DNA of 64,000 nt from Polymorphobacter megasporae (GTDB lineage: Bacteria; Pseudomonadota; Alphaproteobacteria; Sphingomonadales; Sphingomonadaceae), in the NCBI RefSeq assembly GCF_018982885.2, contig NZ_CP081849.1, forward strand, positions 496,001-560,000. The letters run 5' to 3'. The notes beneath the pieces were generated by a model. That model worked only from the letters and a program-made list of their open reading frames with translations, did not search any database and was not told the DNA's origin. The position numbers were made by a program, and so were the translations under genes. Every line of letters starts with the position of its first letter. Position 1 is the first letter of the stretch. Of the stretch, positions 1-64,000 are shown piece after piece.

Positions 1-434
1 GCGATCCACGCGTCGGCATCGGCGAACGAAGTCGTCAATCCCGCCCGCACCACCGCAATGTTCGCGCGCCACTGGAAGCCGGCAAGCGAGGCCAGATTGA
101 TGATCGCGGCACCGTCGGCCAGCCGGATCGTCACGGCTTCCGTGAAGTGACGCAGGCCGAAGAAGTTGACCTTGAGCACCGCGTGCTTGTCGGCGGTCGG
201 CGGAAGACCGGCCGAGTTGACCAGACCGTCGAACAGTATGTCCACCGATCTGAGCGTCTTCTCGATCGCGCTCTGGTCGCCCATGTCGATCGGGAAGAAG
301 CCGTCGACCGCGAAGCCGGGCGCGTTGCGGTCGAACCCGACGACCCGCGCTCCCCGCGCCTGCAGCAGTTTCGCCGTCGCCGCCCCGATGCCGGACGATA
401 CACCCGTCACGGCGAAGACCTTTCCCTCGAACAT
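1..434 (-). CDS. SDR family oxidoreductase, coniferyl-alcohol dehydrogenase-like (C-terminus beyond window)
   Basis: NAD-type short-chain dehydrogenase; the first 144 residues are visible and the rest lies left of the window. TGVSSGIG at residues 10-17 is the dinucleotide-binding glycine motif, Asp35 at the end of beta-2 suggests NAD preference, and NSAG at 73-76 stands for the usual NNAG. The text around NLASLAG (113-119) recalls SDRs annotated as coniferyl-alcohol dehydrogenase or 3-alpha-hydroxysteroid dehydrogenase; this is recall, not a search. The ATG lies 23 bases downstream of the TonB receptor stop on the same strand, so the two are probably co-transcribed from the sigma-54 type promoter at 2992-3007. 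The YxxxK site is not in view. Confidence 0.8.
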   Translation of the reverse strand, partial: MFEGKVFAVTGVSSGIGAATAKLLQARGARVVGFDRNAPGFAVDGFFPIDMGDQSAIEKTLRSVDILFDGLVNSAGLPPTADKHAVLKVNFFGLRHFTEAVTIRLADGAAIINLASLAGFQWRANIAVVRAGLTTSFADADAWI

Positions 435-457
435 CCCCTAATCCCCTTTCCGCGCGA

Positions 458-2941
458 TCAGAACTTGAAGCCGGCGCGGACGTAGAATTCGCGCGGTCGG
501 TTATAGGTGCCGCCGACGTAGCCGATGCCGGCCTGGTCCTGCCCCGAAATTATGAAGCGCTCGTCGGTCAGGTTCGTCACGCCGGCGTCGACATGGTAGT
601 TCTTCGCCGCCGAGCGGTATGAGATCAGCGCTCCGACGACGTTGGTCGCCGGCGAGATTAGCTCGGGGGTGTTCTCGGCGTCGCGGGCTATGCTCGACTT
701 GAACGCATAGTCGACGTGCGCATCGACCGATGCGCCCGAGGGCAGCGGAATGACATAATCCACGTTGGCCGAGGCCGCGTAGTCGGGGGTGTTGACGAAC
801 TTGTCGCCGAGGTTTGTGCCGGCATCCTTCTGCGTGTAACGCGCGTCTATATAACTGAAGGTCGCCGCCAGCGTCAGCGCGGAGGTCGGAACCAGAACCA
901 GTTCGGCCTCGATACCTTTGATCTCGGACTGTGCGGCGTTGATCGTGATCGGCGAAACGCCCGAATACACGGTAACTTGCAGGTCCTTGTATTTGGTGTA
1001 GTAGCCGGCGAGGTTGGCTTGCAGCAGTCGGTCGAAGAACTGCCCTTTGACCCCAACCTCGTAGGTATCGGCTTTTTCCGGATTGAACGTCGGCGCGGCG
1101 AGGATCGGGGTTGTCGCCCGCGTCGTCCAGCCGCCCGCCTTGTAGCCTTGGCTGAACGTCGCGTAGGTCAGGATCTGGTCGGTCGCCTGGTAATTGACGC
1201 CGGCCTTAAATGAGACGTTGCTGAAACTGAGGTGATTGTCCGTCGTCGGAAAATACAGTGTCGGGTCAGTTGGATCGGGATGAAGCGATAGTGGATAGCC
1301 GAGCTTGTAGGCGAGGCTGTTCAGGTCGCGCTGACCGCCCTGGAATTCCTTCTCATCGCGCGTGTAGCGGACGCCGCCGGTCAAACCCAGCTTGTCGGTA
1401 ATCTTGTAGTCGGCCTGAGTGAATGTGGCGTAACTTGTTGTGTGGAATGTGTTTGGTCCATCGATCTGGAGCAGGCCGCCCGCAAAATGAACGTAATCGG
1501 TCAGGTCGCCCTGCTCGTGAAAGTAATAGAGACCGGTGACCGTCTTCAAACGGCTGTCGAGGAAGTCACCAAGCAGCTGGACCTCCTCGCTCTCCTGCTG
1601 CTGGCGCATGGTGAAGGCATGGTCGCCCATCGGGATCGGCGAGCCGTCGACGTCGAGCGCGAAGCGGCTGTCGAGGTTGCGATACGCGCTGATCGACTTG
1701 ACCGCGAGGGTGTCGGTCAGTTGCGCGTCAAGCGTGCCGGAGAAGCCGAACGTCTTGATCTTTGAATAGCCCGCGCCGGTGGCATACGAGGTGTCGATCC
1801 GCGGCGAGAAAAACCGGCTGTCGAAAACCAGATGGTTGTTGTTCGGGTCGGCGTCGACGTTGACCCCGCCGAGCGGGGGTAGCACGACGTTGGTGAACCC
1901 CGGCACCGTCGCCGCCGGCAAACCGCGCGGCGTGTTGCAGATGGCGTTTAGCGGCGTTGTCGCCAGGACGGCGGCGGGTGTCGAAATGCAGGTATTATAG
2001 ACATCCTTCAGACCCGGCTTGAGGGCGAGTAGCTGGCTGCCGGTCGACTGGTCGTCGTCGTTGGTATAGTCGCCGGTCAGGCGGAAGGTCACGTCGGGCG
2101 CGATCTTCCACTTCAACTTCACGCGCAAATTCTGATCATTGTAGCCGCCGGCCGCTTGATAGGTCGTCGAGTCTGGCCGGACGAAGGCCCCGGAATCGTC
2201 GACGTAGTTGCCGGGAAACTTCAGGAAGTGGAAATAGCCGTCGGCGTGCTTCGCCGAGAACGACACCTGCGCCAGCAGTTTGTCGTCGATGATCGGAATG
2301 TCGACCGAGCCGCGGACATCGACACGATTATACGAGCCGTAGGTGACGTCGCCCGCCCCGCTGAAGGTGTTGCCGGGGTCGCGGGTGACCACGCTGATCG
2401 CACCGCCGATCGTGTTGCGGCCGAACAACGTCCCCTGCGGGCCCTTGAGGATTTCGACATGGTCGAGATCGAGCAGGTCGACAACCGCGCCGACGGTGCG
2501 GGCGTAATAGACGCCGTCGACATAGACGCCGACGCCAGGATCGAGGTTGAAGGCGAAGTCGTTCTGCCCGATGCCGCGGATGAATGCCGAAAGAACCTGG
2601 CTCGAACCGGAGAAGGGCGAGGTCCCGACGATCTCGACCGACGGTGCAAACTTGCCGAGCCCGGCGACGTCGGTGATCCCCTTCTGCGCCAGCGCCTCGG
2701 GCGTGAACGCGGTGATCGCTATCGGCACGCGCTGAAGGTTTTCCGACCGCTTCTGCGCGGTTACGGTGATCTCCTCAATCTGCCCGCCCGAGCCCGGGCC
2801 GGGCGTACTGCCGACGGCCGTCGCCTCCGGCGGGTTCGCGGCTTGCGTCGCCACCTGTGCTCCGACCGGCCATGCGGCGGTGACAAGAAGCGACGCGCCG
2901 ATGCGCGCGGCGATGATGACGCGGTTCGAAACGATGGACAT
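458..2941 (-). CDS. TonB-dependent outer-membrane receptor
   Basis: Ligand-gated outer-membrane channel for TonB-energised uptake, about 827 residues. The start at 2941 is preferred over an upstream in-frame ATG because a GGGGGA ribosome site sits 8 bases before it and a signal peptide follows directly (cleavage near PVGA-QVA). After a spacer come the TonB box ([10 protein letters not shown]), the plug domain with VYVDGVYY and [14 protein letters not shown], then a 22-strand-type barrel ending in an aromatic residue (AGFKF). Length is normal for the family, and the sphingomonad-type plug sequence suggests an organic substrate rather than a siderophore. A sigma-54 type promoter lies about 50 bases upstream and the divergent V4R activator is next door, which points to induction by an aromatic compound (inference). 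Confidence 0.95.
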
Positions 2942-2991
2942 TGGACGATCCCCCTGATGGCTGGGCTTCTTGACGAGCTTGAGCACTGCCT

Positions 2992-3007
2992 TGCACCGAT
3001 CGTGCCA
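2992..3007 (-). promoter_or_regulatory. sigma-54 type -24/-12 promoter for the TonB receptor-SDR operon
   Basis: Read on the minus strand this is TGGCACGATCGGTGCA. It fits TGGCAC-N5-TTGCW with the GG and GC dinucleotides at the required spacing and one mismatch (G for the first T of the -12 box). It sits about 51 bases before the receptor start, and the adjacent gene encodes a sigma-54 activator. Confidence 0.75.
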
Positions 3008-3098
3008 ACTCGGGTCGCTCCTACGACGGACACCGCGGAGCTGGACATTTTGGGTTTTAAGGCGTCAGTCTACAGACGGTCGCAGGCCGGGTTTTGGG

Positions 3099-3118
3099 TC
3101 GAACTGTCGACAATTCGA
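3099..3118. promoter_or_regulatory. 20-bp near-palindrome, candidate upstream activating site
   Basis: TCGAACTGTCGACAATTCGA pairs at 9 of 10 positions per half. It lies about 92 bases upstream of the -24 element of the leftward promoter and ends 15 bases before the activator start, so one site could serve both activation and autoregulation. A weaker dyad (GTCT-AC-AGAC) lies at about 3068-3077. Binding by the 3134 gene product is inference. Confidence 0.5.
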
Positions 3119-3133
3119 CGGGGGAGAGAAAGT

Positions 3134-4837
3134 ATGAAGGTTGGATCAGGCGCTGCTTCGCTTGTCGTGCCGCCTGATCTGCCACGTATCTCCGACTTGG
3201 CGGCGACGCTCCATTTCGCTCCCGAGCAGGGTCACATCTGGCTCGCCGGGAGGCGGATGGTTCTTGTCCACGCGCGGACCATGGGCATCGTCCGACGCGA
3301 GGTAATCAACGCCGTCGGCTACGACCGCGCCCGTGCGGTCTTCACTCGGCAGGGATACGAGGCCGGGGCGATGGACGCCGACGTTGCCGCCAAGGTCCGC
3401 TCCAACGACAGCGTCTACGACGCGTTCTCGGTCGGGCCTCAGCTTCACGCGCTGGAAGGCGCGGTCCTCGTCGAGCCGATCACGGTCGACGTCGATGTCG
3501 CAAACGGGCGTTTCTATGCCGAGTACAGGTGGCGTCACTCGTCGGAATGCGCCGAGCACGTCACGGCGTTCGGCATCGGGCAGGCTCCCGCCGGATGGGG
3601 ACAGATCGGCTATGCCAGCGGCTACGCCAGCGTCTATTTCGGCCGGCCGATCGTCTACCGCGAGGTCGAGTGCATCGCCATGGGCCATGACGAATGCCGC
3701 ATTGTCGGCAAACCGGCGGAGGCCTGGGACGATGCTGAGCCCGATCTCCGCTACATGAGGAGCGAACAGCTTCACACTGCAACAGACGCGATCCGCACAG
3801 TTCGTGAGGGGGACGCGAAGGCCGCCGACAATCGATGGCGGGTCGTCGGCGCGTCGTCGGGGTTCAACACCGCCTTCGATATGCTGCGTGACGTGGCCGA
3901 CACCGATGCGCCGGTACTCTTCCAGGGTGAGAGCGGCGTCGGCAAGGAGATGTTCGCACGCAACCTCCACGCGATGGGCAAGCGCGCCGAAAAACCATTC
4001 GTCGCGGTCAATTGCGCCGCAATCTCGGAGACGTTGATCGAATCTGAACTGTTCGGCGTGGAACGGGGGGCCTTCACCGGTGCCACGGTGAGCCGTCCCG
4101 GCCGGTTCGAGCGGGCCGAGGGCGGCACGCTTTTCCTCGACGAGATCGCGACGCTGTCGCTGATCGCGCAGGCGAAGCTGCTGCGGGCACTCCAGGAGGG
4201 CGAGATCGAACGCGTCGGCGATACGCGGGTGCGGTCGGTCGACATCCGGCTGGTCGCCGCGACCAACGTCGATCTGCGCGAAGCGGTCGCGAAGGGGGCG
4301 TTCCGCGCCGACCTGTTTTACCGGATCAACGTCTTCCCGCTGCGCATACCGCCGCTGCGCGACCGTCGGGCGGACATACCGCTGCTGATGGATCATTTTC
4401 TTTCGGTCTTTCGTACCCGCTACGACAAGAAGGTATCAGGCTTCGACGAACAGGCCGTGTCGGCGATGCTCAGCTACGATTGGCCGGGAAACGTCCGCGA
4501 ACTCGAAAACATGGTAGCGAGGGGCGTCATTCTCGGCCGCAGGGGCGAGCCACTGCGCGTCCACCACCTATTTACGAGTGGAGAGCGGCTCGGCGACCAG
4601 CGCTATCGGCTCGGCGCGGACGGACGCGTCCGATCTAGTGGACATCATGGCAATCGGTCACCGGTCGCAATCGCCGCGCTTATGGATGCGGGACTGACGA
4701 TGGACGACGTCGAGCGTGATCTGCTGGACGAGGCCTTCCGCCGATGCAGCGGCAACAGGTCCGCCGCCGCGCGTCTGCTCGGTGTTTCAAGGGCCCAATT
4801 TAATCACCGCTACACCCAGGCTTCGAAGGCGCGATAA
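3134..4837 (+). CDS. sigma-54-dependent activator, XylR/DmpR type with V4R sensor
   Basis: One-component activator of 567 residues. An XylR-N/V4R sensor (about 20-200) is followed by an AAA+ core with Walker A GESGVGKE (about 266-273), the sigma-54 contact loop GAFTGA (about 312-317) and Walker B LFLDE (about 334), then a Fis-type helix-turn-helix at the C-terminus. Members such as DmpR, MopR and XylR bind phenols or toluenes. The V4R signature QIGYASGY is present. By recalled MopR numbering, three zinc ligands are present (Glu177, Cys180, Cys188), but the fourth position holds Gly154 in place of Cys. The ATG at 3134 follows GGGGGAGAG; the reading frame extends further upstream without conserved sequence. 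It probably controls the divergent TonB-SDR operon. Confidence 0.93.
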
Positions 4838-5325
4838 GTCACGGGTAGCTGTAGCGACGCTAAATGATCCGCCGTATTCTCCGCGCAAAGGGAAAAAGTT
4901 GGCTGCCGAAACTTCTCGAGAAGTGCATCGACATGTGTTCGGTCGATCGGGCATGTGCCCGCCGGAAGCTCGACGCCGTCCGTAGACGAATGTTCGACGA
5001 TGGATATACGACATCTCATCAATCGGTCCTATTCGCGTTGCTTCACTTACGTGAACGGAAATCGGCTTCCGGGTGGTCAATCAGCAAATGCAAATGACCG
5101 AATGTGGGGGTTCTCGACGGCAGCTCCGGCTTAACAGAGGTCCGCTTTCGCTATCTGATCACCTGGAAGCCATCAGGCGGCTACCGGCCCCGAAGTGCCG
5201 AAAGTGTTCACATCGCAATTATCATTGCCGTCGCAAGCGTTCGCGGCGGGCCGACGCTCGCCGCGTTAGCAGACTATCAAATTTGCGTACTTGCGTCTTC
5301 CTGCAAGCTGCGCATCATCCTCCAA
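4838..5325. other. intergenic, no gene recognised
   Basis: Short open frames occur on both strands but none shows a recognisable family, ribosome site or signal peptide. The AraC gene frame extends upstream to 5104 without family-like sequence. Confidence 0.5.
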
Positions 5326-6117
5326 ATGAAAAGAGGATCATTCGCGATCCAGCGCGGCAGCGGCGGTCCCACGGCGGTCGAGGCGCATTCTGGACAGAGC
5401 TTCGACCGCCACTCGCATGATGAGTACGGGATTGGCGTCATGCTCGCGGGGGCGCAGCGGTCGTGGAGCGGACGTGGAACCGTCGAAGCCATCGCCGGCG
5501 ATGTTATCACTGTCAATCCAGGCGAGGTCCACGACGGCTCGCCGATCGGGGAAAGCCGTCGTTGGGCGATGCTCTACGTGGCACCCGGTCTGATGAAGAC
5601 CATTGCTTTGGATATTTACAACGGCGATCGCGGAGACGTCGTATTTTCCAATCCGGTGGTGCGTGATAGTCGCGCCGCGGGGCGCTTTGCTGCGGCGTAC
5701 GCTTCGATAACCGACAGGGAGGAGATCGATGCCGCTGATGAGCGCCTGACGTTGCTTATCGCGGGAATGATCGACTATTCGCCGCGCCCGATATCGGTCG
5801 CGTGTTCATCAACTGCGCGTGCCAAGGCGAGGATCGATGACGATCCGGCCGGAGATCATCCATTGGACGCTCTGGCCCAAGAAGTCGGAACCGGCCGCTT
5901 TCAGATGTTGCGTGGTTTCGCTCGCCTCACGGGACTAACGCCGCACGCCTATGTCGTACAGCGCCGACTCGACCTCGCAAGATTAATGCTCCGGCAAGGT
6001 GTAGGACTGGCTGACGCGGCAATCGGCGCCGGGTTCGCAGACCAGAGCCACTTTCACCGGGCATTTACGCGGCGATACGGCCTTACGCCCGGCAATTTCG
6101 CGGCGGCAATGCGTTAA
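5326..6117 (+). CDS. AraC family transcriptional regulator
   Basis: DNA-binding regulator of 263 residues. The N-terminal half is a cupin-like effector domain (HSHDEYGIGVMLAG, then NPGEVHDG, typical of AraC-binding cupins). The C-terminal 95 residues form the double helix-turn-helix, with GRFQMLRGFARLTGLTPHAY for the first and IGAGFADQSHFHRAFTRRYG for the second, the most conserved AraC signature. The ATG at 5326 is chosen because the cupin starts soon after; the ribosome site is weak and the frame is open upstream, so the start is uncertain. It precedes a GNAT gene by 70 bases on the same strand, which could be its target. The ligand cannot be inferred. Confidence 0.9.
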   Translation: MKRGSFAIQRGSGGPTAVEAHSGQSFDRHSHDEYGIGVMLAGAQRSWSGRGTVEAIAGDVITVNPGEVHDGSPIGESRRWAMLYVAPGLMKTIALDIYNGDRGDVVFSNPVVRDSRAAGRFAAAYASITDREEIDAADERLTLLIAGMIDYSPRPISVACSSTARAKARIDDDPAGDHPLDALAQEVGTGRFQMLRGFARLTGLTPHAYVVQRRLDLARLMLRQGVGLADAAIGAGFADQSHFHRAFTRRYGLTPGNFAAAMR

Positions 6118-6187
6118 GCGGCTGCAATTTCGTTCAAGACCGCCGCTTTGTGCCCCGGCATCAATCGTCCGCCATAGGAGACGATCG

Positions 6188-6784
6188 ATGCGACCTCACG
6201 ATGATGACGCTTCTGGGACTGTGATCCCTCCGTTTATTCGACGATGCGACGAAAATGACGTGTCTGTCATTCTGGCGGTGATCAATGCCGCCGCCGATGC
6301 GTATCGCGGCGTTATCCCAGCCGACCGGTGGCGCGAGCCGTACATGCCGGTCGAGGAACTTCGGATCGAGATGGCAGGCGGCGTTGTCTTCGCAGGGTAT
6401 GTTCAAGACGGAACACTAGTGGGTGTCATGGGCATCCAGCGCGTACGCAACGTATCCCTGATTCGTCACGCCTATGTTCGACCAGACGTGCAGGGGCGCG
6501 GAATTGGCTCAAAGCTGATCGCTGATCTTCAAAGCGCAGGCGATCGCCCCTGTCTGATCGGAACATGGGCAGCGGCGACCTGGGCGGTCCATTTCTATGA
6601 ACGACATGGTTTCAACCTCGTACCACACGAAGCGATCGGCCCCCTCCTGCGAGCCTATTGGAACGTTCCTGATCGGCAAATCGACACGTCGGTCGTTCTG
6701 GCGATGCCGGCCCTAAGTGCAAGCGCTGCAAGCCAGTTGATCGAGGCCTCGCTCGACCCACGTTATGTCTTCGCAGCTCGATAA
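6188..6784 (+). CDS. GNAT family N-acetyltransferase
   Basis: Acetyl-CoA dependent acyltransferase of 198 residues. The fold markers are in order: an N-terminal IRRCDENDVSVILAVINAAA segment, a central HAYVRPDVQGRGIGSKLI stretch carrying the acetyl-CoA pyrophosphate loop (Q-x-x-G-x-G), and the late FYERHGF motif. The substrate cannot be read from the sequence. A GGAG ribosome site lies about 8 bases before the ATG. It follows the AraC gene in the same direction with a 70-base gap, so the pair may be one unit. The C-terminal 30 residues (after VVLAMP) extend beyond the usual GNAT core. Confidence 0.88.
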   Translation: MRPHDDDASGTVIPPFIRRCDENDVSVILAVINAAADAYRGVIPADRWREPYMPVEELRIEMAGGVVFAGYVQDGTLVGVMGIQRVRNVSLIRHAYVRPDVQGRGIGSKLIADLQSAGDRPCLIGTWAAATWAVHFYERHGFNLVPHEAIGPLLRAYWNVPDRQIDTSVVLAMPALSASAASQLIEASLDPRYVFAAR

Positions 6785-6916
6785 ACCGACCGATTAAATT
6801 GCCGCTTCGACAAAAGTCGTAACAATTCTTCGGCAGTCATCAACAAGCGGCAATTACCTTGTATTGCTATCCTAATACATTGCGTCGTCAGCGAATAAGA
6901 AGTTAGAGGTTGTCCC

Positions 6917-8735
6917 ATGTTAATAGCATTTGTCGCCTTGCTCCTTGCTCCTTTCTCCTGTAAACGTCGATGCGTCGGCCGATCTTAAGACAATCATTGA
7001 TCGTTACACCGTGTGGCGCGGTGGGATTGCCTTCGAACATCTGTCGTCCATCCGCGAGTCGAATACCCTCGACAGCGGTGGGCTTCATGGAACCGAAAAG
7101 ATCCTCACTGCTCGCGACGGGCGTAGTCGCGTCGACCTGGATTTGGGGCCGTTGAAGCAGATCCAGGCGGTGACACCCGATGGCGCGTGGGAGGTCACCC
7201 CGGCCGCGCAAGTGCAGTCGATGGCCCTGATTGACACGCTGTCGTTGCGGCGCAGTGCAGCCCTCCAATTTGCCGATGCGTTGCGTGGTCGAGGTGGGGC
7301 TAAAGTCGAACTTGCTGCACCCACTACCGACAGCGGCCGCACCTGGGCCACCGTGCGGGTTACGTTCGGCGACGATGATATCTACGATGTTCTGGTCGAT
7401 CCGGTATCCGGCGAACTTGGCGGCATTCGAGTGACGGCAGAGCGGCAGCTGCAGATTGAGCGGTTCAGCGACTGGCGGCCCGTCGACGGGGTTCGGATGC
7501 CATTTCTGAAAACAATCGAGGGGGCTGTGCCGAGCGACAACGAAACGCATCGCGTTATTACCATGAACATCAACGAGCCTGCGGGTCCGGGCAGCTTCAC
7601 CAGACCATCCTTTATCAGGAAGACGGCGTTCACCGGCTGCGCGTCATCGACTGGATGGCTGCACTTCGAATTTTACGACGGCAACCGCATGTTCATCCCG
7701 GCGAGAATCAACGGTCACGACACGCTAGCGCTTCTCGATAGTGGTGCGACAGTGTCTACGATCGACAACGACTATGCGAAGCAAATCGGGATCAGTGCCG
7801 CAGGGCGAGTTACCGCCGGGGGTACAGGCGGGCTTGATACTGCGGGGTTCGCAGGTGACGTCGATGTCGAAGTCGGCAACCTCAAGATCGCCGGATTGAC
7901 CGTCGCCTCGCTCGACCTGAAGCCAATCGCCCGGCGAATCGGCCACCCAATGCCTTTCGTTCTCGGCGATGAACTGTTCAACGAGCTGGTTGTCGATATC
8001 GATTTCCCGCACCGTCTGATTGCGTTTCGCGACCCCACAGGCATTGCGCCGCCATCAGGTGCCGCCACGGTCCCGCTAAGGCGGCTAATCGGGAACCGAT
8101 CGGTTCCGGTCAGCGTCGAAGGCGCGCCGCCCGTCGAGTTTGAGTTCGACCTTGGCAACGGCTCTCCGATGGAAATCTATCCGGCTTATTATCAACCACG
8201 CCAGCTGCTCGCGGGCCGGAAGAGCTCGGAAGTGCTTGGTGGGGCGGTCGGTGGCTTCCACCCGGAAATTATAGCCACCCTCCGCCGCATCGAGTTTGCG
8301 GGCGTCACCTTAAATGATGTCCCGGCGAGTTTTACCCGTGACGTCGTTTCAGCATCGAACTCAAATCGCGTCGTGGGCAACCTTGGCCTTCCGGTCCTGG
8401 CAAGGTTCCGGTTGCTGATCGATTATCCACAGGACCGGCTTTACGCGGTGCCGCTGGCTGATGCCGGTTCGTCAGCCTTCCACAAGGACCGCCTTGGCTT
8501 GAGCATGTCGGGAGAGAACGGCGTGCTCATGGTGCAGTTCGTCTCGCCCGGTAGTCCGGCGCAGGCGGCAGGGTTCAAGGCTGGCGATCAAATCGCGGCA
8601 TTGAACGGCGAAGCAGCGGCGCTCTGGACGGACGATCGAGTTGCAGTGTTCCGCGATAATTCGGGCACCGCCCCGATCACCTTCTTGATGTTGGATGGCA
8701 GTACCCGACGGGTTAGACCGAAAGCCTTTTATTAG
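6917..8735 (+). CDS. retropepsin-like aspartic protease with C-terminal PDZ domain, apparent N-terminal frameshift
   Basis: Secreted or periplasmic aspartyl-protease-like protein of about 600 residues. An N-terminal domain of about 230 residues precedes two retropepsin-like halves; the catalytic motif LLDSGATVS lies near residue 270, with an FDLGNG pseudo-motif in the second half. A PDZ domain (VSPGSPAQAAGFKAGDQI) ends the protein. The ATG at 6917 has an AGAGG ribosome site and encodes a good hydrophobic signal start (MLIAFVALLLAPFS), but that frame stops soon after; the protease frame opens only with a TTG at 6930. A one-base indel near 6955-6965 would join them. It is either a recent lesion or a sequencing error. 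The substrate is unknown. Confidence 0.8.
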
Positions 8736-9065
8736 TCGGCCGAGTATATAGATCTCGCTACAATCTCGGTGCGTATGAGTGCCGCACCGAAGTCGGGCAT
8801 TAGCCGGTACGGTTTCCGTAAGGCGCGGACTCTTGACCGTTCCGCTCATTGGGCTGTTGAATTTAACGGCTGCTTTTCCGGGGCCGCGTGCCGCAAGCCG
8901 CCTGACCGCTTACGGCTATGCCGAGGAGAGCAGCAAAAAACTTTGTCATCACTGAGTGAGCTCAAAATCACGTATTTGTGCTCATAGCGGTCGTTTGCCG
9001 CATCGCAGGTATGAACCATACCGTCAGGATAACGTTTGGGGGTAACCTTGAGTGGAGCCGATCGC
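8736..9065. other. intergenic, no gene recognised
   Basis: No family-like open frame was seen. It holds the upstream region of the decayed CHRD/PEP-CTERM gene; no sigma-54 type box was found here. Confidence 0.5.
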
Positions 9066-9692
9066 ATGATGACTTTTGTTCAACGAACAACTCGTTTCGC
9101 TATCATTTCCAGTCTTGCGCTGTTTGCAATGGGCACTGCTCCGGCGGGCGCAGTTACTGTCTATAATCAGTTTTGAGTTCGCTCGATCAGGTGCCACCGC
9201 AGGAAAGCAACGCCTCTGGGATGGGCGAGCTAATACTTGCTTGGGATGAAACAGCTTCAGCGTGGTGATCGATTACACCAGCCTGTCGTCGTCAATCGAG
9301 GGCGCACATGTCCACTGTTGTGAGTCCGCTAGCGGCAGCACGCCGATCGCCGTCGCCTTCTCGCTCCCGGCCGGCAATCCCTCGACGGGTGTGATCACGG
9401 GGACATACAATCTGACACTGGCATCGACCTATACCTTTGACGTTCTGACTCTGGCCGACGGTACCGCAACAGCCGCTCGAACCTACTTCCTAAACGGCCT
9501 GACTAGCGGATGGCGTATCTCAACGTACATTCAATGGCGTTTCCCGCCGGTGAGATTCGCGGTCAGCTTCCGGCAATGGCAGCTGGCGGCGTTCCCGAGC
9601 CGTCGAGCTTGGCGATGATAATCACTGGTTTTGCGCTCGTCGGAGGCACGATGCGCCGTCGAACGAATGTCGCTGTTGTAGCATTGGCATAG
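9066..9692 (+). pseudogene. CHRD-domain PEP-CTERM protein, broken by several frameshifts
   Basis: A secreted CHRD-domain protein with a PEP-CTERM sorting tail can be pieced together from three frames. The signal peptide (ATG 9066, ending APAGA) runs into TGA at 9174. From 9173 a second frame gives the CHRD opening LSSLDQVPPQESNASGMGEL and stops near 9265. A third frame from 9262 gives VIDYTSLSS and GAHVHC, and the C-terminal part returns to the first frame near 9510 with YLNVHSMAFPAGEIRGQL followed by VPEPSSLAMIITGFALVGG and an arginine cluster. At least three single-base shifts make this non-functional. Confidence 0.8.
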
Positions 9693-9994
9693 CCGCCCGG
9701 AACTATCTTCTGCCCGATACCCGCGAACAGGCTATCGGGCCAGATGCTTCGTGGCGCTTTCGGAGCAGAGCAGATAAGCGGCTTGGCCCTCGCGCTACTG
9801 CAGTTGGCGAATACAGTCGGCGCTAGGCAGCGACGACGGGCAGCCCTTGGCGCCGACGGCCGAAGACGCCGACGATGCCAATCCGGTGAGCATCATCGCC
9901 CACGAAGCCGGCTCGGGAACGCTGCCGATATTGGTGATTTGCCCCTGGCTCACCTCGTCATCCGATTTTAAGAACCGTGCAAAGCCCTTCAGTC
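9693..9994. other. intergenic, no gene recognised
   Basis: Gap between the CHRD pseudogene and the left end of the IS66 element; nothing recognisable was seen. Confidence 0.5.
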
Positions 9995-10016
9995 GTAAGC
10001 GATGTGCCGAGGCCCT

Positions 10017-11625
10017 TCAGGCTTGGAAGTTCCACGGCATGAGCTGATCGAGGTTCTGGCTGGAGTGTCCGCGGGCAAGGCGCTCGAGGGTGTCGGTGAG
10101 CCAGGCGAGGGGATCGACGGCGTTGAGCTTGGCGGTCTCGATGAGGCTGGCGATGACGGCCCAGTTGTCGCCGCCGTCGTCGGAGCCGGCGAACAGGGCG
10201 TTCTTGCGGTTAAGGGCAATGGGCCTGATGGTCCGCTCGACGGTGTTGCTGTCCATCTCAACGCGGCCGTCTTCGACGAACAGCGTCAGGCCGGTCCGTC
10301 GCGAGGTAGCGTAGCGGATCGCTTCGGCCAGCTTGCTCTTGGCGCTGACCAGGGGGAGCCGGGCGGTGAGCAGTCGGAACAGCGCGTCGACGATCGGCTT
10401 GCTCTTCTCTTGCCGCAAAGCGCGACGGGCTTCGGCGTCCTTCCCGCGGATCTCGTCCTCGATGGCGTAGAGCGCCTTGATCAGCTGTAGTGCCTCGGTG
10501 GCCGTTGGTGAGGCGTCGGCCCTGGCGAGCTCGAAGAACTTGCGGCGCGCATGGGCCCAGCAGAACGCGAGCGCCACGTCATTGCGGCGGCCGAGCTTGT
10601 TGTAACCGGCATAGCCATCGACCTGCAGGATGCCGCTGAACCCGGCGAGATGTGCCAGTGGCCGCTCGGACTTGCGGTCGGGCGCGTAGATGAAGGCCAC
10701 CGCCGGCGGATCGGTGCCGCCCCATGGTCGATCATCGCGGGCATAGGCCCAGATCTGCCCGGTCTTGGTGCGTCGTCGTCCTGGATCGAGCACCGGTGCC
10801 GTCGTCTCGTCGGCGAACAGCCTTGGTCCCCGCTTCAGGACAGCAAGCAGGTGATCCCGCAGCGGCGTCAGCCACCAGGCGGCGCGGCCGGTCCAGTCTG
10901 CCAATGTCGAACGGTCAAGGTTGACGCCCTGACGGGCGTAGATCTGGGCCTGGCGGTAGAGCGGCAGATGATCGGCGTACTTGGAGACCAGCACCTGCGC
11001 GACCAGCGCGTCGGTCGGCAGCCCGCCTTCGACGATCCGCGGCGGTGCCGGCGCCTGCACGACCTGGCCGTCGCAGGCACGGCACGCATAACGCGGACGG
11101 CGGGTCACCAGCACCCGGAAAGCTGCCGGCACCACGTCGAGGCGTTCGGCCACATCCTCGCCGATGGCATGGAGATCACCGCCGCAGCAGGCACACTGCT
11201 TGCTGTCGACGTCGATCAGTTGCTCGACGCGTTCAAGATGCGCCGGCAGCTGGCCGCGGTTGGTACAGCGCTGCTTCTCGGCGCGCGCGTTGGGTGAACT
11301 GATCGTATCCAGCTTCGCTTCCACCTTGGCGAGGGCGATGCCGAGATCCTCGAGCACCAGGCTCGAGCTGGTCGTCGTCAAGCTTCTCCGAGCGGGGACC
11401 GAACCGGTGACGCATGAAGGCGGCAATGATGCTGTTCAGCCGAGCGATCTCGGCATCGGCTTCAGCCTGGACGACGGCGTTCTGCTCAGCTTCGGCGCTA
11501 ATGCGCGCGACCTCCGCCGTCGCGTGCTCCACCTTCGCCATGAGCCGCGCCGTCTCGGCGTGGGCGGCGACGATCATGGCGCGGAGCACCTTGGGATCGT
11601 CGGGAAGATCAGCTACGGCGAGCAT
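10017..11625 (-). pseudogene. tnpC: IS66 transposase TnpC, frameshifted
   Basis: DDE transposase of IS66. The start at 11625 opens a coiled-coil N-terminus that runs to RHRFGPRSEKLDDDQL. Near 11361 an extra base (GAGCCTGG for GAGCTGG) throws the frame, and the remaining 450 residues continue in another frame from LVLEDLGIALAKVEAKLD. That part carries the zinc-binding region (CACCGGDL, CRACDG), the DDE core (LFADETTAPVLDPG, LQVDGYAGYN, CWAHARRKF) and the C-terminal NTVERTIRPIALNRKNALFAGSDDGG signature. Apart from the shift the gene is complete. Confidence 0.88.
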
Positions 11626-11706
11626 GATAGCGGTAGTGAATCACGCGCGCGCACGCGCGTCGAGGGCTACCGCCGATATGAGTCAATCTACCGCAGGCAC
11701 AGTGGC

Positions 11707-12070
11707 TTAGCCGGCGATCTGCGGCACTCTCGTGCGTCTGGCCTGATGCACCCGGCGCCAGTCCAGACCTTCCACGAGTGCGGCGAGTCTGGGCGGCGGA
11801 CAACCGCATCACGCCGTCATGAACAGACGGCCAGCTAAAGGCGCCGGCTTCCAGCTTCTTGGCCATCAGGCACAGGCCGGTGCCGTCCCACCAAACCAGC
11901 TTGACCCGGTCGGCCTTCTTGGCCCGGAACACATAGACGACGCCGGAGAAGGGATCGCCGCCGAGCTGGGCCGTCACCAGCGCTGCCAGGCCGTCCATCC
12001 CCTTGCGGAAATCTACCGGCCGCGTGGCGACCAGCACGCGGGTGGCACCGCTTGGCCCCGGCGCCGTCAA
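11707..12070 (-). pseudogene. tnpB: IS66 accessory protein TnpB, frameshifted
   Basis: IS66 Orf2, required for transposition. It starts at a TTG overlapping the tnpA stop and shows RPVDFRKGMDGLAALV, DPFSGVVYVFRAKKADRVK and WWDGTGLCLMAKKLE. An extra base near 11788 shifts the frame after RLSAAQ. Read in the corrected frame the ending is LAALVEGLDWRRVHQ and the stop falls at 11707, giving the usual length of about 120 residues; uncorrected, it runs on in a wrong frame to 11609. Confidence 0.87.
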
Positions 12071-12525
12071 CGGCTGCCCTTCAGCGCATCCAGTACCGCC
12101 GCGATCAGGGTCGCATCGGCACCGCGGCCGATCCGCACCGAAATGCCGTCCATGCTCACCTCGATCGGGGCTGGGATACTGCCGCGACGCGCAGACCGAC
12201 GTCGTCGCGGAGATCTGGCCGCCGATGTTGCGGGTAGCGGCGATGGAACCTCTTCAGGCTCGACGATCGCCGGCACGAACAATGGCGCTTCGGCGGGCTC
12301 CACCGGGCGGCGCAGCTGCCGCCGCCACGTGAACAGCTGGCTGGGGCAGATGTCGTTCCGACGCGCCACGTCACAGACGGTGATGCCGTTGCCGGCATAG
12401 CTCTCGGCAACGATCTGCGCCTTCTCATCATCGGACCATGGCCGACGCCGCCTCGTGCCGGTGAAAACCTCGATCCGCGCCGCACGACCGCCCATCGAGC
12501 CAGCATCGTCACATGACATCATCAT
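12067..12525 (-). CDS. tnpA: IS66 accessory protein TnpA
   Basis: IS66 Orf1 of about 152 residues, intact. It is helix-turn-helix-like: RRRRPWSDDEKAQIVAESYA, then VCDVARRNDICPSQLFTWRR, the typical arrangement of IS66 and IS3 type small proteins. Its stop overlaps the TTG start of tnpB by four bases, implying translational coupling. It is the first gene of the element, close to the right inverted repeat. Confidence 0.88.
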   Translation of the reverse strand: MMMSCDDAGSMGGRAARIEVFTGTRRRRPWSDDEKAQIVAESYAGNGITVCDVARRNDICPSQLFTWRRQLRRPVEPAEAPLFVPAIVEPEEVPSPLPATSAARSPRRRRSARRGSIPAPIEVSMDGISVRIGRGADATLIAAVLDALKGSR

Positions 12526-12739
12526 AGCATCAACACCGCCAGCCCCTGGGACAAGCAGGACTCGCGGGTTACGCCAACATCAGCAAGGCGGGGTCAGCAC
12601 AGCGCTTACGCTTCGCGAGGTGAGCGGCAACATCGCTTTGGCTATTGTCGACGGCGAATAAATTGTTCTGACAGGAGCTGCTCTCCAGGCGTATTACGTC
12701 CTCATGACTTGAAACTGACGAGCTTGAACTCGTGTACAG

Positions 12740-13639
12740 TCACGGTTTGATTGCGTCTAGATCGCGTAGTCTTTCGCGATAGACGTCGGCAAGACACGCT
12801 TTATCAAGACACAGTTGCCGCGCATTTAGGAAAGTCGTTTCGCCATGATGCAGCGCTTCGACCGTCGCAGGGTCGACACTATCGTCCAGTGCTGCGAAGC
12901 GCGCAGCGAGCGTCCGATCGAGCGCAGCCAGGGTCGGGTCAGTACAAATCGATCTAGTTATCTCACCCTGGCCAGCATGGCACTGAAAACTTGGACTTTT
13001 CTGGGCTTCCATAAAGGCGCTCGGCGCTTGCGAGGGTTTCGATCGATCCGACCGCGGCGGCGGTAACGAGACCGTTGACGAAAGAGGGTCGCTTGATGGC
13101 TCGATCTGCCCGACGCTCGCGATAGTCCTCGGGGCGTTCTTCATAGCTCTGAGATGATCCGATCCGGGTTCGTTCGTGACCGGCTCAATATGCGCTACGA
13201 TCGCCGGTGACGAATTTCCCGACGCTCTGGGAAAGATTCGAAATGTCGACTGCGCCACCATTGCTGGAGGTTGCCGATTGATCGATGCCACTATCTGCGC
13301 CTTGGGCTGGTGTTGAGGCGGCTTCGTTTCCCAGCCAAACGTGGCCGCCGCAGCGATCACAAGCAACCCGGTCCCGAACCACCAGACCCATTTCGCGCCG
13401 GGTCGCTTCAATTGAGCAGATCCCGATTCGGGAACAGCGGATAACGGTAGAGGCATCGAGCGCATTGGGTTGGCTGTATGATCATCGGCTCCCACCGATG
13501 GCGAAAAAACCAATTTGGGCGTCGCACCATGACGCGGTCCAACCAGGTCTAAATTAGTTTTCCGCGCGAAGCCTGGCGTCAACGTATCTCCGTAGCGTGC
13601 ATCTGCCAGCTGTCTGCGCCAGTCGTCATCGTTGGACAT
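12740..13639 (-). CDS. single-pass membrane protein with C-terminal LprI-like (DUF1311) domain
   Basis: Protein of 299 residues whose exact role is not recognised. About 80 cytoplasmic residues precede one membrane helix (WVWWFGTGLLVIAAAATFGW), then a low-complexity Pro/Ser/Gln linker and a C-terminal four-cysteine domain (FQCHAGQGEITRSIC, TTFLNARQLCLDKACLADVY). This pattern is that of DUF1311/LprI-type domains, some of which inhibit lysozyme. The same domain recurs in the neighbour at 14107-14607. The domain should be periplasmic. Start ATG 13639 has GGTGGAT upstream. A role as envelope or lysozyme-inhibitor protein is a guess from the domain. Confidence 0.75.
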   Translation of the reverse strand: MSNDDDWRRQLADARYGDTLTPGFARKTNLDLVGPRHGATPKLVFSPSVGADDHTANPMRSMPLPLSAVPESGSAQLKRPGAKWVWWFGTGLLVIAAAATFGWETKPPQHQPKAQIVASINRQPPAMVAQSTFRIFPRASGNSSPAIVAHIEPVTNEPGSDHLRAMKNAPRTIASVGQIEPSSDPLSSTVSLPPPRSDRSKPSQAPSAFMEAQKSPSFQCHAGQGEITRSICTDPTLAALDRTLAARFAALDDSVDPATVEALHHGETTFLNARQLCLDKACLADVYRERLRDLDAIKP

Positions 13640-13730
13640 TGAAGATCCACCTCAAGCTCGGACGGATTCCCATCGCTTGATTTCAGCTACGGTGCCGCAC
13701 ATGCGTTATCGGACTCACTGCCTGCAGTGG

Positions 13731-13907
13731 TTAGGGTCGAGCCGGCGTTGGAACCTGCTTGATCTTGGCGAGCGATGCTCGATTCAGTGCGGCGATCTCA
13801 GCGGATTGCGGCACGGGCGGCAGAACCCGTTTGTGGGCCTTCCGCGCATTGCTGGACCCCGCCGCCATCAATGTAATCGCGCCAACAAAAATCAGAAGGA
13901 GCTTCAC
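13731..13907 (-). CDS. small secreted protein, 58 residues, function unknown
   Basis: Starts at GTG 13907 with AAGGGA about 9 bases upstream. The first 20 residues (MKLLLIFVGAITLMAAGSSN) form a clear signal peptide; the mature part is short and basic (KAHKRVLPPVPQSAEIAAL), ending at TAA 13731. It lies between the two LprI-domain genes on the same strand, with gaps of 91 and about 199 bases, and may belong with them. No family was recognised; the signal peptide and ribosome site support a real gene. Confidence 0.55.
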   Translation of the reverse strand: MKLLLIFVGAITLMAAGSSNARKAHKRVLPPVPQSAEIAALNRASLAKIKQVPTPARP

Positions 13908-14106
13908 GATCGCTATCCCTTGCCATACGATTTAGGTTAACAGTCTATTAACACATAATGTTGTTTCGCTCAAGTCCGCATCCTATCCTAAAGGACGACC
14001 CGGATAGCCATCCTCACTCGGCATGCTCAATACAAAACGCGCTATCGCTTGTCACAAATTGAAATAAAACGTAAAACTTTTTTCTAAATCGACCAGTTTC
14101 TAGTTG

Positions 14107-14607
14107 TTACTTGAGACGAATACGGCCCAACTCCTTTAGACGCCGTGTGTAAATGTCTTTCAAGCATGCGGTATCACCGCATGCTTGACGCAAATTTAAA
14201 AACCTTGTTTCTGCATGATGTATTATACGATTTTGATAATCGTTAAGTTTACCATCGAGTCTCGCAAAATCGAGCGCTAATTGATAATCCAAATGCGACA
14301 GCAAAGGTGTTGAACATATCGCATTAGTAATTACGCCATGTGAACGATTACAATCAAAACTCGCTCTGTACGCGGGCCTATTGGTCGACGAGACATCGCT
14401 TATATCTGTGAAAGGATCATTATTCGAATCCGGGCCGGCAGAAGGATCATATTCATTCAAAGAAACTCTTGAATATTGCCCCGATCCTATAAACGCGCCC
14501 TGATCTAGCCTCACTTCTGGCCTAGAAGTTGTCGGATTGGTATTGCGTGTTAAAATAGCCTGAGATTGACTAGCTACTGATAAGGCAAAAAGTAACATTG
14601 TAATCAT
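14107..14607 (-). CDS. secreted LprI-like (DUF1311) protein
   Basis: Small exported protein of about 166 residues. ATG 14607 is chosen over an upstream GTG because AGGAAG lies 8 bases before it and the signal peptide (MITMLLFALSVASQSQA) follows directly. A Ser/Asn/Asp-rich linker leads to the four-cysteine domain (FDCNRSHGVITNAIC, ETRFLNLRQACGDTACLKDI) shared with the 12740-13639 protein. The gene is visibly richer in A+T than its neighbours, as is the DNA up to about 14740, suggesting acquisition from another source. Lysozyme-inhibitor activity is possible by family but not shown. Confidence 0.72.
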   Translation of the reverse strand: MITMLLFALSVASQSQAILTRNTNPTTSRPEVRLDQGAFIGSGQYSRVSLNEYDPSAGPDSNNDPFTDISDVSSTNRPAYRASFDCNRSHGVITNAICSTPLLSHLDYQLALDFARLDGKLNDYQNRIIHHAETRFLNLRQACGDTACLKDIYTRRLKELGRIRLK

Positions 14608-15034
14608 TGGACTCACTTCCTACATGGACGGCTTCCTCTAGAACGAGACGGTTAACTTGTCGCAAGCTAGGCATCCGGTATCAAAACACCTTAATAATTA
14701 ATCAATATAATTTCCGGCCTGATCCATTACGATCTCAGTGAGCGTTCGCTATGTCAATCCGACTTAAGATAGTCGAGCCTGAAGCTGTTTCTGATCAGCA
14801 TGATATGGGAGCGATGAACTGCCAGCGCCGAGGTTCATGGCTGACTCCCCCCCAAGCAAAGCGATCCGAAAACGCCCCTGTTGTCACCGTTGATGACGGC
14901 GAGATCGTCGTACCTGGTCTTATCACGGTAGCGCCGTCGCTGAGTGCCGAGGCCGCGCGCACGCCGGCTATGGTATCCTGCTCGTGCGTCACTCTGCGCG
15001 AGGTTGGCCGTCTTGGCTCGGTTGTCGAAGCGAG
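14608..15034. other. intergenic, A+T-rich then normal, no gene recognised
   Basis: The first 130 bases are A+T-rich like the adjoining LprI-like gene. The rest shows only overlapping short frames without family features. Confidence 0.45.
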
Positions 15035-15727
15035 ATGCCCATAGGGCGCTGATATCTAGGTTCGGCCAGACCGTAGCCACCTTCGGTCAATTGCTCGAGA
15101 TGGCCGCGGTGGCGAACGACGATCGAGTTTCGCGCCCGCTCGATTAAACTCTTTTTTCTAGCGCGATGAGCGCCGAGGTGATCCCGGCACGACGGACACG
15201 AAGCGTCATTCTAAGCGAATCGTGGGTGAGGTGAATGTTATTTCCGTCGAGCCGGTCCAGACACATTAGCAGCGAGGGGGCGATGCGCTGCTCGATCGTC
15301 TGCCCTGCGGCTGCAATCGAACTCGCTGACTGGATCGCCAGCGCCTGTACAAAATAGAGCAGATGCCGGCGCAGCGCGGTGGTGGCTTGAAGCGGATCGG
15401 TGAGCACGCTGACTGGGAGTTTAAAAGCCGCGCTTCCGTGATCTTGACATAGGCATTGTGCGGCGACTGGTCGAGCAAAGAACCGTCGCGGTTTCCGACA
15501 TCCCTTCGCGGCCGACAATACCGACCTCGCACGCCTCGAAGTTGCGCGCGGGCGACGATCGAAACGATGCCGTCCTCAGGAAAGTAGACGTGCTCGATCA
15601 TGTTTCCCTCTTCGTGCAACTGAAAGTGATGCGGTCAAGCGACGTGGATTAGGTGAGGGGCGAGGAGTTTGAAGTCGTCCGCGGAAATGCTCCACAACGG
15701 ACTGTTGCGCACCGTTGCTCGGGACAT
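15035..15727 (-). pseudogene. Crp/Fnr family regulator, heavily decayed
   Basis: A Crp/Fnr regulator can be followed across all three frames. From ATG 15727 comes RNSPLWSISADDFKLLAPHL, then an in-frame TGA, then FQLHEEGNMIEHVYFPEDGI of the cyclic-nucleotide-type barrel. Another frame continues ARNFEACEVGIVGREGMSET, and a third gives KLPVSVLTDPLQATTALRRH and the helix-turn-helix part LDGNNIHLTHDSLRM through VRRAGITSAL. A run of six A bases on the coding strand shifts the frame again before IVVRHRGHLEQLTEGGYGL. At least one nonsense codon and three shifts are present. An intact relative is at 60866-61612. Confidence 0.82.
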
Positions 15728-16014
15728 ATCCATCCATCATCACCTCGGAGATGCGTACGCTTGCGGACAAATAACTCTAGGGCTCCAACATTTAATACCG
15801 CGGTCAGCTCGATCGTAACGCAAGCAGCCGTCGCTCGTCGCTCATAAAGTCGATGCAAAAATGCGGCGCGCGCTCATGAACTTTGGATGCGGCGCGATAT
15901 CTGCGGGACAACGCCCTAATGGATACGATGACCACTCTCGCGATATGACGTTCGAATTCTTTGAAGTTTCGAACGTCATGCTAGCATTGTCATATCACAT
16001 TATCAGAGCATTGG

Positions 16015-16090
16015 CACCGCCAGTTCAAGGAACCAGCGGGACTCGCGGGTTACGCTGCCATCCGCAAGACGAGGTCAAGACACCGCTTAC
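16015..16090. repeat. solo IS66 right-end remnant
   Basis: About 76 bases match the right end of the IS66 copy at 12531-12609: caccgccag, gggactcgcgggttacgc and the terminal dyad ending in cgcttac. No transposase is attached. It is either a relic of a deleted element or of a recombination event. Confidence 0.72.
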
Positions 16091-16227
16091 GACCAATCAG
16101 GTCGAGAGCGTACAAGACTTTCCGTGACGGTTGGAAAACGGCCCGAAATGGATCATCCAAAAAGTTACGCATCGCAACGCGTCCTAGGTCAACTTTCGAC
16201 CGTAACTAGCGAAATCGAAAGTGAGAT

Positions 16228-16839
16228 ATGATGTCAGCCCGGTCGCCCAGCACGTCGCGTAGCATAGTTATTGCTCATCCCATTCCGCTCGTGGCGGAGG
16301 CGTTAGCGACGATCGCTACGAAAGCTGGATACGCTCTGGACAAGGCCTGTGGCGATGCGATGGGGACCGCGTTGGTCACGGCCGACCTCGCGATTGTCGC
16401 GGTACAGCTCGACGGGATTGCAGTCCTCCGCACACGTCGCGCGGCCGGCATTCCGACTGTTGTGATCGTCGACCATCCGACTATCGAGACGCTACTCGCT
16501 ATAGTCGGGCTCGCCGCCGAGGGGCTGGTGTTGATGACCAGCCCAGCAGCAGCGGTTGCAGATTGCTTGACAGTAGTTGCTTCGGGCAAGCAATGGCTCG
16601 ACTCCGAGGCAACGCGGCTAATCATCGACCGCGTTGCGCGTCCTGCCCCTCCAATTTTAACACGACGCGAGCGCGACGTTGCCAATCTTGTCGCCGCTGG
16701 TCAGCGTAATCGCACGATAGCCGAGCGGCTCAGCATTACCGAGGGCACCGTCAAGATGCACCTCCACAACGTCTACGGTAAGCTCGGCATCGAAAGCCGG
16801 ACTCAGCTGGCGATGGAATTGCGCGTGTGCGGGGTATGA
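16228..16839 (+). CDS. LuxR-type regulator with degenerate receiver domain
   Basis: Response-regulator-like protein of about 203 residues. The N-terminal 120 residues follow a receiver fold (IVIAHPIPLVAEAL), but the phospho-acceptor position, normally Asp in a VLLDV-type strand, reads AIVAVQLDG with Ala, so phosphorylation is doubtful. The C-terminus is a GerE-type helix-turn-helix (LTRRERDVANLVAAGQRNRT, then ITEGTVKMHLHNVYGKLGI). It lies 565 bases upstream of a chaperone-usher pilus operon in the same direction and may control it (inference). ATG 16228 and 16231 are both possible starts. Confidence 0.85.
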   Translation: MMSARSPSTSRSIVIAHPIPLVAEALATIATKAGYALDKACGDAMGTALVTADLAIVAVQLDGIAVLRTRRAAGIPTVVIVDHPTIETLLAIVGLAAEGLVLMTSPAAAVADCLTVVASGKQWLDSEATRLIIDRVARPAPPILTRRERDVANLVAAGQRNRTIAERLSITEGTVKMHLHNVYGKLGIESRTQLAMELRVCGV

Positions 16840-17404
16840 TCGCACAGCTTGCTATTTAGGACTAGAGAGCCATCCACGTCCCCTCAGCTACTGCCGTTGT
16901 TGCAGCGTTGCAGCGTTACCGCACTGCTGGGCAAATTATCGGTTACGCAGCATGAAAACCGGCGTGGGCGATGATTGCCAGGTCGCAGGCGTGAACGGCT
17001 TGGCTTACTCGTGATGGTCAACCGCGCTTTGGGTCTTCTAGGCGTAAGAAGGTAGCTGATAAAAGGTCGGCTTTGCTGCATTCGACGTCTGGATGCGATC
17101 GGACCGCTATCGACCCCGTCTTAACCCCGGGGCGTCGTCGCCGAGGAGAGTATCATGCAGGGTACGGCTGGGCGTTTTTACGGGAAGCGAAGTCAAAAAT
17201 AATAATATTCTGTATGTCTACCTTATGTGCAAAAGTGCACTGCTCAGCCCTAGGCATATTAAAGCAATTATAATATGTACTCAACCTTCGATACACTGGT
17301 CCAATATTTAATCATAAATTAAGATACAATTCTGTTGGTATGGCAAAAGATTGCTCCTACCGAATAAATGATATTGCTCAGTTGCTTAGATTAGGGACTA
17401 TCAA
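16840..17404. other. upstream region of the pilus operon, A+T-rich at its end
   Basis: No coding sequence was recognised. The last 200 bases are A+T-rich and probably contain the pilus promoter and leader. A sigma-54-like match at 17341 has the wrong spacing. Confidence 0.5.
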
Positions 17405-17914
17405 ATGATGTTGAAGGTTTGGCCGTGCTATTTTGACGCAGCGTTCAAGGCAATTTTGTCTGTGCTGGCCTTGGGTGCGGCAATGCCTGCGCTGGCCGCA
17501 ACATCGACTGCCAGTTTTCAGGTCACGGCGACGGTCGCTGCGACATGTGTCATCAGTGCTACTAACCTTGCATTCGGGACTTATTCGGGGGTTCAATCCG
17601 ACAGCACATCGACTCTGTCAGCGACGTGCACGAACACGACGCCGTATACCGTCGGCCTGAGCGTCGGAGCGGCGACCGGTGCGACCACGACCGCCCGGTC
17701 GATGACCGGCCCCGGGGCCGCGTTGTTGGGCTATGCGATGTATCGCGACAGCGCGCGGACGCTCAATTGGGGTGCTACGGCCGGAACCGATACGGTCGGC
17801 GGGACCGGCAGCGGTGCGGCGCAGACGTTGACCGTCTATGGACGGGTCGCCGGGAGTCAATACGTCGCTCCCGGTGCGTATACTGACACCATCACCGCAA
17901 CGATCACCTTCTAG
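17405..17914 (+). CDS. spore coat U (SCPU) domain pilin, Csu type
   Basis: Likely major or minor subunit of a Csu-like chaperone-usher pilus, 169 residues. A signal peptide ends near MPALAATS. One SCPU domain follows, with paired cysteines (ATCVISATNLAFGTYSG and SATCTNTTPYTVGLSVG) and the C-terminal QTLTVYGRVAGSQYVAPGAY and TDTITATITF strands typical of CsuA/B-type subunits. In this class an N-terminal donor strand completes the next subunit's fold. It is the first gene of the operon; the chaperone gene starts 11 bases after its stop. The final part of the protein at 21343-22203 is closely similar. Confidence 0.92.
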   Translation: MMLKVWPCYFDAAFKAILSVLALGAAMPALAATSTASFQVTATVAATCVISATNLAFGTYSGVQSDSTSTLSATCTNTTPYTVGLSVGAATGATTTARSMTGPGAALLGYAMYRDSARTLNWGATAGTDTVGGTGSGAAQTLTVYGRVAGSQYVAPGAYTDTITATITF

Positions 17915-17925
17915 ACATTCGAACC

Positions 17926-18654
17926 ATGATGGGTCGGGCGATGAGAAGCGTCGCGGGTCTACTCGGTGCCTGCGCCGTGTTCAGCGGGGGCACGGCTTCG
18001 GCACAGGTGCTGAACGTCCTGCCGGTGACGATCGAGCTTGCCGCGGGACAGCGAGCGGCGGCGTTGACGATCATCAATGAGGGTGATGCGGAGGCATCGT
18101 TCCAATTGCGTAGCTTCCGGTGGACACAGGGCGAGGACGGTTCGGACGTTCTGGCACCATCGGATGAGATCTCGGTCAGCCCGCCGCTCGGCACCATCGC
18201 GCACGGCGCAAGTCAGGTCGTGCGCATCGTCCTGCGACAGGTGACGCCGGGGAGGGAAGGCACCTATCGGCTTCTGCTTGACCAGATCCCGGCGCCTGCT
18301 GCGCCGGGCACGGTGCGGATCGCGCTGCGGCTGTCGCTGCCTGTCTTCGCACCGCCCGTCGCCCGCGCGACCCCCGATCTGAAGTTCCACGTTGAACGAT
18401 CTCACGATCAGATCTTCCTCGTCGCCGTCAATCACGGCGTGCGTCATGAGAAGCTGCGGGACATCACTCTAAAAACCGGCGATGGCACCGTGCTGGCGGT
18501 CGAGAAGAACGTTTCGCCTTACATCCTCGCCGGAGCAACGCGGCGCTGGCATGTCGGCAGCAAATCGATGAACGATCCGACGGTACAGCTGTCGGCACGC
18601 GGCGAACTCAACCAGATCACCGATCAATCGGTAACCGTCACGGCAACACCTTGA
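17926..18654 (+). CDS. fimbrial periplasmic chaperone, Csu type
   Basis: PapD-like chaperone of 242 residues that caps pilus subunits in the periplasm and hands them to the usher. A signal peptide ends near TASAQ. The first Ig domain runs from VLPVTIELAAGQRAAALTII through QVVRIVLRQ and EGTYRLLLDQIP; the G1 strand follows (RIALRLSLPVFAPP), then a second Ig domain. The start pair ATG-ATG at 17926 lies close to the pilin stop. The usher follows with only three bases between stop and start codon, so the genes are tightly coupled. Confidence 0.92.
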   Translation: MMGRAMRSVAGLLGACAVFSGGTASAQVLNVLPVTIELAAGQRAAALTIINEGDAEASFQLRSFRWTQGEDGSDVLAPSDEISVSPPLGTIAHGASQVVRIVLRQVTPGREGTYRLLLDQIPAPAAPGTVRIALRLSLPVFAPPVARATPDLKFHVERSHDQIFLVAVNHGVRHEKLRDITLKTGDGTVLAVEKNVSPYILAGATRRWHVGSKSMNDPTVQLSARGELNQITDQSVTVTATP

Positions 18655-18657
18655 GCC

Positions 18658-21051
18658 GTGCAATGGCTTCCGATCGCCGCGCTCATGCTCGTATCGACAG
18701 GTCTCACCGGGGTGGATGCTGCAGCCGAGCAGCCGCTTCTGCTGGAGGTTCATGTGAACGGCCGTCCCTCAGCGCAGATCGGTGAGTTCATCCTGAGCGA
18801 TGGACGCCTGTCCGCGCGACGCAGCGAACTCCGCGAACTCGGCATGACCTTCCCCGACCCGCAGACCCCTGGACAGAACGACTTGGTCGCGTTGTCGGGA
18901 TTGCGCGGACTTGCGTTCCGCCTCGATCTGCCGAGGCAGGCGATCTACCTGACAGTCGATGACGCGTTGCTGACTCCGTCTGTCCTGCATGCCGGCGCCG
19001 AGGCGTCACGGAGCGGCGATGTCCAAAGCGGCACTGGGCTTGCCCTCGACTACGACTTGACGGGATCAATGGCGGGCGGACGCGCATCCGCGGCAGGCCG
19101 GGTCGATGTCCGCGCCTTTTCGCCGTGGGGCATCGGCAGCAGCGGGTTCCTGATCTACGCGAACAGCGGCAGCAACGGTTCGGGTGGCGTCGCCGCGACG
19201 TCGGTCATCCGGCTCGACACCAGCTACACCTTCTCCGATGCCACCACCCTCCACCGCATCCGCGTCGGCGATTTCATCTCGGGCGGGCTGAGCTGGACGC
19301 GGCCGGTGCGGATGGCGGGGGTGCAATTCAGCATCGACTACGCGCTGCGGCCCGATCTCGTCACTTTCCCACTGCCGTCGGTGAGCGGTTCGGCGGCTGT
19401 GCCCTCGACGATAGACGTGCTGGTGAACGGCACACGGCTATTTTCGCGCGAAATTGAAGCCGGGCCGTTTACCGTTCCACAATTGCCCGTGGTGACCGGG
19501 GCGGGCACGATTTCGACGACGCTGACCAACGCGCTGGGACGGCAGGTCAGCACCACTCTGCCGTTCTACGCGACCTCGCTGCTGCTCGCCCCGGGCCTGC
19601 AGTCGGCGTCGGTCCAGGCAGGCGCGCTGCGGCGCAATTTCGGGCTGCGGAGCGACGATTACCGCCGTATGGCCGCGAGCTTCACCTACCGCCGAGGCCT
19701 GTCGGACCGGTTGACGATCGAGGCGAGTGGCGAGGGAACGGCGAAAGTCGCGATGGGCGGCGGCGGCGCGGTGCTCAACATCGACAACTTCGCCGTCGTG
19801 AACGCCGCCGCGGCGGCTAGCGGCAGCCCAGCCGGGGTCGGCTCGCAGGTCACGATTGGCATTCAGCGGGCGGGCCGCAAGCTCAACCTGAGCGGGTCGG
19901 CGACGGTCGCCAGCGCGCGTTTCCGCGATCTCGCCGCCGATGACGGCGATGCATCGCCGCGGCTGCAGATCAACGCCAATGCCGGTTGGACGCTGGGACG
20001 CTTCGGCGCAATCGGCGTCGCCTTCGTCGGTATCAAGCGTGATGCGCTGTCCGCCCGTGACGTCGTCGGGCCGGTCAAGACCGCTTTCATGCAGGCGCCG
20101 GTCTCCATGGAGAGCTTGATGTTCCTCCAGCCTGCGCAGAAGGCCTATGTCGCGTCGGCCAGCTATTCGGTGCAGGTGAAGCGCATATCCCTCTTTGCAA
20201 CCGGTTTCCGCGACTTCGCCGGCATCGGCGGGAGCGGCGCTTTGCTCGGCATCGCCATGCCCCTCGGGCGGCGCAGCTCGGTCAGCATCGATTCGAGCAT
20301 CAGCAATGGTAGTCGGATGCTTCAAGGCCAGGCGACGCAATCGGCTGTCGCGATCGGGGATTGGGGATATCAGGTCGTCGCGTCGCCGGCCAGCCCGCAG
20401 CGTGCCTTCGGTGAGATCCGATATAAGGCACCCTTCGCCGCGCTGGCGGCCGGCGCCGACTATAGCTCGAAACAGACGACGTTCCGCCTGGAAGCGCAGG
20501 GATCGGTGTCGATGCTCGATGGCAGCGTCTTTGCGTCGAACACAATTTACGACAGCTTCGCAGTCGTCGACACCAGCGGCCTCGCTGGGGTCCACGTCCG
20601 CAACGAGAACCGCGATGTCGGAACGACTGATCGTCACGGCCGCCTGCTCGTTCCCGAACTCCGTTCCTTCGATCTCAACCATCTGTCGATCGAGCCGAAC
20701 GACGTTCCGCTCGATAGCGATCTCGACACCGCCGGCCGCTTGGTCCGCCCGCAGGACCGCTCGGGTGTCGTCGTCAGATTCCCGGTGAAGCCGAGCAATG
20801 CGGCGCTGCTGCGCATGGTCGCTGCCGACGGGAATCCGATCCCAATCGGCAGCACGGCACGGCTCGCGAACGGTGAAGCTGTTCCGGTCGGCTATGACGG
20901 CGAGTCTTTTTTGCCGGGCCTGTCGGCGCGAAACGATGTCCAGGTTGAACGCGCCGACGGCGGGCGCTGCGTTGTTCATTTCGAATATGCGCCCGTCGTC
21001 GGACAGGTGCCCGTTATCGGCCCGCTGCGTTGTATCGCCCAAACGCCGTGA
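18658..21051 (+). CDS. fimbrial outer-membrane usher, Csu type
   Basis: Outer-membrane assembly platform of 797 residues. A GTG start at 18658 opens a signal peptide (MQWLPIAALMLVSTG). The N-terminal chaperone-binding domain (LLLEVHVNGRPSAQIGEFIL) precedes a 24-strand barrel with a plug (PSTIDVLVNGTRLFSREIEA) and the C-terminal carboxylate domains (PLDSDLDTAGRLVRPQDRSG). The length suits ushers of the archaic/Csu class. Its last codons overlap the GTG start of the next small gene. A long open frame on the opposite strand (19438-21042) is a shadow of its high-GC codons. Confidence 0.92.
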   Translation: MQWLPIAALMLVSTGLTGVDAAAEQPLLLEVHVNGRPSAQIGEFILSDGRLSARRSELRELGMTFPDPQTPGQNDLVALSGLRGLAFRLDLPRQAIYLTVDDALLTPSVLHAGAEASRSGDVQSGTGLALDYDLTGSMAGGRASAAGRVDVRAFSPWGIGSSGFLIYANSGSNGSGGVAATSVIRLDTSYTFSDATTLHRIRVGDFISGGLSWTRPVRMAGVQFSIDYALRPDLVTFPLPSVSGSAAVPSTIDVLVNGTRLFSREIEAGPFTVPQLPVVTGAGTISTTLTNALGRQVSTTLPFYATSLLLAPGLQSASVQAGALRRNFGLRSDDYRRMAASFTYRRGLSDRLTIEASGEGTAKVAMGGGGAVLNIDNFAVVNAAAAASGSPAGVGSQVTIGIQRAGRKLNLSGSATVASARFRDLAADDGDASPRLQINANAGWTLGRFGAIGVAFVGIKRDALSARDVVGPVKTAFMQAPVSMESLMFLQPAQKAYVASASYSVQVKRISLFATGFRDFAGIGGSGALLGIAMPLGRRSSVSIDSSISNGSRMLQGQATQSAVAIGDWGYQVVASPASPQRAFGEIRYKAPFAALAAGADYSSKQTTFRLEAQGSVSMLDGSVFASNTIYDSFAVVDTSGLAGVHVRNENRDVGTTDRHGRLLVPELRSFDLNHLSIEPNDVPLDSDLDTAGRLVRPQDRSGVVVRFPVKPSNAALLRMVAADGNPIPIGSTARLANGEAVPVGYDGESFLPGLSARNDVQVERADGGRCVVHFEYAPVVGQVPVIGPLRCIAQTP

Positions 21052-21335
21052 CGGCCGCCGCGATCAGATACGCCTTGCTTTATGGGTTGGCTACCGTTTG
21101 TGCTGTGCCATCGGCGGCGACAGAGTTGGGCCTTTCGACGACATTTAACGTTGGTGCAGTCGTCGTCGACCTTTGCTTGGTACCGAATGCGTATCGCGCG
21201 ATTAAGGAGGTCGACAGCCGGGTCAATGCGCAGTGCGAAGGGCGACGGGCGGTGGCTTACGCCGAAGCACTGCCGGTCGCTGCTATCACGCGCACCGCGA
21301 ACGGGGTGGTCACCGCGATCAGCCTCGAGTTTTAA
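21048..21335 (+). CDS. small secreted protein in the pilus operon, function unknown
   Basis: Protein of 95 residues. The GTG start at 21048 overlaps the usher stop as GTGA, implying translational coupling. A signal peptide (about to PSAATEL) is followed by a mature part with two cysteines (VVVDLCLVPNAYRAIKEVD and NAQCEGRRAVAYAEALPVAA) and a C-terminal AITRTANGVVTAISLEF. It does not look like a full SCPU pilin; the size and the two cysteines could fit a shortened minor subunit or tip adaptor. It lies between usher and tip-like subunit genes. Confidence 0.7.
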   Translation: MTAAAIRYALLYGLATVCAVPSAATELGLSTTFNVGAVVVDLCLVPNAYRAIKEVDSRVNAQCEGRRAVAYAEALPVAAITRTANGVVTAISLEF

Positions 21336-21342
21336 CGGCAAA

Positions 21343-22203
21343 GTGTGCGGCCTTCAGCCCTTGGCGCGAAAGCGCAGCGTTCTTTTTGTGCTTGTGCTTG
21401 TCCCTGCATTGGCTTTCGGGTGGCAGGTAGACGCCGCCTGCGTTCTCGACCAGCCGCCGAATATGACCCTCGGCCCGTATAGCGGAATGCAGGTTGATAC
21501 AGGCTCGACCAATCTGACGGTCAATTGCACCGCCGGTTCGGCGAACTATACGGTCGGCCTTAGCGGCGGTAATAGCGGCGTCACTACTGCACGGACGATG
21601 AAATCGGGCACGGTGGTGCTCAACTACAGCCTGTCTCGCGACGCCGCGCGAACGCAGAACTGGGGTAATGTTGCGGGGACCGACACCTATGCCGGCAACG
21701 GTGCCACCGCTTCGGTATCCGTACCGATATACCCAAGGATTGCTGCAGGTCAGCTTGTCGCGCCGGGAACCTACACCGATACTGTGAGCACAGCATCGAA
21801 ATCGTTCACTGTCAGTGCAACGATCCTACCTTCGTGCAGCATTTCTACGAGCGCGATGAGCTTCGGAATATATGCCGGAACGGTACTGGACTCGACATCG
21901 ACCATCACGCTCACGTGCTCCAATACAACCTCATACACGGTCTCGCTCAACCAAGGTGTCGCGACAGGAGCAACAACGTCCGCCCGGCAAATGACCCGTT
22001 CCGGTGCTACTACGCTCAATTATACGCTGTCGTCGGACGCCGCCCGAACGGCAAACTGGGGAAATACCGCCGGTGGCGACACCGTGGCCGGGACCGGTAG
22101 TGGGAATTCTCAGACGCTGACTATCTACGGTCGTGTACCGGCTGGCCAGCGCGTTATGCCAGGTTCGTATGCAGATACGATAGTCGCAACGATTACGTAT
22201 TAG
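21343..22203 (+). CDS. two-domain SCPU protein, Csu tip-adhesin-like (CsuE type)
   Basis: Protein of about 286 residues. A hydrophobic signal (RKRSVLFVLVLVPALAFGW) precedes two SCPU domains: the first from ACVLDQPPNMTLGPYSGMQV to QLVAPGTYTDTVS, the second from ATILPSCSISTSAMSFGIYA to the C-terminal YADTIVATITY. Two-domain SCPU proteins form the pilus tip in Csu systems. The second domain is very like the pilin at 17405-17914, a likely intra-operon duplication. The start is uncertain: GTG 21343 is used here and TTG 21361 (MARKRS) is equally plausible. Confidence 0.85.
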   Translation: MCGLQPLARKRSVLFVLVLVPALAFGWQVDAACVLDQPPNMTLGPYSGMQVDTGSTNLTVNCTAGSANYTVGLSGGNSGVTTARTMKSGTVVLNYSLSRDAARTQNWGNVAGTDTYAGNGATASVSVPIYPRIAAGQLVAPGTYTDTVSTASKSFTVSATILPSCSISTSAMSFGIYAGTVLDSTSTITLTCSNTTSYTVSLNQGVATGATTSARQMTRSGATTLNYTLSSDAARTANWGNTAGGDTVAGTGSGNSQTLTIYGRVPAGQRVMPGSYADTIVATITY

Positions 22204-22562
22204 AATGTCGTCGGGCTAGCCCGCTATTGGCATCAAACGCGTCGAAATAATTTGTTATAATCATCCGCTGGTCATAAATGATCGGGTCGAAGTTCTACGA
22301 AATACTGTCTACCGGTTGCACAAGACCTGCTAAACTAATTCACAAGACATAGCACTCGAGCGAGTGATTGGCGTCTATACAGCGCTGGATATCGCTGATC
22401 ACCGGAAGCCGCCCGACGCTCCCGGCCCCCGGCGCCGCTCCGCAGCCTGATCTCCTAAATCGCTCCCCTGCCTGCTTTCGGCGGGACGAGAGTTAGCATA
22501 CTCCGGTTTCGGAACAGAGGCGGAACGGATTGGCATCGGCGCTCTGCCCTTGGCTTCAACAT
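22204..22562. other. intergenic between convergent genes
   Basis: A short palindrome CGGGCTAGCCCG lies 11 bases after the pilus operon stop (22214-22225) and may aid termination. Nothing else was recognised. Confidence 0.45.
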
Positions 22563-23012
22563 TTATTTACGAACGTTGACAAATCGATGGCGATTATGGG
22601 CGCGCGATTTTATAGTGATACCGAATTTCCAGAAGCGAACGCGACGTTCCGACGGTCCTGCCCAGACAAGGGTCCAACAGTCGCCGGCAGGTAGCTCAAC
22701 GATGCGGTGGATATGTCGGACTTCGATTTGGCGGACAGTCCCGGGCGCGCGATGCACCAGTTCGCTATTCCAGGCGCCACTCGATAGGGCGTGGAATACC
22801 TCCTCAACATAGCCGCCAGCCAGGATCTCGGTCTCAAAGCCCCATGGGTGATCGTGCGGATTGGCGCGCGGTGCCTTACGCCGGAAGTGATGAAGCGTCT
22901 GACCGTTGTTGAGGTGATATCTGATGAGTGACGGCGAAAGCCGCTCGACGCGGGTGATCTCAGTCCCGGCCGGGACGCGCTCTCGGGCGGCAGGAGCTAC
23001 TCGCAGTCCCAT
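22563..23012 (-). CDS. cupin-like protein, HDHPW family, function unknown
   Basis: Protein of 149 residues with a cupin-like pattern: YHLNNGQTLHHFRRKAP, then NPHDHPWGFETEILAGGYVE, then VRHIHRIVELPAG with the late histidine and a closing WTLVWAG strand. The clustered histidines suggest a metal-binding jelly roll. Proteins with the HDHPW-GGYxE signature occur in proteobacteria and phages and are usually annotated as hypothetical. ATG 23012 is the only good start. It stands alone, convergent with the pilus operon and close to a helicase remnant. Confidence 0.6.
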   Translation of the reverse strand: MGLRVAPAARERVPAGTEITRVERLSPSLIRYHLNNGQTLHHFRRKAPRANPHDHPWGFETEILAGGYVEEVFHALSSGAWNSELVHRAPGTVRQIEVRHIHRIVELPAGDCWTLVWAGPSERRVRFWKFGITIKSRAHNRHRFVNVRK

Positions 23013-23106
23013 CGCACCATATCGAGCTCCGGCCTCTGCATCGTAACGATTCGCGCCATATCAGACTTATGCAGCTTCGCCCCCTGCTTCAGCTTATCGC
23101 CAGCGT

Positions 23107-23220
23107 GGTGCACCTGAGCAGCTGGCAGGCGCGGTCGAACGCATTACCTTCCACGACACAGAGAATGGCTACTGCGTCCTTAGGGTCAAAAGCCCGTGGA
23201 CATCGCCACTGCCATTTTGA
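23107..23220 (+). pseudogene. RecD2-like helicase, N-terminal fragment only
   Basis: APEQLAGAVERITFHDTENG followed by YCVLRVKSPW matches the OB-fold N-terminus of RecD2-type ATP-dependent helicases (LAGVVERVTFHNxENGFCVLRVKARG). It then ends at TGA 23218-23220, and the helicase motor is absent. It is a remnant of a gene normally above 700 residues; what removed the rest is not visible. Confidence 0.65.
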
Positions 23221-23534
23221 TTTGTAACCATCTGAAGTTATGCCGAAAACCTTTTACTGGCGGGTTTAGATAGGCGCCGCTCTGCCGCCTTTCTGCGGAC
23301 ATATCATTTGAGGATTACAAGCTCTTGCCTCAAATTTGGAGGGGGTCCCACTTTAACGCCGATTCGAAGGGCTGCTGTTTTCAAGGTGCGGTTCGTTCGA
23401 GATGGGGCGGGAGCTGCCAACAGACTCCCGTCAACGAATGTCAGCTTCCCAGGTCCGTTGCGGGAAGCGGTCAGTCCGTTAACGGCCGCATGTCTACCGC
23501 AAGCTCGAGATGCGGTTGTAGCGCAATATCTGCG
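23221..23534. other. intergenic, no gene recognised
   Basis: Between the helicase remnant and the 3' end of the DUF3592 gene; no family-like frame. Confidence 0.45.
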
Positions 23535-24869
23535 TCAACCGCTGATCGCACATCCTGCCGCGGCCGCCGAGCGGCTCGCCATTTGCCATGCGACGTGGTC
23601 CTCGGCGGCCAGGGAAAACACGGAGCGCTGGGCAGCCTGCGTGACTGCGTCGGTCAGCGAGCGACAACGCCGCGCCTGCGCCCATGGGCTATTGTCGTCG
23701 GAGAGGATCGTAAAGTCGCTTGAGAACCCCGGGAGGTAGCGAACGGTGAACACGTCGCCGGGTCCTGGGTAACTCGTGGCGTTGTGGGGTGGGTAAACGT
23801 TGAAGTCGTCGTCTTCGAAGCTCGTCGCGGCCGTTCGCCCGTCGGAGCCCCGAAGCATGACGTGATAGCCGACCACGTCATGGCTATTATATTGGGTGCT
23901 CGTCGCATAGCTGCCGGTGACCGTCGCCGCGGCTACCGTCCCGAACCGATGCAGCAGGCGGTTAGCCAATGCGGTGCCGAACACCAGGTTGGCGACGAGC
24001 GCGGCGACCACCGGCAATCCCAGTGCGATGCGGTTTGGTTGCGAACGCACGCTACCGTTAGTGCGAGTGAGTATTACTCCGACTGCGATCGGACCGAATA
24101 TGCCGGCGAAGAGCATGAAGAAGCCGTGGCGCAAAATCAGTAGCGTCAAGTGTAGCAGCAAGTCGGTCAGAGGCGATGCGCTTGCCGACGGATTCGCTGG
24201 TGGCTGCCAACCGATGTCCGGGTTCAGAGCGGATGCCCGCTCGTCGAGCGACACCCATTTTGCCGTGGTCCCGGGCGCTACCCAAGGCGGCGAGTTTACC
24301 GTCGCCCCTGCCGCCTTGAGTGCGAGCGCATCGAGCAAGTAGCGTGCCTCGAGTTGCCCTGGGTTGGAGAGTTCAGCCCCACGGGCATCGATCACCGCCA
24401 GGTCTGCGTCATGCCGGGCGACGATCACCAAAGCGCTCGACCTGATCAACGCATCGTCGCCGCCGCTCGTCATCGCGGTCGAAGCGCCGGTGTCGCCGCT
24501 GTGCGGCTGTCGATCGAGCTGACCCTGCGCAGTCTGTCGATCGGCAAGATGATAGAACGAAAGCGTCGCGAATCGTGGCGGCGCGTCAGCCGACCGGCCC
24601 TTTGGTCGCGCTTCCCACCGGCAGGTCGACATGCCCGCCGCGGGGTAGTTGCTCCAGCTGTCCAGCACTCCGCCGGTACCGGCAAACAGCAGCGGCTCGA
24701 GGTCGAGGTTGCTCAGTAGTTGGCACGCATCGGGATCCGGCCGCAGATCAGTCGGAGCAGGGGCTGCAGCGACGATCAGCAGCGCAAGACAAGCGGCCGA
24801 ACACGGGGCTATCGTTGAGAATTTGACTTGTGCCATCGAGCGAGGGGTGCGGCGTAATGGCAAGGACAT
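23535..24869 (-). CDS. membrane protein with C-terminal DUF3592-like domain
   Basis: Protein of 444 residues. A signal peptide (CSAACLALLIVAAAPAPTDL) leads into an extracytoplasmic domain of about 200 residues with two cysteines (DACQLLSNLD and MSTCRWEARP). Two membrane helices follow (FMLFAGIFGPIAVGVILT and LGLPVVAALVANLVFGTAL), with a DUF3592-like stretch between and after them (VTGSYATSTQYNSHDVVGYH then PGDVFTVRYLPG). No enzymatic motif is visible and the role is unknown. Start ATG 24869 has no strong ribosome site; MAQVKF at 24836 is an alternative. Confidence 0.65.
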   Translation of the reverse strand: MSLPLRRTPRSMAQVKFSTIAPCSAACLALLIVAAAPAPTDLRPDPDACQLLSNLDLEPLLFAGTGGVLDSWSNYPAAGMSTCRWEARPKGRSADAPPRFATLSFYHLADRQTAQGQLDRQPHSGDTGASTAMTSGGDDALIRSSALVIVARHDADLAVIDARGAELSNPGQLEARYLLDALALKAAGATVNSPPWVAPGTTAKWVSLDERASALNPDIGWQPPANPSASASPLTDLLLHLTLLILRHGFFMLFAGIFGPIAVGVILTRTNGSVRSQPNRIALGLPVVAALVANLVFGTALANRLLHRFGTVAAATVTGSYATSTQYNSHDVVGYHVMLRGSDGRTAATSFEDDDFNVYPPHNATSYPGPGDVFTVRYLPGFSSDFTILSDDNSPWAQARRCRSLTDAVTQAAQRSVFSLAAEDHVAWQMASRSAAAAGCAISG

Positions 24870-25139
24870 GGGACCACTGTGATGACGGTGTTATTCCCTA
24901 CACACCAGCACCGACGATGGCTTGTCGTTTCGATAGGACGCTGAGAAATCTGGCCATTTTTCGTTGCCGCTCGGCGGATGATGGATAGCCGTGAAACGAT
25001 ATGAGGTGATCGGCAAAGATGAAATCGTACAATCTTATCGTGTACGCCATCCTGGTCCTTTACGCAATAATTTGCAGCAGTCTTGCGCCGGCCCAAATTG
25101 GTCCTTGGTGGGAGCTAGCTATCACGACTGCATATTTGG

Positions 25140-25487
25140 CCGCTGGGTGGTACGTTGCGGGACGCTACCCCGTTTCGGCAATCTGACGACGGTTGGCAGG
25201 TACCTCGAGGCCGGATTGGTCAGAGCAATATCCCCATCTTGAATCATCTCGGTCAGAAGGAGGGATGTGAAGACCTAGGTCATCGACCCGATCTCAAACA
25301 CCGTGTCACCGTCGAGGGTTTGAGGCTTATCTTGAGCCGAGGCACCATAAGTGATTATCCGGCGACCGTGTTCGTCAACCTCGCCTACCACGATGCCCAG
25401 ACCATGATGCTGGACGTCGATGCGATCCAGAAGGATTTGCCGAATTTCTAAATCCGGGGGTGTCGTCCAGACATCTGGAAGCATCAC
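25140..25487 (-). pseudogene. serine hydrolase (class C beta-lactamase-like), fragment with stop at the catalytic lysine
   Basis: The N-terminus of a beta-lactamase-fold serine hydrolase: GLGIVVGEVDEHGRRIITYG, then LDGDTVFEIGSMT. The next codon is TAG where the family has AAG, the Lys of the SxxK motif, and the frame continues after it as VFTSLLLTEMIQDGDIALTN and YLPTVVRLPKRG. The sequence then ends; the YxN and late motifs are missing. Both the amber codon and the truncation make it inactive. Confidence 0.78.
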
Positions 25488-25604
25488 GGAAATTATCGTT
25501 GTGCCTGCGCACGAACAGGCCGACTGGTGGCAAGATTAAATAATAGGGCGAAAGTCAGCTTCAGCATCATCAACCCCGGAGCGGTGCTCGACAAGCTTTT
25601 TATC

Positions 25605-26780
25605 TCAAGCTGCTATCCGCACCTCAGAATCATACGCGGTGCTATCCACGATTGCGTCACACTGTTTGATTCCGCCGCCCCGCGCCTTGACGGCGCAAAG
25701 CGCCTGATCGGCGCTGGCGACAAGTTGGCTGAGATCGGATCCGTGCGTCGATGACAGCACGTAGCCGATGCTCGTCGCGATCTGGACGGTATGGCCCGCG
25801 ATGCAGAACGGTTCGGCGATTGCTTTAGCGACGCGCGTCGCCAGCGCCTTGACCTCGTCTGCGTTCTTTGCCTCGGTCTGCACGATGACGAATTCGTCGC
25901 CGCCGATCCGTGCGGCAAAATCACACTCGCCGATACTGCCGAGCAGGCGATCGGCGACGGCCTTTAGCAAGGCGTCGCCAACCGGATGGCCGAAGCAATC
26001 GTTGACCGGCTTGAAGCGGTCGAGATCGAGACAATGAACGGCGATGATATCGGCACCCCCGGCCGCGTGCACGAATTCGTCGTAGCGCTCGCGGAGCGAC
26101 AGCCGGTTGGGTAGACCGGTCAGGTGATCGCGGCGCGCGAGCAGCGAGAACGAGCGGCGCATGGTGATGTCTCCGGCCGCGCGCCGGTACCGCGCCGACA
26201 TTGACTGGATTGCACCGCCGACGAAGAGCGCGGTGAGCAATCCAAGCACCACGTGCGTGGCGTCGGGCGTCGACCACGTGACAATTATGGTCGGGACCGT
26301 GGCGACAAGTAGGCTGGGAACACTGATCCACGGTCGCAGTGACACGCCCGCGGCGACTCCGGCCCCGTAGCCGAACAGGAGGCCGATGATCGCTGCATTC
26401 GATGATCCCGGACCGGCCATCAGTGCGGCGGCGCAGAATGCGCCGAATATCCCGGCAAAAGCGAGGTAAGCGCCGCCGAAGCGCCGCTCGAGTGCCCGGG
26501 CGCGGTCGGTCGTCAGACGCGCGTCGGCCAATTGGCGGCGGTAACGCAAAAGCACCGCGATCCGAGCCAGAGCCGCCAAGGTGCCAAGTGACACCAGCGA
26601 CGCCAGCACCGTGCTGCCGGTCTGAAACACGACCAGCGCGCCGATCGTCAGAAAGGATACCGCCATGATCGTCGTCGGCACGAGCGTCAGAAACAGACTG
26701 CGCACGAGATCGATATACGTGTCGTCGGGCAGCCTGAATTTAAATGTGGCCACGAGGAATACCAATGCGTTGACGGACAA
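25605..26780 (-). CDS. membrane-anchored diguanylate cyclase (GGDEF)
   Basis: Synthesises cyclic di-GMP from two GTP. The N-terminal 220 residues are hydrophobic, with about five to six membrane helices. The GGDEF domain runs from DHLTGLPNRLSLRERYDEF through CLDLDRFKPVNDCFGHPVGD, FAARIGGDEFVIVQ and IGYVLSSTHGSDLSQLVASA. The active-site GGDEF is intact. The inhibitory RxxD site five residues before it is missing (GECD), so product feedback is probably weak. The start is a TTG at 26780 with no strong ribosome site; the N-terminus may be shortened. The output could bear on the pilus and surface-protein genes nearby (inference). Confidence 0.88.
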   Translation of the reverse strand: MSVNALVFLVATFKFRLPDDTYIDLVRSLFLTLVPTTIMAVSFLTIGALVVFQTGSTVLASLVSLGTLAALARIAVLLRYRRQLADARLTTDRARALERRFGGAYLAFAGIFGAFCAAALMAGPGSSNAAIIGLLFGYGAGVAAGVSLRPWISVPSLLVATVPTIIVTWSTPDATHVVLGLLTALFVGGAIQSMSARYRRAAGDITMRRSFSLLARRDHLTGLPNRLSLRERYDEFVHAAGGADIIAVHCLDLDRFKPVNDCFGHPVGDALLKAVADRLLGSIGECDFAARIGGDEFVIVQTEAKNADEVKALATRVAKAIAEPFCIAGHTVQIATSIGYVLSSTHGSDLSQLVASADQALCAVKARGGGIKQCDAIVDSTAYDSEVRIAA

Positions 26781-26997
26781 TACTCACGCACAGAAGCTAA
26801 TATCGTGTGAAGGGCACCCTGTGCCAACAATGCCATTCGATCTCGAGCGCGGACTGGAGGCATCTGCCCAGACTGGCTAACTGCGCGGGATAAATGACGT
26901 CAGGCCCGCTGGGATCCCCAGGCCGACGCGAAATATGGCCCGAAGCACCGGGCCTCGCAGGCGCCAGAGCGCGGCAGCCTGCGTTTGCGATTCATTA

Positions 26998-27928
26998 GAG
27001 CCTGAACGAAAAGTAGTTGAGCGATACCAGTAGGTTGTGATTCACCGTCGTTGTCGAGACGATAGGAGAAGAACTTGCCTTGGACTGATACCGCTCGCCG
27101 TCAGCATATGCGCAAGGGGGGGCGCTATCCAAGCGATTTACGGGATGCGGAATGGGCGTTGATCGAGCCGCTGTTTCCGGCAGCCCGCAGCGGCGGGCGT
27201 CGTCGCACGACCTGCCTTCGGGCGGTGATGGATGCGATCATGTATATTGCGTCGAGCGGTTGCGCCTGGCGGATGCTGCCCAAATGCTTTCCGGCGACGT
27301 CGACAGTGCGCGGCTATTTCTACAGCTGGCGGGATAGTGGGCTGCTGACGACAATCAACCACTTGCTGGTAATGGCAGCACGCGAACAGGCCGGCCGCGA
27401 GGCCTCACCCAGTGCTGGCGTTATCGACAGCCAATCGGTCAAAACAACGGAAAGCGGCGGAATTTGCGGCTATGACGCCGGCAAGAAGGTGAAGGGCCGC
27501 AAACGCCATATCATCACCGATACCTGCGGCTTTCTGGTGTTTATCCTGGTCCATGCCGCCGACATTCAGGACCGCGACGGCGCTGTCGATGTCCTCAAAG
27601 CCATCCGTTTCCGTTTCCCGTTCCTGCGCCATGTGTTTGCCGATGGTGGCTATGCCGGTGACAAACTCAAGGCCGCGCTTGAAGGCCATGGCAGCTGGAC
27701 CCTCGAAATCATCAAGCGCTCCGATACCGCCAAGGGCTTTGTGCTTTTGCCCCGCCGTTGGGTTGTCGAGCGGACCTTCGCGTGGCTGGGCCGCTGCCGA
27801 CGTCTCGCCAAAGACTGGGAGCGATCCATCGAAAGCGCCACGGCATGGGCAACCATCGCCAGCATCCGAATGCTCACACGCAGAATCGCAAGGCTCTCAA
27901 CTCATTGATGTACTTTTGAATCGGGCTC
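26998..27928 (+). mobile_element. IS5 family insertion sequence with TTA target repeats
   Basis: Imperfect terminal repeats begin GAGCCTGAACGAAAAGTA on the left and GAGCCCGATTCAAAAGTA inward from the right. The 3-bp repeat TTA flanks both ends (26995-26997 and 27929-27931), as expected for IS5 groups that duplicate TNA. The single transposase gene is intact. The right end lies 147 bases upstream of the sigma-54 box of the next PEP-CTERM gene. Confidence 0.92.
27075..27908 (+). CDS. IS5 family transposase
   Basis: DDE transposase of 277 residues. YPSDLRDAEWALIEPLFPAA opens the DUF4096-type DNA-binding part. The catalytic Asp lies in VIDSQSVKTT, followed by GYDAGKKVKGRKRHI; the second Asp lies in VFADGGYAGDK, and the Glu follows in [20 protein letters not shown]. 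The start is TTG 27075, supported by AGGAGAAG eight bases upstream; ATG 27108 is the alternative. The frame is complete, so the copy may be active. Confidence 0.92.
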   Translation: MPWTDTARRQHMRKGGRYPSDLRDAEWALIEPLFPAARSGGRRRTTCLRAVMDAIMYIASSGCAWRMLPKCFPATSTVRGYFYSWRDSGLLTTINHLLVMAAREQAGREASPSAGVIDSQSVKTTESGGICGYDAGKKVKGRKRHIITDTCGFLVFILVHAADIQDRDGAVDVLKAIRFRFPFLRHVFADGGYAGDKLKAALEGHGSWTLEIIKRSDTAKGFVLLPRRWVVERTFAWLGRCRRLAKDWERSIESATAWATIASIRMLTRRIARLSTH

Positions 27929-28075
27929 TTAGTACGGTAAAGGTGTAAAGAAATCCGACAGTATGATGACAAATCAATGCGATTGCCGCTTCCCCAACTA
28001 ATATCTCTGGATTAACCGCCTGTTATTCTTCAACTTGTTTTCTTTACGATGATGTTTAGGGCTCGCGGCCGCAAT

Positions 28076-28091
28076 TGGCACGGAGCTTGCT
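28076..28091 (+). promoter_or_regulatory. sigma-54 promoter, perfect match
   Basis: TGGCACGGAGCTTGCT matches TGGCAC-N5-TTGCW at every position, 39 bases before the ATG of the PEP-CTERM gene at 28131. PEP-CTERM genes in other proteobacteria are controlled by RpoN with the PrsK/PrsR pair, which fits. Confidence 0.88.
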
Positions 28092-28130
28092 CTGCCCCCC
28101 GAGAGCCAATGATGGTTCTGGAGAGACACG

Positions 28131-28730
28131 ATGAGCCTAAAGTCCCTGATTGCCGGCGTGCTTGCTCTAGGCACTGCCACAGTGGCTGACGCCACCGTCA
28201 TTCTCACGTCAAACTTTGACTCGCTCGCGCTTAGCACCGGCAGCTACACGACCGTGTCGTCGATCGAGGGTTGGACAAGCACGACAAACGGCATCGAAAT
28301 CCAGAACCATGCTGCCGGAGCGCCGTTCTCAAGCCCGAACCTCGTCGAGCTCGATACCTTCGCCAACAGCTCGATGTTCCATACTCTCAGTGAGGGGACT
28401 TATCTCGTCAGCTATTACTACTCGCCGCGCCCGGCCATTGGCGCTGCCTCGAACGGGATCACGCTGTCGATCGGCTCGACCGCCCTCGACACTGTGACTG
28501 GCACCGGCGGCAGCGACACGATGTGGACGCTTCGCAGCGTCAAGTTCGCCACGACCGGCGGCGCGCTGACCTTCGCAGCGACCGGTACATCGGACTCACT
28601 CGGCGGCTATCTCGACAACATCACGATCGCTGCAGTGCCCGACGCATCGACGTGGATCCTCATGATCGCGGGCTTCGGGATGGTCGGAATCGCCGCGCGC
28701 CGCCGCGCGCTGCACACCGTGGTCGCCTGA
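28131..28730 (+). CDS. PEP-CTERM sorting-domain surface protein
   Basis: Exported protein of 199 residues. A signal peptide (MSLKSLIAGVLALGTATVAD) leads to a beta-rich Ser/Thr/Gly domain (SNFDSLALSTGSYTTVSSIE and GGYLDNITIAAV), then the sorting tail: VPDASTWILMIAGFGMVGIA and an arginine cluster. The motif is PDAS in place of PEPx. The tail would be cut and handled by an exosortase, none of which is in the window. GGAGAG lies 7 bases before the ATG. A perfect sigma-54 promoter precedes it and a strong hairpin follows. The ligand-binding or matrix role is unknown. Confidence 0.9.
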   Translation: MSLKSLIAGVLALGTATVADATVILTSNFDSLALSTGSYTTVSSIEGWTSTTNGIEIQNHAAGAPFSSPNLVELDTFANSSMFHTLSEGTYLVSYYYSPRPAIGAASNGITLSIGSTALDTVTGTGGSDTMWTLRSVKFATTGGALTFAATGTSDSLGGYLDNITIAAVPDASTWILMIAGFGMVGIAARRRALHTVVA

Positions 28731-28742
28731 CCCGCGGATCAA

Positions 28743-28782
28743 CCGCACCCAAGGAGCCGCGCTCGCGGCTCCTTGGGTGCGG
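28743..28782 (+). terminator. hairpin after the PEP-CTERM gene
   Basis: A perfect 17-base stem (CCGCACCCAAGGAGCCG and its complement) closes 6 bases, 12 bases after the stop. There is no T-run, so it may act as an mRNA-stabilising or Rho-linked end. Confidence 0.75.
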
Positions 28783-28989
28783 CCGGCGCATCGACGGGCA
28801 TTGCGCTGAACGAACAGCTACTTTCGGTGGCGCGAAATGCTCACCTGTGTTTCCGACCCTGGGGCCGCAGCCACCCTCGGATCCGCGACTTGTCGAACGG
28901 CAGCTATGCCGCGTTCGATGCCCGAAAGCTGACAGGTTGCAATCGGCTCCGATGCCGCCCCAGCACCGTGGCCGCGGCGAGTAATACCA

Positions 28990-30095
28990 AGACTCTTCGA
29001 TCAGAACGCATGCGCCCACGTCCGCAGTCCGAGCGACATGATCCGCCATGGCTGATCGGTGAGACAGTTCCAAGCGAAGCAACAATGATCGAGGATGTCA
29101 TCGTAGGATTTGAAGATGCAGTTCGACAGCCAGTTGTCGCGCATAAACTGCCAAACGTTTTCGACCGGGTTGAGCTTGGGGCATTTGGGCGGTAGCGGCA
29201 AGAGGGTGATATTGGCCGGAATGACCAGCGCCCTTGAGCCGTGCCAGCCCGCCTGATCGAGGAGAAGCACGGCATGGGCGCCGCATGACACGGCGGCCGC
29301 TATCTCCGCGAGATGCAGCGTCATCCCCTCAATAATGCAGCGTGGCAGGACCAGACCGGCGCCTTTGCCCTCGGCCGGGCAGATCGCGCCGTAGATATAC
29401 GCCGACGTGGTGTGCTGGTCCTTGGGCGCCGATGGCCGGGTCCCGCGCTTGGCCCACCGGCGCGTGATGCCATTCTTCTGGCCGACCCGGGCCTCGTCTT
29501 GCCACCATAGTTCTATAAGTGTGCCGACTGGGAGCGTCGCTTCGATCGCTGCCAGCTGGGCGGGGAAGTCTTTTTAAAAACGTCGATGGCATCGGCCCCT
29601 TGCGCATGATGCCGGAGCCGGGCCGTCAGCTTGCGGTAGCCCATGGCGCGCAGATCACGGCTCAGGGTCTGCTTGCTCACCGACACGCCATAGTCGTCGA
29701 ACAGCCACTGGATCAGGCCGACGATCCGCCAGCGCACGACCCCATGCGAGGCCGGGATCGGGCCTTGCTCGATGATCGCACTTAGCGCCTGCTTATGCTC
29801 GGGAGCAAGTACCGGGCGCGGACCACGCGCCTTGCCATCCAGCAAGCCATCAGGGACTGGGGCATTGAACCGCAAACCCAATCCCGAACCGACTGCAGAC
29901 CAGCACCACCGACTCGCGCCGCTTCTTGCCGCGCACCGCCATCGTAAATCACCGCCAGCGCCAGCAACCGCGGAACCTCGTTCGCGTATCCGCTCAGTCG
30001 CGCCTGCCGCCGAAGACCAGCCCCGTCAAAGTCGTCCCGAAGCCCAACCGCCGATGCCACCGCAAACCTCCCACTGCATGCGATGTTGAATCAAA
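28990..30095 (-). mobile_element. IS630 family element, decayed; ends approximate
   Basis: Holds an IS630 transposase in three frames on the minus strand. The ends are placed by coding extent plus weak similarity between the outer sequences (both contain GCATGC); clear terminal repeats and a TA duplication could not be fixed by eye. Confidence 0.65.
29001..30060 (-). pseudogene. IS630 family transposase, two frame breaks
   Basis: The N-terminal part (GYANEVPRLLALAVIYDGGA, LQSVRDWV) starts at 30060. The frame changes near 29880 to LRFNAPVPDGLLDGKARGPR and VRWRIVGLIQWLFDDYGVSV, and again at TTTTTAAAAAG (29580-29570), after which the catalytic half continues through ELWWQDEARVGQKNGITRRW and LLLDQAGWHGSRALVIPANI to CPKLNPVENVWQFMRDNWLS. 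The second break is a -1 shift at a homopolymer run and could be programmed; the first looks like a plain mutation. The DDE residues are present. Confidence 0.8.
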
Positions 30096-30146
30096 TCTTG
30101 CCCTGCTTGGGGATCCCCCGCGTTGAGTCAGAGACAAAGGGATCTA

Positions 30147-30992
30147 GGCTCAGGACCTATTAAAGTGCTTGCGGAGACGGTGATCGGTTGATTCAATGGC
30201 GGCGCTGAGGAGGCGTCGTGATGAGTGATCTGATTTGGTTGTCCGAGGCGCAGATGCGTCGGATCGAGCCACATTTTCCGTTGTCGCACGGGGTGCCGCG
30301 GGTCGATGACCGCCGGGTCATCAGCGGGATCATCTTCGTGATCAGGAACGGCTTGCGCTGGCGGGATGCGCCTGCGGACTACGGTCCGCCCAAGACGATC
30401 TACAACCGCTTCATCCGCTGGAGCCGGCTCGGCGTGTTCAACCGCATCTTTGCAGCGCTGGCGGCCAAAGGCGGCAAGCCTGACCAGTTGATGATCGACG
30501 CGACCCACCTGAAGGCGCACCGCACCGCTGCCAGCCTCCTCAAAAAGGGGCTCTTCCCCGATGTATCGGACGGACTAAGGGCGGCCTGAACTCCAAGCTG
30601 CACGCGGTCTGCGACGGCCAGGGCCGCCCGCTGGTCATGCTCCTCACCGAGGGGCAGACCAGCGACTACAAGGGCGCAGCGCTGATGCTCGACGCCCTGC
30701 CCAAAGCGAGGGCCATGCTCGGTGACCGCGGCTATGACGCCGACTGGTTCCGCGCCGCCCTGATCGCCAAGGGCATCACACCCTGCATCCCATCGAAGGC
30801 CAACCGCAAAACCCCGATCCCGCATGACCGAACTCTCTACCGGCAACGTCACCGCATCGAGAACATGTTCGGCAGGCTCAAGGACTGGCGGCGTATCCAC
30901 ACCCGCTATGACCGCTGCGCGCACGCCTTCTTCTCGGCCATCGCGCTCGCCGCGACCGTCATCTTCTGGCTGTGATCAATGAGTCCTGAGCC
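30147..30992 (+). mobile_element. IS5 family element, IS427-like group, inserted at CTAG
   Basis: The ends are GGCTCAGGACCTATT on the left and GGCTCAGGACTCATT inward from the right. TA is duplicated within CTAG at both borders (30145-30146, 30993-30994). Two overlapping reading frames with a canonical -1 slippery heptamer are typical of this group. Its right border abuts the left repeat of the IS701 element. Confidence 0.88.
30221..30975 (+). CDS. IS427-type IS5 transposase made by -1 frameshift (OrfA-OrfB)
   Basis: OrfA starts at ATG 30221 (GAGGAGG upstream) with LSEAQMRRIEPHFPLSHGVP and GLRWRDAPADYGPPKTIYNR and holds the first catalytic Asp (MIDATHLKAHRTA). Near 30540-30550 the heptamer A-AAG-GGG sits in the exact X-XXY-YYZ phase. 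A -1 slip there joins LLKKG to the OrfB frame (CIGRTKGGLNSKLHAVCDGQ), which carries MLGDRGYDADWFR and RHRIENMFGRLKDWRRI with the remaining catalytic residues. Without the slip OrfA ends at TGA 30587-30589. The element appears complete. Confidence 0.85.
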
Positions 30993-30995
30993 TAG

Positions 30996-32423
30996 CACTA
31001 CTTTGGCAGATTAGATTTTGCAGGTGGGGTGAGGTGTTCATTGCAGTGCGGGCATCGCATCGGTGGCGCCCTCGCGAACAGATCGACGATCGCCTGCCTG
31101 ACGGCGGGCATGCTTGGTTGAGGGGGTGGTCCTGAGACTCTTTTTTTTCCGTCCCGCTGCGGTGAGGCGGCGAGACTGCAGGAAGGCGTAGGCGATCATC
31201 GTCATCAAGGCGTGTCGATGCAGGCCTGTCCACGATCGACCTTCAAAGTGGTCGAGGCCGAGTTCCTCCTTGAGCTGCTGGTGCGCCTGCTCGCAGATCC
31301 ACCGCGCCTTGATTGCTCCGGCGAGCGTTTTGATCGCGGTGTCGGCAGGCAGGTTCGAGAGGTAGTATTTGCGCTCGCCGGTCGAACGATGCTCACCAAC
31401 CAGCCACACTTCTTCACCCGGCAGATGCTGGCCGCCCATGTCGCGGATACGCTGGGTCGGGCCGTCGGCGACACGCACGCGCAGTGCGGCGAAGCGCGCG
31501 GCCAGTCGCCCTTTCGTACCCCGTCGCCAACTGACCCGTTTCCATGGCTGCCCGGCGAGCAACGTCTCGGACGCAACAGATTTTGCATCGGGGATATGGT
31601 GTTGACGAGGTCGGCCATGTCCCGCGATCGGGAAGATCATCGCGACATCAGCCGGATAGACCTTCTGCCGGCCGGGTATGCCGACCGCCCAGGACAGGCC
31701 GCGCTCGCTCAGCGCCTGGCGGAACGGCGCGCTCATGCCATATCCGGCATCCGCCAGCACACAGCCGAAGCGCACGCCCGCGGCCGTGACCCGGTCGATC
31801 TCGGCGATGGCGATCTCAGGCTTGGTCAAGGCGACCTGCCGGTCGGCGGGCACCTTCGCCTTCGTCATGCGCTCGGGATCGCTGGTCCAACTCTCCGGCA
31901 GGAACAGGCGCAGACCCACCATCACTGGCACCTCGCGCGATGCGAGTGTCACCGACACGAGCGTCTGGCAGTTCGCGTTCTTGCCGAGCGAGGACGCATA
32001 TTGCGGCGCGACACCGACCGAGTGGCGCCCCTTCTTCGGCATCGCGGTGTCGTCGATCACAAGGAAGGCATCGCCGCCGCCGACCAACCGGTCGGCTTCG
32101 GTCAGCAGCGCCGCGTCGAGCGGAGCACTATCCCAGACCCCTGCCGCCACGAAGTGATGAAGCTGGTCATACCCAATGGCATCGTCGCGAGCCGCCATCG
32201 GCTGGACGCTCTTGCGGTCTCCAGGGCCGATCAGGCCGGCAACATAAGCGGGACACATCCGTGCCCGCTTCTTATGACCCAGCGCCGTCAAAAACGGCGC
32301 CAGCCAAACCTCAAGGTCGCTTCGCCATTCTCCGCCCATCGCCAGCCTCCATAGCTGGCTCCCTATGAATCACGCAAAACTACCCAAGGGAATCCCAAAA
32401 ATTATGCTTCTGCCAAAGTAGTG
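30996..32423 (-). mobile_element. IS701 family insertion sequence
   Basis: Perfect 15-bp terminal repeats (CACTACTTTGGCAGA and its complement) bound the element. The flanking tetramers are CTAG (30992-30995) and CTAA (32424-32427). Both fit the YTAR target of the family but differ at one base, which the adjoining IS5 insertion at the same CTAG may explain. It truncates the PNPOx-family gene that begins at 32426. Confidence 0.9.
31038..32339 (-). CDS. IS701 family transposase, altered C-terminus
   Basis: DDE transposase of about 433 residues: WLAPFLTALGHKKRARMCPA, ERKSVQPMA-like DRKSVQPMAARD, FLVIDDTAMPKKGRHSVGVA, VLADAGYGMSAPFRQAL, and the late EELGLDHFEGRSWTGLHRHA. A run of eight A bases on the coding strand (31148-31141) follows RRLTAAGRKKK. 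The -1 frame after it gives GPPPQPSMPAVRQAIVDLFA then CPHCNEHLTPP, the ending normal for this family, with its stop inside the left terminal repeat (30998). The catalytic core is unaffected; the A8 run is either an indel or a slippage site. Confidence 0.87.
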   Translation of the reverse strand: MGGEWRSDLEVWLAPFLTALGHKKRARMCPAYVAGLIGPGDRKSVQPMAARDDAIGYDQLHHFVAAGVWDSAPLDAALLTEADRLVGGGDAFLVIDDTAMPKKGRHSVGVAPQYASSLGKNANCQTLVSVTLASREVPVMVGLRLFLPESWTSDPERMTKAKVPADRQVALTKPEIAIAEIDRVTAAGVRFGCVLADAGYGMSAPFRQALSERGLSWAVGIPGRQKVYPADVAMIFPIAGHGRPRQHHIPDAKSVASETLLAGQPWKRVSWRRGTKGRLAARFAALRVRVADGPTQRIRDMGGQHLPGEEVWLVGEHRSTGERKYYLSNLPADTAIKTLAGAIKARWICEQAHQQLKEELGLDHFEGRSWTGLHRHALMTMIAYAFLQSRRLTAAGRKKKSLRTTPSTKHARRQAGDRRSVREGATDAMPALQ

Positions 32424-32425
32424 CT

Positions 32426-32797
32426 AAGTCGGAAGGCGGTGAACTCGCAGGCCGACCAATGAGCAATAACGGCAAAGTCGAGTATCAAGGCGACAGCTAC
32501 TTTTTCGCGTATGACTCGACGCGGACGGCGCAGGATATCGGCCGCGAGCCCAAGGTCGGCCTGTCCTACCAGGGCTCGGGGGGCCTGCTGGGAAAGCCGC
32601 CGATCTTCATCTCGATCGAAGGGGATGCCTCGCTGATCCGCGATAAGCAGGCCTTCGCGTCGCGGTGGTCGAAGGACCTTGAGCGCTGGTTTCCCGAGGG
32701 TATTAATACGCCGGGTCTCGTCATGATCAAGGTAAGCGCGACACGGATCCACTACTGGGACGGATCGGACGAGGGTGAGTTGGCGATGGAAGATTGA
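32426..32797 (+). pseudogene. PNPOx-family (general stress protein 26-like), N-terminus removed by IS701
   Basis: FMN-binding split-barrel protein. The readable frame begins right at the IS701 border: KSEGGELAGRPMSNNGKVEY, then SYFFAYDSTRTAQDIGREPK and PIFISIEGDASLIRDKQAFA. These are the second to last strands of the family; about 35 N-terminal residues found in relatives are missing. ATG 32459 could still start a 112-residue product, but GRPM just before it is part of the fold. The lost 5' part was not found left of the IS cluster. Confidence 0.82.
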
Positions 32798-32843
32798 TCA
32801 GTGATGCTCACGACGAACGATTGGCGTCACGGGAGCATCTGCG

Positions 32844-33734
32844 CTGCTCGATCCCGCTGACCTGAAGGCGTTCCTTCGCGTCGTGGAAACCGGCAGCCTG
32901 TCGGCTGCGGCGCGGTCGCTCGCTGCGCCTAAGTCGTCGATCAGTCGATCTGTGGCGCGCCTTGAGTCTGCGGTCGGAACTGTCCTCGTCGAGCGATCGG
33001 TGCGGGGTCTTCGGCCAACCGATGCGGGCATCCTTTTTGCGGTGCATGCCGACCGTATCCTCGCGGAAATTGATGGAGCGCACGCAGCGCTAGACGAGCT
33101 CGTCGGCGCGCCGCGGGGAACGCTGAGAATTAATGCCGCGGTGACATTTGCCGCCGGTCTTATCGCGCCGATGTTGCCCGCTTTCCTCGCACGCTACCCC
33201 GACGTGCGCGTCGTGCTCGAGACCGAAAACCGCATCATCGATCTCGCGCGTGAAGACGCCGATATCGCGATCAGGATCGGCCCGCTGGAAAACTCCGATC
33301 TGCGGGTACGGAGCCTGGGTCCGATCGAGCTCTGGTCCTGCGCAAGTCCTTCCTACCTTGCCAAGAACGGTCAACCGACCTCGGTCGCCGATCTCGTCGG
33401 TCACCGATTGTTCGGCTGGTTCGACGGGCCGAGTGAATGGACGTTCACCGGCCCCAACGGGCAACTCGAAACTGTTCAGGTTCCGACAGGGACTGTCGTT
33501 CCCGAGCCGATCGTCTTTCAGGCGCTGCTGGTCGGAGGCGCGGGCATCGGGCGGCTGCCGGACTTCCTAGCGCGCGGCTTGATCGAGAGTGGGCAACTAC
33601 TGCGCATATTGCCCGGGTTCGGTTCGGAAACGACCGCGGCGCACGCGTTATATCCGAACCACCGGAGTCTATCGACCAAGGTCCGTGTTTTTATCGACGA
33701 GCTGATCAACTTCATTGGGCAGCAGACTGACTGA
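32844..33734 (+). CDS. LysR family transcriptional regulator, probable CTG start
   Basis: LTTR of about 296 residues. The helix-turn-helix (DPADLKAFLRVVETGSLSAA, then APKSSISRSVARLESAVGTV) begins directly after CTG 32844, which has GGGAG 8 bases upstream; there is no in-frame ATG before the domain, and GTG 32883 would cut the first helix. The effector domain follows (RGTLRINAAVTFAAGLIAPM, DVRVVLETENRIIDLAREDA, DIAIRIGPLENSDLRVRSLG), resembling LTTRs of the CrgA/AaeR-like clade. It follows the truncated PNPOx gene in the same direction by about 47 bases; its target is unknown. Confidence 0.87.
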   Translation: MLDPADLKAFLRVVETGSLSAAARSLAAPKSSISRSVARLESAVGTVLVERSVRGLRPTDAGILFAVHADRILAEIDGAHAALDELVGAPRGTLRINAAVTFAAGLIAPMLPAFLARYPDVRVVLETENRIIDLAREDADIAIRIGPLENSDLRVRSLGPIELWSCASPSYLAKNGQPTSVADLVGHRLFGWFDGPSEWTFTGPNGQLETVQVPTGTVVPEPIVFQALLVGGAGIGRLPDFLARGLIESGQLLRILPGFGSETTAAHALYPNHRSLSTKVRVFIDELINFIGQQTD

Positions 33735-33939
33735 TGAAACCCTGCTGTCGGGATGAACAAAGAACGTGCCCGCCAGATCCCGACCAAGACCAAACCGCTC
33801 GATACCGGCCGAGGCGCCGGTTGCAGGCTCAGCCAAGGTAGAGACTGGAGTGCGGCATCAGTATCCAGCCTAGAGCATCCGGCGTGCGCGCCAAAGCAAT
33901 CAGCGTGTGCGTGGTAATCATCTGTCCGAACGTGCTTAT

Positions 33940-34641
33940 CTATTGCGCGACGTAGGTCCTTCGGCGTAGCGCCCCGCCCGCGAGGCCGAAGCCGCCGATC
34001 ATCAGCGCCCACGTCGTCGGTTCGGGCACCGCAGCCGTCGTTGCCGACGAAGCGTCGAAGTTACCCACCGCAAGGGTCTTCCCGAATGGATCGCCGCCGA
34101 TCGATTTTCCAAGGAAAAAATCATAGCCGCCATTGCCGCTGCCGAGATCGAAGCCGCCGAAGGCATCGGCGATCGGATCGGCGTCAAGGCTGTAGCCGGC
34201 GGCGTTGATGAAAATGTTGCCGACGCCGGCGAAGGCGCCATTGAGTATCTCGACGATCGGATAGTTTCCTCCGCCAAGGTCGCAACCGGGCCCGCAGTCG
34301 CCTTCGGGATTGCCGTAGCTTTGGGCATCGAACTTGGTGAAGCTGGTCGATCCGAGCTTAATCCTGAGCGAGGCCTTGGGATCGTCGGACAGGCTCGCGG
34401 TCAGGACGCTTGAGAAGCCGAGGCCGGTACCGTCGTTGACCGATTGAGTGTGGTCGACGAGCTTGCTCGTGTCGTAACGAGCCTCGAAGGTGATCGGCGT
34501 ATTGACGCCGAACGCCGCCGCCGTCCCCGGATTGATCGCAAGGATATGTCCGGAAAAGTCCACTTTGACGTAGTTCGCTTGCGCTGCCGACGCGGCGAAG
34601 GCGATGGGCAATACTGCTAGACCCAGTCTTGAAAAACGCAT
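33940..34641 (-). CDS. PEP-CTERM sorting-domain surface protein
   Basis: Exported protein of 233 residues. ATG 34641 is preferred: AAGGGAG lies 6 bases before it and a signal peptide (LGLAVLPIAFAASAAQA) follows. The mature part is a single beta-rich domain (VKVDFSGHILAINPGTAAAF, YDTSKLVDHTQSVNDGTG), ending in VPEPTTWALMIGGFGLAGGA and three arginines. No enzymatic motif was recognised. It is divergent from a large membrane-anchored regulator (34923) with a 281-base shared upstream region, so that regulator may control it. No sigma-54 box was found upstream. Confidence 0.9.
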   Translation of the reverse strand: MRFSRLGLAVLPIAFAASAAQANYVKVDFSGHILAINPGTAAAFGVNTPITFEARYDTSKLVDHTQSVNDGTGLGFSSVLTASLSDDPKASLRIKLGSTSFTKFDAQSYGNPEGDCGPGCDLGGGNYPIVEILNGAFAGVGNIFINAAGYSLDADPIADAFGGFDLGSGNGGYDFFLGKSIGGDPFGKTLAVGNFDASSATTAAVPEPTTWALMIGGFGLAGGALRRRTYVAQ

Positions 34642-34825
34642 GACCATCTCCCTTGCGGTGCCCACGCTTCGTCGCGCGGGCCCATGAACTGAACGGAACG
34701 GACAGGACGAAAACGGGATAGTGGCGCGGCGTCAGGACAAGCGCGGGGACAGCGTCATTCCACGGTCAAAGAATCGTCAAATCGGCTAAAAAAGATGAGA
34801 TGGCGGCCGCGGCACAGCTTAGTTA

Positions 34826-34844
34826 CGCGGGAAAGATGCCCGCG
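34826..34844. promoter_or_regulatory. inverted repeat in the divergent region, candidate operator
   Basis: CGCGGG-aaagatg-CCCGCG, with a second dyad CCGAC-N7-GTCGG at 34857-34873. Both lie between the PEP-CTERM gene and the regulator, closer to the regulator start. The operator role is inference from position. Confidence 0.35.
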
Positions 34845-34922
34845 AAGGCGTTTGCGCCGACGATCGCAGTCGGACCAATCTAGATGTGATAAGCCATCCA
34901 ACTAGCCGCGGCCGAGAGGAGC

Positions 34923-37301
34923 ATGGTGGACCAGGATAGTGGCGCGGGCTCGGTCTGTGAGGTGCCGTCGTACGATATACGGCTGTTCGGGACTTTCACG
35001 ATCGTCGCTGCGAACGGCGAACCGGTTACGCCAGGCGCACGCAAGGCGCGGGCGTTGCTCGCCTATCTAATATTAACGGGCGAGCCGGTCCCGCGCGAGT
35101 GGATCGCCGCCCTTTTGTGGAGTGACCGGGGCGACGAGCAGGCGCGCGCCAGCCTGCGACAGACCCTGTACGAGATGCGGGCATTTGTTTCGGGCGAGTG
35201 TCCACCGATGGCGGCGTTCGACCGGACGCGGATCTGGCTCGTCGCTGGCAGCGTCATGACCGATCTCGACCGAATGCGGCTGCTCGGAACAACCGGGGAG
35301 GCATCTGCGCTGGTGGCGATCGTCGGCGATCAGCCGCGCGACCTTTTGATCGATCTCGACGGCGTCGATGCGGCATTCGACGACTGGCTCGTCGTCGAGC
35401 GCGTCCGTCGGCGTGACGAACGGCGTCGGATCCTCCTGGCGATGGGTGAGCGCGCACTCGCCGGCAGCGACGCGGCGGTGGCGCTCCATCTGGGCAACTG
35501 CCTTCTTGCGATCGACCCGATCGACGAGGCCGGAGCGCGACTGGCAATGACGGCGCACCATCGTTCCGGCGACCGTGACGGGACCCGTCAGACCTTCGCG
35601 CGGCTCGAAATGGCGCTGCGCGACGACATCGGCATGGCACCGTCGGAAGAAACTGTCGCGATGCACCGGGATCTGATGTCGGCACCGCCGGCGCGTCCTC
35701 CCGACAAGCCGGCGGCCCCGTCGTCCCGCCACAGCGTCGACGACGTCACCGGCGTCGAAGCGGCGCGTAAATTCACTGCGCCGGCGGCGCGGCGACCGTA
35801 TCTGCGGCGGGCGACGGTGGCCGTGACCGTCGCCGGCGTGATCGCCGCTGCCGTCGGCCTCTGGGTCTGGCCGTCGAGCGGAGCGGAGCAGCGCATGCTC
35901 CTCGTTGAGCCGCTTCGTGTCGCGCCCGGCGACGGCACCGCACAGACATTGAAGGAGGGGCTGTCGACCGACCTCGCCCGCATGATCGTCGGGAACGACG
36001 CGACTTTGACCGTGGTCGACGCCGGTGACCAGCAGAGCGCTACACGGACCCGCTTCGCGGTTTTTGGAAACGCCCAGAGCAGCAATGGCGTCCTCCACGC
36101 CAACATCAAGCTCGTCGGCGACCATGATGCGATCCTATGGTCGAACAGCTTTTCGCGGCCGATCGGCGACGTCGACGCACTCCGCGAACAAATGGCCGCG
36201 GCAGTCGCCGATGTGACCTTATGTGCTTTGGGCCGCCACGATCCCGGTGCCCTCGACCTTGAGACGATGCGTCTGTTCCTTGGTGCCTGCGAGCAAAAAC
36301 ATGGAGACTGGGAGGTATCGGTCAAGTTGCTCAAGCAGGCGGTCACGCGAAAACCTGATTTCGCGCACGGCTGGGCGATGCTGGCCGCAGCAACCGCGTC
36401 GGTCGCCGACGAGAGCGACGACGCCATGGCAGCGAAGCTTCGGGAACAGGCGGGCCTCTACGCAACAAGGGCGCTGGCGCTCAACCGCAACGAGCCCGAA
36501 GCGTATTATGCCCGCGCCGAGATCCTGCCGGGGCTCGTGAACTGGCACCGTCGCATGCAAATTCTAGCGGCAGGCCATGCCGTCGATCCGACCAATTCGG
36601 TCGTGAACAGTACGATTGCCGGGAACCTCGCTCTCGTTGGTCGCCTGCACGAGGCCGTCGACTATGCTCGTTCGGCCGTCCAGTTCGATCCGTTCAATCC
36701 GCGTGAGCTCGCGTGGCTGGTTGAACTACTTGCCGACGATGGGCAACTTTACGCATCGGCGGCGGTCGCGCAACAGGCCGGGCAGCGATTTCCGCTGAAC
36801 CGCTTCATCCTGCGCAGTGAGTTCATCGCCGCCGCTCTGGTCGGCGACCCCCGCCGCGCCCGCGCCCTGCTTGCCGACGAACTCTCACTTGGCCTCGAGA
36901 TGGACAGCGCGGCGAACTGGAACCAGTTTATCGCTGCCCGCATCGATCCGGCGCCCGCCCGGCTCGACGATGCGGTTCGGTCAATCGTTGCCAGCGCATC
37001 CGACCCGCAGCACGGCGGGCTTGGATCGGTCGTGAAGCTTGGCGTTCTCCAACAGGTCGCCGCAGGCTACGAGCTTATCGCGCGAACGAGCCTAGACAGC
37101 CACACGGAGGTCGACACCGATCAGCTCTTTATCCCGACGATGGCGGCGTTCCGCGCAGATCCCCGCTTCATGGACCTTGCCGTGCGCGTAAAGCTGGTCG
37201 CGATTTGGCTCGAGAGCGGGCATTGGCCCGATTTCTGCGACAGGTCGCTTTCGTATGATTGCAGGATGGCAGCGCAAAAGGCTTTCGCGCACGGAGGATG
37301 A
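34923..37301 (+). CDS. membrane-anchored SARP/BTAD-type regulator with TPR C-terminus
   Basis: Protein of 792 residues. A winged helix (YDIRLFGTFTIVAANGEPVT to SLRQTLYEMR) and a BTAD helical repeat domain (about 140-260) form the cytoplasmic part. A linker leads to one membrane helix (VAVTVAGVIAAAVGLWVWPS, near residue 305). The outer part has a FlgO/TolB-like segment (MLLVEPLRVAPGDGTAQTLK to LWSNSFSRP) and TPR-type helices (about 440-650). The plan is that of CadC-like one-component sensors that bind DNA from the membrane. GAGAGGAGC precedes the ATG. It is divergent from a PEP-CTERM gene. The gene at 43427 has the same layout. Confidence 0.85.
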   Translation: MVDQDSGAGSVCEVPSYDIRLFGTFTIVAANGEPVTPGARKARALLAYLILTGEPVPREWIAALLWSDRGDEQARASLRQTLYEMRAFVSGECPPMAAFDRTRIWLVAGSVMTDLDRMRLLGTTGEASALVAIVGDQPRDLLIDLDGVDAAFDDWLVVERVRRRDERRRILLAMGERALAGSDAAVALHLGNCLLAIDPIDEAGARLAMTAHHRSGDRDGTRQTFARLEMALRDDIGMAPSEETVAMHRDLMSAPPARPPDKPAAPSSRHSVDDVTGVEAARKFTAPAARRPYLRRATVAVTVAGVIAAAVGLWVWPSSGAEQRMLLVEPLRVAPGDGTAQTLKEGLSTDLARMIVGNDATLTVVDAGDQQSATRTRFAVFGNAQSSNGVLHANIKLVGDHDAILWSNSFSRPIGDVDALREQMAAAVADVTLCALGRHDPGALDLETMRLFLGACEQKHGDWEVSVKLLKQAVTRKPDFAHGWAMLAAATASVADESDDAMAAKLREQAGLYATRALALNRNEPEAYYARAEILPGLVNWHRRMQILAAGHAVDPTNSVVNSTIAGNLALVGRLHEAVDYARSAVQFDPFNPRELAWLVELLADDGQLYASAAVAQQAGQRFPLNRFILRSEFIAAALVGDPRRARALLADELSLGLEMDSAANWNQFIAARIDPAPARLDDAVRSIVASASDPQHGGLGSVVKLGVLQQVAAGYELIARTSLDSHTEVDTDQLFIPTMAAFRADPRFMDLAVRVKLVAIWLESGHWPDFCDRSLSYDCRMAAQKAFAHGG

Positions 37302-38329
37302 ACAAATCATTGTGGCGCCTCAGGCCGACTCCCGACATCAGGCTGCATCACACTTAAATCACGCAAATGAACGTGAGAACGGCGGTTGAGTGGGAGCGCC
37401 AAATGTCGTTTTCGGGTCTCGCAGTCTTACGGAGTGAGCTTCATGAAAGTCCGCTTTCGCAGCTGCTCGCGCAAAGCCGTCGGACCGCGTTCGGCCCTGG
37501 TGCCCCATTGGCGTCGTCGCTGCCTCCAGGATTGAGAAAGAGTAGATTGCGGTCCGGCAACTCCGCTTGGGTCAGGATGCGACCGTTTTGTTCGACACGC
37601 CCGCAATGAACCTCATGCGTGCTGGGCTTGCGGGGTAAGCGGACGACGGGGCGCTGGACTGTACTCTTCCGGAAGCGGTGCTCGGCGGCTGCGCCCTGTG
37701 CCATCCGGGGGGGAGCGGTGATGACGGGCTGCAACTAAAGTCGAGTAGCGTACAAAGGAAGAGTCGTGATATCGCGCAGATTGTAGCAAAGTCGGCGCTG
37801 CGTTACGGCTGCAATTCAGCCAAGTGCAGGATCATCGGCATCGCTTTAGGATGGACTGTTCCGACAGGTTTGTTCGGTGCCGTCGCAAGGACTGCACACC
37901 CGTTCGCTTTCCAATAAGCGCCATACGGCAGTAAGCGTTTGCGACATTTGAAGGACGATCGGGAAGCGGGCGCAAGGCGACCGCCGCGCCAAATCATTAC
38001 GCTGCCGCATAGATCGCCTCCGCAACGATTGATGCTTTTCAATGCGGCCGCGGTGCGGCGCGGATCAACGGGAGGCGTACATGATCGATGAACGCTTGCT
38101 TCGGCGTCGGGCGGACGAGCACCGTGGCCGCGCTCTTCAGGCGTAAAAAAAGCAAGTGGCAAAGACGCACAGAGAGTCTGCCCAGCAGTATGCCGCCCGC
38201 GCGGATCATCTGAAGGCCGGCGTCACGCCAACTGGATCGATGGCCTAGAATACCAATCGCCGCGTTCTGCAAAACGGCCGAGCGCCCCGCGGTCTACTTG
38301 TATCGGCATAGCCTGGTGCCAGGCGAGGC
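37302..38329. other. 1-kb stretch without recognisable genes
   Basis: Short frames exist on both strands (for instance 37441-37734 minus and 37803-38162 minus), but none shows a family, signal peptide or good ribosome site. It may be decayed DNA. Confidence 0.45.
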
Positions 38330-38353
38330 GGGACGGCCAAGTAAGGCCGTCCC
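38330..38353 (-). terminator. hairpin after the fibro-slime PEP-CTERM gene
   Basis: GGGACGGCC and GGCCGTCCC enclose six bases, 25 bases beyond the stop of the leftward gene. There is no clear T-run. Confidence 0.65.
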
Positions 38354-38378
38354 ATACAACATGATTGAGGATGGTCAT

Positions 38379-39149
38379 TTAAGCCGCGACGGTAGTCGGG
38401 CGACGGCGGCGTACGCTTAGGCCCACGAAACCGAAGCCCGCGACCATCATGGCCCATGTGGCTGGCTCAGGTACGCCACCGACCGGCGGCGTGACGACGA
38501 TGTTGCTTGTGTCGACGTTGAAATAGAGCCCCGCGCCGGTAACGTTGCGATCGACGTAGAACAGTGTGAAGTTATGCACGCCGGCAGCGAGGACCGATGT
38601 CGTCACAGGAGCCGCTGAAACGCCGTGGATCCCACCCTCTTGAGCGATGACATTGCGGTCGAGCGCAAGGAAGGCGTCGTCGTCAGCGCCGAAGCTGAAA
38701 GTGACCGATTCGGGCGCAGTCAGGTTAAACTGACCCGAAATCGTTGCGCCCTGAAATCCATGGGAATCGTCAGTTCCGGTTCCGTTGTTTGGATAGAAAT
38801 TATAGTTCGCGAACGGGCTCGTGACGGTCGCGGTGCCGGTATAGGTAACATGGCTATTCAGACCCGGGCTCCACCACGTGATCTGGCCGTCTGGCGTGGT
38901 GTCGTGGATAAACGGAGCCGCTGAGGCCGCGTTATAGACCGGCAGGCCGAGTGCGCCCAACGTCGGCTTGACTTCGTCATAGTAGGTCGGCGTGCAGCAG
39001 CCGATCGTGTTGAAATCGGGGTCGCCGCTGCCGCCGCCATAGGTTCCTGCAATCGTATAGTAGTTGATAGTGAATGTGTTAGCAGCCAGCGCCGGCGCGG
39101 CGACCGTCGCGGCTAAACAACATAATCCAAGCGAGATTGACTTTAGCAT
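38379..39149 (-). CDS. PEP-CTERM protein with fibro-slime-like domain
   Basis: Exported protein of 256 residues. ATG 39149 is chosen: GGAGGGG lies 7 bases before it and a signal peptide (MLKSISLGLCCLAATVAAPA) follows. The mature part carries a fibro-slime-like pattern (TFSFGADDDAFLALDRNVIA, then EGGIHG and FTLFYVDRNVTGAGLYFNVD), a beta-sandwich with acidic loops often found in surface proteins. The tail is GVPEPATWAMMVAGFGFVGL followed by five arginines of six residues. A hairpin follows the gene. The role in attachment or matrix is inferred from domain type. Confidence 0.88.
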   Translation of the reverse strand: MLKSISLGLCCLAATVAAPALAANTFTINYYTIAGTYGGGSGDPDFNTIGCCTPTYYDEVKPTLGALGLPVYNAASAAPFIHDTTPDGQITWWSPGLNSHVTYTGTATVTSPFANYNFYPNNGTGTDDSHGFQGATISGQFNLTAPESVTFSFGADDDAFLALDRNVIAQEGGIHGVSAAPVTTSVLAAGVHNFTLFYVDRNVTGAGLYFNVDTSNIVVTPPVGGVPEPATWAMMVAGFGFVGLSVRRRRPTTVAA

Positions 39150-39498
39150 GCTGACACCCCTCCATCCTTCAAAGCGACCAAGCGCGACGTTGCGCGATAT
39201 CGTCATGATTAATGAATGATTTCCGTGCGTCCGTCCTCCTGCATAAGCAGGCATGAACCGGCATTTACCTGCATTGCGACGTCGGCTCGGGGCGATAAGC
39301 TTCCAAGCGTCGCGACGCCGGATCTGGGCAGAGCGTCCGACGTCAGCTTATCCCAGATGAAATCCGAGAAGAGGTGAGGCGGCTTTCGGGCCCCCTTATT
39401 GCTGGTTAAGGCACAAGAGAGCCGCGCCGGTGCGGTTTGCCGCCAGCGTGCTTTTGGCATAGCTAATTGAATAAGCATCCGGTTGAGGACGTCCGACG
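39150..39498. other. upstream region of the fibro-slime PEP-CTERM gene
   Basis: No gene recognised; no sigma-54 type box seen on the minus strand. Confidence 0.45.
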
Positions 39499-39893
39499 GT
39501 GAAAAGCGCAACGCGCATGCTGGTTGTCGCGGTCACTGCGGCCTTACTGGCCGGCTACGGTAAGAAGGAGCCCTCGTCCGGTGCCTTGAGGAATTCGGGT
39601 CGATTTACGGGCATAGGTGTATTCGCTCCGCGATGGCTGTGGGCGAAGATGAACATGCTCGAGCCAAGTCGGACGCCGCTGATGCAAGGATCGAGAATGA
39701 TGAAGACGTGATCGTCGTCCTCTACAGCGACACCGGAGAGGTGCGCCAGTGCGGCGACCACAGTGGCGACTGCGTTGGAATGGATCCTTGGAGCGGGGCG
39801 AAGGCACAAGGAACGCTGCCAGCTCGATTGACGAAGCACGCTTCCGACGCTGCGGTTCAGGATCAGACCACCACGGTTGAAACCTTAAAGTAG
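39499..39893 (+). pseudogene. possible small lipoprotein gene, frame-broken
   Basis: ATG 39499 opens a lipoprotein-like signal (MKSATRMLVVAVTAALLAGY followed by GKKEPSS), but the lipobox Cys is Tyr. The frame then becomes non-protein-like, while an acidic, plausible stretch (DAADARIENDEDVIVVLYSD) continues in another frame from about 39633 to 39893. It may be a decayed gene or two unrelated frames; no family was recognised. Confidence 0.35.
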
Positions 39894-40115
39894 CGCCATA
39901 GCTGTGTGACGCCACATTAAGACCCGCGGAAGCGTTCAGCTTCCATGTGCCGGGGAACGACTGCGGGAGATTGAATGCGGCACGGCATCGCGGTCTGCGA
40001 CGGCAGCTATCTCCCTTATGACTGCCCAAAGCGGATTCGCGACTATCGGCCCCTTTCGGGCCAAGAGCATAAGCCAAGTCTTATCGATAGCTCCAGCCTC
40101 TCCCAGTTCGTTAAG

Positions 40116-41951
40116 CTAACGATCGACGCGATGGCCCACCATTGGTCGAAGACGGGGTGTAACTTTGGCTGTCGTGCTCGTGGCGATTGATTGAAACAGG
40201 TCGAACGCTGCCGCGGCGGGCAGCGTGCCATAGGTGCCATTGATGCTCGACTCAGCTGTACCCCCGTTCCAGGCGAGGCCGGGGGGCTTGGCGAACTGCG
40301 CCATAGTCGCCGTTCGCGCTGAATAATGGAGCGTTCCCGCGCCGCCGGTCAGGGTCACGCTTTCGCTGTTGCCGGGTCCGACTAGGTCGACCTCATAGGC
40401 CGCGATCGGGCAGATGTTGCCGGCGGCGACACCGAGGTCGCGGGCGAGATCCCATGTTACCTTGCCCTTCTGCGCGCCGGTCGGGTCGGTGGCAATAAAG
40501 GTCGCGCCGGTGACGCGCTCGTCGGTATCGGTGGCGAGCTGGATTGTAAGGTTCCAGCCGGCTGCGACCCCGCCCGGCACGGCGCACAACTTCGTCGTCT
40601 TGTTGACGAAAAAGCTCAGTCCGCCGCCTACGGTCGTCGGCGGCGAGGCGATGTTCCAGCTATTGATCCAGCAGTTGAGGTTGGTGCCGTCGTAGTCGAT
40701 TATATACTGTTGCCACACTGCCGCCTGTCCGTTCAGGGCATAGGCGTTGAACTGGAGCGAATAGCCGAACACCTGCGATGCGCCGATCTGCGGCAAGCCG
40801 TTGGCGCTGTACGCAAGCGCGCTAGACACTGATAACGTCACCTGTGGCGACTGGATCGGCCGGCCGTGGTTGTGGAGCAGGTAGTTCGTCGAGCTGCCCA
40901 GGGTGCCGGTGGTCGGCGCGATCCCTGTCACCGCCGTGGGACCGCCCTGGAAGGCGACAACCAGCCGACCATCGGTGCTCCGCGTCGCGGCGACCGCACT
41001 CGCGACGAACCCTGCCGCGACGCCGGTCCACGGCCCGTTGACTGCCGTTTGCCAGTTGCCATAGGCATTACCGTCCATGCCGATGTAAAAGAGTTCGAGC
41101 CGTCCGTCCTGGTCCATGCATAGAGAAAGCTGCTGCGCTTGGCCGCCAAAGTTCGACTCGCCGTTCCAGCCGCCGCCGGCGCTGACCTGCCAATTGTGAT
41201 AGATTCCGTCGTTTGTGCCGATATAGAAGATCTCGAGCCGGCCATCGGCATTTCGTATCGCTGTCACGTCCTTGCCGAAGCCGCCGAGCCCGGCCGCAGT
41301 TGCGCCCGACCCGCCACCGCCCCAGTCACTTCCGTTGGGCGACGTCTGCCAGTTGTGGTAGAGACCGCGGTCCATCCCGACGTAAATCAGTTCAAGCCGG
41401 CCGTCGGCGTTGGCCAGCAGGGTCAGCCGCCGGGCTTTGCCGCGAAACGCCGCCCCATCCCACGGACCGTTGCTTGGGGCGCGTTCCCAATTGTGATAAA
41501 TATTGACGTCAAGGCCGATATAGAACAGCTCGAGTCGGCCATCGGCATTGGCCGCGAGCGCAACCTCCTTTGCCGACGCTCCGGTCAGCCAGGCGCCCGG
41601 CCAGTTATCCGATCCAGCATTATCCGGCCAATTATGATAAATGCGATTGTCCATACCGACGTAGAAGAATTCGAGGCGGCCATCGCTATTGCGCGCGACC
41701 GCAAGTTGGCGTGCGGTGATATTGAGCGCCTTACGAGCAGACCACCCCGACGTCGCTGACGCCGATGTCTGCGACCAGTGATAGACTTGGAAATCGCCCG
41801 CAATTACAAACAGTTCAAGCCGCCCGTCGGCATTGGCCGCGAGAGCGACCTGCTGGACGATGTTAAGGTCAGCCCCGACGTCGAGCACCTCGCTCGGCCC
41901 CCAGCCATTGTTCACTGCCGTTTGATAACGGTAATACACTCCGTCGGTCAT
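40116..41951 (-). CDS. PLL-like seven-bladed beta-propeller protein with novel C-terminal domain
   Basis: Protein of 611 residues. Residues 1 to about 335 hold at least six copies of a repeat of about 45-50 residues with the core NADGRLELFYIGMDxxxYHNW, plus a closing blade (TDGRLVVAFQGG). This matches PLL-type propellers (DUF346 repeats; PLL of Photorhabdus is a fucose-binding lectin). The C-terminal 260 residues (from SPQVTLSVSSALAYSANGLP) form an unrecognised domain with two cysteines (NLNCWINSWN, KLCAVPGG). No signal peptide is seen. AGGAG lies 7 bases before ATG 41951. It starts 38 bases after the PEP-CTERM gene stop, so they are probably one operon. Confidence 0.78.
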   Translation of the reverse strand: MTDGVYYRYQTAVNNGWGPSEVLDVGADLNIVQQVALAANADGRLELFVIAGDFQVYHWSQTSASATSGWSARKALNITARQLAVARNSDGRLEFFYVGMDNRIYHNWPDNAGSDNWPGAWLTGASAKEVALAANADGRLELFYIGLDVNIYHNWERAPSNGPWDGAAFRGKARRLTLLANADGRLELIYVGMDRGLYHNWQTSPNGSDWGGGGSGATAAGLGGFGKDVTAIRNADGRLEIFYIGTNDGIYHNWQVSAGGGWNGESNFGGQAQQLSLCMDQDGRLELFYIGMDGNAYGNWQTAVNGPWTGVAAGFVASAVAATRSTDGRLVVAFQGGPTAVTGIAPTTGTLGSSTNYLLHNHGRPIQSPQVTLSVSSALAYSANGLPQIGASQVFGYSLQFNAYALNGQAAVWQQYIIDYDGTNLNCWINSWNIASPPTTVGGGLSFFVNKTTKLCAVPGGVAAGWNLTIQLATDTDERVTGATFIATDPTGAQKGKVTWDLARDLGVAAGNICPIAAYEVDLVGPGNSESVTLTGGAGTLHYSARTATMAQFAKPPGLAWNGGTAESSINGTYGTLPAAAAFDLFQSIATSTTAKVTPRLRPMVGHRVDR

Positions 41952-41989
41952 GCCGCGCTCCTGACGAATAAATCCGAGCCGAGTAATCT

Positions 41990-42825
41990 CTAGAGCTTGC
42001 TAGCCCGCCAATTAAAAAGCTCTCGACCACGCTTACGCCGGAGCGTTAGCCCAACGCCGCCAAAACCGGCGAGAAGAAGAAGCCACATAGAAGGCTCCGG
42101 AACTGCGCCGACGGAAGCACGGTTACCGACACCGTCACTGATCTCCAACTTCACATTTGGATGTAATGCCTGATAGGCCGGGTCGATATAGATATAGGGA
42201 TCGGCAAATGCGATAGACGAAGACGTGAAGTGGGGATACCCAAAAGAAGCGGCTGTTGTCGCCAAGATGATCTCGCCAGACGACTCACCAGCTATGAAGG
42301 CGGTATGAAAGATTCCATCGATCGACTGGCTGCTGGGATTTGGGTACCGCCACCAGCACCTACGCGAAAATCGCCGTTATCTATCATTCCATAAAATGTA
42401 TTTTGAAAAAAGCTGATCAAAGCTGTGCTAGCCGGAGAGTCACCTGTCCCCGGAGCGGGAAGCACACGTGACGCACCAATAGCGTACAAGATGTCGACTG
42501 GTACAGTCGATGTTGCGCCAACAACGTCGTAGTAATAAGCTAAACCATTTTCCGCTTCAGAACTAATACCATCCTCTAGCTTTGCTACAGAAGAAGCGCT
42601 GCTTTCGAGTCTCGCCGAAGAAGTGCTTGTTACCGCTGTCGCGGATGCGCCATTGAGACTGTAGTATAAAGTTGTGTTAAGTGCACTACTTTTGAGATAA
42701 ATAGGCTCCGCAGATGAATCAATAATTAGGAGCGTGGTAGCAACCGCCGGTGGCGGGGCCGCTTGTCCGGGCGATCCAATTGCCCCTGAAATAAAGAACA
42801 GAAACAATAATTGATCAATTCGCAT
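41990..42825 (-). pseudogene. PEP-CTERM surface protein split by one frameshift
   Basis: ATG 42825 opens a signal peptide (MRIDQLLFLFFISGAIGSPG) and a Ser/Ala-rich domain (IIDSSAEPIYLKSSALNTTL, DILYAIGASRVLPAPGTGDS) up to GGGTQIP. Near 42345 one base is missing (ATCCCAGCAGC). The other frame resumes as SIDGIFHTAFIAGESSGEII and ends VPEPSMWLLLLAGFGGVGLT plus the arginine cluster, stop at 41990. With one base restored it is a complete protein of about 278 residues. The gene is more A+T-rich than its neighbours. A real lesion and a sequencing error cannot be told apart here. Confidence 0.82.
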
Positions 42826-42922
42826 AATCATCAACCTGTAAAACTCTGTGATGGTCTGAACGGCAAATCGTAATAAAGCTATAATCCGAACCTTGGGTAT
42901 AGGCGTCTGACGTTGCTTGAAG

Positions 42923-43174
42923 TCATGGCCCGCACGCGACGTTTTCCAGCCTTGCGCAGATCTGCGAGGTGCCGGGGCCGAAACTCAGCTGCAATATTAT
43001 CAGCAGTAGCATAGCCGCAGCCGATGCCAGCTGCATCGCCAACCAGACGTGGTGGCGTGGAACGACAGGTTCATCCATCAGGCCCCCCGTTAATACCGCC
43101 TCGCCTGACTCCGGCGAGGTGCCACAGTTGCGATCGGAGCGGATGCCGATGCACCCTAAATCTTCAGCTGTCAT
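42923..43174 (-). CDS. small single-pass membrane protein, function unknown
   Basis: Protein of 83 residues. ATG 43174 has AAGGGG about 6 bases upstream. The first half is soluble with two cysteines (MTAEDLGCIGIRSDRNCGTS), followed by MDEPVVPRHH and one membrane helix (WLAMQLASAAAMLLLIILQL), then a short tail with two more cysteines (SQICARLENVACGP). No family was recognised. It is divergent from the wing-helix/TPR regulator at 43427 and 97 bases upstream of the PEP-CTERM gene on the same strand. Confidence 0.55.
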   Translation of the reverse strand: MTAEDLGCIGIRSDRNCGTSPESGEAVLTGGLMDEPVVPRHHVWLAMQLASAAAMLLLIILQLSFGPGTSQICARLENVACGP

Positions 43175-43679
43175 AGCGAACCCCTTGGTCGGCACAGAGG
43201 ATCGACCGCGGGTCGGCGAGGTAGGCAAATCAATCCTTCTCAAAAGTCATTAATTGTCACATATACAACTACTTGCGGTATAGAGCGCATTCAATCTGCG
43301 AATTCAGGCGCGTTTGCTTTTCACTGGAGGGGCACGATCTTTGCGATCGAACAGTGCTCGTTTATGGTGTTGCTCATCCAAATTTGCCGCTATTCAGACG
43401 TGCCGTTCTTTCCGGAGTGATCCTCCATGGATGTTTCGATTATGGACGACAGCTTCTATCGGTGGGGGCGCTTCACGCTAGACCCCGGTCGCCGTTCGCT
43501 TTGTTGCGACGGCGAGACTGTCAAAGTCAGTGAGCGGCTCTTTGATGTCCTTCATTATCTTGTCGCGAACTGCGAGCGCGTTGTAGGCCGGACCGACTTG
43601 CTCGAGGCGGTGTGGGCCGGCCGGATCGTTGATGACAATAATGTCAGCCAAGCCATTTTTGAATTGCGCAAAATTCTAA

Positions 43680-44576
43680 GAGTCCGTTTGAGAATGCTCA
43701 CGGGTGGACGATCCGTCTTAGCATCAGGCTGCCGAGGGCGACGTGGATCATGGCTTCGGAGACATCGATCCGCTGTTCGTAATCGCGGACGAGGCGCTTC
43801 CATCGTGTCATCCAGCCAAAGGTGCGCTCGACCACCCATCGCCGCGGCAGCACTTTGAAGCCGGGCTCCTTGTCGGTGCGGCGGATGATCTCGAGGACGA
43901 AGTCCTGGTAGATGGCCGCGTCCATCAACTTGGTGCGGTCATAGGCGCCATCGGCGAACAGGTGCTTGAGCCAGGGCCACCGCTTGCGGATCGCGGCAAC
44001 GATCGCCTGCGCGCCGGCGCTGTCGGAGATGTCCGCCGTCGTCAGGTTGATCATCAATAGCCGCCCGTCGGTGTCCACGGCAATGTGACGCTTGCGGCCG
44101 AGGACCTTCTTGCCGGCGTCGAACCCACGGCTTTGCGCTGCCGGAGCCTTGATCGACTGACTGTCGATCACTGCTGCACTCGGGCTTTGCTCACGACCCT
44201 CGCGTGCCCGGTCCAGCATCAGCGTGACGTCGTGGAGCGTGCGAAACAACAGCCGCCGCACAAGCCGCCGAAACCACCAATAGACCGTCTGCCATGGCGG
44301 AAAGTCGTTCGGCAGCATCCGCCAGCCGCCACCCGTCCGAGCAAGATAACGCAAGGCGTCAAGCACCGCGCGAAGATCCGTCGTCGGCTTACGCCCTCGT
44401 TTTGGCGCGGGTGGCAGAAACGGCTTGATAAACCGCCACTCCTCGTCCGTCAGATCGGTCGGGTAGCGCTTCGCTCGCTGCTCAAATCCAGCCATCCGGC
44501 CACGGCTCGCTCGGGTCCACATCCCAAGCTTGAATCACAACCGCGCCACCCCTTCAAGCCATTCTCAAACGGTCTC
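43680..44576 (-). mobile_element. IS5 family insertion with TAA target repeats
   Basis: The terminal repeats are GAGTCCGTTTGAGAATG on the left and GAGACCGTTTGAGAATG inward from the right. TAA flanks both ends (43677-43679, 44577-44579). The transposase frame is intact, and the host gene is restored exactly on removal, so the insertion is recent. Confidence 0.94.
43698..44522 (-). CDS. IS5 family transposase
   Basis: DDE transposase of about 274 residues: [40 protein letters not shown], then catalytic Asp in [20 protein letters not shown], the second Asp in [18 protein letters not shown], and the Glu in [23 protein letters not shown] 44522 gives the longest form; MAGFEQ at 44495 is an alternative. 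It differs clearly from the IS5 copy at 27075, so two different IS5 types are present. Confidence 0.93.
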
Positions 44577-46516
44577 TAAGGGCCGGCGGCGGCTCCGATC
44601 GCAGCATCGTTACAATTCCCGGCAAAGGATTCCGGTTCGTCGAGGCGGTGACCGCCGGCCCGAGGTCCGGACGCGGGCTAGTGGATCCAGAAAGATCGAC
44701 GCGACGTGTCTGGCGGCGCGATTATCTATCGCTCGGCGCCGCGCTTCTGGCGCTGGTAGTGGTTGGGCTTAGCCTCGCGATCTGGATAGCTCGCCCACCG
44801 ATACCAACCGGTCGCCCACTAGCCGATCGAGTTTTTTCTCCCCCGGCATATTCTGTGGCTGTGCTCGGGTTCGATAACTTAAGCGGTGAACCGGCCCAAT
44901 CCTATCTTTCGGACGGCCTTTCCGAGCAGCTTATTGACTCACTGACGCAAGTCCAGCGGCTGCGTGTTGCAGCGCGCGTCTCGGCCTTCTCATTCCGTGG
45001 GGGCCACGCCACCATTGATCAGATCGCCCATGCCCTCAACGTCGGTGTCGTCCTGGCCGGGAGCGTGCACCGCATCGGCAACCGGGTAGCGGTCACCGCG
45101 CAACTGACGAACGCCCTGACCGGGTTCAACATTTGGTCCAGGACTTATGACCGCGACCAGAAGGAGATCATGACCGTCCAGTCCGACATCGCATTAGCGG
45201 TAGTGCGGTCGATGCAGCTTCCCACGTCTGAAGCCGATCAAATTAAGCTGGCTCTCGGCGGAACGAGCAACTCGGCGGCTTACGACGCATATTTGCGCGG
45301 CATGAATTATCGGCGCAACGCGCACATCTTGCGCGACTATAAGGCGGCTCTGGCCGAATTCGATCGTGCGCTAGCGATCGATCCAGGCTTTGCGCTAGCC
45401 TATGCTAAGAGAGCTATCACTTTGGTTGCGGTACAAGCGCTGGGTGCGAACAGCACGCTGGCGGAGCAGCATTTGATTCAAACCGCTCGGACAGCGGCGG
45501 ACCGTGCGGTCGCGCTGGCGCCGATGTCGGGGGCGGCGCATTCCGCGCGCGGAGCAGTCCTGGGCCATCTCATGCTCGACAAGCTGGGCGCCTTCGATGA
45601 GCAAGCGAAGGCCATAGCCCTAGCCCCTGGTAACGCCAGCATTGAAAGCAACTATGCATCCGCGGCTTTAGCGCTCGGCCATGTCGACGAGGCTGTGGCA
45701 GCGGCTCGCAGAGCGGCTGATCTCGACCCGCTTGATCCCAATTTCTGGGGGCAGATGGGGCAGATTCTCTATGAGGGTCACCGCTACCACGAGGCGTTGG
45801 AGGCCTTGGACCGCGAACGTGCGGTAGCTGGTGCCTTGCCGCTGCGCCATCGCGTCCTGCAGGCTCTGGTCCTTTTGATGTCAGGCCAAGCGCAGGCCGC
45901 ACGGACGATGTGTGCTTCAGGCAGTGACTGGCAAGAAAACCAGCTCCTCGCGTTGGCCGATCAGGCGCTTGGGCACCAGGCAGCGGCAGAGGCCGACCTG
46001 GCGAAGGTGCGCGCAGCGTTGGGAAACGACGCCGCTTCCAACTACGCAGAGATTTATGCGCAATGGGGCAGGAAGGCCGAGGCGCTTCACTGGTTTGACA
46101 GGGCGGTTCGGTCGCGGAGTCCAGGATTACTTGATGTCCGTCTGGACCCGCTGCTCGACCCAATACGTGACGAGCCGCAGTTCAAGGCGAGCCTGGCGCG
46201 ACTTGATCAAGGTTGAGATATATCGCTGGTGGTTGGTCGGGGGCCGCCCGGTCGACTGGGCCAGTGGTCGAGCGTCCGGCAGCGTTCTCGCGTCCGACCG
46301 CCGGAACCGGACTGTCGCCTTTCGGCCCCTAGGGCGTCCAAGAGGAATTGGAGCCGCGGCAGCGGCGACTGAGGGGTGGCCAAGCGATCAGCAGCTCTTG
46401 GTACAACTTGCTAGAGAGCGGACCGACCGCAATCAGCCTGTAGAAGAGAATGTAGCGATGAGGGCGTGTACGAATCATATCGTCTCGACCGTGCTGTGTG
46501 CATTGCCGACGGTCGG

Positions 46517-46730
46517 TTCGCAAAACGGCTTTGCTCTATGCCACTGGGTTCGTGACAACAATCCGACGATAGCAATCGCGCCAGCCGGCACACTCGATGT
46601 CGCGCCTGAAATGGCCGCCGAGTGTTATGACGCCGGGCCGCGACTGGTTCGTCCCTACGACCCCGGCGTTATCGTCGAGCAAGTCCAACTGATGCGCGAG
46701 CGCGGCCGGCAGAAGCTCGCGCTAAGCTGA
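46517..46730 (+). pseudogene. response-regulator receiver domain, C-terminal remnant
   Basis: GFALCHWVRDNNPTIAIAPA, then MAAECYDAGPRLVRPYDPGV, matches the last three strands and helices of stand-alone receiver proteins, including the RPY stretch in place of the usual KPY. The first half with the phospho-Asp is missing and no start is evident, so it is a remnant only. Confidence 0.6.
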
Positions 46731-47167
46731 TCGGCGCTTATCCGGGCCGGCTCGACGACGGTGTCGCTGACCGAAGTCTCTGCTCCTCAGCGACCACGAT
46801 ACGAGGGTCGAGGCCTAACCTAAAGCTCCGCTTTTTGACGATCGGTCGCCCTCAAGCTGCTAAGCAGCACCCGGCCAGTCCCGTCAATTCGATCCGGCAC
46901 CTGCTGTCGCGACAAACTTCCGTCTATCACAGCCACAACACTCTCACGACGATTTATCGACATCCCCATGATTACGCACGTCAGCCGCATCGCCAGCACA
47001 CAGCTTACATCGGCTCACAGGTCCTTTGAGCGAGTTCCCAACGAGCCGTTCAGCACATAAAATGCAAGCCGCTTGTGACGTGGGGTCGATTGCTCTCGAC
47101 CAGCGTTTTGTCACTTTACCACAGGTTAGGGACTTGATCGACTGATCGCTTCGGGCAATTATGCTAC
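46731..47167. other. intergenic, no gene recognised
   Basis: Contains several short direct and A+T-rich patches but no coding signal. Confidence 0.45.
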
Positions 47168-47641
47168 ATGCGGGTTTTAGATGATCAGGATTACAAAGAT
47201 TATCGGATTAAGGTGACTGAAGTTTATGCTGAGCAAATGCGAGCTCTGATCGGCTATCAGGCTGACTTGGCCAAATGGATTTTTGCTACTTTAATCTTGA
47301 TAAATTCGGGCGCGTTGGCCGGAATAGTTTCGTCTTCGCGGATCGTTGATGGCGCGGCGCGCATAGGCGCACCATGGTTTATTGCCGGAATTGGGACAGC
47401 GCTCGCTTCCGGGTTCATATCGTGGCTGAATACAACGATCGCGATCGGCATCTACGGCAAGATCGTATCGCCGGCCGCCATATTTGACAGAGCATCACAG
47501 CCGGAATTTAAGAAAAATCGCACGCTATAGGTTCCGGCGCTGGCTTGCTGTGCGATCGTGGCGGGTCTTGTTTCGGTAGCTTGCGCAGGCGTCGGAGCAG
47601 AGGACGTTATGAGCTTCGAGTTAAAAGCACCGATCGGGTAG
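47168..47641 (+). CDS. small membrane protein with in-frame amber codon
   Basis: Protein of unknown function. ATG 47168 starts a frame with a soluble, charged N-terminus (YKDYRIKVTEVYAEQMRALI) and two membrane helices (IFATLILINSGALAGIV and GIGTALASGFISWLNTTIAIG). A TAG at 47528-47530 ends it at 120 residues. Translation in the same frame past TAG gives another membrane helix (VPALACCAIVAGLVSVACAG) and stops at 47641, so the gene probably once had 156 residues or more and lost its end by a nonsense mutation. No family recognised; no strong ribosome site. Confidence 0.55.
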
Positions 47642-47967
47642 CTTTGCCGCGTATCATACGCCGAGGCGGGGTAAGTGCCCGATCACTAACCGTTATTGTG
47701 TCTCCGTCGAACCCGGTGCTGGGTGCCAGCGCGATGCTAATAACCAATGTTCTACATACTCGACAGTAGATTAATAGGCCGGCTACGGCGAGCTGACTGT
47801 CTAGAGACCAACATTCCACTTACGACTCCCGAAGGTTCGTCTGGTGCATCGGCGGGCGCTTCAAGGACTACCAACGTTCGCGGCCCTTCAGCTAAACGTG
47901 GATATCTTTAGCACTGTTCGGTTGACGGCACGATCGGCAGCGCGAGCGCCCAAAAACGGATGGTTCT
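47642..47967. other. intergenic between convergent genes
   Basis: No gene or clear terminator hairpin recognised. Confidence 0.45.
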
Positions 47968-49215
47968 TCACGTTGAGGCTATGGCTTCTGCGATGCTGTC
48001 GTAGACGAGGTCGAGATCTTCGTCCGAGATGCAGTACGGCGGCATGACGTAGACGGTGTTACCAAGTGGCCTCAGCAGCACGTCGCGTTCCCGAAAGAAA
48101 GACATCAGGCGCGGCGCAAGAGTAGACAGGTATCCGTTGCTATCCCCGATTTCGATCGCCGTGACGGTGCCGAGCTGGCGTCCATTAATCGCGCCGGGCT
48201 GCGACTGAAGCATAATGAGCCCCTTAGACTGGCGCCGCGCAAGATCGGCGACGCGTTCCAGCACCGGCTCTTCCCGCCAAATCGCGAGGTTGGCGTTCGC
48301 GGCGGCGCAGGCGATCGGGTTGGCAGTATAGCTTGACGAGTGGAAGAACATGCTCGACCGGTCGGTGCCGTAGTGAGCGGCGAAGATAGGCTCGATCGCC
48401 ATCGTCACCGCTAGTGGGACGGCGCCCCCTGTCAAGCCCTTCGATAGGCAAAGGATATCGGGCACGATCTTTGCTTGCTCGCAGGCCAGCAACGTGCCGG
48501 TTCGTCCCCACGCCGTCATCACTTCGTCGGCGATAAACAACACGCCGTGCTGCGCACAGATGCGACGCATCTCGGAAAGCGTTGCCGCCGAATAGACCAG
48601 CATGCCTCCGGCACCGAGCAGCAGAGGCTCGATGATCAACGCTGCCGCTCCCTCGCGACAGGCCTGATCGAGCGCGTCCAACGTCGTTTGCTCGCCGCCC
48701 ACGGTCGGAAAAGGGATAGTCTCCACGTCGAACAGGAGCGGTGCGTAGGCGCGGTTAAAGACGCCGCGCGCACCGACCGACATCGCGCCGATCGTGTCGC
48801 CATGATAGCCGTGCTCGAGCACAAGGATGCGATGCCGAGGTTCGCCGCGGTTCAACCAATAGCCCAGCGCCATCTTCAGCGCGACTTCAACGCTGGTCGA
48901 ACCCGAGTCGGAGAAGAAGACACGCGTAAGAGCCGGCGGCATTATCGCGCGTAGTCCGGCTGCCAGCGTCTCTGCTGGTTTGTGCGTCCACCCCGCGAAG
49001 ATGATCTGATCGAGGTTACCGACCTGTTCGGCGATCGCGGCGGCGATGCGTGGGTGGGCATGGCCGTGGGTCGTCACCCACCAGGATGAGATCGCATCAA
49101 CGATCCGCCGGCCATCGGCGGTAAAAAGCGCGGCGCCTTGGGCGCGCTCGACCAGCGGGATCGGCTCGGCGAGGCCGTGCTGCGTGAAGGGGTGCCATAT
49201 CGAGGATTCGCTCAA
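47968..49215 (-). CDS. bioA: adenosylmethionine-8-amino-7-oxononanoate aminotransferase
   Basis: Converts 8-amino-7-oxononanoate to 7,8-diaminononanoate with S-adenosylmethionine as amino donor, third of the four late biotin steps. PLP fold type I of 415 residues: SSWWVTTHGHAHPRIAAAIA, FSDSGSTSVEVALKMALGYW, the Asp in LFIADEVMTAWGRTG, and the PLP Lys in CLSKGLTGGAVPLAVTMA. WHPFTQH near the N-terminus is the BioA-specific signature. Its ATG overlaps the bioD stop by four bases, so it is translated from the bioF-bioD-bioA message. Length is normal. Confidence 0.95.
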   Translation of the reverse strand: MSESSIWHPFTQHGLAEPIPLVERAQGAALFTADGRRIVDAISSWWVTTHGHAHPRIAAAIAEQVGNLDQIIFAGWTHKPAETLAAGLRAIMPPALTRVFFSDSGSTSVEVALKMALGYWLNRGEPRHRILVLEHGYHGDTIGAMSVGARGVFNRAYAPLLFDVETIPFPTVGGEQTTLDALDQACREGAAALIIEPLLLGAGGMLVYSAATLSEMRRICAQHGVLFIADEVMTAWGRTGTLLACEQAKIVPDILCLSKGLTGGAVPLAVTMAIEPIFAAHYGTDRSSMFFHSSSYTANPIACAAANANLAIWREEPVLERVADLARRQSKGLIMLQSQPGAINGRQLGTVTAIEIGDSNGYLSTLAPRLMSFFRERDVLLRPLGNTVYVMPPYCISDEDLDLVYDSIAEAIAST

Positions 49216-49832
49216 CGGAAATCCTCCAGTCTGAAGTTGGCATGGAACGCTGCCCGTAAGCTGGTCGCCGTCAGCGGGGTAAGGCGCGGGAGCCGGCCCA
49301 GGCGCCTGACTTTGCCAAGTTCGACGACGATCGCTTCGCTGTCTTCGTTTGGATTGCCGACGAATGCGATACCGAGGATCGGTACGGCGCGGGCGCGCAG
49401 GGCTTCGATGGACAACATGCTATGGTTGATTGTGCCTAGTCCAGTACGCGCAACGATCACGACTGGATGGCCCCAATGGGCGAACAGGTCGGCATAGAGC
49501 AACCGCCGCGTGACCGGCACCAGCACGCCACCGGCCCCTTCGACCACCAGCGTCTCGCGCGTAAGTGAAGGCGTTAGAAGGTCAGGATTAATCTCGATAC
49601 CGTCGAGCTCGGCGGCGCGGTGCGGCGAACAAGGCGTCGTCAGGCGATAGGCCTCAGGCAAGATATGTCGTTGCGGCACCCCGAGTGAAGCAACGGTTGA
49701 GGCATCGCTGCCGTCGTCCAACCCGGCCTGGATCGGCTTCCAGTACACAGCACTCAGCGCTGTGGTAAGAGCGGCGGCGAAGACAGTCTTGCCGACGTCG
49801 GTGTCGGTGCCGGTTACGACGATCGTGGTCAC
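49212..49832 (-). CDS. bioD: dethiobiotin synthase
   Basis: ATP-dependent ureido-ring closure of diaminononanoate to dethiobiotin. The protein has 206 residues with the P-loop GTDTDVGKT at residues 8-16, VYWKPIQAGLDDGSD with the conserved Lys, and VVEGAGGVLVPVTRRLLYAD with the catalytic Glu-Gly-Ala-Gly-Gly. Four-base overlaps with bioF upstream and bioA downstream show a tightly coupled operon. Length is slightly below that of the Escherichia enzyme but the core is complete. Confidence 0.95.
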   Translation of the reverse strand: MTTIVVTGTDTDVGKTVFAAALTTALSAVYWKPIQAGLDDGSDASTVASLGVPQRHILPEAYRLTTPCSPHRAAELDGIEINPDLLTPSLTRETLVVEGAGGVLVPVTRRLLYADLFAHWGHPVVIVARTGLGTINHSMLSIEALRARAVPILGIAFVGNPNEDSEAIVVELGKVRRLGRLPRLTPLTATSLRAAFHANFRLEDFR

Positions 49833-50950
49833 AAATGCTCCTGCAGGGCGGTCACGAGCGCCGCAATCGACGCCTTGTCGACGTTGAGCGTGAACGACAG
49901 TCGCAGCCGCGCGGAACCGGGCGGGACGGTGGGCGGACGAACGCCACGCACATCGAATCCTGTCGCCTGCAACGCGGCGGCAATCTCCATCGTCCGGCGG
50001 TCGTCACCGATGACCACTGGTTGGATCGGCGATCCTGACACGGGCATCCCGATGCGGCACAACTCGCGCGCCGCTGAGTGGAGAAGCGCGTGAAGCCGGT
50101 CTCGGCGCTCTGGCTCATCGCGCAGGCAGCGCAGCGCGTCGCGGACCACGGCCGCGATTAGCGGCGACGGCGCGGTCGAGAAAATAAAGCCTCGACCTCG
50201 ATTGATCAGGAAGTCGCGCACCGTGGCTGGCGCGAGGATTAGGGCCCCTTCGCACCCCAACGCCTTTCCGCACGTGCGTAGCACGACGACATTGGCTCCC
50301 CCGTCGAGATCCGCGGCTAAGCCGCGACCATCAGGGCCGAACACGCCGGTGGCATGCGCTTCGTCGATCAGAAGCATTGCGCCTTCCCGTTCGGCGAGCA
50401 AGGCAGCGTCGGTTAGCGGCGCGCGGTCGCCGTCCATGCTGTACAGGCTCTCCATCGCGAGCCATGGCGTTCCCGATCCACCACGATTGCGCCACGCGGC
50501 AATCACGTCGGCAGCAGCGTCCACGTCGTTGTGTGCAAAGGCCCTTGTCTCCGCTCGGCCAAGTCGCATTCCTTCATGCGCGCTCGCGTGGATTAGCTCG
50601 TCATAGACGACGAGATCGCCGCGCTGCGGCAACGTCGAGAAGAGCAAGGCGTTCGCACCGTAACCGGACCCCACGAAAAGAGCGGCTTCGGATCCAAAGA
50701 ATTGGGCGGCTTCTTCCTCAAGCATCTCATGCTCTTCGCAGTTGCCGCGCAGCAGGCGCGATCCTCCCGAGCCGGTGGGAACTCCGCGCGCCAAGGCCGC
50801 AATGACCGCGTCTCGCAGACGGCTAGATGCCGCCAGTCCCAAATAATCGTTCGATGAAAAGTCTAAACCGGACCGGGGCGTCAGAGACCGACGTCGACCC
50901 ATTGCGGAAAGCTGCGTCAGTCCGTTCACCAAAATATCAAGTGCACCCAT
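49829..50950 (-). CDS. bioF: 8-amino-7-oxononanoate synthase
   Basis: PLP enzyme that condenses pimeloyl thioester with alanine; first gene of the operon, 373 residues. Visible features: FSSNDYLGLAASSRLRDAVI, TGSGGSRLLRGNCEEHEMLE, GYGANALLFSTLPQRGDLVV, the cofactor-binding LLIDEAHATGVFGPDGRG, and the PLP Lys in RTCGKALGCEGALI (the family usually has TxGKAxG). ATG 50950 is the only sensible start. No bioB is adjacent, so the last step of the pathway must be encoded elsewhere. A BioR or BirA operator could not be identified upstream. Confidence 0.95.
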   Translation of the reverse strand: MGALDILVNGLTQLSAMGRRRSLTPRSGLDFSSNDYLGLAASSRLRDAVIAALARGVPTGSGGSRLLRGNCEEHEMLEEEAAQFFGSEAALFVGSGYGANALLFSTLPQRGDLVVYDELIHASAHEGMRLGRAETRAFAHNDVDAAADVIAAWRNRGGSGTPWLAMESLYSMDGDRAPLTDAALLAEREGAMLLIDEAHATGVFGPDGRGLAADLDGGANVVVLRTCGKALGCEGALILAPATVRDFLINRGRGFIFSTAPSPLIAAVVRDALRCLRDEPERRDRLHALLHSAARELCRIGMPVSGSPIQPVVIGDDRRTMEIAAALQATGFDVRGVRPPTVPPGSARLRLSFTLNVDKASIAALVTALQEHL

Positions 50951-51439
50951 TCGCCCGTGCTAGCGCCAGCGTCGCCGCTTGCCGAGAGGCATTCGGTCGC
51001 TACACCGACCATATAAAAGCCTCGACGTGAACCGGCATCGTGTCATCAGGTCGCCGTGGTAATTGGAGCAGTTATGCCATTTCCGTGACAAGCCGTGTGA
51101 ACTCCGCGCACTAAGCCCAAGATTAAGCGATGGCGTTCCGTCCCTCCCCATCGCGAGATCGCCCATAGCGGCTTATCTTTATGTCCGCCTTTTGTTCGCT
51201 TCGAGGAGAAGAAGAACCATCAACACGTCCAACAATCTTGATGAAGATCGAGTTTGACCGGAACCCGCAAGACTTCTCCGTAAGTGATTATGATTTAACA
51301 TTCTTCGGCCCGTGCAGAGAGACCGTAATTGGACGATTAACAGTCTTCCCGATAGCGGTTTGCGATAAAAATTAGAGGGTCACGCGGTAAGGCAGCGAGT
51401 CTTTGAGTTGAGTTTTTCTGCTGGATCATCGACGCCGCG
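50951..51439. other. upstream region of the biotin operon
   Basis: No gene recognised; presumably holds the bio promoter on the minus strand. TTATCTTTAT at about 51173 faintly recalls a BioR box but is not convincing. Confidence 0.45.
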
Positions 51440-51792
51440 CCAGGCATGTCCGGACTGCGGGATATGCCGGAACGCCTCGGCAAAGGGCAAGCGAGTGGGT
51501 GGCGGCCGTTGGCTTGCCCCGGCTGGACTACGGCATGCACTCACTCAGGCGGACAAAGGCGGCGCTGGTGTACAAGCGTACCGGCAATCTCCGCGCCGTT
51601 CAGATGCTCCTCGGGCATACCAAGATCGCGACGACCGTTCGCTATCTTGGAGTCGACCTCGAGGATGCGCTCGCGCTCTCCGAGGCCACCGATCGCGACC
51701 TTATCGCGCGCGCCTGCCGTGCGAGCCGCGCACTCTCTTCGGTCATCGCGCCGCGGCCGTGGCGACCACGCTATCAGCATCCGATCAAGTAG
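51440..51792 (+). pseudogene. tyrosine recombinase/integrase, C-terminal remnant
   Basis: The catalytic C-terminus of a phage-type integrase: EWVAAVGLPRLDYGMHSLRR with the HxxR box, then GNLRAVQMLLGHTKIATTVR with the second His, and YLGVDLEDALALSEATD with the nucleophilic Tyr. The upstream DNA-binding and first catalytic Arg regions are absent, and the first 60 bases are weakly related. It is a relic of an integrated element; no attachment site or tRNA was seen next to it. Confidence 0.78.
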
Positions 51793-52372
51793 GGTTCCCG
51801 TGAGACAAATCGTCCTCGATTGGCGGAGCGGCGGCGAACGGCCGCTTTCCTGCATTGAACATCTAAGAGCGGACACGCAGAAATCCCTCGCGCTCTGGCC
51901 AAACCGCAGCGCCTGAATGAAGGTCCGGTCTTGCGAGGCGCTTGGCAGCCTAGAATGTCGAATTGTGGGTCTTCAAATCAGCGCGCCGCGCGCTCGCCCA
52001 CCTGTGGCCACCACTCCGACGCGCGACGCCCTGTTTCAATCACCATCATTTTGGCAAGCGGGGCATGCAACCTCCTTCGAACTCGAACACGTCCCACCGG
52101 ACGAAATCGATCCCGCCCCGGATCGTGATACGCGAATTTGGCTATCGTCCGCGAGCTAGCCAAGGGCGCTCTACAATTGGCACGATCGAGCAGCCCAATG
52201 CTCAGCGCGTTGTCGCAATCCTGCACGACGAGGGGGGCATGCATAAACGCCGCCCGATTGCTCCTCTGCCGACTACGGCGTTTCGGACAAGTTACAAATT
52301 TGATAACGTCATCGCGACGATTGTAAGGCACCCACCTTTCCATATGCCATAGCAATCAGAGGAGGGACGGCG
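51793..52372. other. intergenic, no gene recognised
   Basis: Short frames only, none resembling a known family. It holds the upstream region of the hydrolase gene. Confidence 0.45.
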
Positions 52373-54244
52373 ATGGCGGGCGAGGCGGCGAGCAGCGCGG
52401 CACCGGACAGTGGTTACACCGCGGTCGTGTACTTCCACGGCATCGGCCAGCAGCGACGCTTTGAAGAAACCAGCCGCCTGATCGACAGCCTCGACCGGTA
52501 CCTCGCCGGTTGTTTCTCACGCGGCCAGCCCCGCGGTATGTTGATGGGGATCAAGCCGCAGCTGCGACCCGGAATCGCCGATCCGAGCGATGTTTTCACC
52601 CATATCGTCACCGTCTTTTCGCCCGACCGCAGTGGCCGCACCGAGCTTTCCTCCGTCCGCTTCCACGAGGTCTATTGGGCCCCGATCATGGCGGGCGAGC
52701 GCTCGCCACTGGGCGTCGTGCGCTGGCTCGGCCGCCAATTGACGCGTCCGCTCGGGACGGTGCGGTCACCTTGGCGCGAACGGCAACGCCTCCGCCGATC
52801 GGCGTTGGCCGCACTCTACGAGGACAAAGCGCACTGGCCGCGAGGCATCCTTGAGCAGGATTTCACGACCTTGGTGCAGCGCTACGACGACTTCGAATCA
52901 CCTCAGGCACTTCGCGCCTTCGCGGAGGGCACCTTCGCGCAATTCAATTTCTATCTCGAACAGCGATGCGCCGGCGACATCGAGGCCATTGGCCGTCATC
53001 TAGCTTTGGCAAGGGCTTGGCGCCGGGCCTATCTGGCAACGGAGGCGCGCAACGCAGCGCTGCTCGCGTCGCTGGCTCTTGCTCTCGCTTTGCTCGCTGG
53101 CGGCGCGGTCGCGCTTGTCCTTGTGCTCCTGCAGCGCTTCACGGCGGTGACCGCGGGCAGCTCGCTGGCGCAGCTCGCTGCAGCCGCACCACCGACGCTG
53201 ACGACTGCAGCCAGCTTGGCGCTGACGCTGGCGGGACTGTTCGGCATCGGCGGCTTCCTGACCGGATACGTCGGCGACATCGAGGCTTGGGCGACCTATG
53301 AGGAAACTGACGAAAAGTTCGAGAAGCGGGCGAAGGTCATTGCGCTCGGCGCCAAGGTCTTCGGCCAGGTGTTGGGCGACGAAAATTGCCGCCGAGTTGT
53401 CGTCGTCGCCCACAGCCTCGGCACGACGATCGCCCATGACACGCTGCTGTCGCTCGTTCGGACCAACCGTGTCTCCAACCCCCAGGACCCGATCAAGGGG
53501 CCGGTGCCGCTAACCAAGATCGAGCATCTCGTCACGCTCGGCAGCCCGATCGACAAGATCGAGTATTTCTTCGAGAGCTACCGTTCGCCCTTCCATCGCT
53601 ATCGCCGGGTCGTCGAGGAATTGCGCGGCGACATCAGCACCGCGCCATTTACCCGGATGCGCAAGCCGTTCCTCCACTGGATCAACTTTTGGGACGACGG
53701 CGATCCGGTCAGCGGCGCACTGCATTCGCCGACCGGCAAACTGGGGTTCGTCCAGAGGGTCGACAATGTCCATGTCGCCAACCGGCCATTTCCCAGCCCT
53801 GGCGCCTCGCATTCCGGATACTTTTTCAACCGCGACGTCATCGCGACGCTGTTCGACGTCATCTACCACCGCGCCGCGAGCTTCCGCGCGCTGCCACCGC
53901 GACCCCGCCAGGATCCCGACTGGTCGAGCGCGTTCATCGGACCCGCGATCGATGCACCAGGCGCCCGGCGACTATGGACGCTCATGGCGATCGCGCTGCC
54001 GTGGTTGGCGCTAATTGCGGTGATCGTGCAGCTGAGCCTGTCGCACGGTGCTGCCATAGCATGGGTGCCGTTCGGGATCACCGTAACGATTATCGGCGTG
54101 GCGGCCCTTACGCTTGGCAGGCGCGAGCCTCGTCACGCGCTGGAGACCGCACCGATCGTCACCACCTCGGTCGGGGCATCTGAAGCCATCTCACGGGACG
54201 CCAAGAGCTTCGAGCCGTTGCGCAGCGAAGACGCGGACATATAG
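52373..54244 (+). CDS. membrane-embedded alpha/beta-hydrolase-like protein
   Basis: Protein of 623 residues. The N-terminus has YTAVVYFHGIGQQRRFEET, an oxyanion-type HGxG segment. Near residues 225-305 two membrane segments (LASLALALALLAGGAVALVL and AASLALTLAGLFGIGGFLTG) interrupt the fold. The nucleophile elbow VVVAHSLGTTIAHD (Ser near 346) follows, then a candidate Asp (NFWDDGDPVSG) and candidate His (NVHVANRPFPSPGASHSGYF). Two more membrane helices occur at the C-terminus (LMAIALPWLALIAVIVQLSL, WVPFGITVTIIGVAALTLG). GAGGAGGGA precedes the ATG. Lipase or esterase activity is possible; the substrate is unknown. Confidence 0.7.
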   Translation: MAGEAASSAAPDSGYTAVVYFHGIGQQRRFEETSRLIDSLDRYLAGCFSRGQPRGMLMGIKPQLRPGIADPSDVFTHIVTVFSPDRSGRTELSSVRFHEVYWAPIMAGERSPLGVVRWLGRQLTRPLGTVRSPWRERQRLRRSALAALYEDKAHWPRGILEQDFTTLVQRYDDFESPQALRAFAEGTFAQFNFYLEQRCAGDIEAIGRHLALARAWRRAYLATEARNAALLASLALALALLAGGAVALVLVLLQRFTAVTAGSSLAQLAAAAPPTLTTAASLALTLAGLFGIGGFLTGYVGDIEAWATYEETDEKFEKRAKVIALGAKVFGQVLGDENCRRVVVVAHSLGTTIAHDTLLSLVRTNRVSNPQDPIKGPVPLTKIEHLVTLGSPIDKIEYFFESYRSPFHRYRRVVEELRGDISTAPFTRMRKPFLHWINFWDDGDPVSGALHSPTGKLGFVQRVDNVHVANRPFPSPGASHSGYFFNRDVIATLFDVIYHRAASFRALPPRPRQDPDWSSAFIGPAIDAPGARRLWTLMAIALPWLALIAVIVQLSLSHGAAIAWVPFGITVTIIGVAALTLGRREPRHALETAPIVTTSVGASEAISRDAKSFEPLRSEDADI

Positions 54245-54543
54245 CTATTATATATCCACGGCCCAGGCGAGCTCTCGCTGCGCGCTCAAATTTGCTGAAT
54301 GAAGGACCGCTTTGGGTCTTTGCGTAGGTCGGGCTGAGCGTCCAGAATTGGGGCTTCCGGACATACCGAGGTCCATGGAACAATAGCCCGCTTTGCCAAG
54401 TCGAACGCCCGTATGCCGCCAGGCGGCGACCGGCCCCGACGCAGCGCCGCTACCAACTGCCGGTTTTGGGGGTCACTAAGCTGCCTTGAATGACTGCATC
54501 GGGGTTCGGCGGCCTTATCTGTGGGGCCAAGCTTCTGCTGGTT
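54245..54543. other. intergenic up to the IS66 element, includes left TSD
   Basis: No gene recognised. The last 8 bases (tgctggtt, 54536-54543) are the left target-site duplicate of the IS66 element; the right copy is at 57795-57802. Confidence 0.6.
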
Positions 54544-54592
54544 GTAAGCGCCGATCGAACCCCACGCCGACTGCAGCATTGACGTTTGCGGG

Positions 54593-55219
54593 TTAGCGTT
54601 GGTTTTGGCGTTGTGGCGCTGCTTCAGCTTTTGCCTGTGCGACCCGTGCCGGCATGCAGGCGGTTCGGATCGCGATCACGCTTTCTGGAATGAGCGCGCA
54701 GGCGGTGCCGAGGATTTGCTCGCGGATCGCGGGCTCGATGGGGATCAGATCATCGCCGTTGGCGTCGCCGCAATAGACCAGGATCATCGAAAAGTGCCTG
54801 GCGGTGTCGTGGTGGGCGAGGAACGGCGCCCAGGCCTCGATCGAGAGCTTGATGGCGTCGAGGAAGCCCTCGGCCCAATCGCCGGGGATGGCGGTGCCGT
54901 CGGGGTGCTGCCAGAAGATCGGCGCCCAGTCGTCTGGTGTGTTCCCCAGCATGGTGGAGATCGCGTTGTAGCGGGCCACGATCGCCTGCAATGCGCGCTC
55001 GCCGTTCCGGCCTGCGGGCTGGACGAGGTGCTTGTTGCCCCAGACGCTGGGCAGCCAAATCTCGGGATGGACGAATGCCGGCCCGGCGACGAGGGCGGTC
55101 AGGAATCCGTCGAGATCGCTGAGCATCATGGAGTCTTCGGGCGCTTCGTCGCTCGACAGCCAGGAATCGAGTTCGTCGAGGGTCATGGCCGCACCCTTGG
55201 CGGATGGTCGCCGGGTCAT
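54593..55219 (-). CDS. UPF0149 (YecA/YgfB-like) passenger protein of IS66
   Basis: Protein of about 208 residues. It starts at 55219 with an ATGA overlap on the tnpC stop, so it is translated by coupling to the transposase message and lies inside the inverted repeats. The UPF0149 pattern is clear: MTLDELDSWLSSDEAPEDSM, LSDLDGFLTALVAGPAFVHP, EIWLPSVWGNKHL and the aromatic/acidic middle region. The C-terminal SecA-type metal tail of YecA is not present. The role is unknown; its position suggests part of the element and not a chromosomal gene. MTLDEL (11 codons on) is an alternative start. Confidence 0.82.
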   Translation of the reverse strand: MTRRPSAKGAAMTLDELDSWLSSDEAPEDSMMLSDLDGFLTALVAGPAFVHPEIWLPSVWGNKHLVQPAGRNGERALQAIVARYNAISTMLGNTPDDWAPIFWQHPDGTAIPGDWAEGFLDAIKLSIEAWAPFLAHHDTARHFSMILVYCGDANGDDLIPIEPAIREQILGTACALIPESVIAIRTACMPARVAQAKAEAAPQRQNQR

Positions 55220-56853
55220 GCAGCGATCTTGTGGCCGTGGGTCTTCGCCCACACCCATGGCAGCAACTCGTCGATCCGATTAATCGGATGCTCGCCGATC
55301 CGCTCGATAATGTCGGTGAGCCAGGCCTGCGGATCGATGCCGTTCAAGCGACAGGTCTCGACCAGCGAATAGAAGATGGCGGCATCCTCGCCGCCCTTGG
55401 CGGAGCCGACAAAGAGCCAGTTCTTGCGTCCTAGCGAAACACCGCGCAGGGCGTTCTCGACCAGGTTGTTGCTGATCTCGAGCCGACCGTCGTCGCAGTA
55501 GCGGACCATCACAGCCCAGCGGGATAGCGCATAGTTGCAGGCGAGCGCGAGGTCGCTCTTGGGTGCAAGTCCACGTGACTGCACCTCGAGCCAGAGGCGC
55601 AGCGCCGCAAGCCTGGGGATCGCCTCGGTCTGGCGCAGGGTTCGTCGCACATCGGGCGGCGAGCCTTTGATGCGGCGTTCAATGGCGAACAGCGCACCGA
55701 TGCGGGTGATGGCTTCAGCCGCGATCGCCGAGCGCCCCTTGCTGGTCACCAGCACGTCGTTGAACTTGCGGCGAACGTGGCTCCAGCAGCCGACCTCGAC
55801 GATGCCGCGCGCGGCGCCAGTGGCCCGATCGCGGTAGAGCGCGTTGTAGCCGGCGAACGCATCGGCTTGAAAATATCCGGCATAATCCTGCAGATGCTCG
55901 GCGGGATGCGCGCCGCGGCGATCGGCGCTGAACCTGTAGACCACCGCCGGTGGGGCACCGTCTCCCGAACTGCGATCGTCGCGCAGGTAAACCCAGAAGT
56001 GGGCGGTGCGGGTGCCGGCTTCGCCGGCTGCGCCCGGGGTCAGTAAGGTCACAGGTGTATCGTCACCATGGATCTTACCCGCCGCCAGCACATGGGCCAT
56101 CATCCGGTCGACGAGTGGCACCATCAGCCAGGCGATCTTGCCGGCCCAGTTGCCCATCAGGTCGCGGTCGATCGCGACGCCGGCGCGGCGCAGGATCGCC
56201 GACTGGCGATACCAAGGCAGGTGATCGGCGAAGCGGCTGACCAACAGATGAGCGAGCAAAGCGCTGGTCGCCCGTGCCTTGGGGATCGGCAATGGCGGCA
56301 CCGGCGCTTGCATGATGCGCTCGCAGGCCCGGCAGGCAAGCCGGGGCCGGATGTGGCGGATGACCTCGAACCGTGCGGGGATATAATCGAGAACTTCGGT
56401 GATGTCCTCGCCGATCCGGACCTGGGCTCCGTGGCAGCCCGGGCGGTCGCAGCGGTCGCCGCCGGCAGCGGGCAGATGTTCGATCTCGCGGCGCGGCAGA
56501 TGGGCCGGCAGTGGCGCGCGTCCGCCGCGGCGGATCGCGGGCACCGCGTCCTCGCCCGGCGTGTCGTCATTGGCTGGCGCGCCCGTCACAGTGTCACTCG
56601 TCATGGCCTCATCGAAGAGCAGGCGCAGCTGGTCTGCTGCGTGTTGCTCCGAGCTGCGACCGAACTGACTGCGCCGTAGCCGGGCAACTTCATGTTCGAG
56701 CTTGGCGATGCGCAATGTCTGCAGCTTGGCCAGCGCAGCACTCTTGGTTAGATCCGCCGTCGTCCGGTCGATCGTCTCGACCGCGTCGCGAACCATGCGC
56801 TGGAGAAGAATGGGGTCACGGGGTAAGTGACCAAGGTCAAACCGCATGTACAA
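55216..56853 (-). CDS. tnpC: IS66 transposase TnpC
   Basis: Complete DDE transposase of 545 residues. The N-terminal coiled coil ends in LRRSQFGRSSEQHAADQLRL. The zinc-binding region (CDRPGCHGAQ, CRACERIMQ) follows, then the IS66 core (GVAIDRDLMGNWAGKIAWLM, HGDDTPVTLLTPG with the first Asp, FQADAFAGYNALYRDRATGA with the second, EVGCWSHVRRKFNDVL), and the C-terminal ALRGVSLGRKNWLFVGSAKG. The stop overlaps the UPF0149 start. About 96 bases separate it from tnpB. Confidence 0.95.
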   Translation of the reverse strand: MYMRFDLGHLPRDPILLQRMVRDAVETIDRTTADLTKSAALAKLQTLRIAKLEHEVARLRRSQFGRSSEQHAADQLRLLFDEAMTSDTVTGAPANDDTPGEDAVPAIRRGGRAPLPAHLPRREIEHLPAAGGDRCDRPGCHGAQVRIGEDITEVLDYIPARFEVIRHIRPRLACRACERIMQAPVPPLPIPKARATSALLAHLLVSRFADHLPWYRQSAILRRAGVAIDRDLMGNWAGKIAWLMVPLVDRMMAHVLAAGKIHGDDTPVTLLTPGAAGEAGTRTAHFWVYLRDDRSSGDGAPPAVVYRFSADRRGAHPAEHLQDYAGYFQADAFAGYNALYRDRATGAARGIVEVGCWSHVRRKFNDVLVTSKGRSAIAAEAITRIGALFAIERRIKGSPPDVRRTLRQTEAIPRLAALRLWLEVQSRGLAPKSDLALACNYALSRWAVMVRYCDDGRLEISNNLVENALRGVSLGRKNWLFVGSAKGGEDAAIFYSLVETCRLNGIDPQAWLTDIIERIGEHPINRIDELLPWVWAKTHGHKIAA

Positions 56854-56949
56854 GCACTAGCCGATCGAGCGACGTACGGCCATCGAAAACATTGAAAAGC
56901 CGATTAAAAACAACGCCAAACCGCCGTTTTATGGCATGGTGTTATCGGC

Positions 56950-57306
56950 TTAGACGAGCGTCGGGACAACCGGCTCGGAATGGACAATCGCCCGCTTCCA
57001 GTCGAGCCCCTCGATCAACATCGCCAGTTGCGCCGGCGACAGCCGCAACGCTCCTTCGCTGGCGCGGGGCCACACGAAACGCCCATGCTCGAGGCGCTTG
57101 GCATAGAGGCATAAGCCGCTTCCGTCCCAGACCAGTGCCTTCAAACGATCGGCGCGCTTGCTGCGAAACAGGAAAACCGTGCCTGAGAACGGATCAAGCC
57201 GGAAGATCTGGCTGACCTGTGCCGCCAGGCCGTCAAAACCCTTGCGCATGTCGCACGGCGTCAGCGACAGATAGATCTTGGTTGACGGCGGGAAACTTAG
57301 GCTCAC
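56950..57306 (-). CDS. tnpB: IS66 accessory protein TnpB
   Basis: Intact Orf2 of 118 residues. The GTG start at 57306 overlaps the tnpA stop as GTGA; a longer open frame upstream has no conserved sequence. Signature segments: YLSLTPCDMRKGFDGLAAQV, RLDPFSGTVFLFRSKRADRL, LVWDGSGLCLYAKRLEHGRF and LSPAQLAMLIEGLDW. It is required with TnpA and TnpC for transposition in this family. Confidence 0.93.
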   Translation of the reverse strand: MSLSFPPSTKIYLSLTPCDMRKGFDGLAAQVSQIFRLDPFSGTVFLFRSKRADRLKALVWDGSGLCLYAKRLEHGRFVWPRASEGALRLSPAQLAMLIEGLDWKRAIVHSEPVVPTLV

Positions 57307-57716
57307 CGGCCGAGCTCGGAAATGACGCCGAGCACCTTCTTCAAGGCCGCGCGCTCGATCTCGGGCTCGATCGTTACCCGCGCGCCCGATGGCATGACGA
57401 TCTCGACCAGTCCAGTCCGCGGCGCAGGCGGGCGCTCCTCGGGTACGGATAATGCTGGCGCGCATAGCTCGACCGGCATGAAACCCTTCATTGCGCCCGC
57501 CAGCATCTGCTTGCGCCAGGTGTACAGCTGCCCCGTTCCGATCTCGTGTCGCCGCGCCACCAGCGAGGTGATCGCGTCGGGTACCAGCGTCTCCTGGACG
57601 ATCCGAAGCTTGGCCTCGTCGGACCAGCGCCGGCGCCGCTCAGACTGGATCACCACAGCCGGCTGATCGCCGTGAGCACTCTTACGAGCCTCGTACGTGC
57701 GGTCGTTGTCGTGCAT
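57303..57716 (-). CDS. tnpA: IS66 accessory protein TnpA
   Basis: Intact Orf1 of 137 residues with the helix-turn-helix-like part RRRRWSDEAKLRIVQETLVP, then ITSLVARRHEIGTGQLYTWR. The C-terminal segment is PSGARVTIEPEIERAALKKV. First gene of the element, about 78 bases inside the right terminal repeat. Its stop overlaps the tnpB GTG. Confidence 0.93.
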   Translation of the reverse strand: MHDNDRTYEARKSAHGDQPAVVIQSERRRRWSDEAKLRIVQETLVPDAITSLVARRHEIGTGQLYTWRKQMLAGAMKGFMPVELCAPALSVPEERPPAPRTGLVEIVMPSGARVTIEPEIERAALKKVLGVISELGR

Positions 57717-57901
57717 CCGCGCAAGCCCTCCACAGGCCGGCGAAAATCGTCGATAGCAGCAGTGTCAACAATGTGGGGATCGTTCGACGCTTACTGCTGG
57801 TTTCCCGCGTCGCTAACCTAAAAGTCAGTGATCATCCGTGTAACCGACGTCTCGGACAGCTTGCCGAGCCCCCCCCGCAATAAAACGCTTGGATGTGCTT
57901 C

Positions 57902-58200
57902 ATGGCTCGCGAACGCATCGATGATCTCGAGGTACTGCTAACCGTAACGCGCGAAGGCAGCTTCACCCGCGCGGCCCCCAAGCTGGGGTATCGAAGTCGG
58001 CGCTCGGTGAGACAGTGCGGGCGCCTAAAAAGCACGTTGGCCTGCGTCTTCTCGTCAGGACAACACGCAGCGTTTCCCCGACCACCGTCGGCGCGCGCTG
58101 CCTTGCGCGACGCGGAGGGCGATTTTGCGAGGACGGTCGTGCGCGTTACGCTCAATTCGGGGAATTCATTTCTGGCGCACGGGAACCTGTTTGGTGAGCG
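57902..58200 (+). pseudogene. LysR family regulator, N-terminal remnant with frameshift
   Basis: ATG 57902 gives MARERIDDLEVLLTVTREGS then FTRAAPKLGY. Near 57990 the frame shifts, and SKSALGETVRAPKKHVGLRL followed by LVRTTRSVSPT completes the helix-turn-helix and wing. Beyond about 58120 nothing of the effector domain is left. It lies 100 bases from the IS66 border; whether the IS removed part of it is not visible. Confidence 0.8.
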
Positions 58201-58506
58201 ACAGTGCTTTTGACTGCAAATCGGCGGGTGATTTAATGCTGCCGAGGCAAAAATCAGTCAGCGACCTGCCGCTATCGTCATAGGTGCAGGGCATAATATC
58301 AGGCATAATCATCACACTATCATTAGTTTGAGGGTCGGTAAGGCACTTTAAGAGGGGCTAATTCGGGATTAGCACATATATCGCAACAACTTGTCGCGTC
58401 GCTCAGAGGTATTATCGGACCGAGCCCAATGCCGCGCCACTTCACACAGATTTAAGCTGTTGTCCCTAAAGACTTACTTGAGTTTGTAAGTGTGGAGTTG
58501 CGTATT
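58201..58506. other. upstream region of the beta-helix PEP-CTERM gene
   Basis: A+T-richer stretch, no gene recognised, no sigma-54 type box seen. Confidence 0.45.
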
Positions 58507-59652
58507 ATGATTAAGCTTGTTAAGCATGCGGTATTATGTGCGCTGGCTGTCACGACGTCGGCAGACGCAAAAATCCTTTATGCGACATCTTCGACCATAA
58601 TGAGCATCTGGAAGACCGCGGTGAGCGGCGACACCATCCGGCTGTCGGGGACGTTTGCCGGCACCACGTCGCTCCAGAACAAGACCGCCACGAAGGCGAT
58701 CACGATCGATGCAACGAAAGCGACCTTCATCGGGACGCTCAAGTTTCAGTCGGTCAATAATATCAAGGTCGTCGGTGGACGGTACGACTCGACGGGCGGT
58801 CCGACGGCGTACGGTCGAGGGATCGTCGTCTACAAAAGCAGCAACCTTTCCTTTGACAAGCTCACCGTGGTGGCAAGCGGCACCGACGGCGAAACCGGAG
58901 TCGGGCTGGAGGGCGTCACCAATGCAAGTGTGACGAACTCGACCTTCACCAACGTCGGCGTCGGTGTCGGCGTCACCGGATCGAGCTACATCACGCTGAC
59001 CGGTAACAAGGTCGTCGGCGCGACGAAGGACGGCTACGACGCCTACAACGACCATAATGTGGTCATCGCCAACAATAGCTGCAGCGGCAGCAAGCCGCAG
59101 GCGGGCGCGCACCCTGATTGCGTCCAGCTTGCCAGCACCGGCGGACTGCCTGTCCAGTCGGACATCAAGGTCATCGATAATATCGCGACCGGCATGACCC
59201 AGGGATTCACCTCATTCTTGGGATCCGCGACGGGTAGCCTGCGCATCACGATGACGGGAAACATCATCAACGGCCTGATGTCGCAGGGCGTCGCCTGCTA
59301 TGGCTGCGTCGATAGCTTCATCACCAACAACTTCCTGTCGTCGCAGCCCGGTGCCCCCCATTTCGTCAATTTGAATGTCATTGGCGGGTCGAACAACGTC
59401 GTGTCCGGCAATACCTTTGGCTCGCTGAACACGTCGTCGGTCCTGCCGACTGACTATGCTTCGGCTTACTTCCGGCTGACTGGCACGACCTACAAGCCGA
59501 CCTTCGCCGACTTTTCGTCGATCGGCGCGACGGCGAGTATGGAGCGGATCGGTGCGACGATCCCCGAACCCGCCGAATGGGCGCTGCTAATCGCCGGCTT
59601 CGGCCTTGTCGGGTTTGCCGCCAGGCGCGCATCGCCTCGCGCTGTTGCTTGA
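58507..59652 (+). CDS. PEP-CTERM protein with right-handed beta-helix
   Basis: Exported protein of about 381 residues. ATG 58507 is chosen: GGAG lies 10 bases before it and a signal peptide (MIKLVKHAVLCALAVTTSAD) follows. The body is a parallel beta-helix of pectate-lyase type: VSGDTIRLSGTFAGTTSLQN, NIKVVGGRYDSTGGPTAYGR, VTNSTFTNVGVGVGVTGSSY, ITLTGNKVVGATKDGYDAYN. Cysteines occur at NNSCSG, PDCVQL and VACYGCVDSF. The tail is IPEPAEWALLIAGFGLVGFA then arginines. Polysaccharide binding or cleavage is plausible for the fold; catalytic residues cannot be assigned. A hairpin follows. Confidence 0.9.
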   Translation: MIKLVKHAVLCALAVTTSADAKILYATSSTIMSIWKTAVSGDTIRLSGTFAGTTSLQNKTATKAITIDATKATFIGTLKFQSVNNIKVVGGRYDSTGGPTAYGRGIVVYKSSNLSFDKLTVVASGTDGETGVGLEGVTNASVTNSTFTNVGVGVGVTGSSYITLTGNKVVGATKDGYDAYNDHNVVIANNSCSGSKPQAGAHPDCVQLASTGGLPVQSDIKVIDNIATGMTQGFTSFLGSATGSLRITMTGNIINGLMSQGVACYGCVDSFITNNFLSSQPGAPHFVNLNVIGGSNNVVSGNTFGSLNTSSVLPTDYASAYFRLTGTTYKPTFADFSSIGATASMERIGATIPEPAEWALLIAGFGLVGFAARRASPRAVA

Positions 59653-59658
59653 GTACTT

Positions 59659-59687
59659 TTGCCGCTGCCCCTCGTGGTCGGCGGCAA
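59659..59687 (+). terminator. hairpin after the beta-helix PEP-CTERM gene
   Basis: TTGCCGCTGCC and GGTCGGCGGCAA form a stem of about 10 pairs, 6 bases after the stop, followed by a T-rich stretch. Confidence 0.65.
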
Positions 59688-60052
59688 TTATTCACGTTCT
59701 TTGAGACGAGTGCGGAACGACCGATCGAAAACAAACCCAGCCCGACTTAATCTTCGAACTGGTCTTGTCGTTCGAAGGGTCAACGAATTCGATCGATCAG
59801 TTGCAGCAGACATCTTTATTCGCATGACGGAATATGGCTGGGCGGTGCACATCGTCTCGCTGACCGAACGCATGACGTCCACGAACGGCGTTACCGGCAA
59901 GTGGCAGAAGCGCTTGGCGTCAGCGGCCTCTGTTGGCCGCGTCGAGGCGGCGCCACGACCCGGAGGCTTCGAGCCGTAACCAGACGTTAAGGGTGCCCTA
60001 GACCGAAAGAAATCGTTACGCCGCCGCCCTATTTGGTCTAGAGAGGTGTGCT
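59688..60052. other. intergenic, no gene recognised
   Basis: A frame of about 100 codons runs through here on the plus strand but shows no family features or ribosome site. Confidence 0.4.
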
Positions 60053-60472
60053 ATGATTGACCCAGCCCGCATTACCTGCGCGTCCGAAATTGCTGTCGGC
60101 GAAACGATGTCGGCGTGGATGGGAACGCTGATCAACTATGTGCATTCAGGTCAGCCCGATCTAACCAATCGCCAGATGGCGGTGCTGATGATAGTTTATT
60201 TTCTCCCGGCACCGCACACTGTGCGCGGTCTCGCGGCGCAGTTGCGGGTTTGTAAGCCGGTCGTAACCCGGGTACTCAATAAACTTGGAGCACTGGGCTT
60301 CTTACGACGGCAGAAAGACCTCTCCGATCTTAGAAGCATATTTGTTGAGCGAACGCCGCAGGGACGCGCGTTTATTGAGGACCTCATTAAATTGTGGGAT
60401 CCTGGTTACAATCTGGAGGTCAGAGCCGAAAGCTTGAGAGTCGTGTCAGAACGGCGCGATACGGGACGTTGA
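60053..60472 (+). CDS. MarR family transcriptional regulator
   Basis: Winged-helix regulator of 139 residues. The N-terminal dimer helix is followed by LTNRQMAVLMIVYFLPAPHT, the recognition helix region VRGLAAQLRVCKPVVTRVLN and the wing (GFLRRQKDLSDLRSIFVERT with the conserved D-x-R). GAGAGGTG lies before the ATG. It stands alone between an unassigned stretch and a PEP-CTERM remnant; no co-transcribed gene and therefore no obvious target. Confidence 0.87.
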   Translation: MIDPARITCASEIAVGETMSAWMGTLINYVHSGQPDLTNRQMAVLMIVYFLPAPHTVRGLAAQLRVCKPVVTRVLNKLGALGFLRRQKDLSDLRSIFVERTPQGRAFIEDLIKLWDPGYNLEVRAESLRVVSERRDTGR

Positions 60473-60628
60473 CTCAACCCCGCCGCGAATTGACCGGAGG
60501 AAGCAGTTGGGGCATCCCACGGCCCCTGACGCATCCATATTACCCCGGATCGTTTCCAAAACAGGGGAGCACCCTGCGGTGCGCCCCTGTTGTCTGCCCA
60601 GCGATGATGCTTAACTGGCGACCACGCT

Positions 60629-60748
60629 TCAGCGGCGGCGCGCGCAATAACCGACCAGGCCGAAGCCCGCGACCATCAGGAACATCAAAGCTGGCTCGGA
60701 AACGGTCGCGAGTGCAAAGGTTATGCTGCTGCCGACACCTGCCGGTCA
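60629..60748 (-). pseudogene. PEP-CTERM protein, C-terminal remnant
   Basis: On the minus strand AGVGSSITFALATVSEPALM followed by FLMVAGFGLVGYCARRR and TGA is a PEP-CTERM tail with SEPA for PEPx. An in-frame TGA lies just upstream and no exported domain is left. Confidence 0.7.
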
Positions 60749-60865
60749 ATGTCGGCTCCGCGAAGCGAGTAACCGATATGCGTTAATGTCTACAGGTCCT
60801 ATTACAGAGTGGGTGTTCGGTTCGACCACAACCCGCTGTGTATTGTTCTAGCACCTTTGCCACCG

Positions 60866-61612
60866 CTAATCGTCGCACTCTGAACTCAAAACATTGCTTA
60901 ACAGCTTTTCGACCTCGGCATGGATGATCTCGTAACAGTCGCAAGCGATGCTCAGCAGCCGATCGCGATCGACGACGGTAATCTTGCCTCGACGATGTTC
61001 GACAATGCCTTCAGCCTGAAGATCACGCGCAACTTTTGAAATCGCGTTTCGCTTGACCCCGAGCATGGCGGCCAGGAATTCCTGTGTCATCGGCAGGCGA
61101 TCGCCGTCGGTGCGATCGTGCGTAAGGAGGATCCAGCGCGCACACCGTCGCCGCACATCGTGAAGAGCGTTGCACGCGACAGACTGCAATGTCGTCCGGG
61201 TGAGAACGTCTCGGTACCGTGATACTGCCGAGCAGAACCGAACGCTATCGTCGACCATGTCCTCGAACGCCGCCGCGGTGACCCTCTGCGCCGAACCCGG
61301 CAGTTGCACCTGAAAACGGGTGAATGCGGTATCGACGAACCCGCTGGCACTCATGCCCGCAGCGCCCTCGCAGCCGATTGCGGCGGTTTCAGCGCAGCGT
61401 CCATCAGGCATGACGACAATCAGGGAGATGATGCCGGCGGTCGGGAGATAGACATGCTCGAGGCGTTGGCCGGGCTCATACAGCACCTGCCCGAGCTCGA
61501 GAGGAACAGTGGTCATCCACTGTGCTAATTTGGGTTGATCCTCGGCAAGCACGCGGGACAGAAGGTAGTTGGTGTCGGGCCAGGCGTCGTGGGCTGGCAG
61601 TTGCATGGCCAT
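60866..61612 (-). CDS. Crp/Fnr family transcriptional regulator
   Basis: Regulator of 248 residues. The start at 61612 (MAMQLPAHDAWPD) is preferred; the frame is open 40 codons further without family-like sequence. The effector barrel has LGQVLYEPGQRLEHVYLPTA and GCEGAAGMSASGF, without the Cys cluster of Fnr, so no iron-sulphur sensing. The C-terminal winged helix is DRLPMTQEFLAAMLGVKRNA, then ISKVARDLQAEGIVEHRRGK. This subgroup is common in sphingomonads and often light- or redox-linked, with unknown ligand. It is divergent from the stress operon. Confidence 0.9.
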   Translation of the reverse strand: MAMQLPAHDAWPDTNYLLSRVLAEDQPKLAQWMTTVPLELGQVLYEPGQRLEHVYLPTAGIISLIVVMPDGRCAETAAIGCEGAAGMSASGFVDTAFTRFQVQLPGSAQRVTAAAFEDMVDDSVRFCSAVSRYRDVLTRTTLQSVACNALHDVRRRCARWILLTHDRTDGDRLPMTQEFLAAMLGVKRNAISKVARDLQAEGIVEHRRGKITVVDRDRLLSIACDCYEIIHAEVEKLLSNVLSSECDD

Positions 61613-61724
61613 GAGAAAGCTCTTTCGCTCGCGCCGCAGAACCAACCCTGTTCGGTATCGGACGCAGACTCTGAGAGACCATACGACTTCCGGGAAAATC
61701 GTGGCGAAAATACGAATTGCCGCG

Positions 61725-61749
61725 GGAACCACGTCACGATCGCATCGTT
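61725..61749 (+). promoter_or_regulatory. EcfG-type general stress response promoter
   Basis: GGAAC (61725-61729), 16 bases, then CGTT (61746-61749): a full match to the alphaproteobacterial sigma-EcfG consensus GGAAC-N16/17-CGTT. It lies about 98 bases upstream of the DUF2382 start, and the operon contents are stress-type. Confidence 0.85.
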
Positions 61750-61846
61750 AAGCGCACTGTCAGATACATAACGAGCTCTGGCGACGCTGCTTTCGGCGTT
61801 GGCCTCGAGGAGAGGCGCTCGTTTTCAGATCACTCTGGAGCCAGCA

Positions 61847-62335
61847 ATGGTCGTATCGGCACGTACCCAGTTTGGGAATGGCGGCGAGTTACCGAGCGCC
61901 GATCCCGCCTGTGATGGTCTTGCGGTTACGACAAGTGTCGATTGCACGCCGCAGCCGCAGGACGGAATTATCCAGCTTGTCGAAGAGACAGTGCGCATCG
62001 ACAAGCGCAAGGTCGAAACCGGCAAGGTTCGGGTGCGCACCGTCGTCGACGAGGAGCCGGTCGTCGTCCGCGCCACCCTGTCGGGCAATTACGTCACCGT
62101 CGACCGCATCCCGGTCAACCGCGTCGTCGATGCTGCACCGCCGCCGCGTGAAGTCGATGGCGTCATGATCATCTCGGTCGTCGAAGAGCGCATTCGCGTT
62201 GTCCGCGAGCTTGTTCTCATCGAGGAGGTCCATATGCGCGATGTGCAGACCTCCGAGCCGTTCGAGCAAACCGTAATGCGCCGCGTCATGCGTGCCGAGA
62301 TTGAACGTGAACACATCGATCGGGAGATAAATTAA
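61847..62335 (+). CDS. DUF2382 (YsnF/AvaK-like) stress protein
   Basis: Protein of 162 residues. ATG 61847 has GGAG 8 bases upstream. The DUF2382 pattern runs from IIQLVEETVRIDKRKVETGK through RVRTVVDEEPVVVRATLSGN to YVTVDRIPVNRVVD, with a second half-repeat (ISVVEERIRVVRELVLIEEV). It is rich in charged residues and predicted to be soluble. Function in the family is not established; members are induced by stress. Its stop shares one base with the ATG of the OmpA-like gene, so the two are coupled. An EcfG promoter precedes it. Confidence 0.85.
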   Translation: MVVSARTQFGNGGELPSADPACDGLAVTTSVDCTPQPQDGIIQLVEETVRIDKRKVETGKVRVRTVVDEEPVVVRATLSGNYVTVDRIPVNRVVDAAPPPREVDGVMIISVVEERIRVVRELVLIEEVHMRDVQTSEPFEQTVMRRVMRAEIEREHIDREIN

Positions 62336-62979
62336 TGGCCAACGACCGCAACAATACCGACGGCGCCCCGCCGAGCCACGTCCACATCGAAAAGGGCAAG
62401 TCGGTCAACTGGCTGGCATGGATGGCGCTCGGCCTTGGCTTGCTGGCGCTGTTGTGGGCGCTGACACGCCACCGGGACACCCCGATCTCGACCGAGACCG
62501 TTTCGACGACCACCACATCGCCCGTCGCGGCAGTCGGTTCAACTGTTGATCCGACCCCTAGCTCAACTGTTGGGGCGACTACGACCGCGTCTGTTAGTAC
62601 CCTTGGTGCCTATCTTGCCGGTAACGAAGCGGCACCGCGCACCTTCGCCTTCGATACGATGCACTTCGCGACGTCGTCGAGCGAGCTGACCGCACCGGAC
62701 AGGTCGACGGTCGATGATGTCGCTGGCGTGCTCGGCAAGTACCAACAGACGAACATCAAGATCGTCGGGTACGCAGATGCCCGTGGCGCCGCTGATGCCA
62801 ACCAGAAGCTTGGTCTCGACCGTGCGAACGCGGTCAAGGCTGCCTTGGTCGGCAAGGGCATAGCCGCCGGTCGTATCGGTACCGGCAGCGGCGGAGCCGC
62901 CGACCCGGTGAACACCAATGCGACGTCGTCCGGCCAGGCGGAGAACCGCCGCACCGAGCTCGTCGTCGTCAACCGCTAA
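62335..62979 (+). CDS. OmpA-family protein with N-terminal membrane anchor
   Basis: Protein of 214 residues. A cytoplasmic N-terminus of about 25 residues precedes one uncleaved-looking membrane helix (LAWMALGLGLLALLWALTRH), then a Thr/Ser/Val-rich linker and a peptidoglycan-binding OmpA domain (MHFATSSSELTAPDRSTVDD, IVGYADARGAADANQKLGLD, RANAVKAALVGKGIAAGRIG, AENRRTELVV). It would link the inner membrane to the cell wall. Middle gene of the stress operon; start overlaps the upstream stop by one base. Confidence 0.9.
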   Translation: MANDRNNTDGAPPSHVHIEKGKSVNWLAWMALGLGLLALLWALTRHRDTPISTETVSTTTTSPVAAVGSTVDPTPSSTVGATTTASVSTLGAYLAGNEAAPRTFAFDTMHFATSSSELTAPDRSTVDDVAGVLGKYQQTNIKIVGYADARGAADANQKLGLDRANAVKAALVGKGIAAGRIGTGSGGAADPVNTNATSSGQAENRRTELVVVNR

Positions 62980-63014
62980 CTTCGTTCCACCCCAGCCGAG
63001 TAGAAGGACATATC

Positions 63015-63959
63015 ATGTCACGTACAATTACCGCACTGTTTGACACCCGTGCCGATGCCGAAGCCGCAAAGAACCGGCTTGAAGCTGCCTCGCTCGAGGT
63101 GAGCCATGTCGATATTACCGACAAGACGAGCACTGGCTACACCGATAACCTTGGCACCGGCACGACGTCGCCCGAATCGCAGGGGTTCTGGGCATCGCTC
63201 AAGGGCGCGTTCAGCCCAGGCGAGGACCGCCATGTCTATGAGGAAGGCGTCCGCCGCGGTGGCGCGTTGCTGACCGCGACCGTCCACGACGACGACACCG
63301 ACAAGGCCGTCGACATTCTCGACAACGCCAACTCGGTCGATATCGACGGCCGTGCCAATGACTGGAAGCAGTCGGGCTGGGTCGCCCCGGTTGCGGCTTC
63401 CGGCATGGCCGCCGCGCCGATTGCAGGCAATCGGACCACAGGCGCGAACGTAGAAATGATTCCGGTCGTCGAAGAAACGCTGCGGGTCGGCAAGCGGGAA
63501 GTCGAGCGCGGTGGTGTCCGAGTCCGCTCGTACATCGTCGAAACGCCGGTCAGCGAGCAGGTCACGCTCCGCGACGAGCATGTGTCAGTCGAGCGTCGTC
63601 CGGTCAGCGGCGGCGCGGTCCCGGCCGATGCCTTTCGTGAGCGGACCATCGAAATGACCGAGACCGACGAGGAGGCGGTCGTTGCCAAGGACGCGCGGGT
63701 GGTCGAGGAAGTCGTCGTTCGCAAGACGGCCGAAGACCGGACCGAGACGATCAGCGACACCGTGCGTCGGACCGAGGTCGAGGTCGACAACGTCGCCGGC
63801 ACCGACACGACGCGTGGCGCGATGACCGGGTCAACGACGGCCGGTGTCGGCCTTGGCGACAAGATCGCCGGCCTGGCCAAGGAGGGGGCCGGCAAGATGA
63901 CCGGCAACGACGAGCTCGAGCGACGCGGCGAAGTCCAGCAAGGCAAGACCGCTATTTAG
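63015..63959 (+). CDS. YsnF/DUF2382 stress protein with CsbD-like tail
   Basis: Protein of 314 residues. The N-terminal 110 residues are a GsiB/17M-like domain (TITALFDTRADAEAAKNRLE, FSPGEDRHVYEEGVRRGGAL). The DUF2382 domain follows (IPVVEETLRVGKREVERGGV, RVRSYIVETPVSEQVTLRDE, ERTIEMTETDEEAVVAKDAR). The end (GLAKEGAGKMTGNDELERRG then EVQQGKTA) resembles a CsbD domain, another stress-protein module. AGAAGGAC lies before the ATG, 35 bases after the OmpA-like stop. A perfect hairpin follows at the window edge. Confidence 0.88.
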   Translation: MSRTITALFDTRADAEAAKNRLEAASLEVSHVDITDKTSTGYTDNLGTGTTSPESQGFWASLKGAFSPGEDRHVYEEGVRRGGALLTATVHDDDTDKAVDILDNANSVDIDGRANDWKQSGWVAPVAASGMAAAPIAGNRTTGANVEMIPVVEETLRVGKREVERGGVRVRSYIVETPVSEQVTLRDEHVSVERRPVSGGAVPADAFRERTIEMTETDEEAVVAKDARVVEEVVVRKTAEDRTETISDTVRRTEVEVDNVAGTDTTRGAMTGSTTAGVGLGDKIAGLAKEGAGKMTGNDELERRGEVQQGKTAI

Positions 63960-63976
63960 CTTTTACCATCGAAGGG

Positions 63977-64000
63977 GAGCACTTCACCGATGAAGTGCTC
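63977..64000 (+). terminator. hairpin closing the stress operon
   Basis: GAGCACTTCA-ccga-TGAAGTGCTC is a perfect 10-base stem with a four-base loop, 18 bases after the stop; any T-run lies beyond the window. Confidence 0.75.

Follow-up and report, generated by a model that had tools for sequence, protein, structure and literature searches.

A predicted sigma-54 switch between a DmpR-type regulator gene and a TonB receptor operon in Polymorphobacter megasporae

Sphingomonads carry many TonB receptors whose cargo is unknown. In Sphingobium sp. SYK-6, 17 TonB receptors are induced by lignin-derived aromatics (PMC6874591). The locus described here raises the question of how one such receptor gene is switched on in Polymorphobacter megasporae, and by which kind of signal. 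The whole stretch of DNA that was analysed, called the window, comprises 64,000 nucleotides of a 4.9-Mb genome (G000:C2:496001-560000). Positions 2942-3133 are the control region between a divergent gene pair, the receptor gene reading leftward and a regulator gene reading rightward. The reading preferred here, with a probability of roughly 0.85, is that the protein encoded from 3134 (the 3134 protein) is a DmpR-type sensor which acts from a 16-bp operator together with a sigma-54 box, making the leftward TonB operon one that is switched by phenolics.

Table. Features of the control region and adjoining genes; positions are those of the window unless prefixed by C2
Feature	Position	Strand	Sequence	Basis or remark
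Sigma-54 -24/-12 promoter (predicted)	3007-2992	-	TGGCACGATCGGTGCA	Sequence, genome counts, conservation
Operator (predicted upstream activating site)	3105-3120		TGTCGACAATTCGACG	Top hit of a motif from relatives, window excluded from training
22-bp dyad of the sequence-only reading	3098-3119		GTCGAACTGTC/GACAATTCGAC	Pair count, shuffles; overlaps operator
Weaker overlapping operator-like 16-mer	3097-3112		GGTCGAACTGTCGACA	Second best in intergenic stretch
Candidate weak second operator	3063-3078		CGTCAGTCTACAGACG	Exactly 42 bp from 3105-3120
Activator, DmpR/MobR/XylR type	3134-4837	+		Domain, structure and alignment matches
TonB-dependent receptor, first gene of target operon	458-2941	-		Domain search and sequence
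SDR, coniferyl-alcohol dehydrogenase family, 5' part	1-434, on to G000:C2:495667	-		Family cut-off
Vanillin-dehydrogenase-like ALDH	C2:494300-~495670, outside window	-		Structure-database match
MFS transporter	C2:493030-494289, outside window	-		Follows the ALDH in the operon

The sequence-only reading had proposed a sigma-54 box with a single mismatch ahead of the receptor gene, and this box is real. Compared with TGGCACRNNNNTTGCW it differs in one position, a G in the -12 element where T is usual. The genome encodes one sigma-54 gene (rpoN), and the pattern TGGCACRN5TGCW has 34 matches genome-wide as against 10 for the reversed pattern. A chance origin of the box, with the TonB gene transcribed from some other promoter, is very improbable. 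The mismatch in the -12 element and a chance expectation of about one match of such quality per 64 kb would fit this explanation, but a box that has no more than one mismatch and points away from the regulator gene is found in 27 of 34 regions upstream of homologous regulators (a count that includes the window itself and regions that are not all independent, because some are from close relatives), while shuffled regions give such a box at a rate of 0.003 per region. A sigma-54 promoter, the feature looked for in the target operon of a DmpR/XylR-type activator, is thus present as a sequence element. The transcript of the TonB gene is predicted to start near 2981, with a leader of about 40 nt; the receptor ATG at 2941 has an AGGGGG ribosome site ahead of it, and an alternative upstream GTG at 2986 precedes the predicted start. 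Among 30 sigma-54-like boxes of the same genome (L147-L176), 11 precede ORFs with a VPEP-type PEP-CTERM tail and two further ones, including that at window 28076-28091 (+), precede near-variants of this tail; an RpoN-controlled PEP-CTERM gene is known elsewhere (PMC9850573).

The 3134 protein contains the XylR_N (PF06505) and V4R (PF02830) domains, both scoring above the Pfam cut-off, followed by a sigma-54 AAA+ domain, in which GAFTGA and Walker A are kept, and a Fis-type HTH (PF02954). The best-scoring NCBIfam model is MobR (NF041906) with 554.9 bits, which is below its curated cut-off of 999, and identity to DmpR is about 50% over 453 aligned residues. Foldseek matched the predicted sensor domain, whose mean pLDDT is 84, to the sensors of PoxR, MopR and DmpR, with the PoxR phenol-sensor structures within ~1.1 A. 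His105 and Trp133 align with the His and Trp pair that holds the phenol hydroxyl in DmpR (PMC7264223). The proposal of a divergent XylR/DmpR-type activator facing a sigma-54 TonB promoter is thus backed by the domains, by the conservation of the box and by an operator that was found without using the window. A full-length regulator is absent from five same-genus genomes, and a simple scan found no sigma-70-like promoter for the regulator gene. Downstream of the activator gene, window 5104-6117 (+) encodes an AraC-type regulator with an AraC-like ligand-binding domain. ORFs resembling transposases, judged by eye, were seen at window 10017-11426 (-; IS66 type) and 27075-27908 (+; IS5 type).

A near-perfect dyad of 20 bp had also been described about 92 bases upstream of the box and just before the activator start. 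The dyad is there, separated from the box by 91 bases (edge to edge) and lying 14 bases ahead of the regulator ATG at 3134, but its size is 22 bp and the centre of the conserved operator lies about 4 bp away. Ten of its 11 pairs are matched and one is unmatched. When the intergenic stretch was shuffled 3000 times, a dyad as good arose in 2 of the shuffles, and the full 22-bp pattern is unique in the genome even when 3 mismatches are allowed. When 15 stretches between box and regulator were searched by expectation maximisation for a palindrome of 16 bp, the motif obtained was TGTNGAATATTCNACA; its log-likelihood was 80.7, compared with 23-28 in eight shuffled sets. A model trained without the window had its top match of the 64 kb at 3105-3120 (13.15 bits, the next being 10.2), a score that the shuffled intergenic stretch reached in 0.15% of trials. 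Because the motif from the relatives picks this site blind, the operator is placed about 4 bp to the right of the dyad, the right half being common to both, and the 22-bp dyad was dropped as the exact operator. Looser operator-like 16-mers are present elsewhere in the genome.

The window has one clear operator; many relatives carry pairs and the closest relatives have two. Upstream enhancer sites of the DmpR/XylR family are often paired. The spacing within a pair is 42 bp in four relatives (L095-L097 and L136) and 31-33 bp in seven more. The weak candidate at 3063-3078 has the spacing of the closest relatives, and 6 of its 8 pairs are symmetric, a degree of symmetry that 0.7% of the 16-mers in the window show; with motif ranks of 803 and 2679 among ~64,000 positions it was left as a weak candidate and not taken as a full second operator. 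The overlapping 16-mer at 3097-3112, which ranks 65 in the window and 44 with a close-relative matrix, is possibly a third half-site. The short distance from the dyad to the regulator start codon and the lack of a clear second operator in the window would also be compatible with a site for another regulator, or one that serves in autorepression of the 3134 gene alone and not as an enhancer of the TonB promoter. This is improbable, since the operator motif recurs in relatives on the DNA that separates a sigma-54 box from the gene of a DmpR-type regulator, 10-52 nt from the start codon, and is often paired like the enhancer sites of the DmpR family.

Similar intergenic DNA was not found in the family genomes searched, except for one short marginal match. 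With no similar intergenic DNA in the same-genus genomes, the footprinting therefore rests on diverged regions. A genome from another family of the same order (G454) has a regulator of 55% identity beside a receptor (58%), an SDR (50%) and an ALDH (41%). Its intergenic region contains a one-mismatch box, and TGTAGAATATTCTACA occurs there twice in perfect form, at a spacing of 42 bp. The conservation that the sequence-only reading had called for in orthologous regions is therefore seen in G454, where the receptor and the promoter are retained together with a perfect pair of operators; the opposite outcome, a retained promoter with the palindrome lost, did not appear there.

In the mechanism that these elements suggest, the 3134 protein would be a one-component sensor-activator of the DmpR type and would bind the 16-bp palindrome. 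The V4R domain would sense a phenolic compound, and the AAA+ ATPase would open the sigma-54 RNA polymerase held at the box. The opened promoter would then drive the leftward operon of TonB receptor, SDR, vanillin-dehydrogenase-like ALDH and MFS transporter. Promoter, operator, domains and operon, with their conservation, are read from sequence and comparison; binding of the operator and activation by the 3134 protein would follow by analogy with DmpR (PMC7264223) and MphR (PMC3063778). More speculatively, the same site could repress the regulator's own gene, for which its position 14 bases before the ATG would be suitable.

The operon content suggests what the signal might be, and this is the least certain step of the model. 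The SDR passes the family cut-off for coniferyl-alcohol dehydrogenases, and the best solved relative of the ALDH is vanillin dehydrogenase 9ihb (693 bits). The operon probably serves the uptake and the alcohol and aldehyde oxidation of vanillyl- or coniferyl-type aromatics, and the inducer would be a para-substituted methoxyphenol such as vanillyl alcohol, vanillin or coniferyl alcohol. The inducer is not directly readable, because the relatives control different enzymes. The closest regulators (~60% identity) are divergent to genes including a flavoenzyme of the 4-cresol dehydrogenase/vanillyl-alcohol oxidase family, with a P450 nearby, while more distant relatives are divergent to TonB receptors of ~43% identity with VanA-type Rieske demethylases nearby. 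That the operon imports and oxidises some other phenolic, for example a salicylaldehyde-like or cresol-like one, is somewhat doubtful but has an appreciable chance: the ALDH scores nearly as well on salicylaldehyde dehydrogenase 6qhn (683 bits), and the 60%-identical regulators adjoin 4-cresol-dehydrogenase-like genes, but the family assignment of the SDR and the demethylases near the more distant relatives favour methoxyphenols. At a distance of about 11 kb from the window, a bacteriorhodopsin-like gene adjoins a beta-carotene 15,15'-dioxygenase gene (L134:4844-6923; G000:C2:482844-484923).

In a phylogenetic tree of 40 sequences, a branch with good support (100/97) separates 16 regulators, that of the window among them, from the rest. 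All 16 have Gly at the position of the DmpR zinc ligand Cys151 (Gly154 in the window protein, codon at window 3593-3595), and all 16 have a Cys at position 139 (codon at 3548-3550) that is found in none of the 24 others. The other three zinc ligands are kept in the 3134 protein (E177, C180 and C188). The zinc site of three Cys and one Glu at the DmpR positions is consequently not matched, the fourth position being Gly154; we take this site to be a detail of DmpR-type phenol sensors that is not required of the wider family. Cys139 may replace the lost ligand, a relocated ligand being the simplest reading of the paired change. Whether the sphingomonad-centred DmpR-like clade (16 regulators of one origin with a moved zinc Cys), together with a near relative in another family, uses its distinct 16-bp operator in a sigma-54 regulon for lignin-aromatic uptake, with many members driving TonB receptors, appears evenly balanced.

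Genomes can be searched for the combination of sigma-54 box and 16-bp operator to pick out receptors controlled by phenolic sensors, and the cargo of such receptors can then be guessed. For the rebuilding of the zinc site in phenol sensors, the paired Cys change offers a direct test case, with a bearing on biosensor design.

The phenol-responsive sigma-54 activators DmpR/CapR (Pseudomonas), MopR/MphR/MobR (Acinetobacter) and PoxR (Cupriavidus) have the same domain order as the 3134 protein, which resembles DmpR and PoxR also in its sensor fold and its phenol-positioning His and Trp. XylR of the TOL plasmid is likewise an enhancer-binding activator of aromatic catabolism and is known for negative autoregulation (PMC3469447), but has Tyr in place of the phenol-positioning His (PMC7264223) that the 3134 protein has. 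For MphR (PMC3063778) and DmpR (PMC7264223) the sigma-54 promoter of the divergent operon has palindromic sites upstream, and the layout here is alike, with a palindromic site upstream of the sigma-54 promoter of a divergent operon. In contrast to the DmpR group, the target here is not a phenol hydroxylase but a set of genes led by a TonB receptor, for uptake and alcohol/aldehyde oxidation; the operator is TGTNGAATATTCNACA, and Gly stands in place of the DmpR zinc ligand Cys151, a new Cys being present at 139. A literature search found no paper in which a sphingomonad TonB receptor is linked to a regulator of the DmpR type. A counterpart of the receptor is DdvT of Sphingobium sp. SYK-6, a sphingomonad TonB receptor for a lignin-derived aromatic that is linked to its catabolic genes (PMC6874591); DdvT is under the MarR-type repressor DdvR, whereas the receptor here would be under a sigma-54 activator. 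As judged from the sequence, the layout of the switch is of a known kind, and the operator sequence and one zinc-site Cys depart from the textbook examples.
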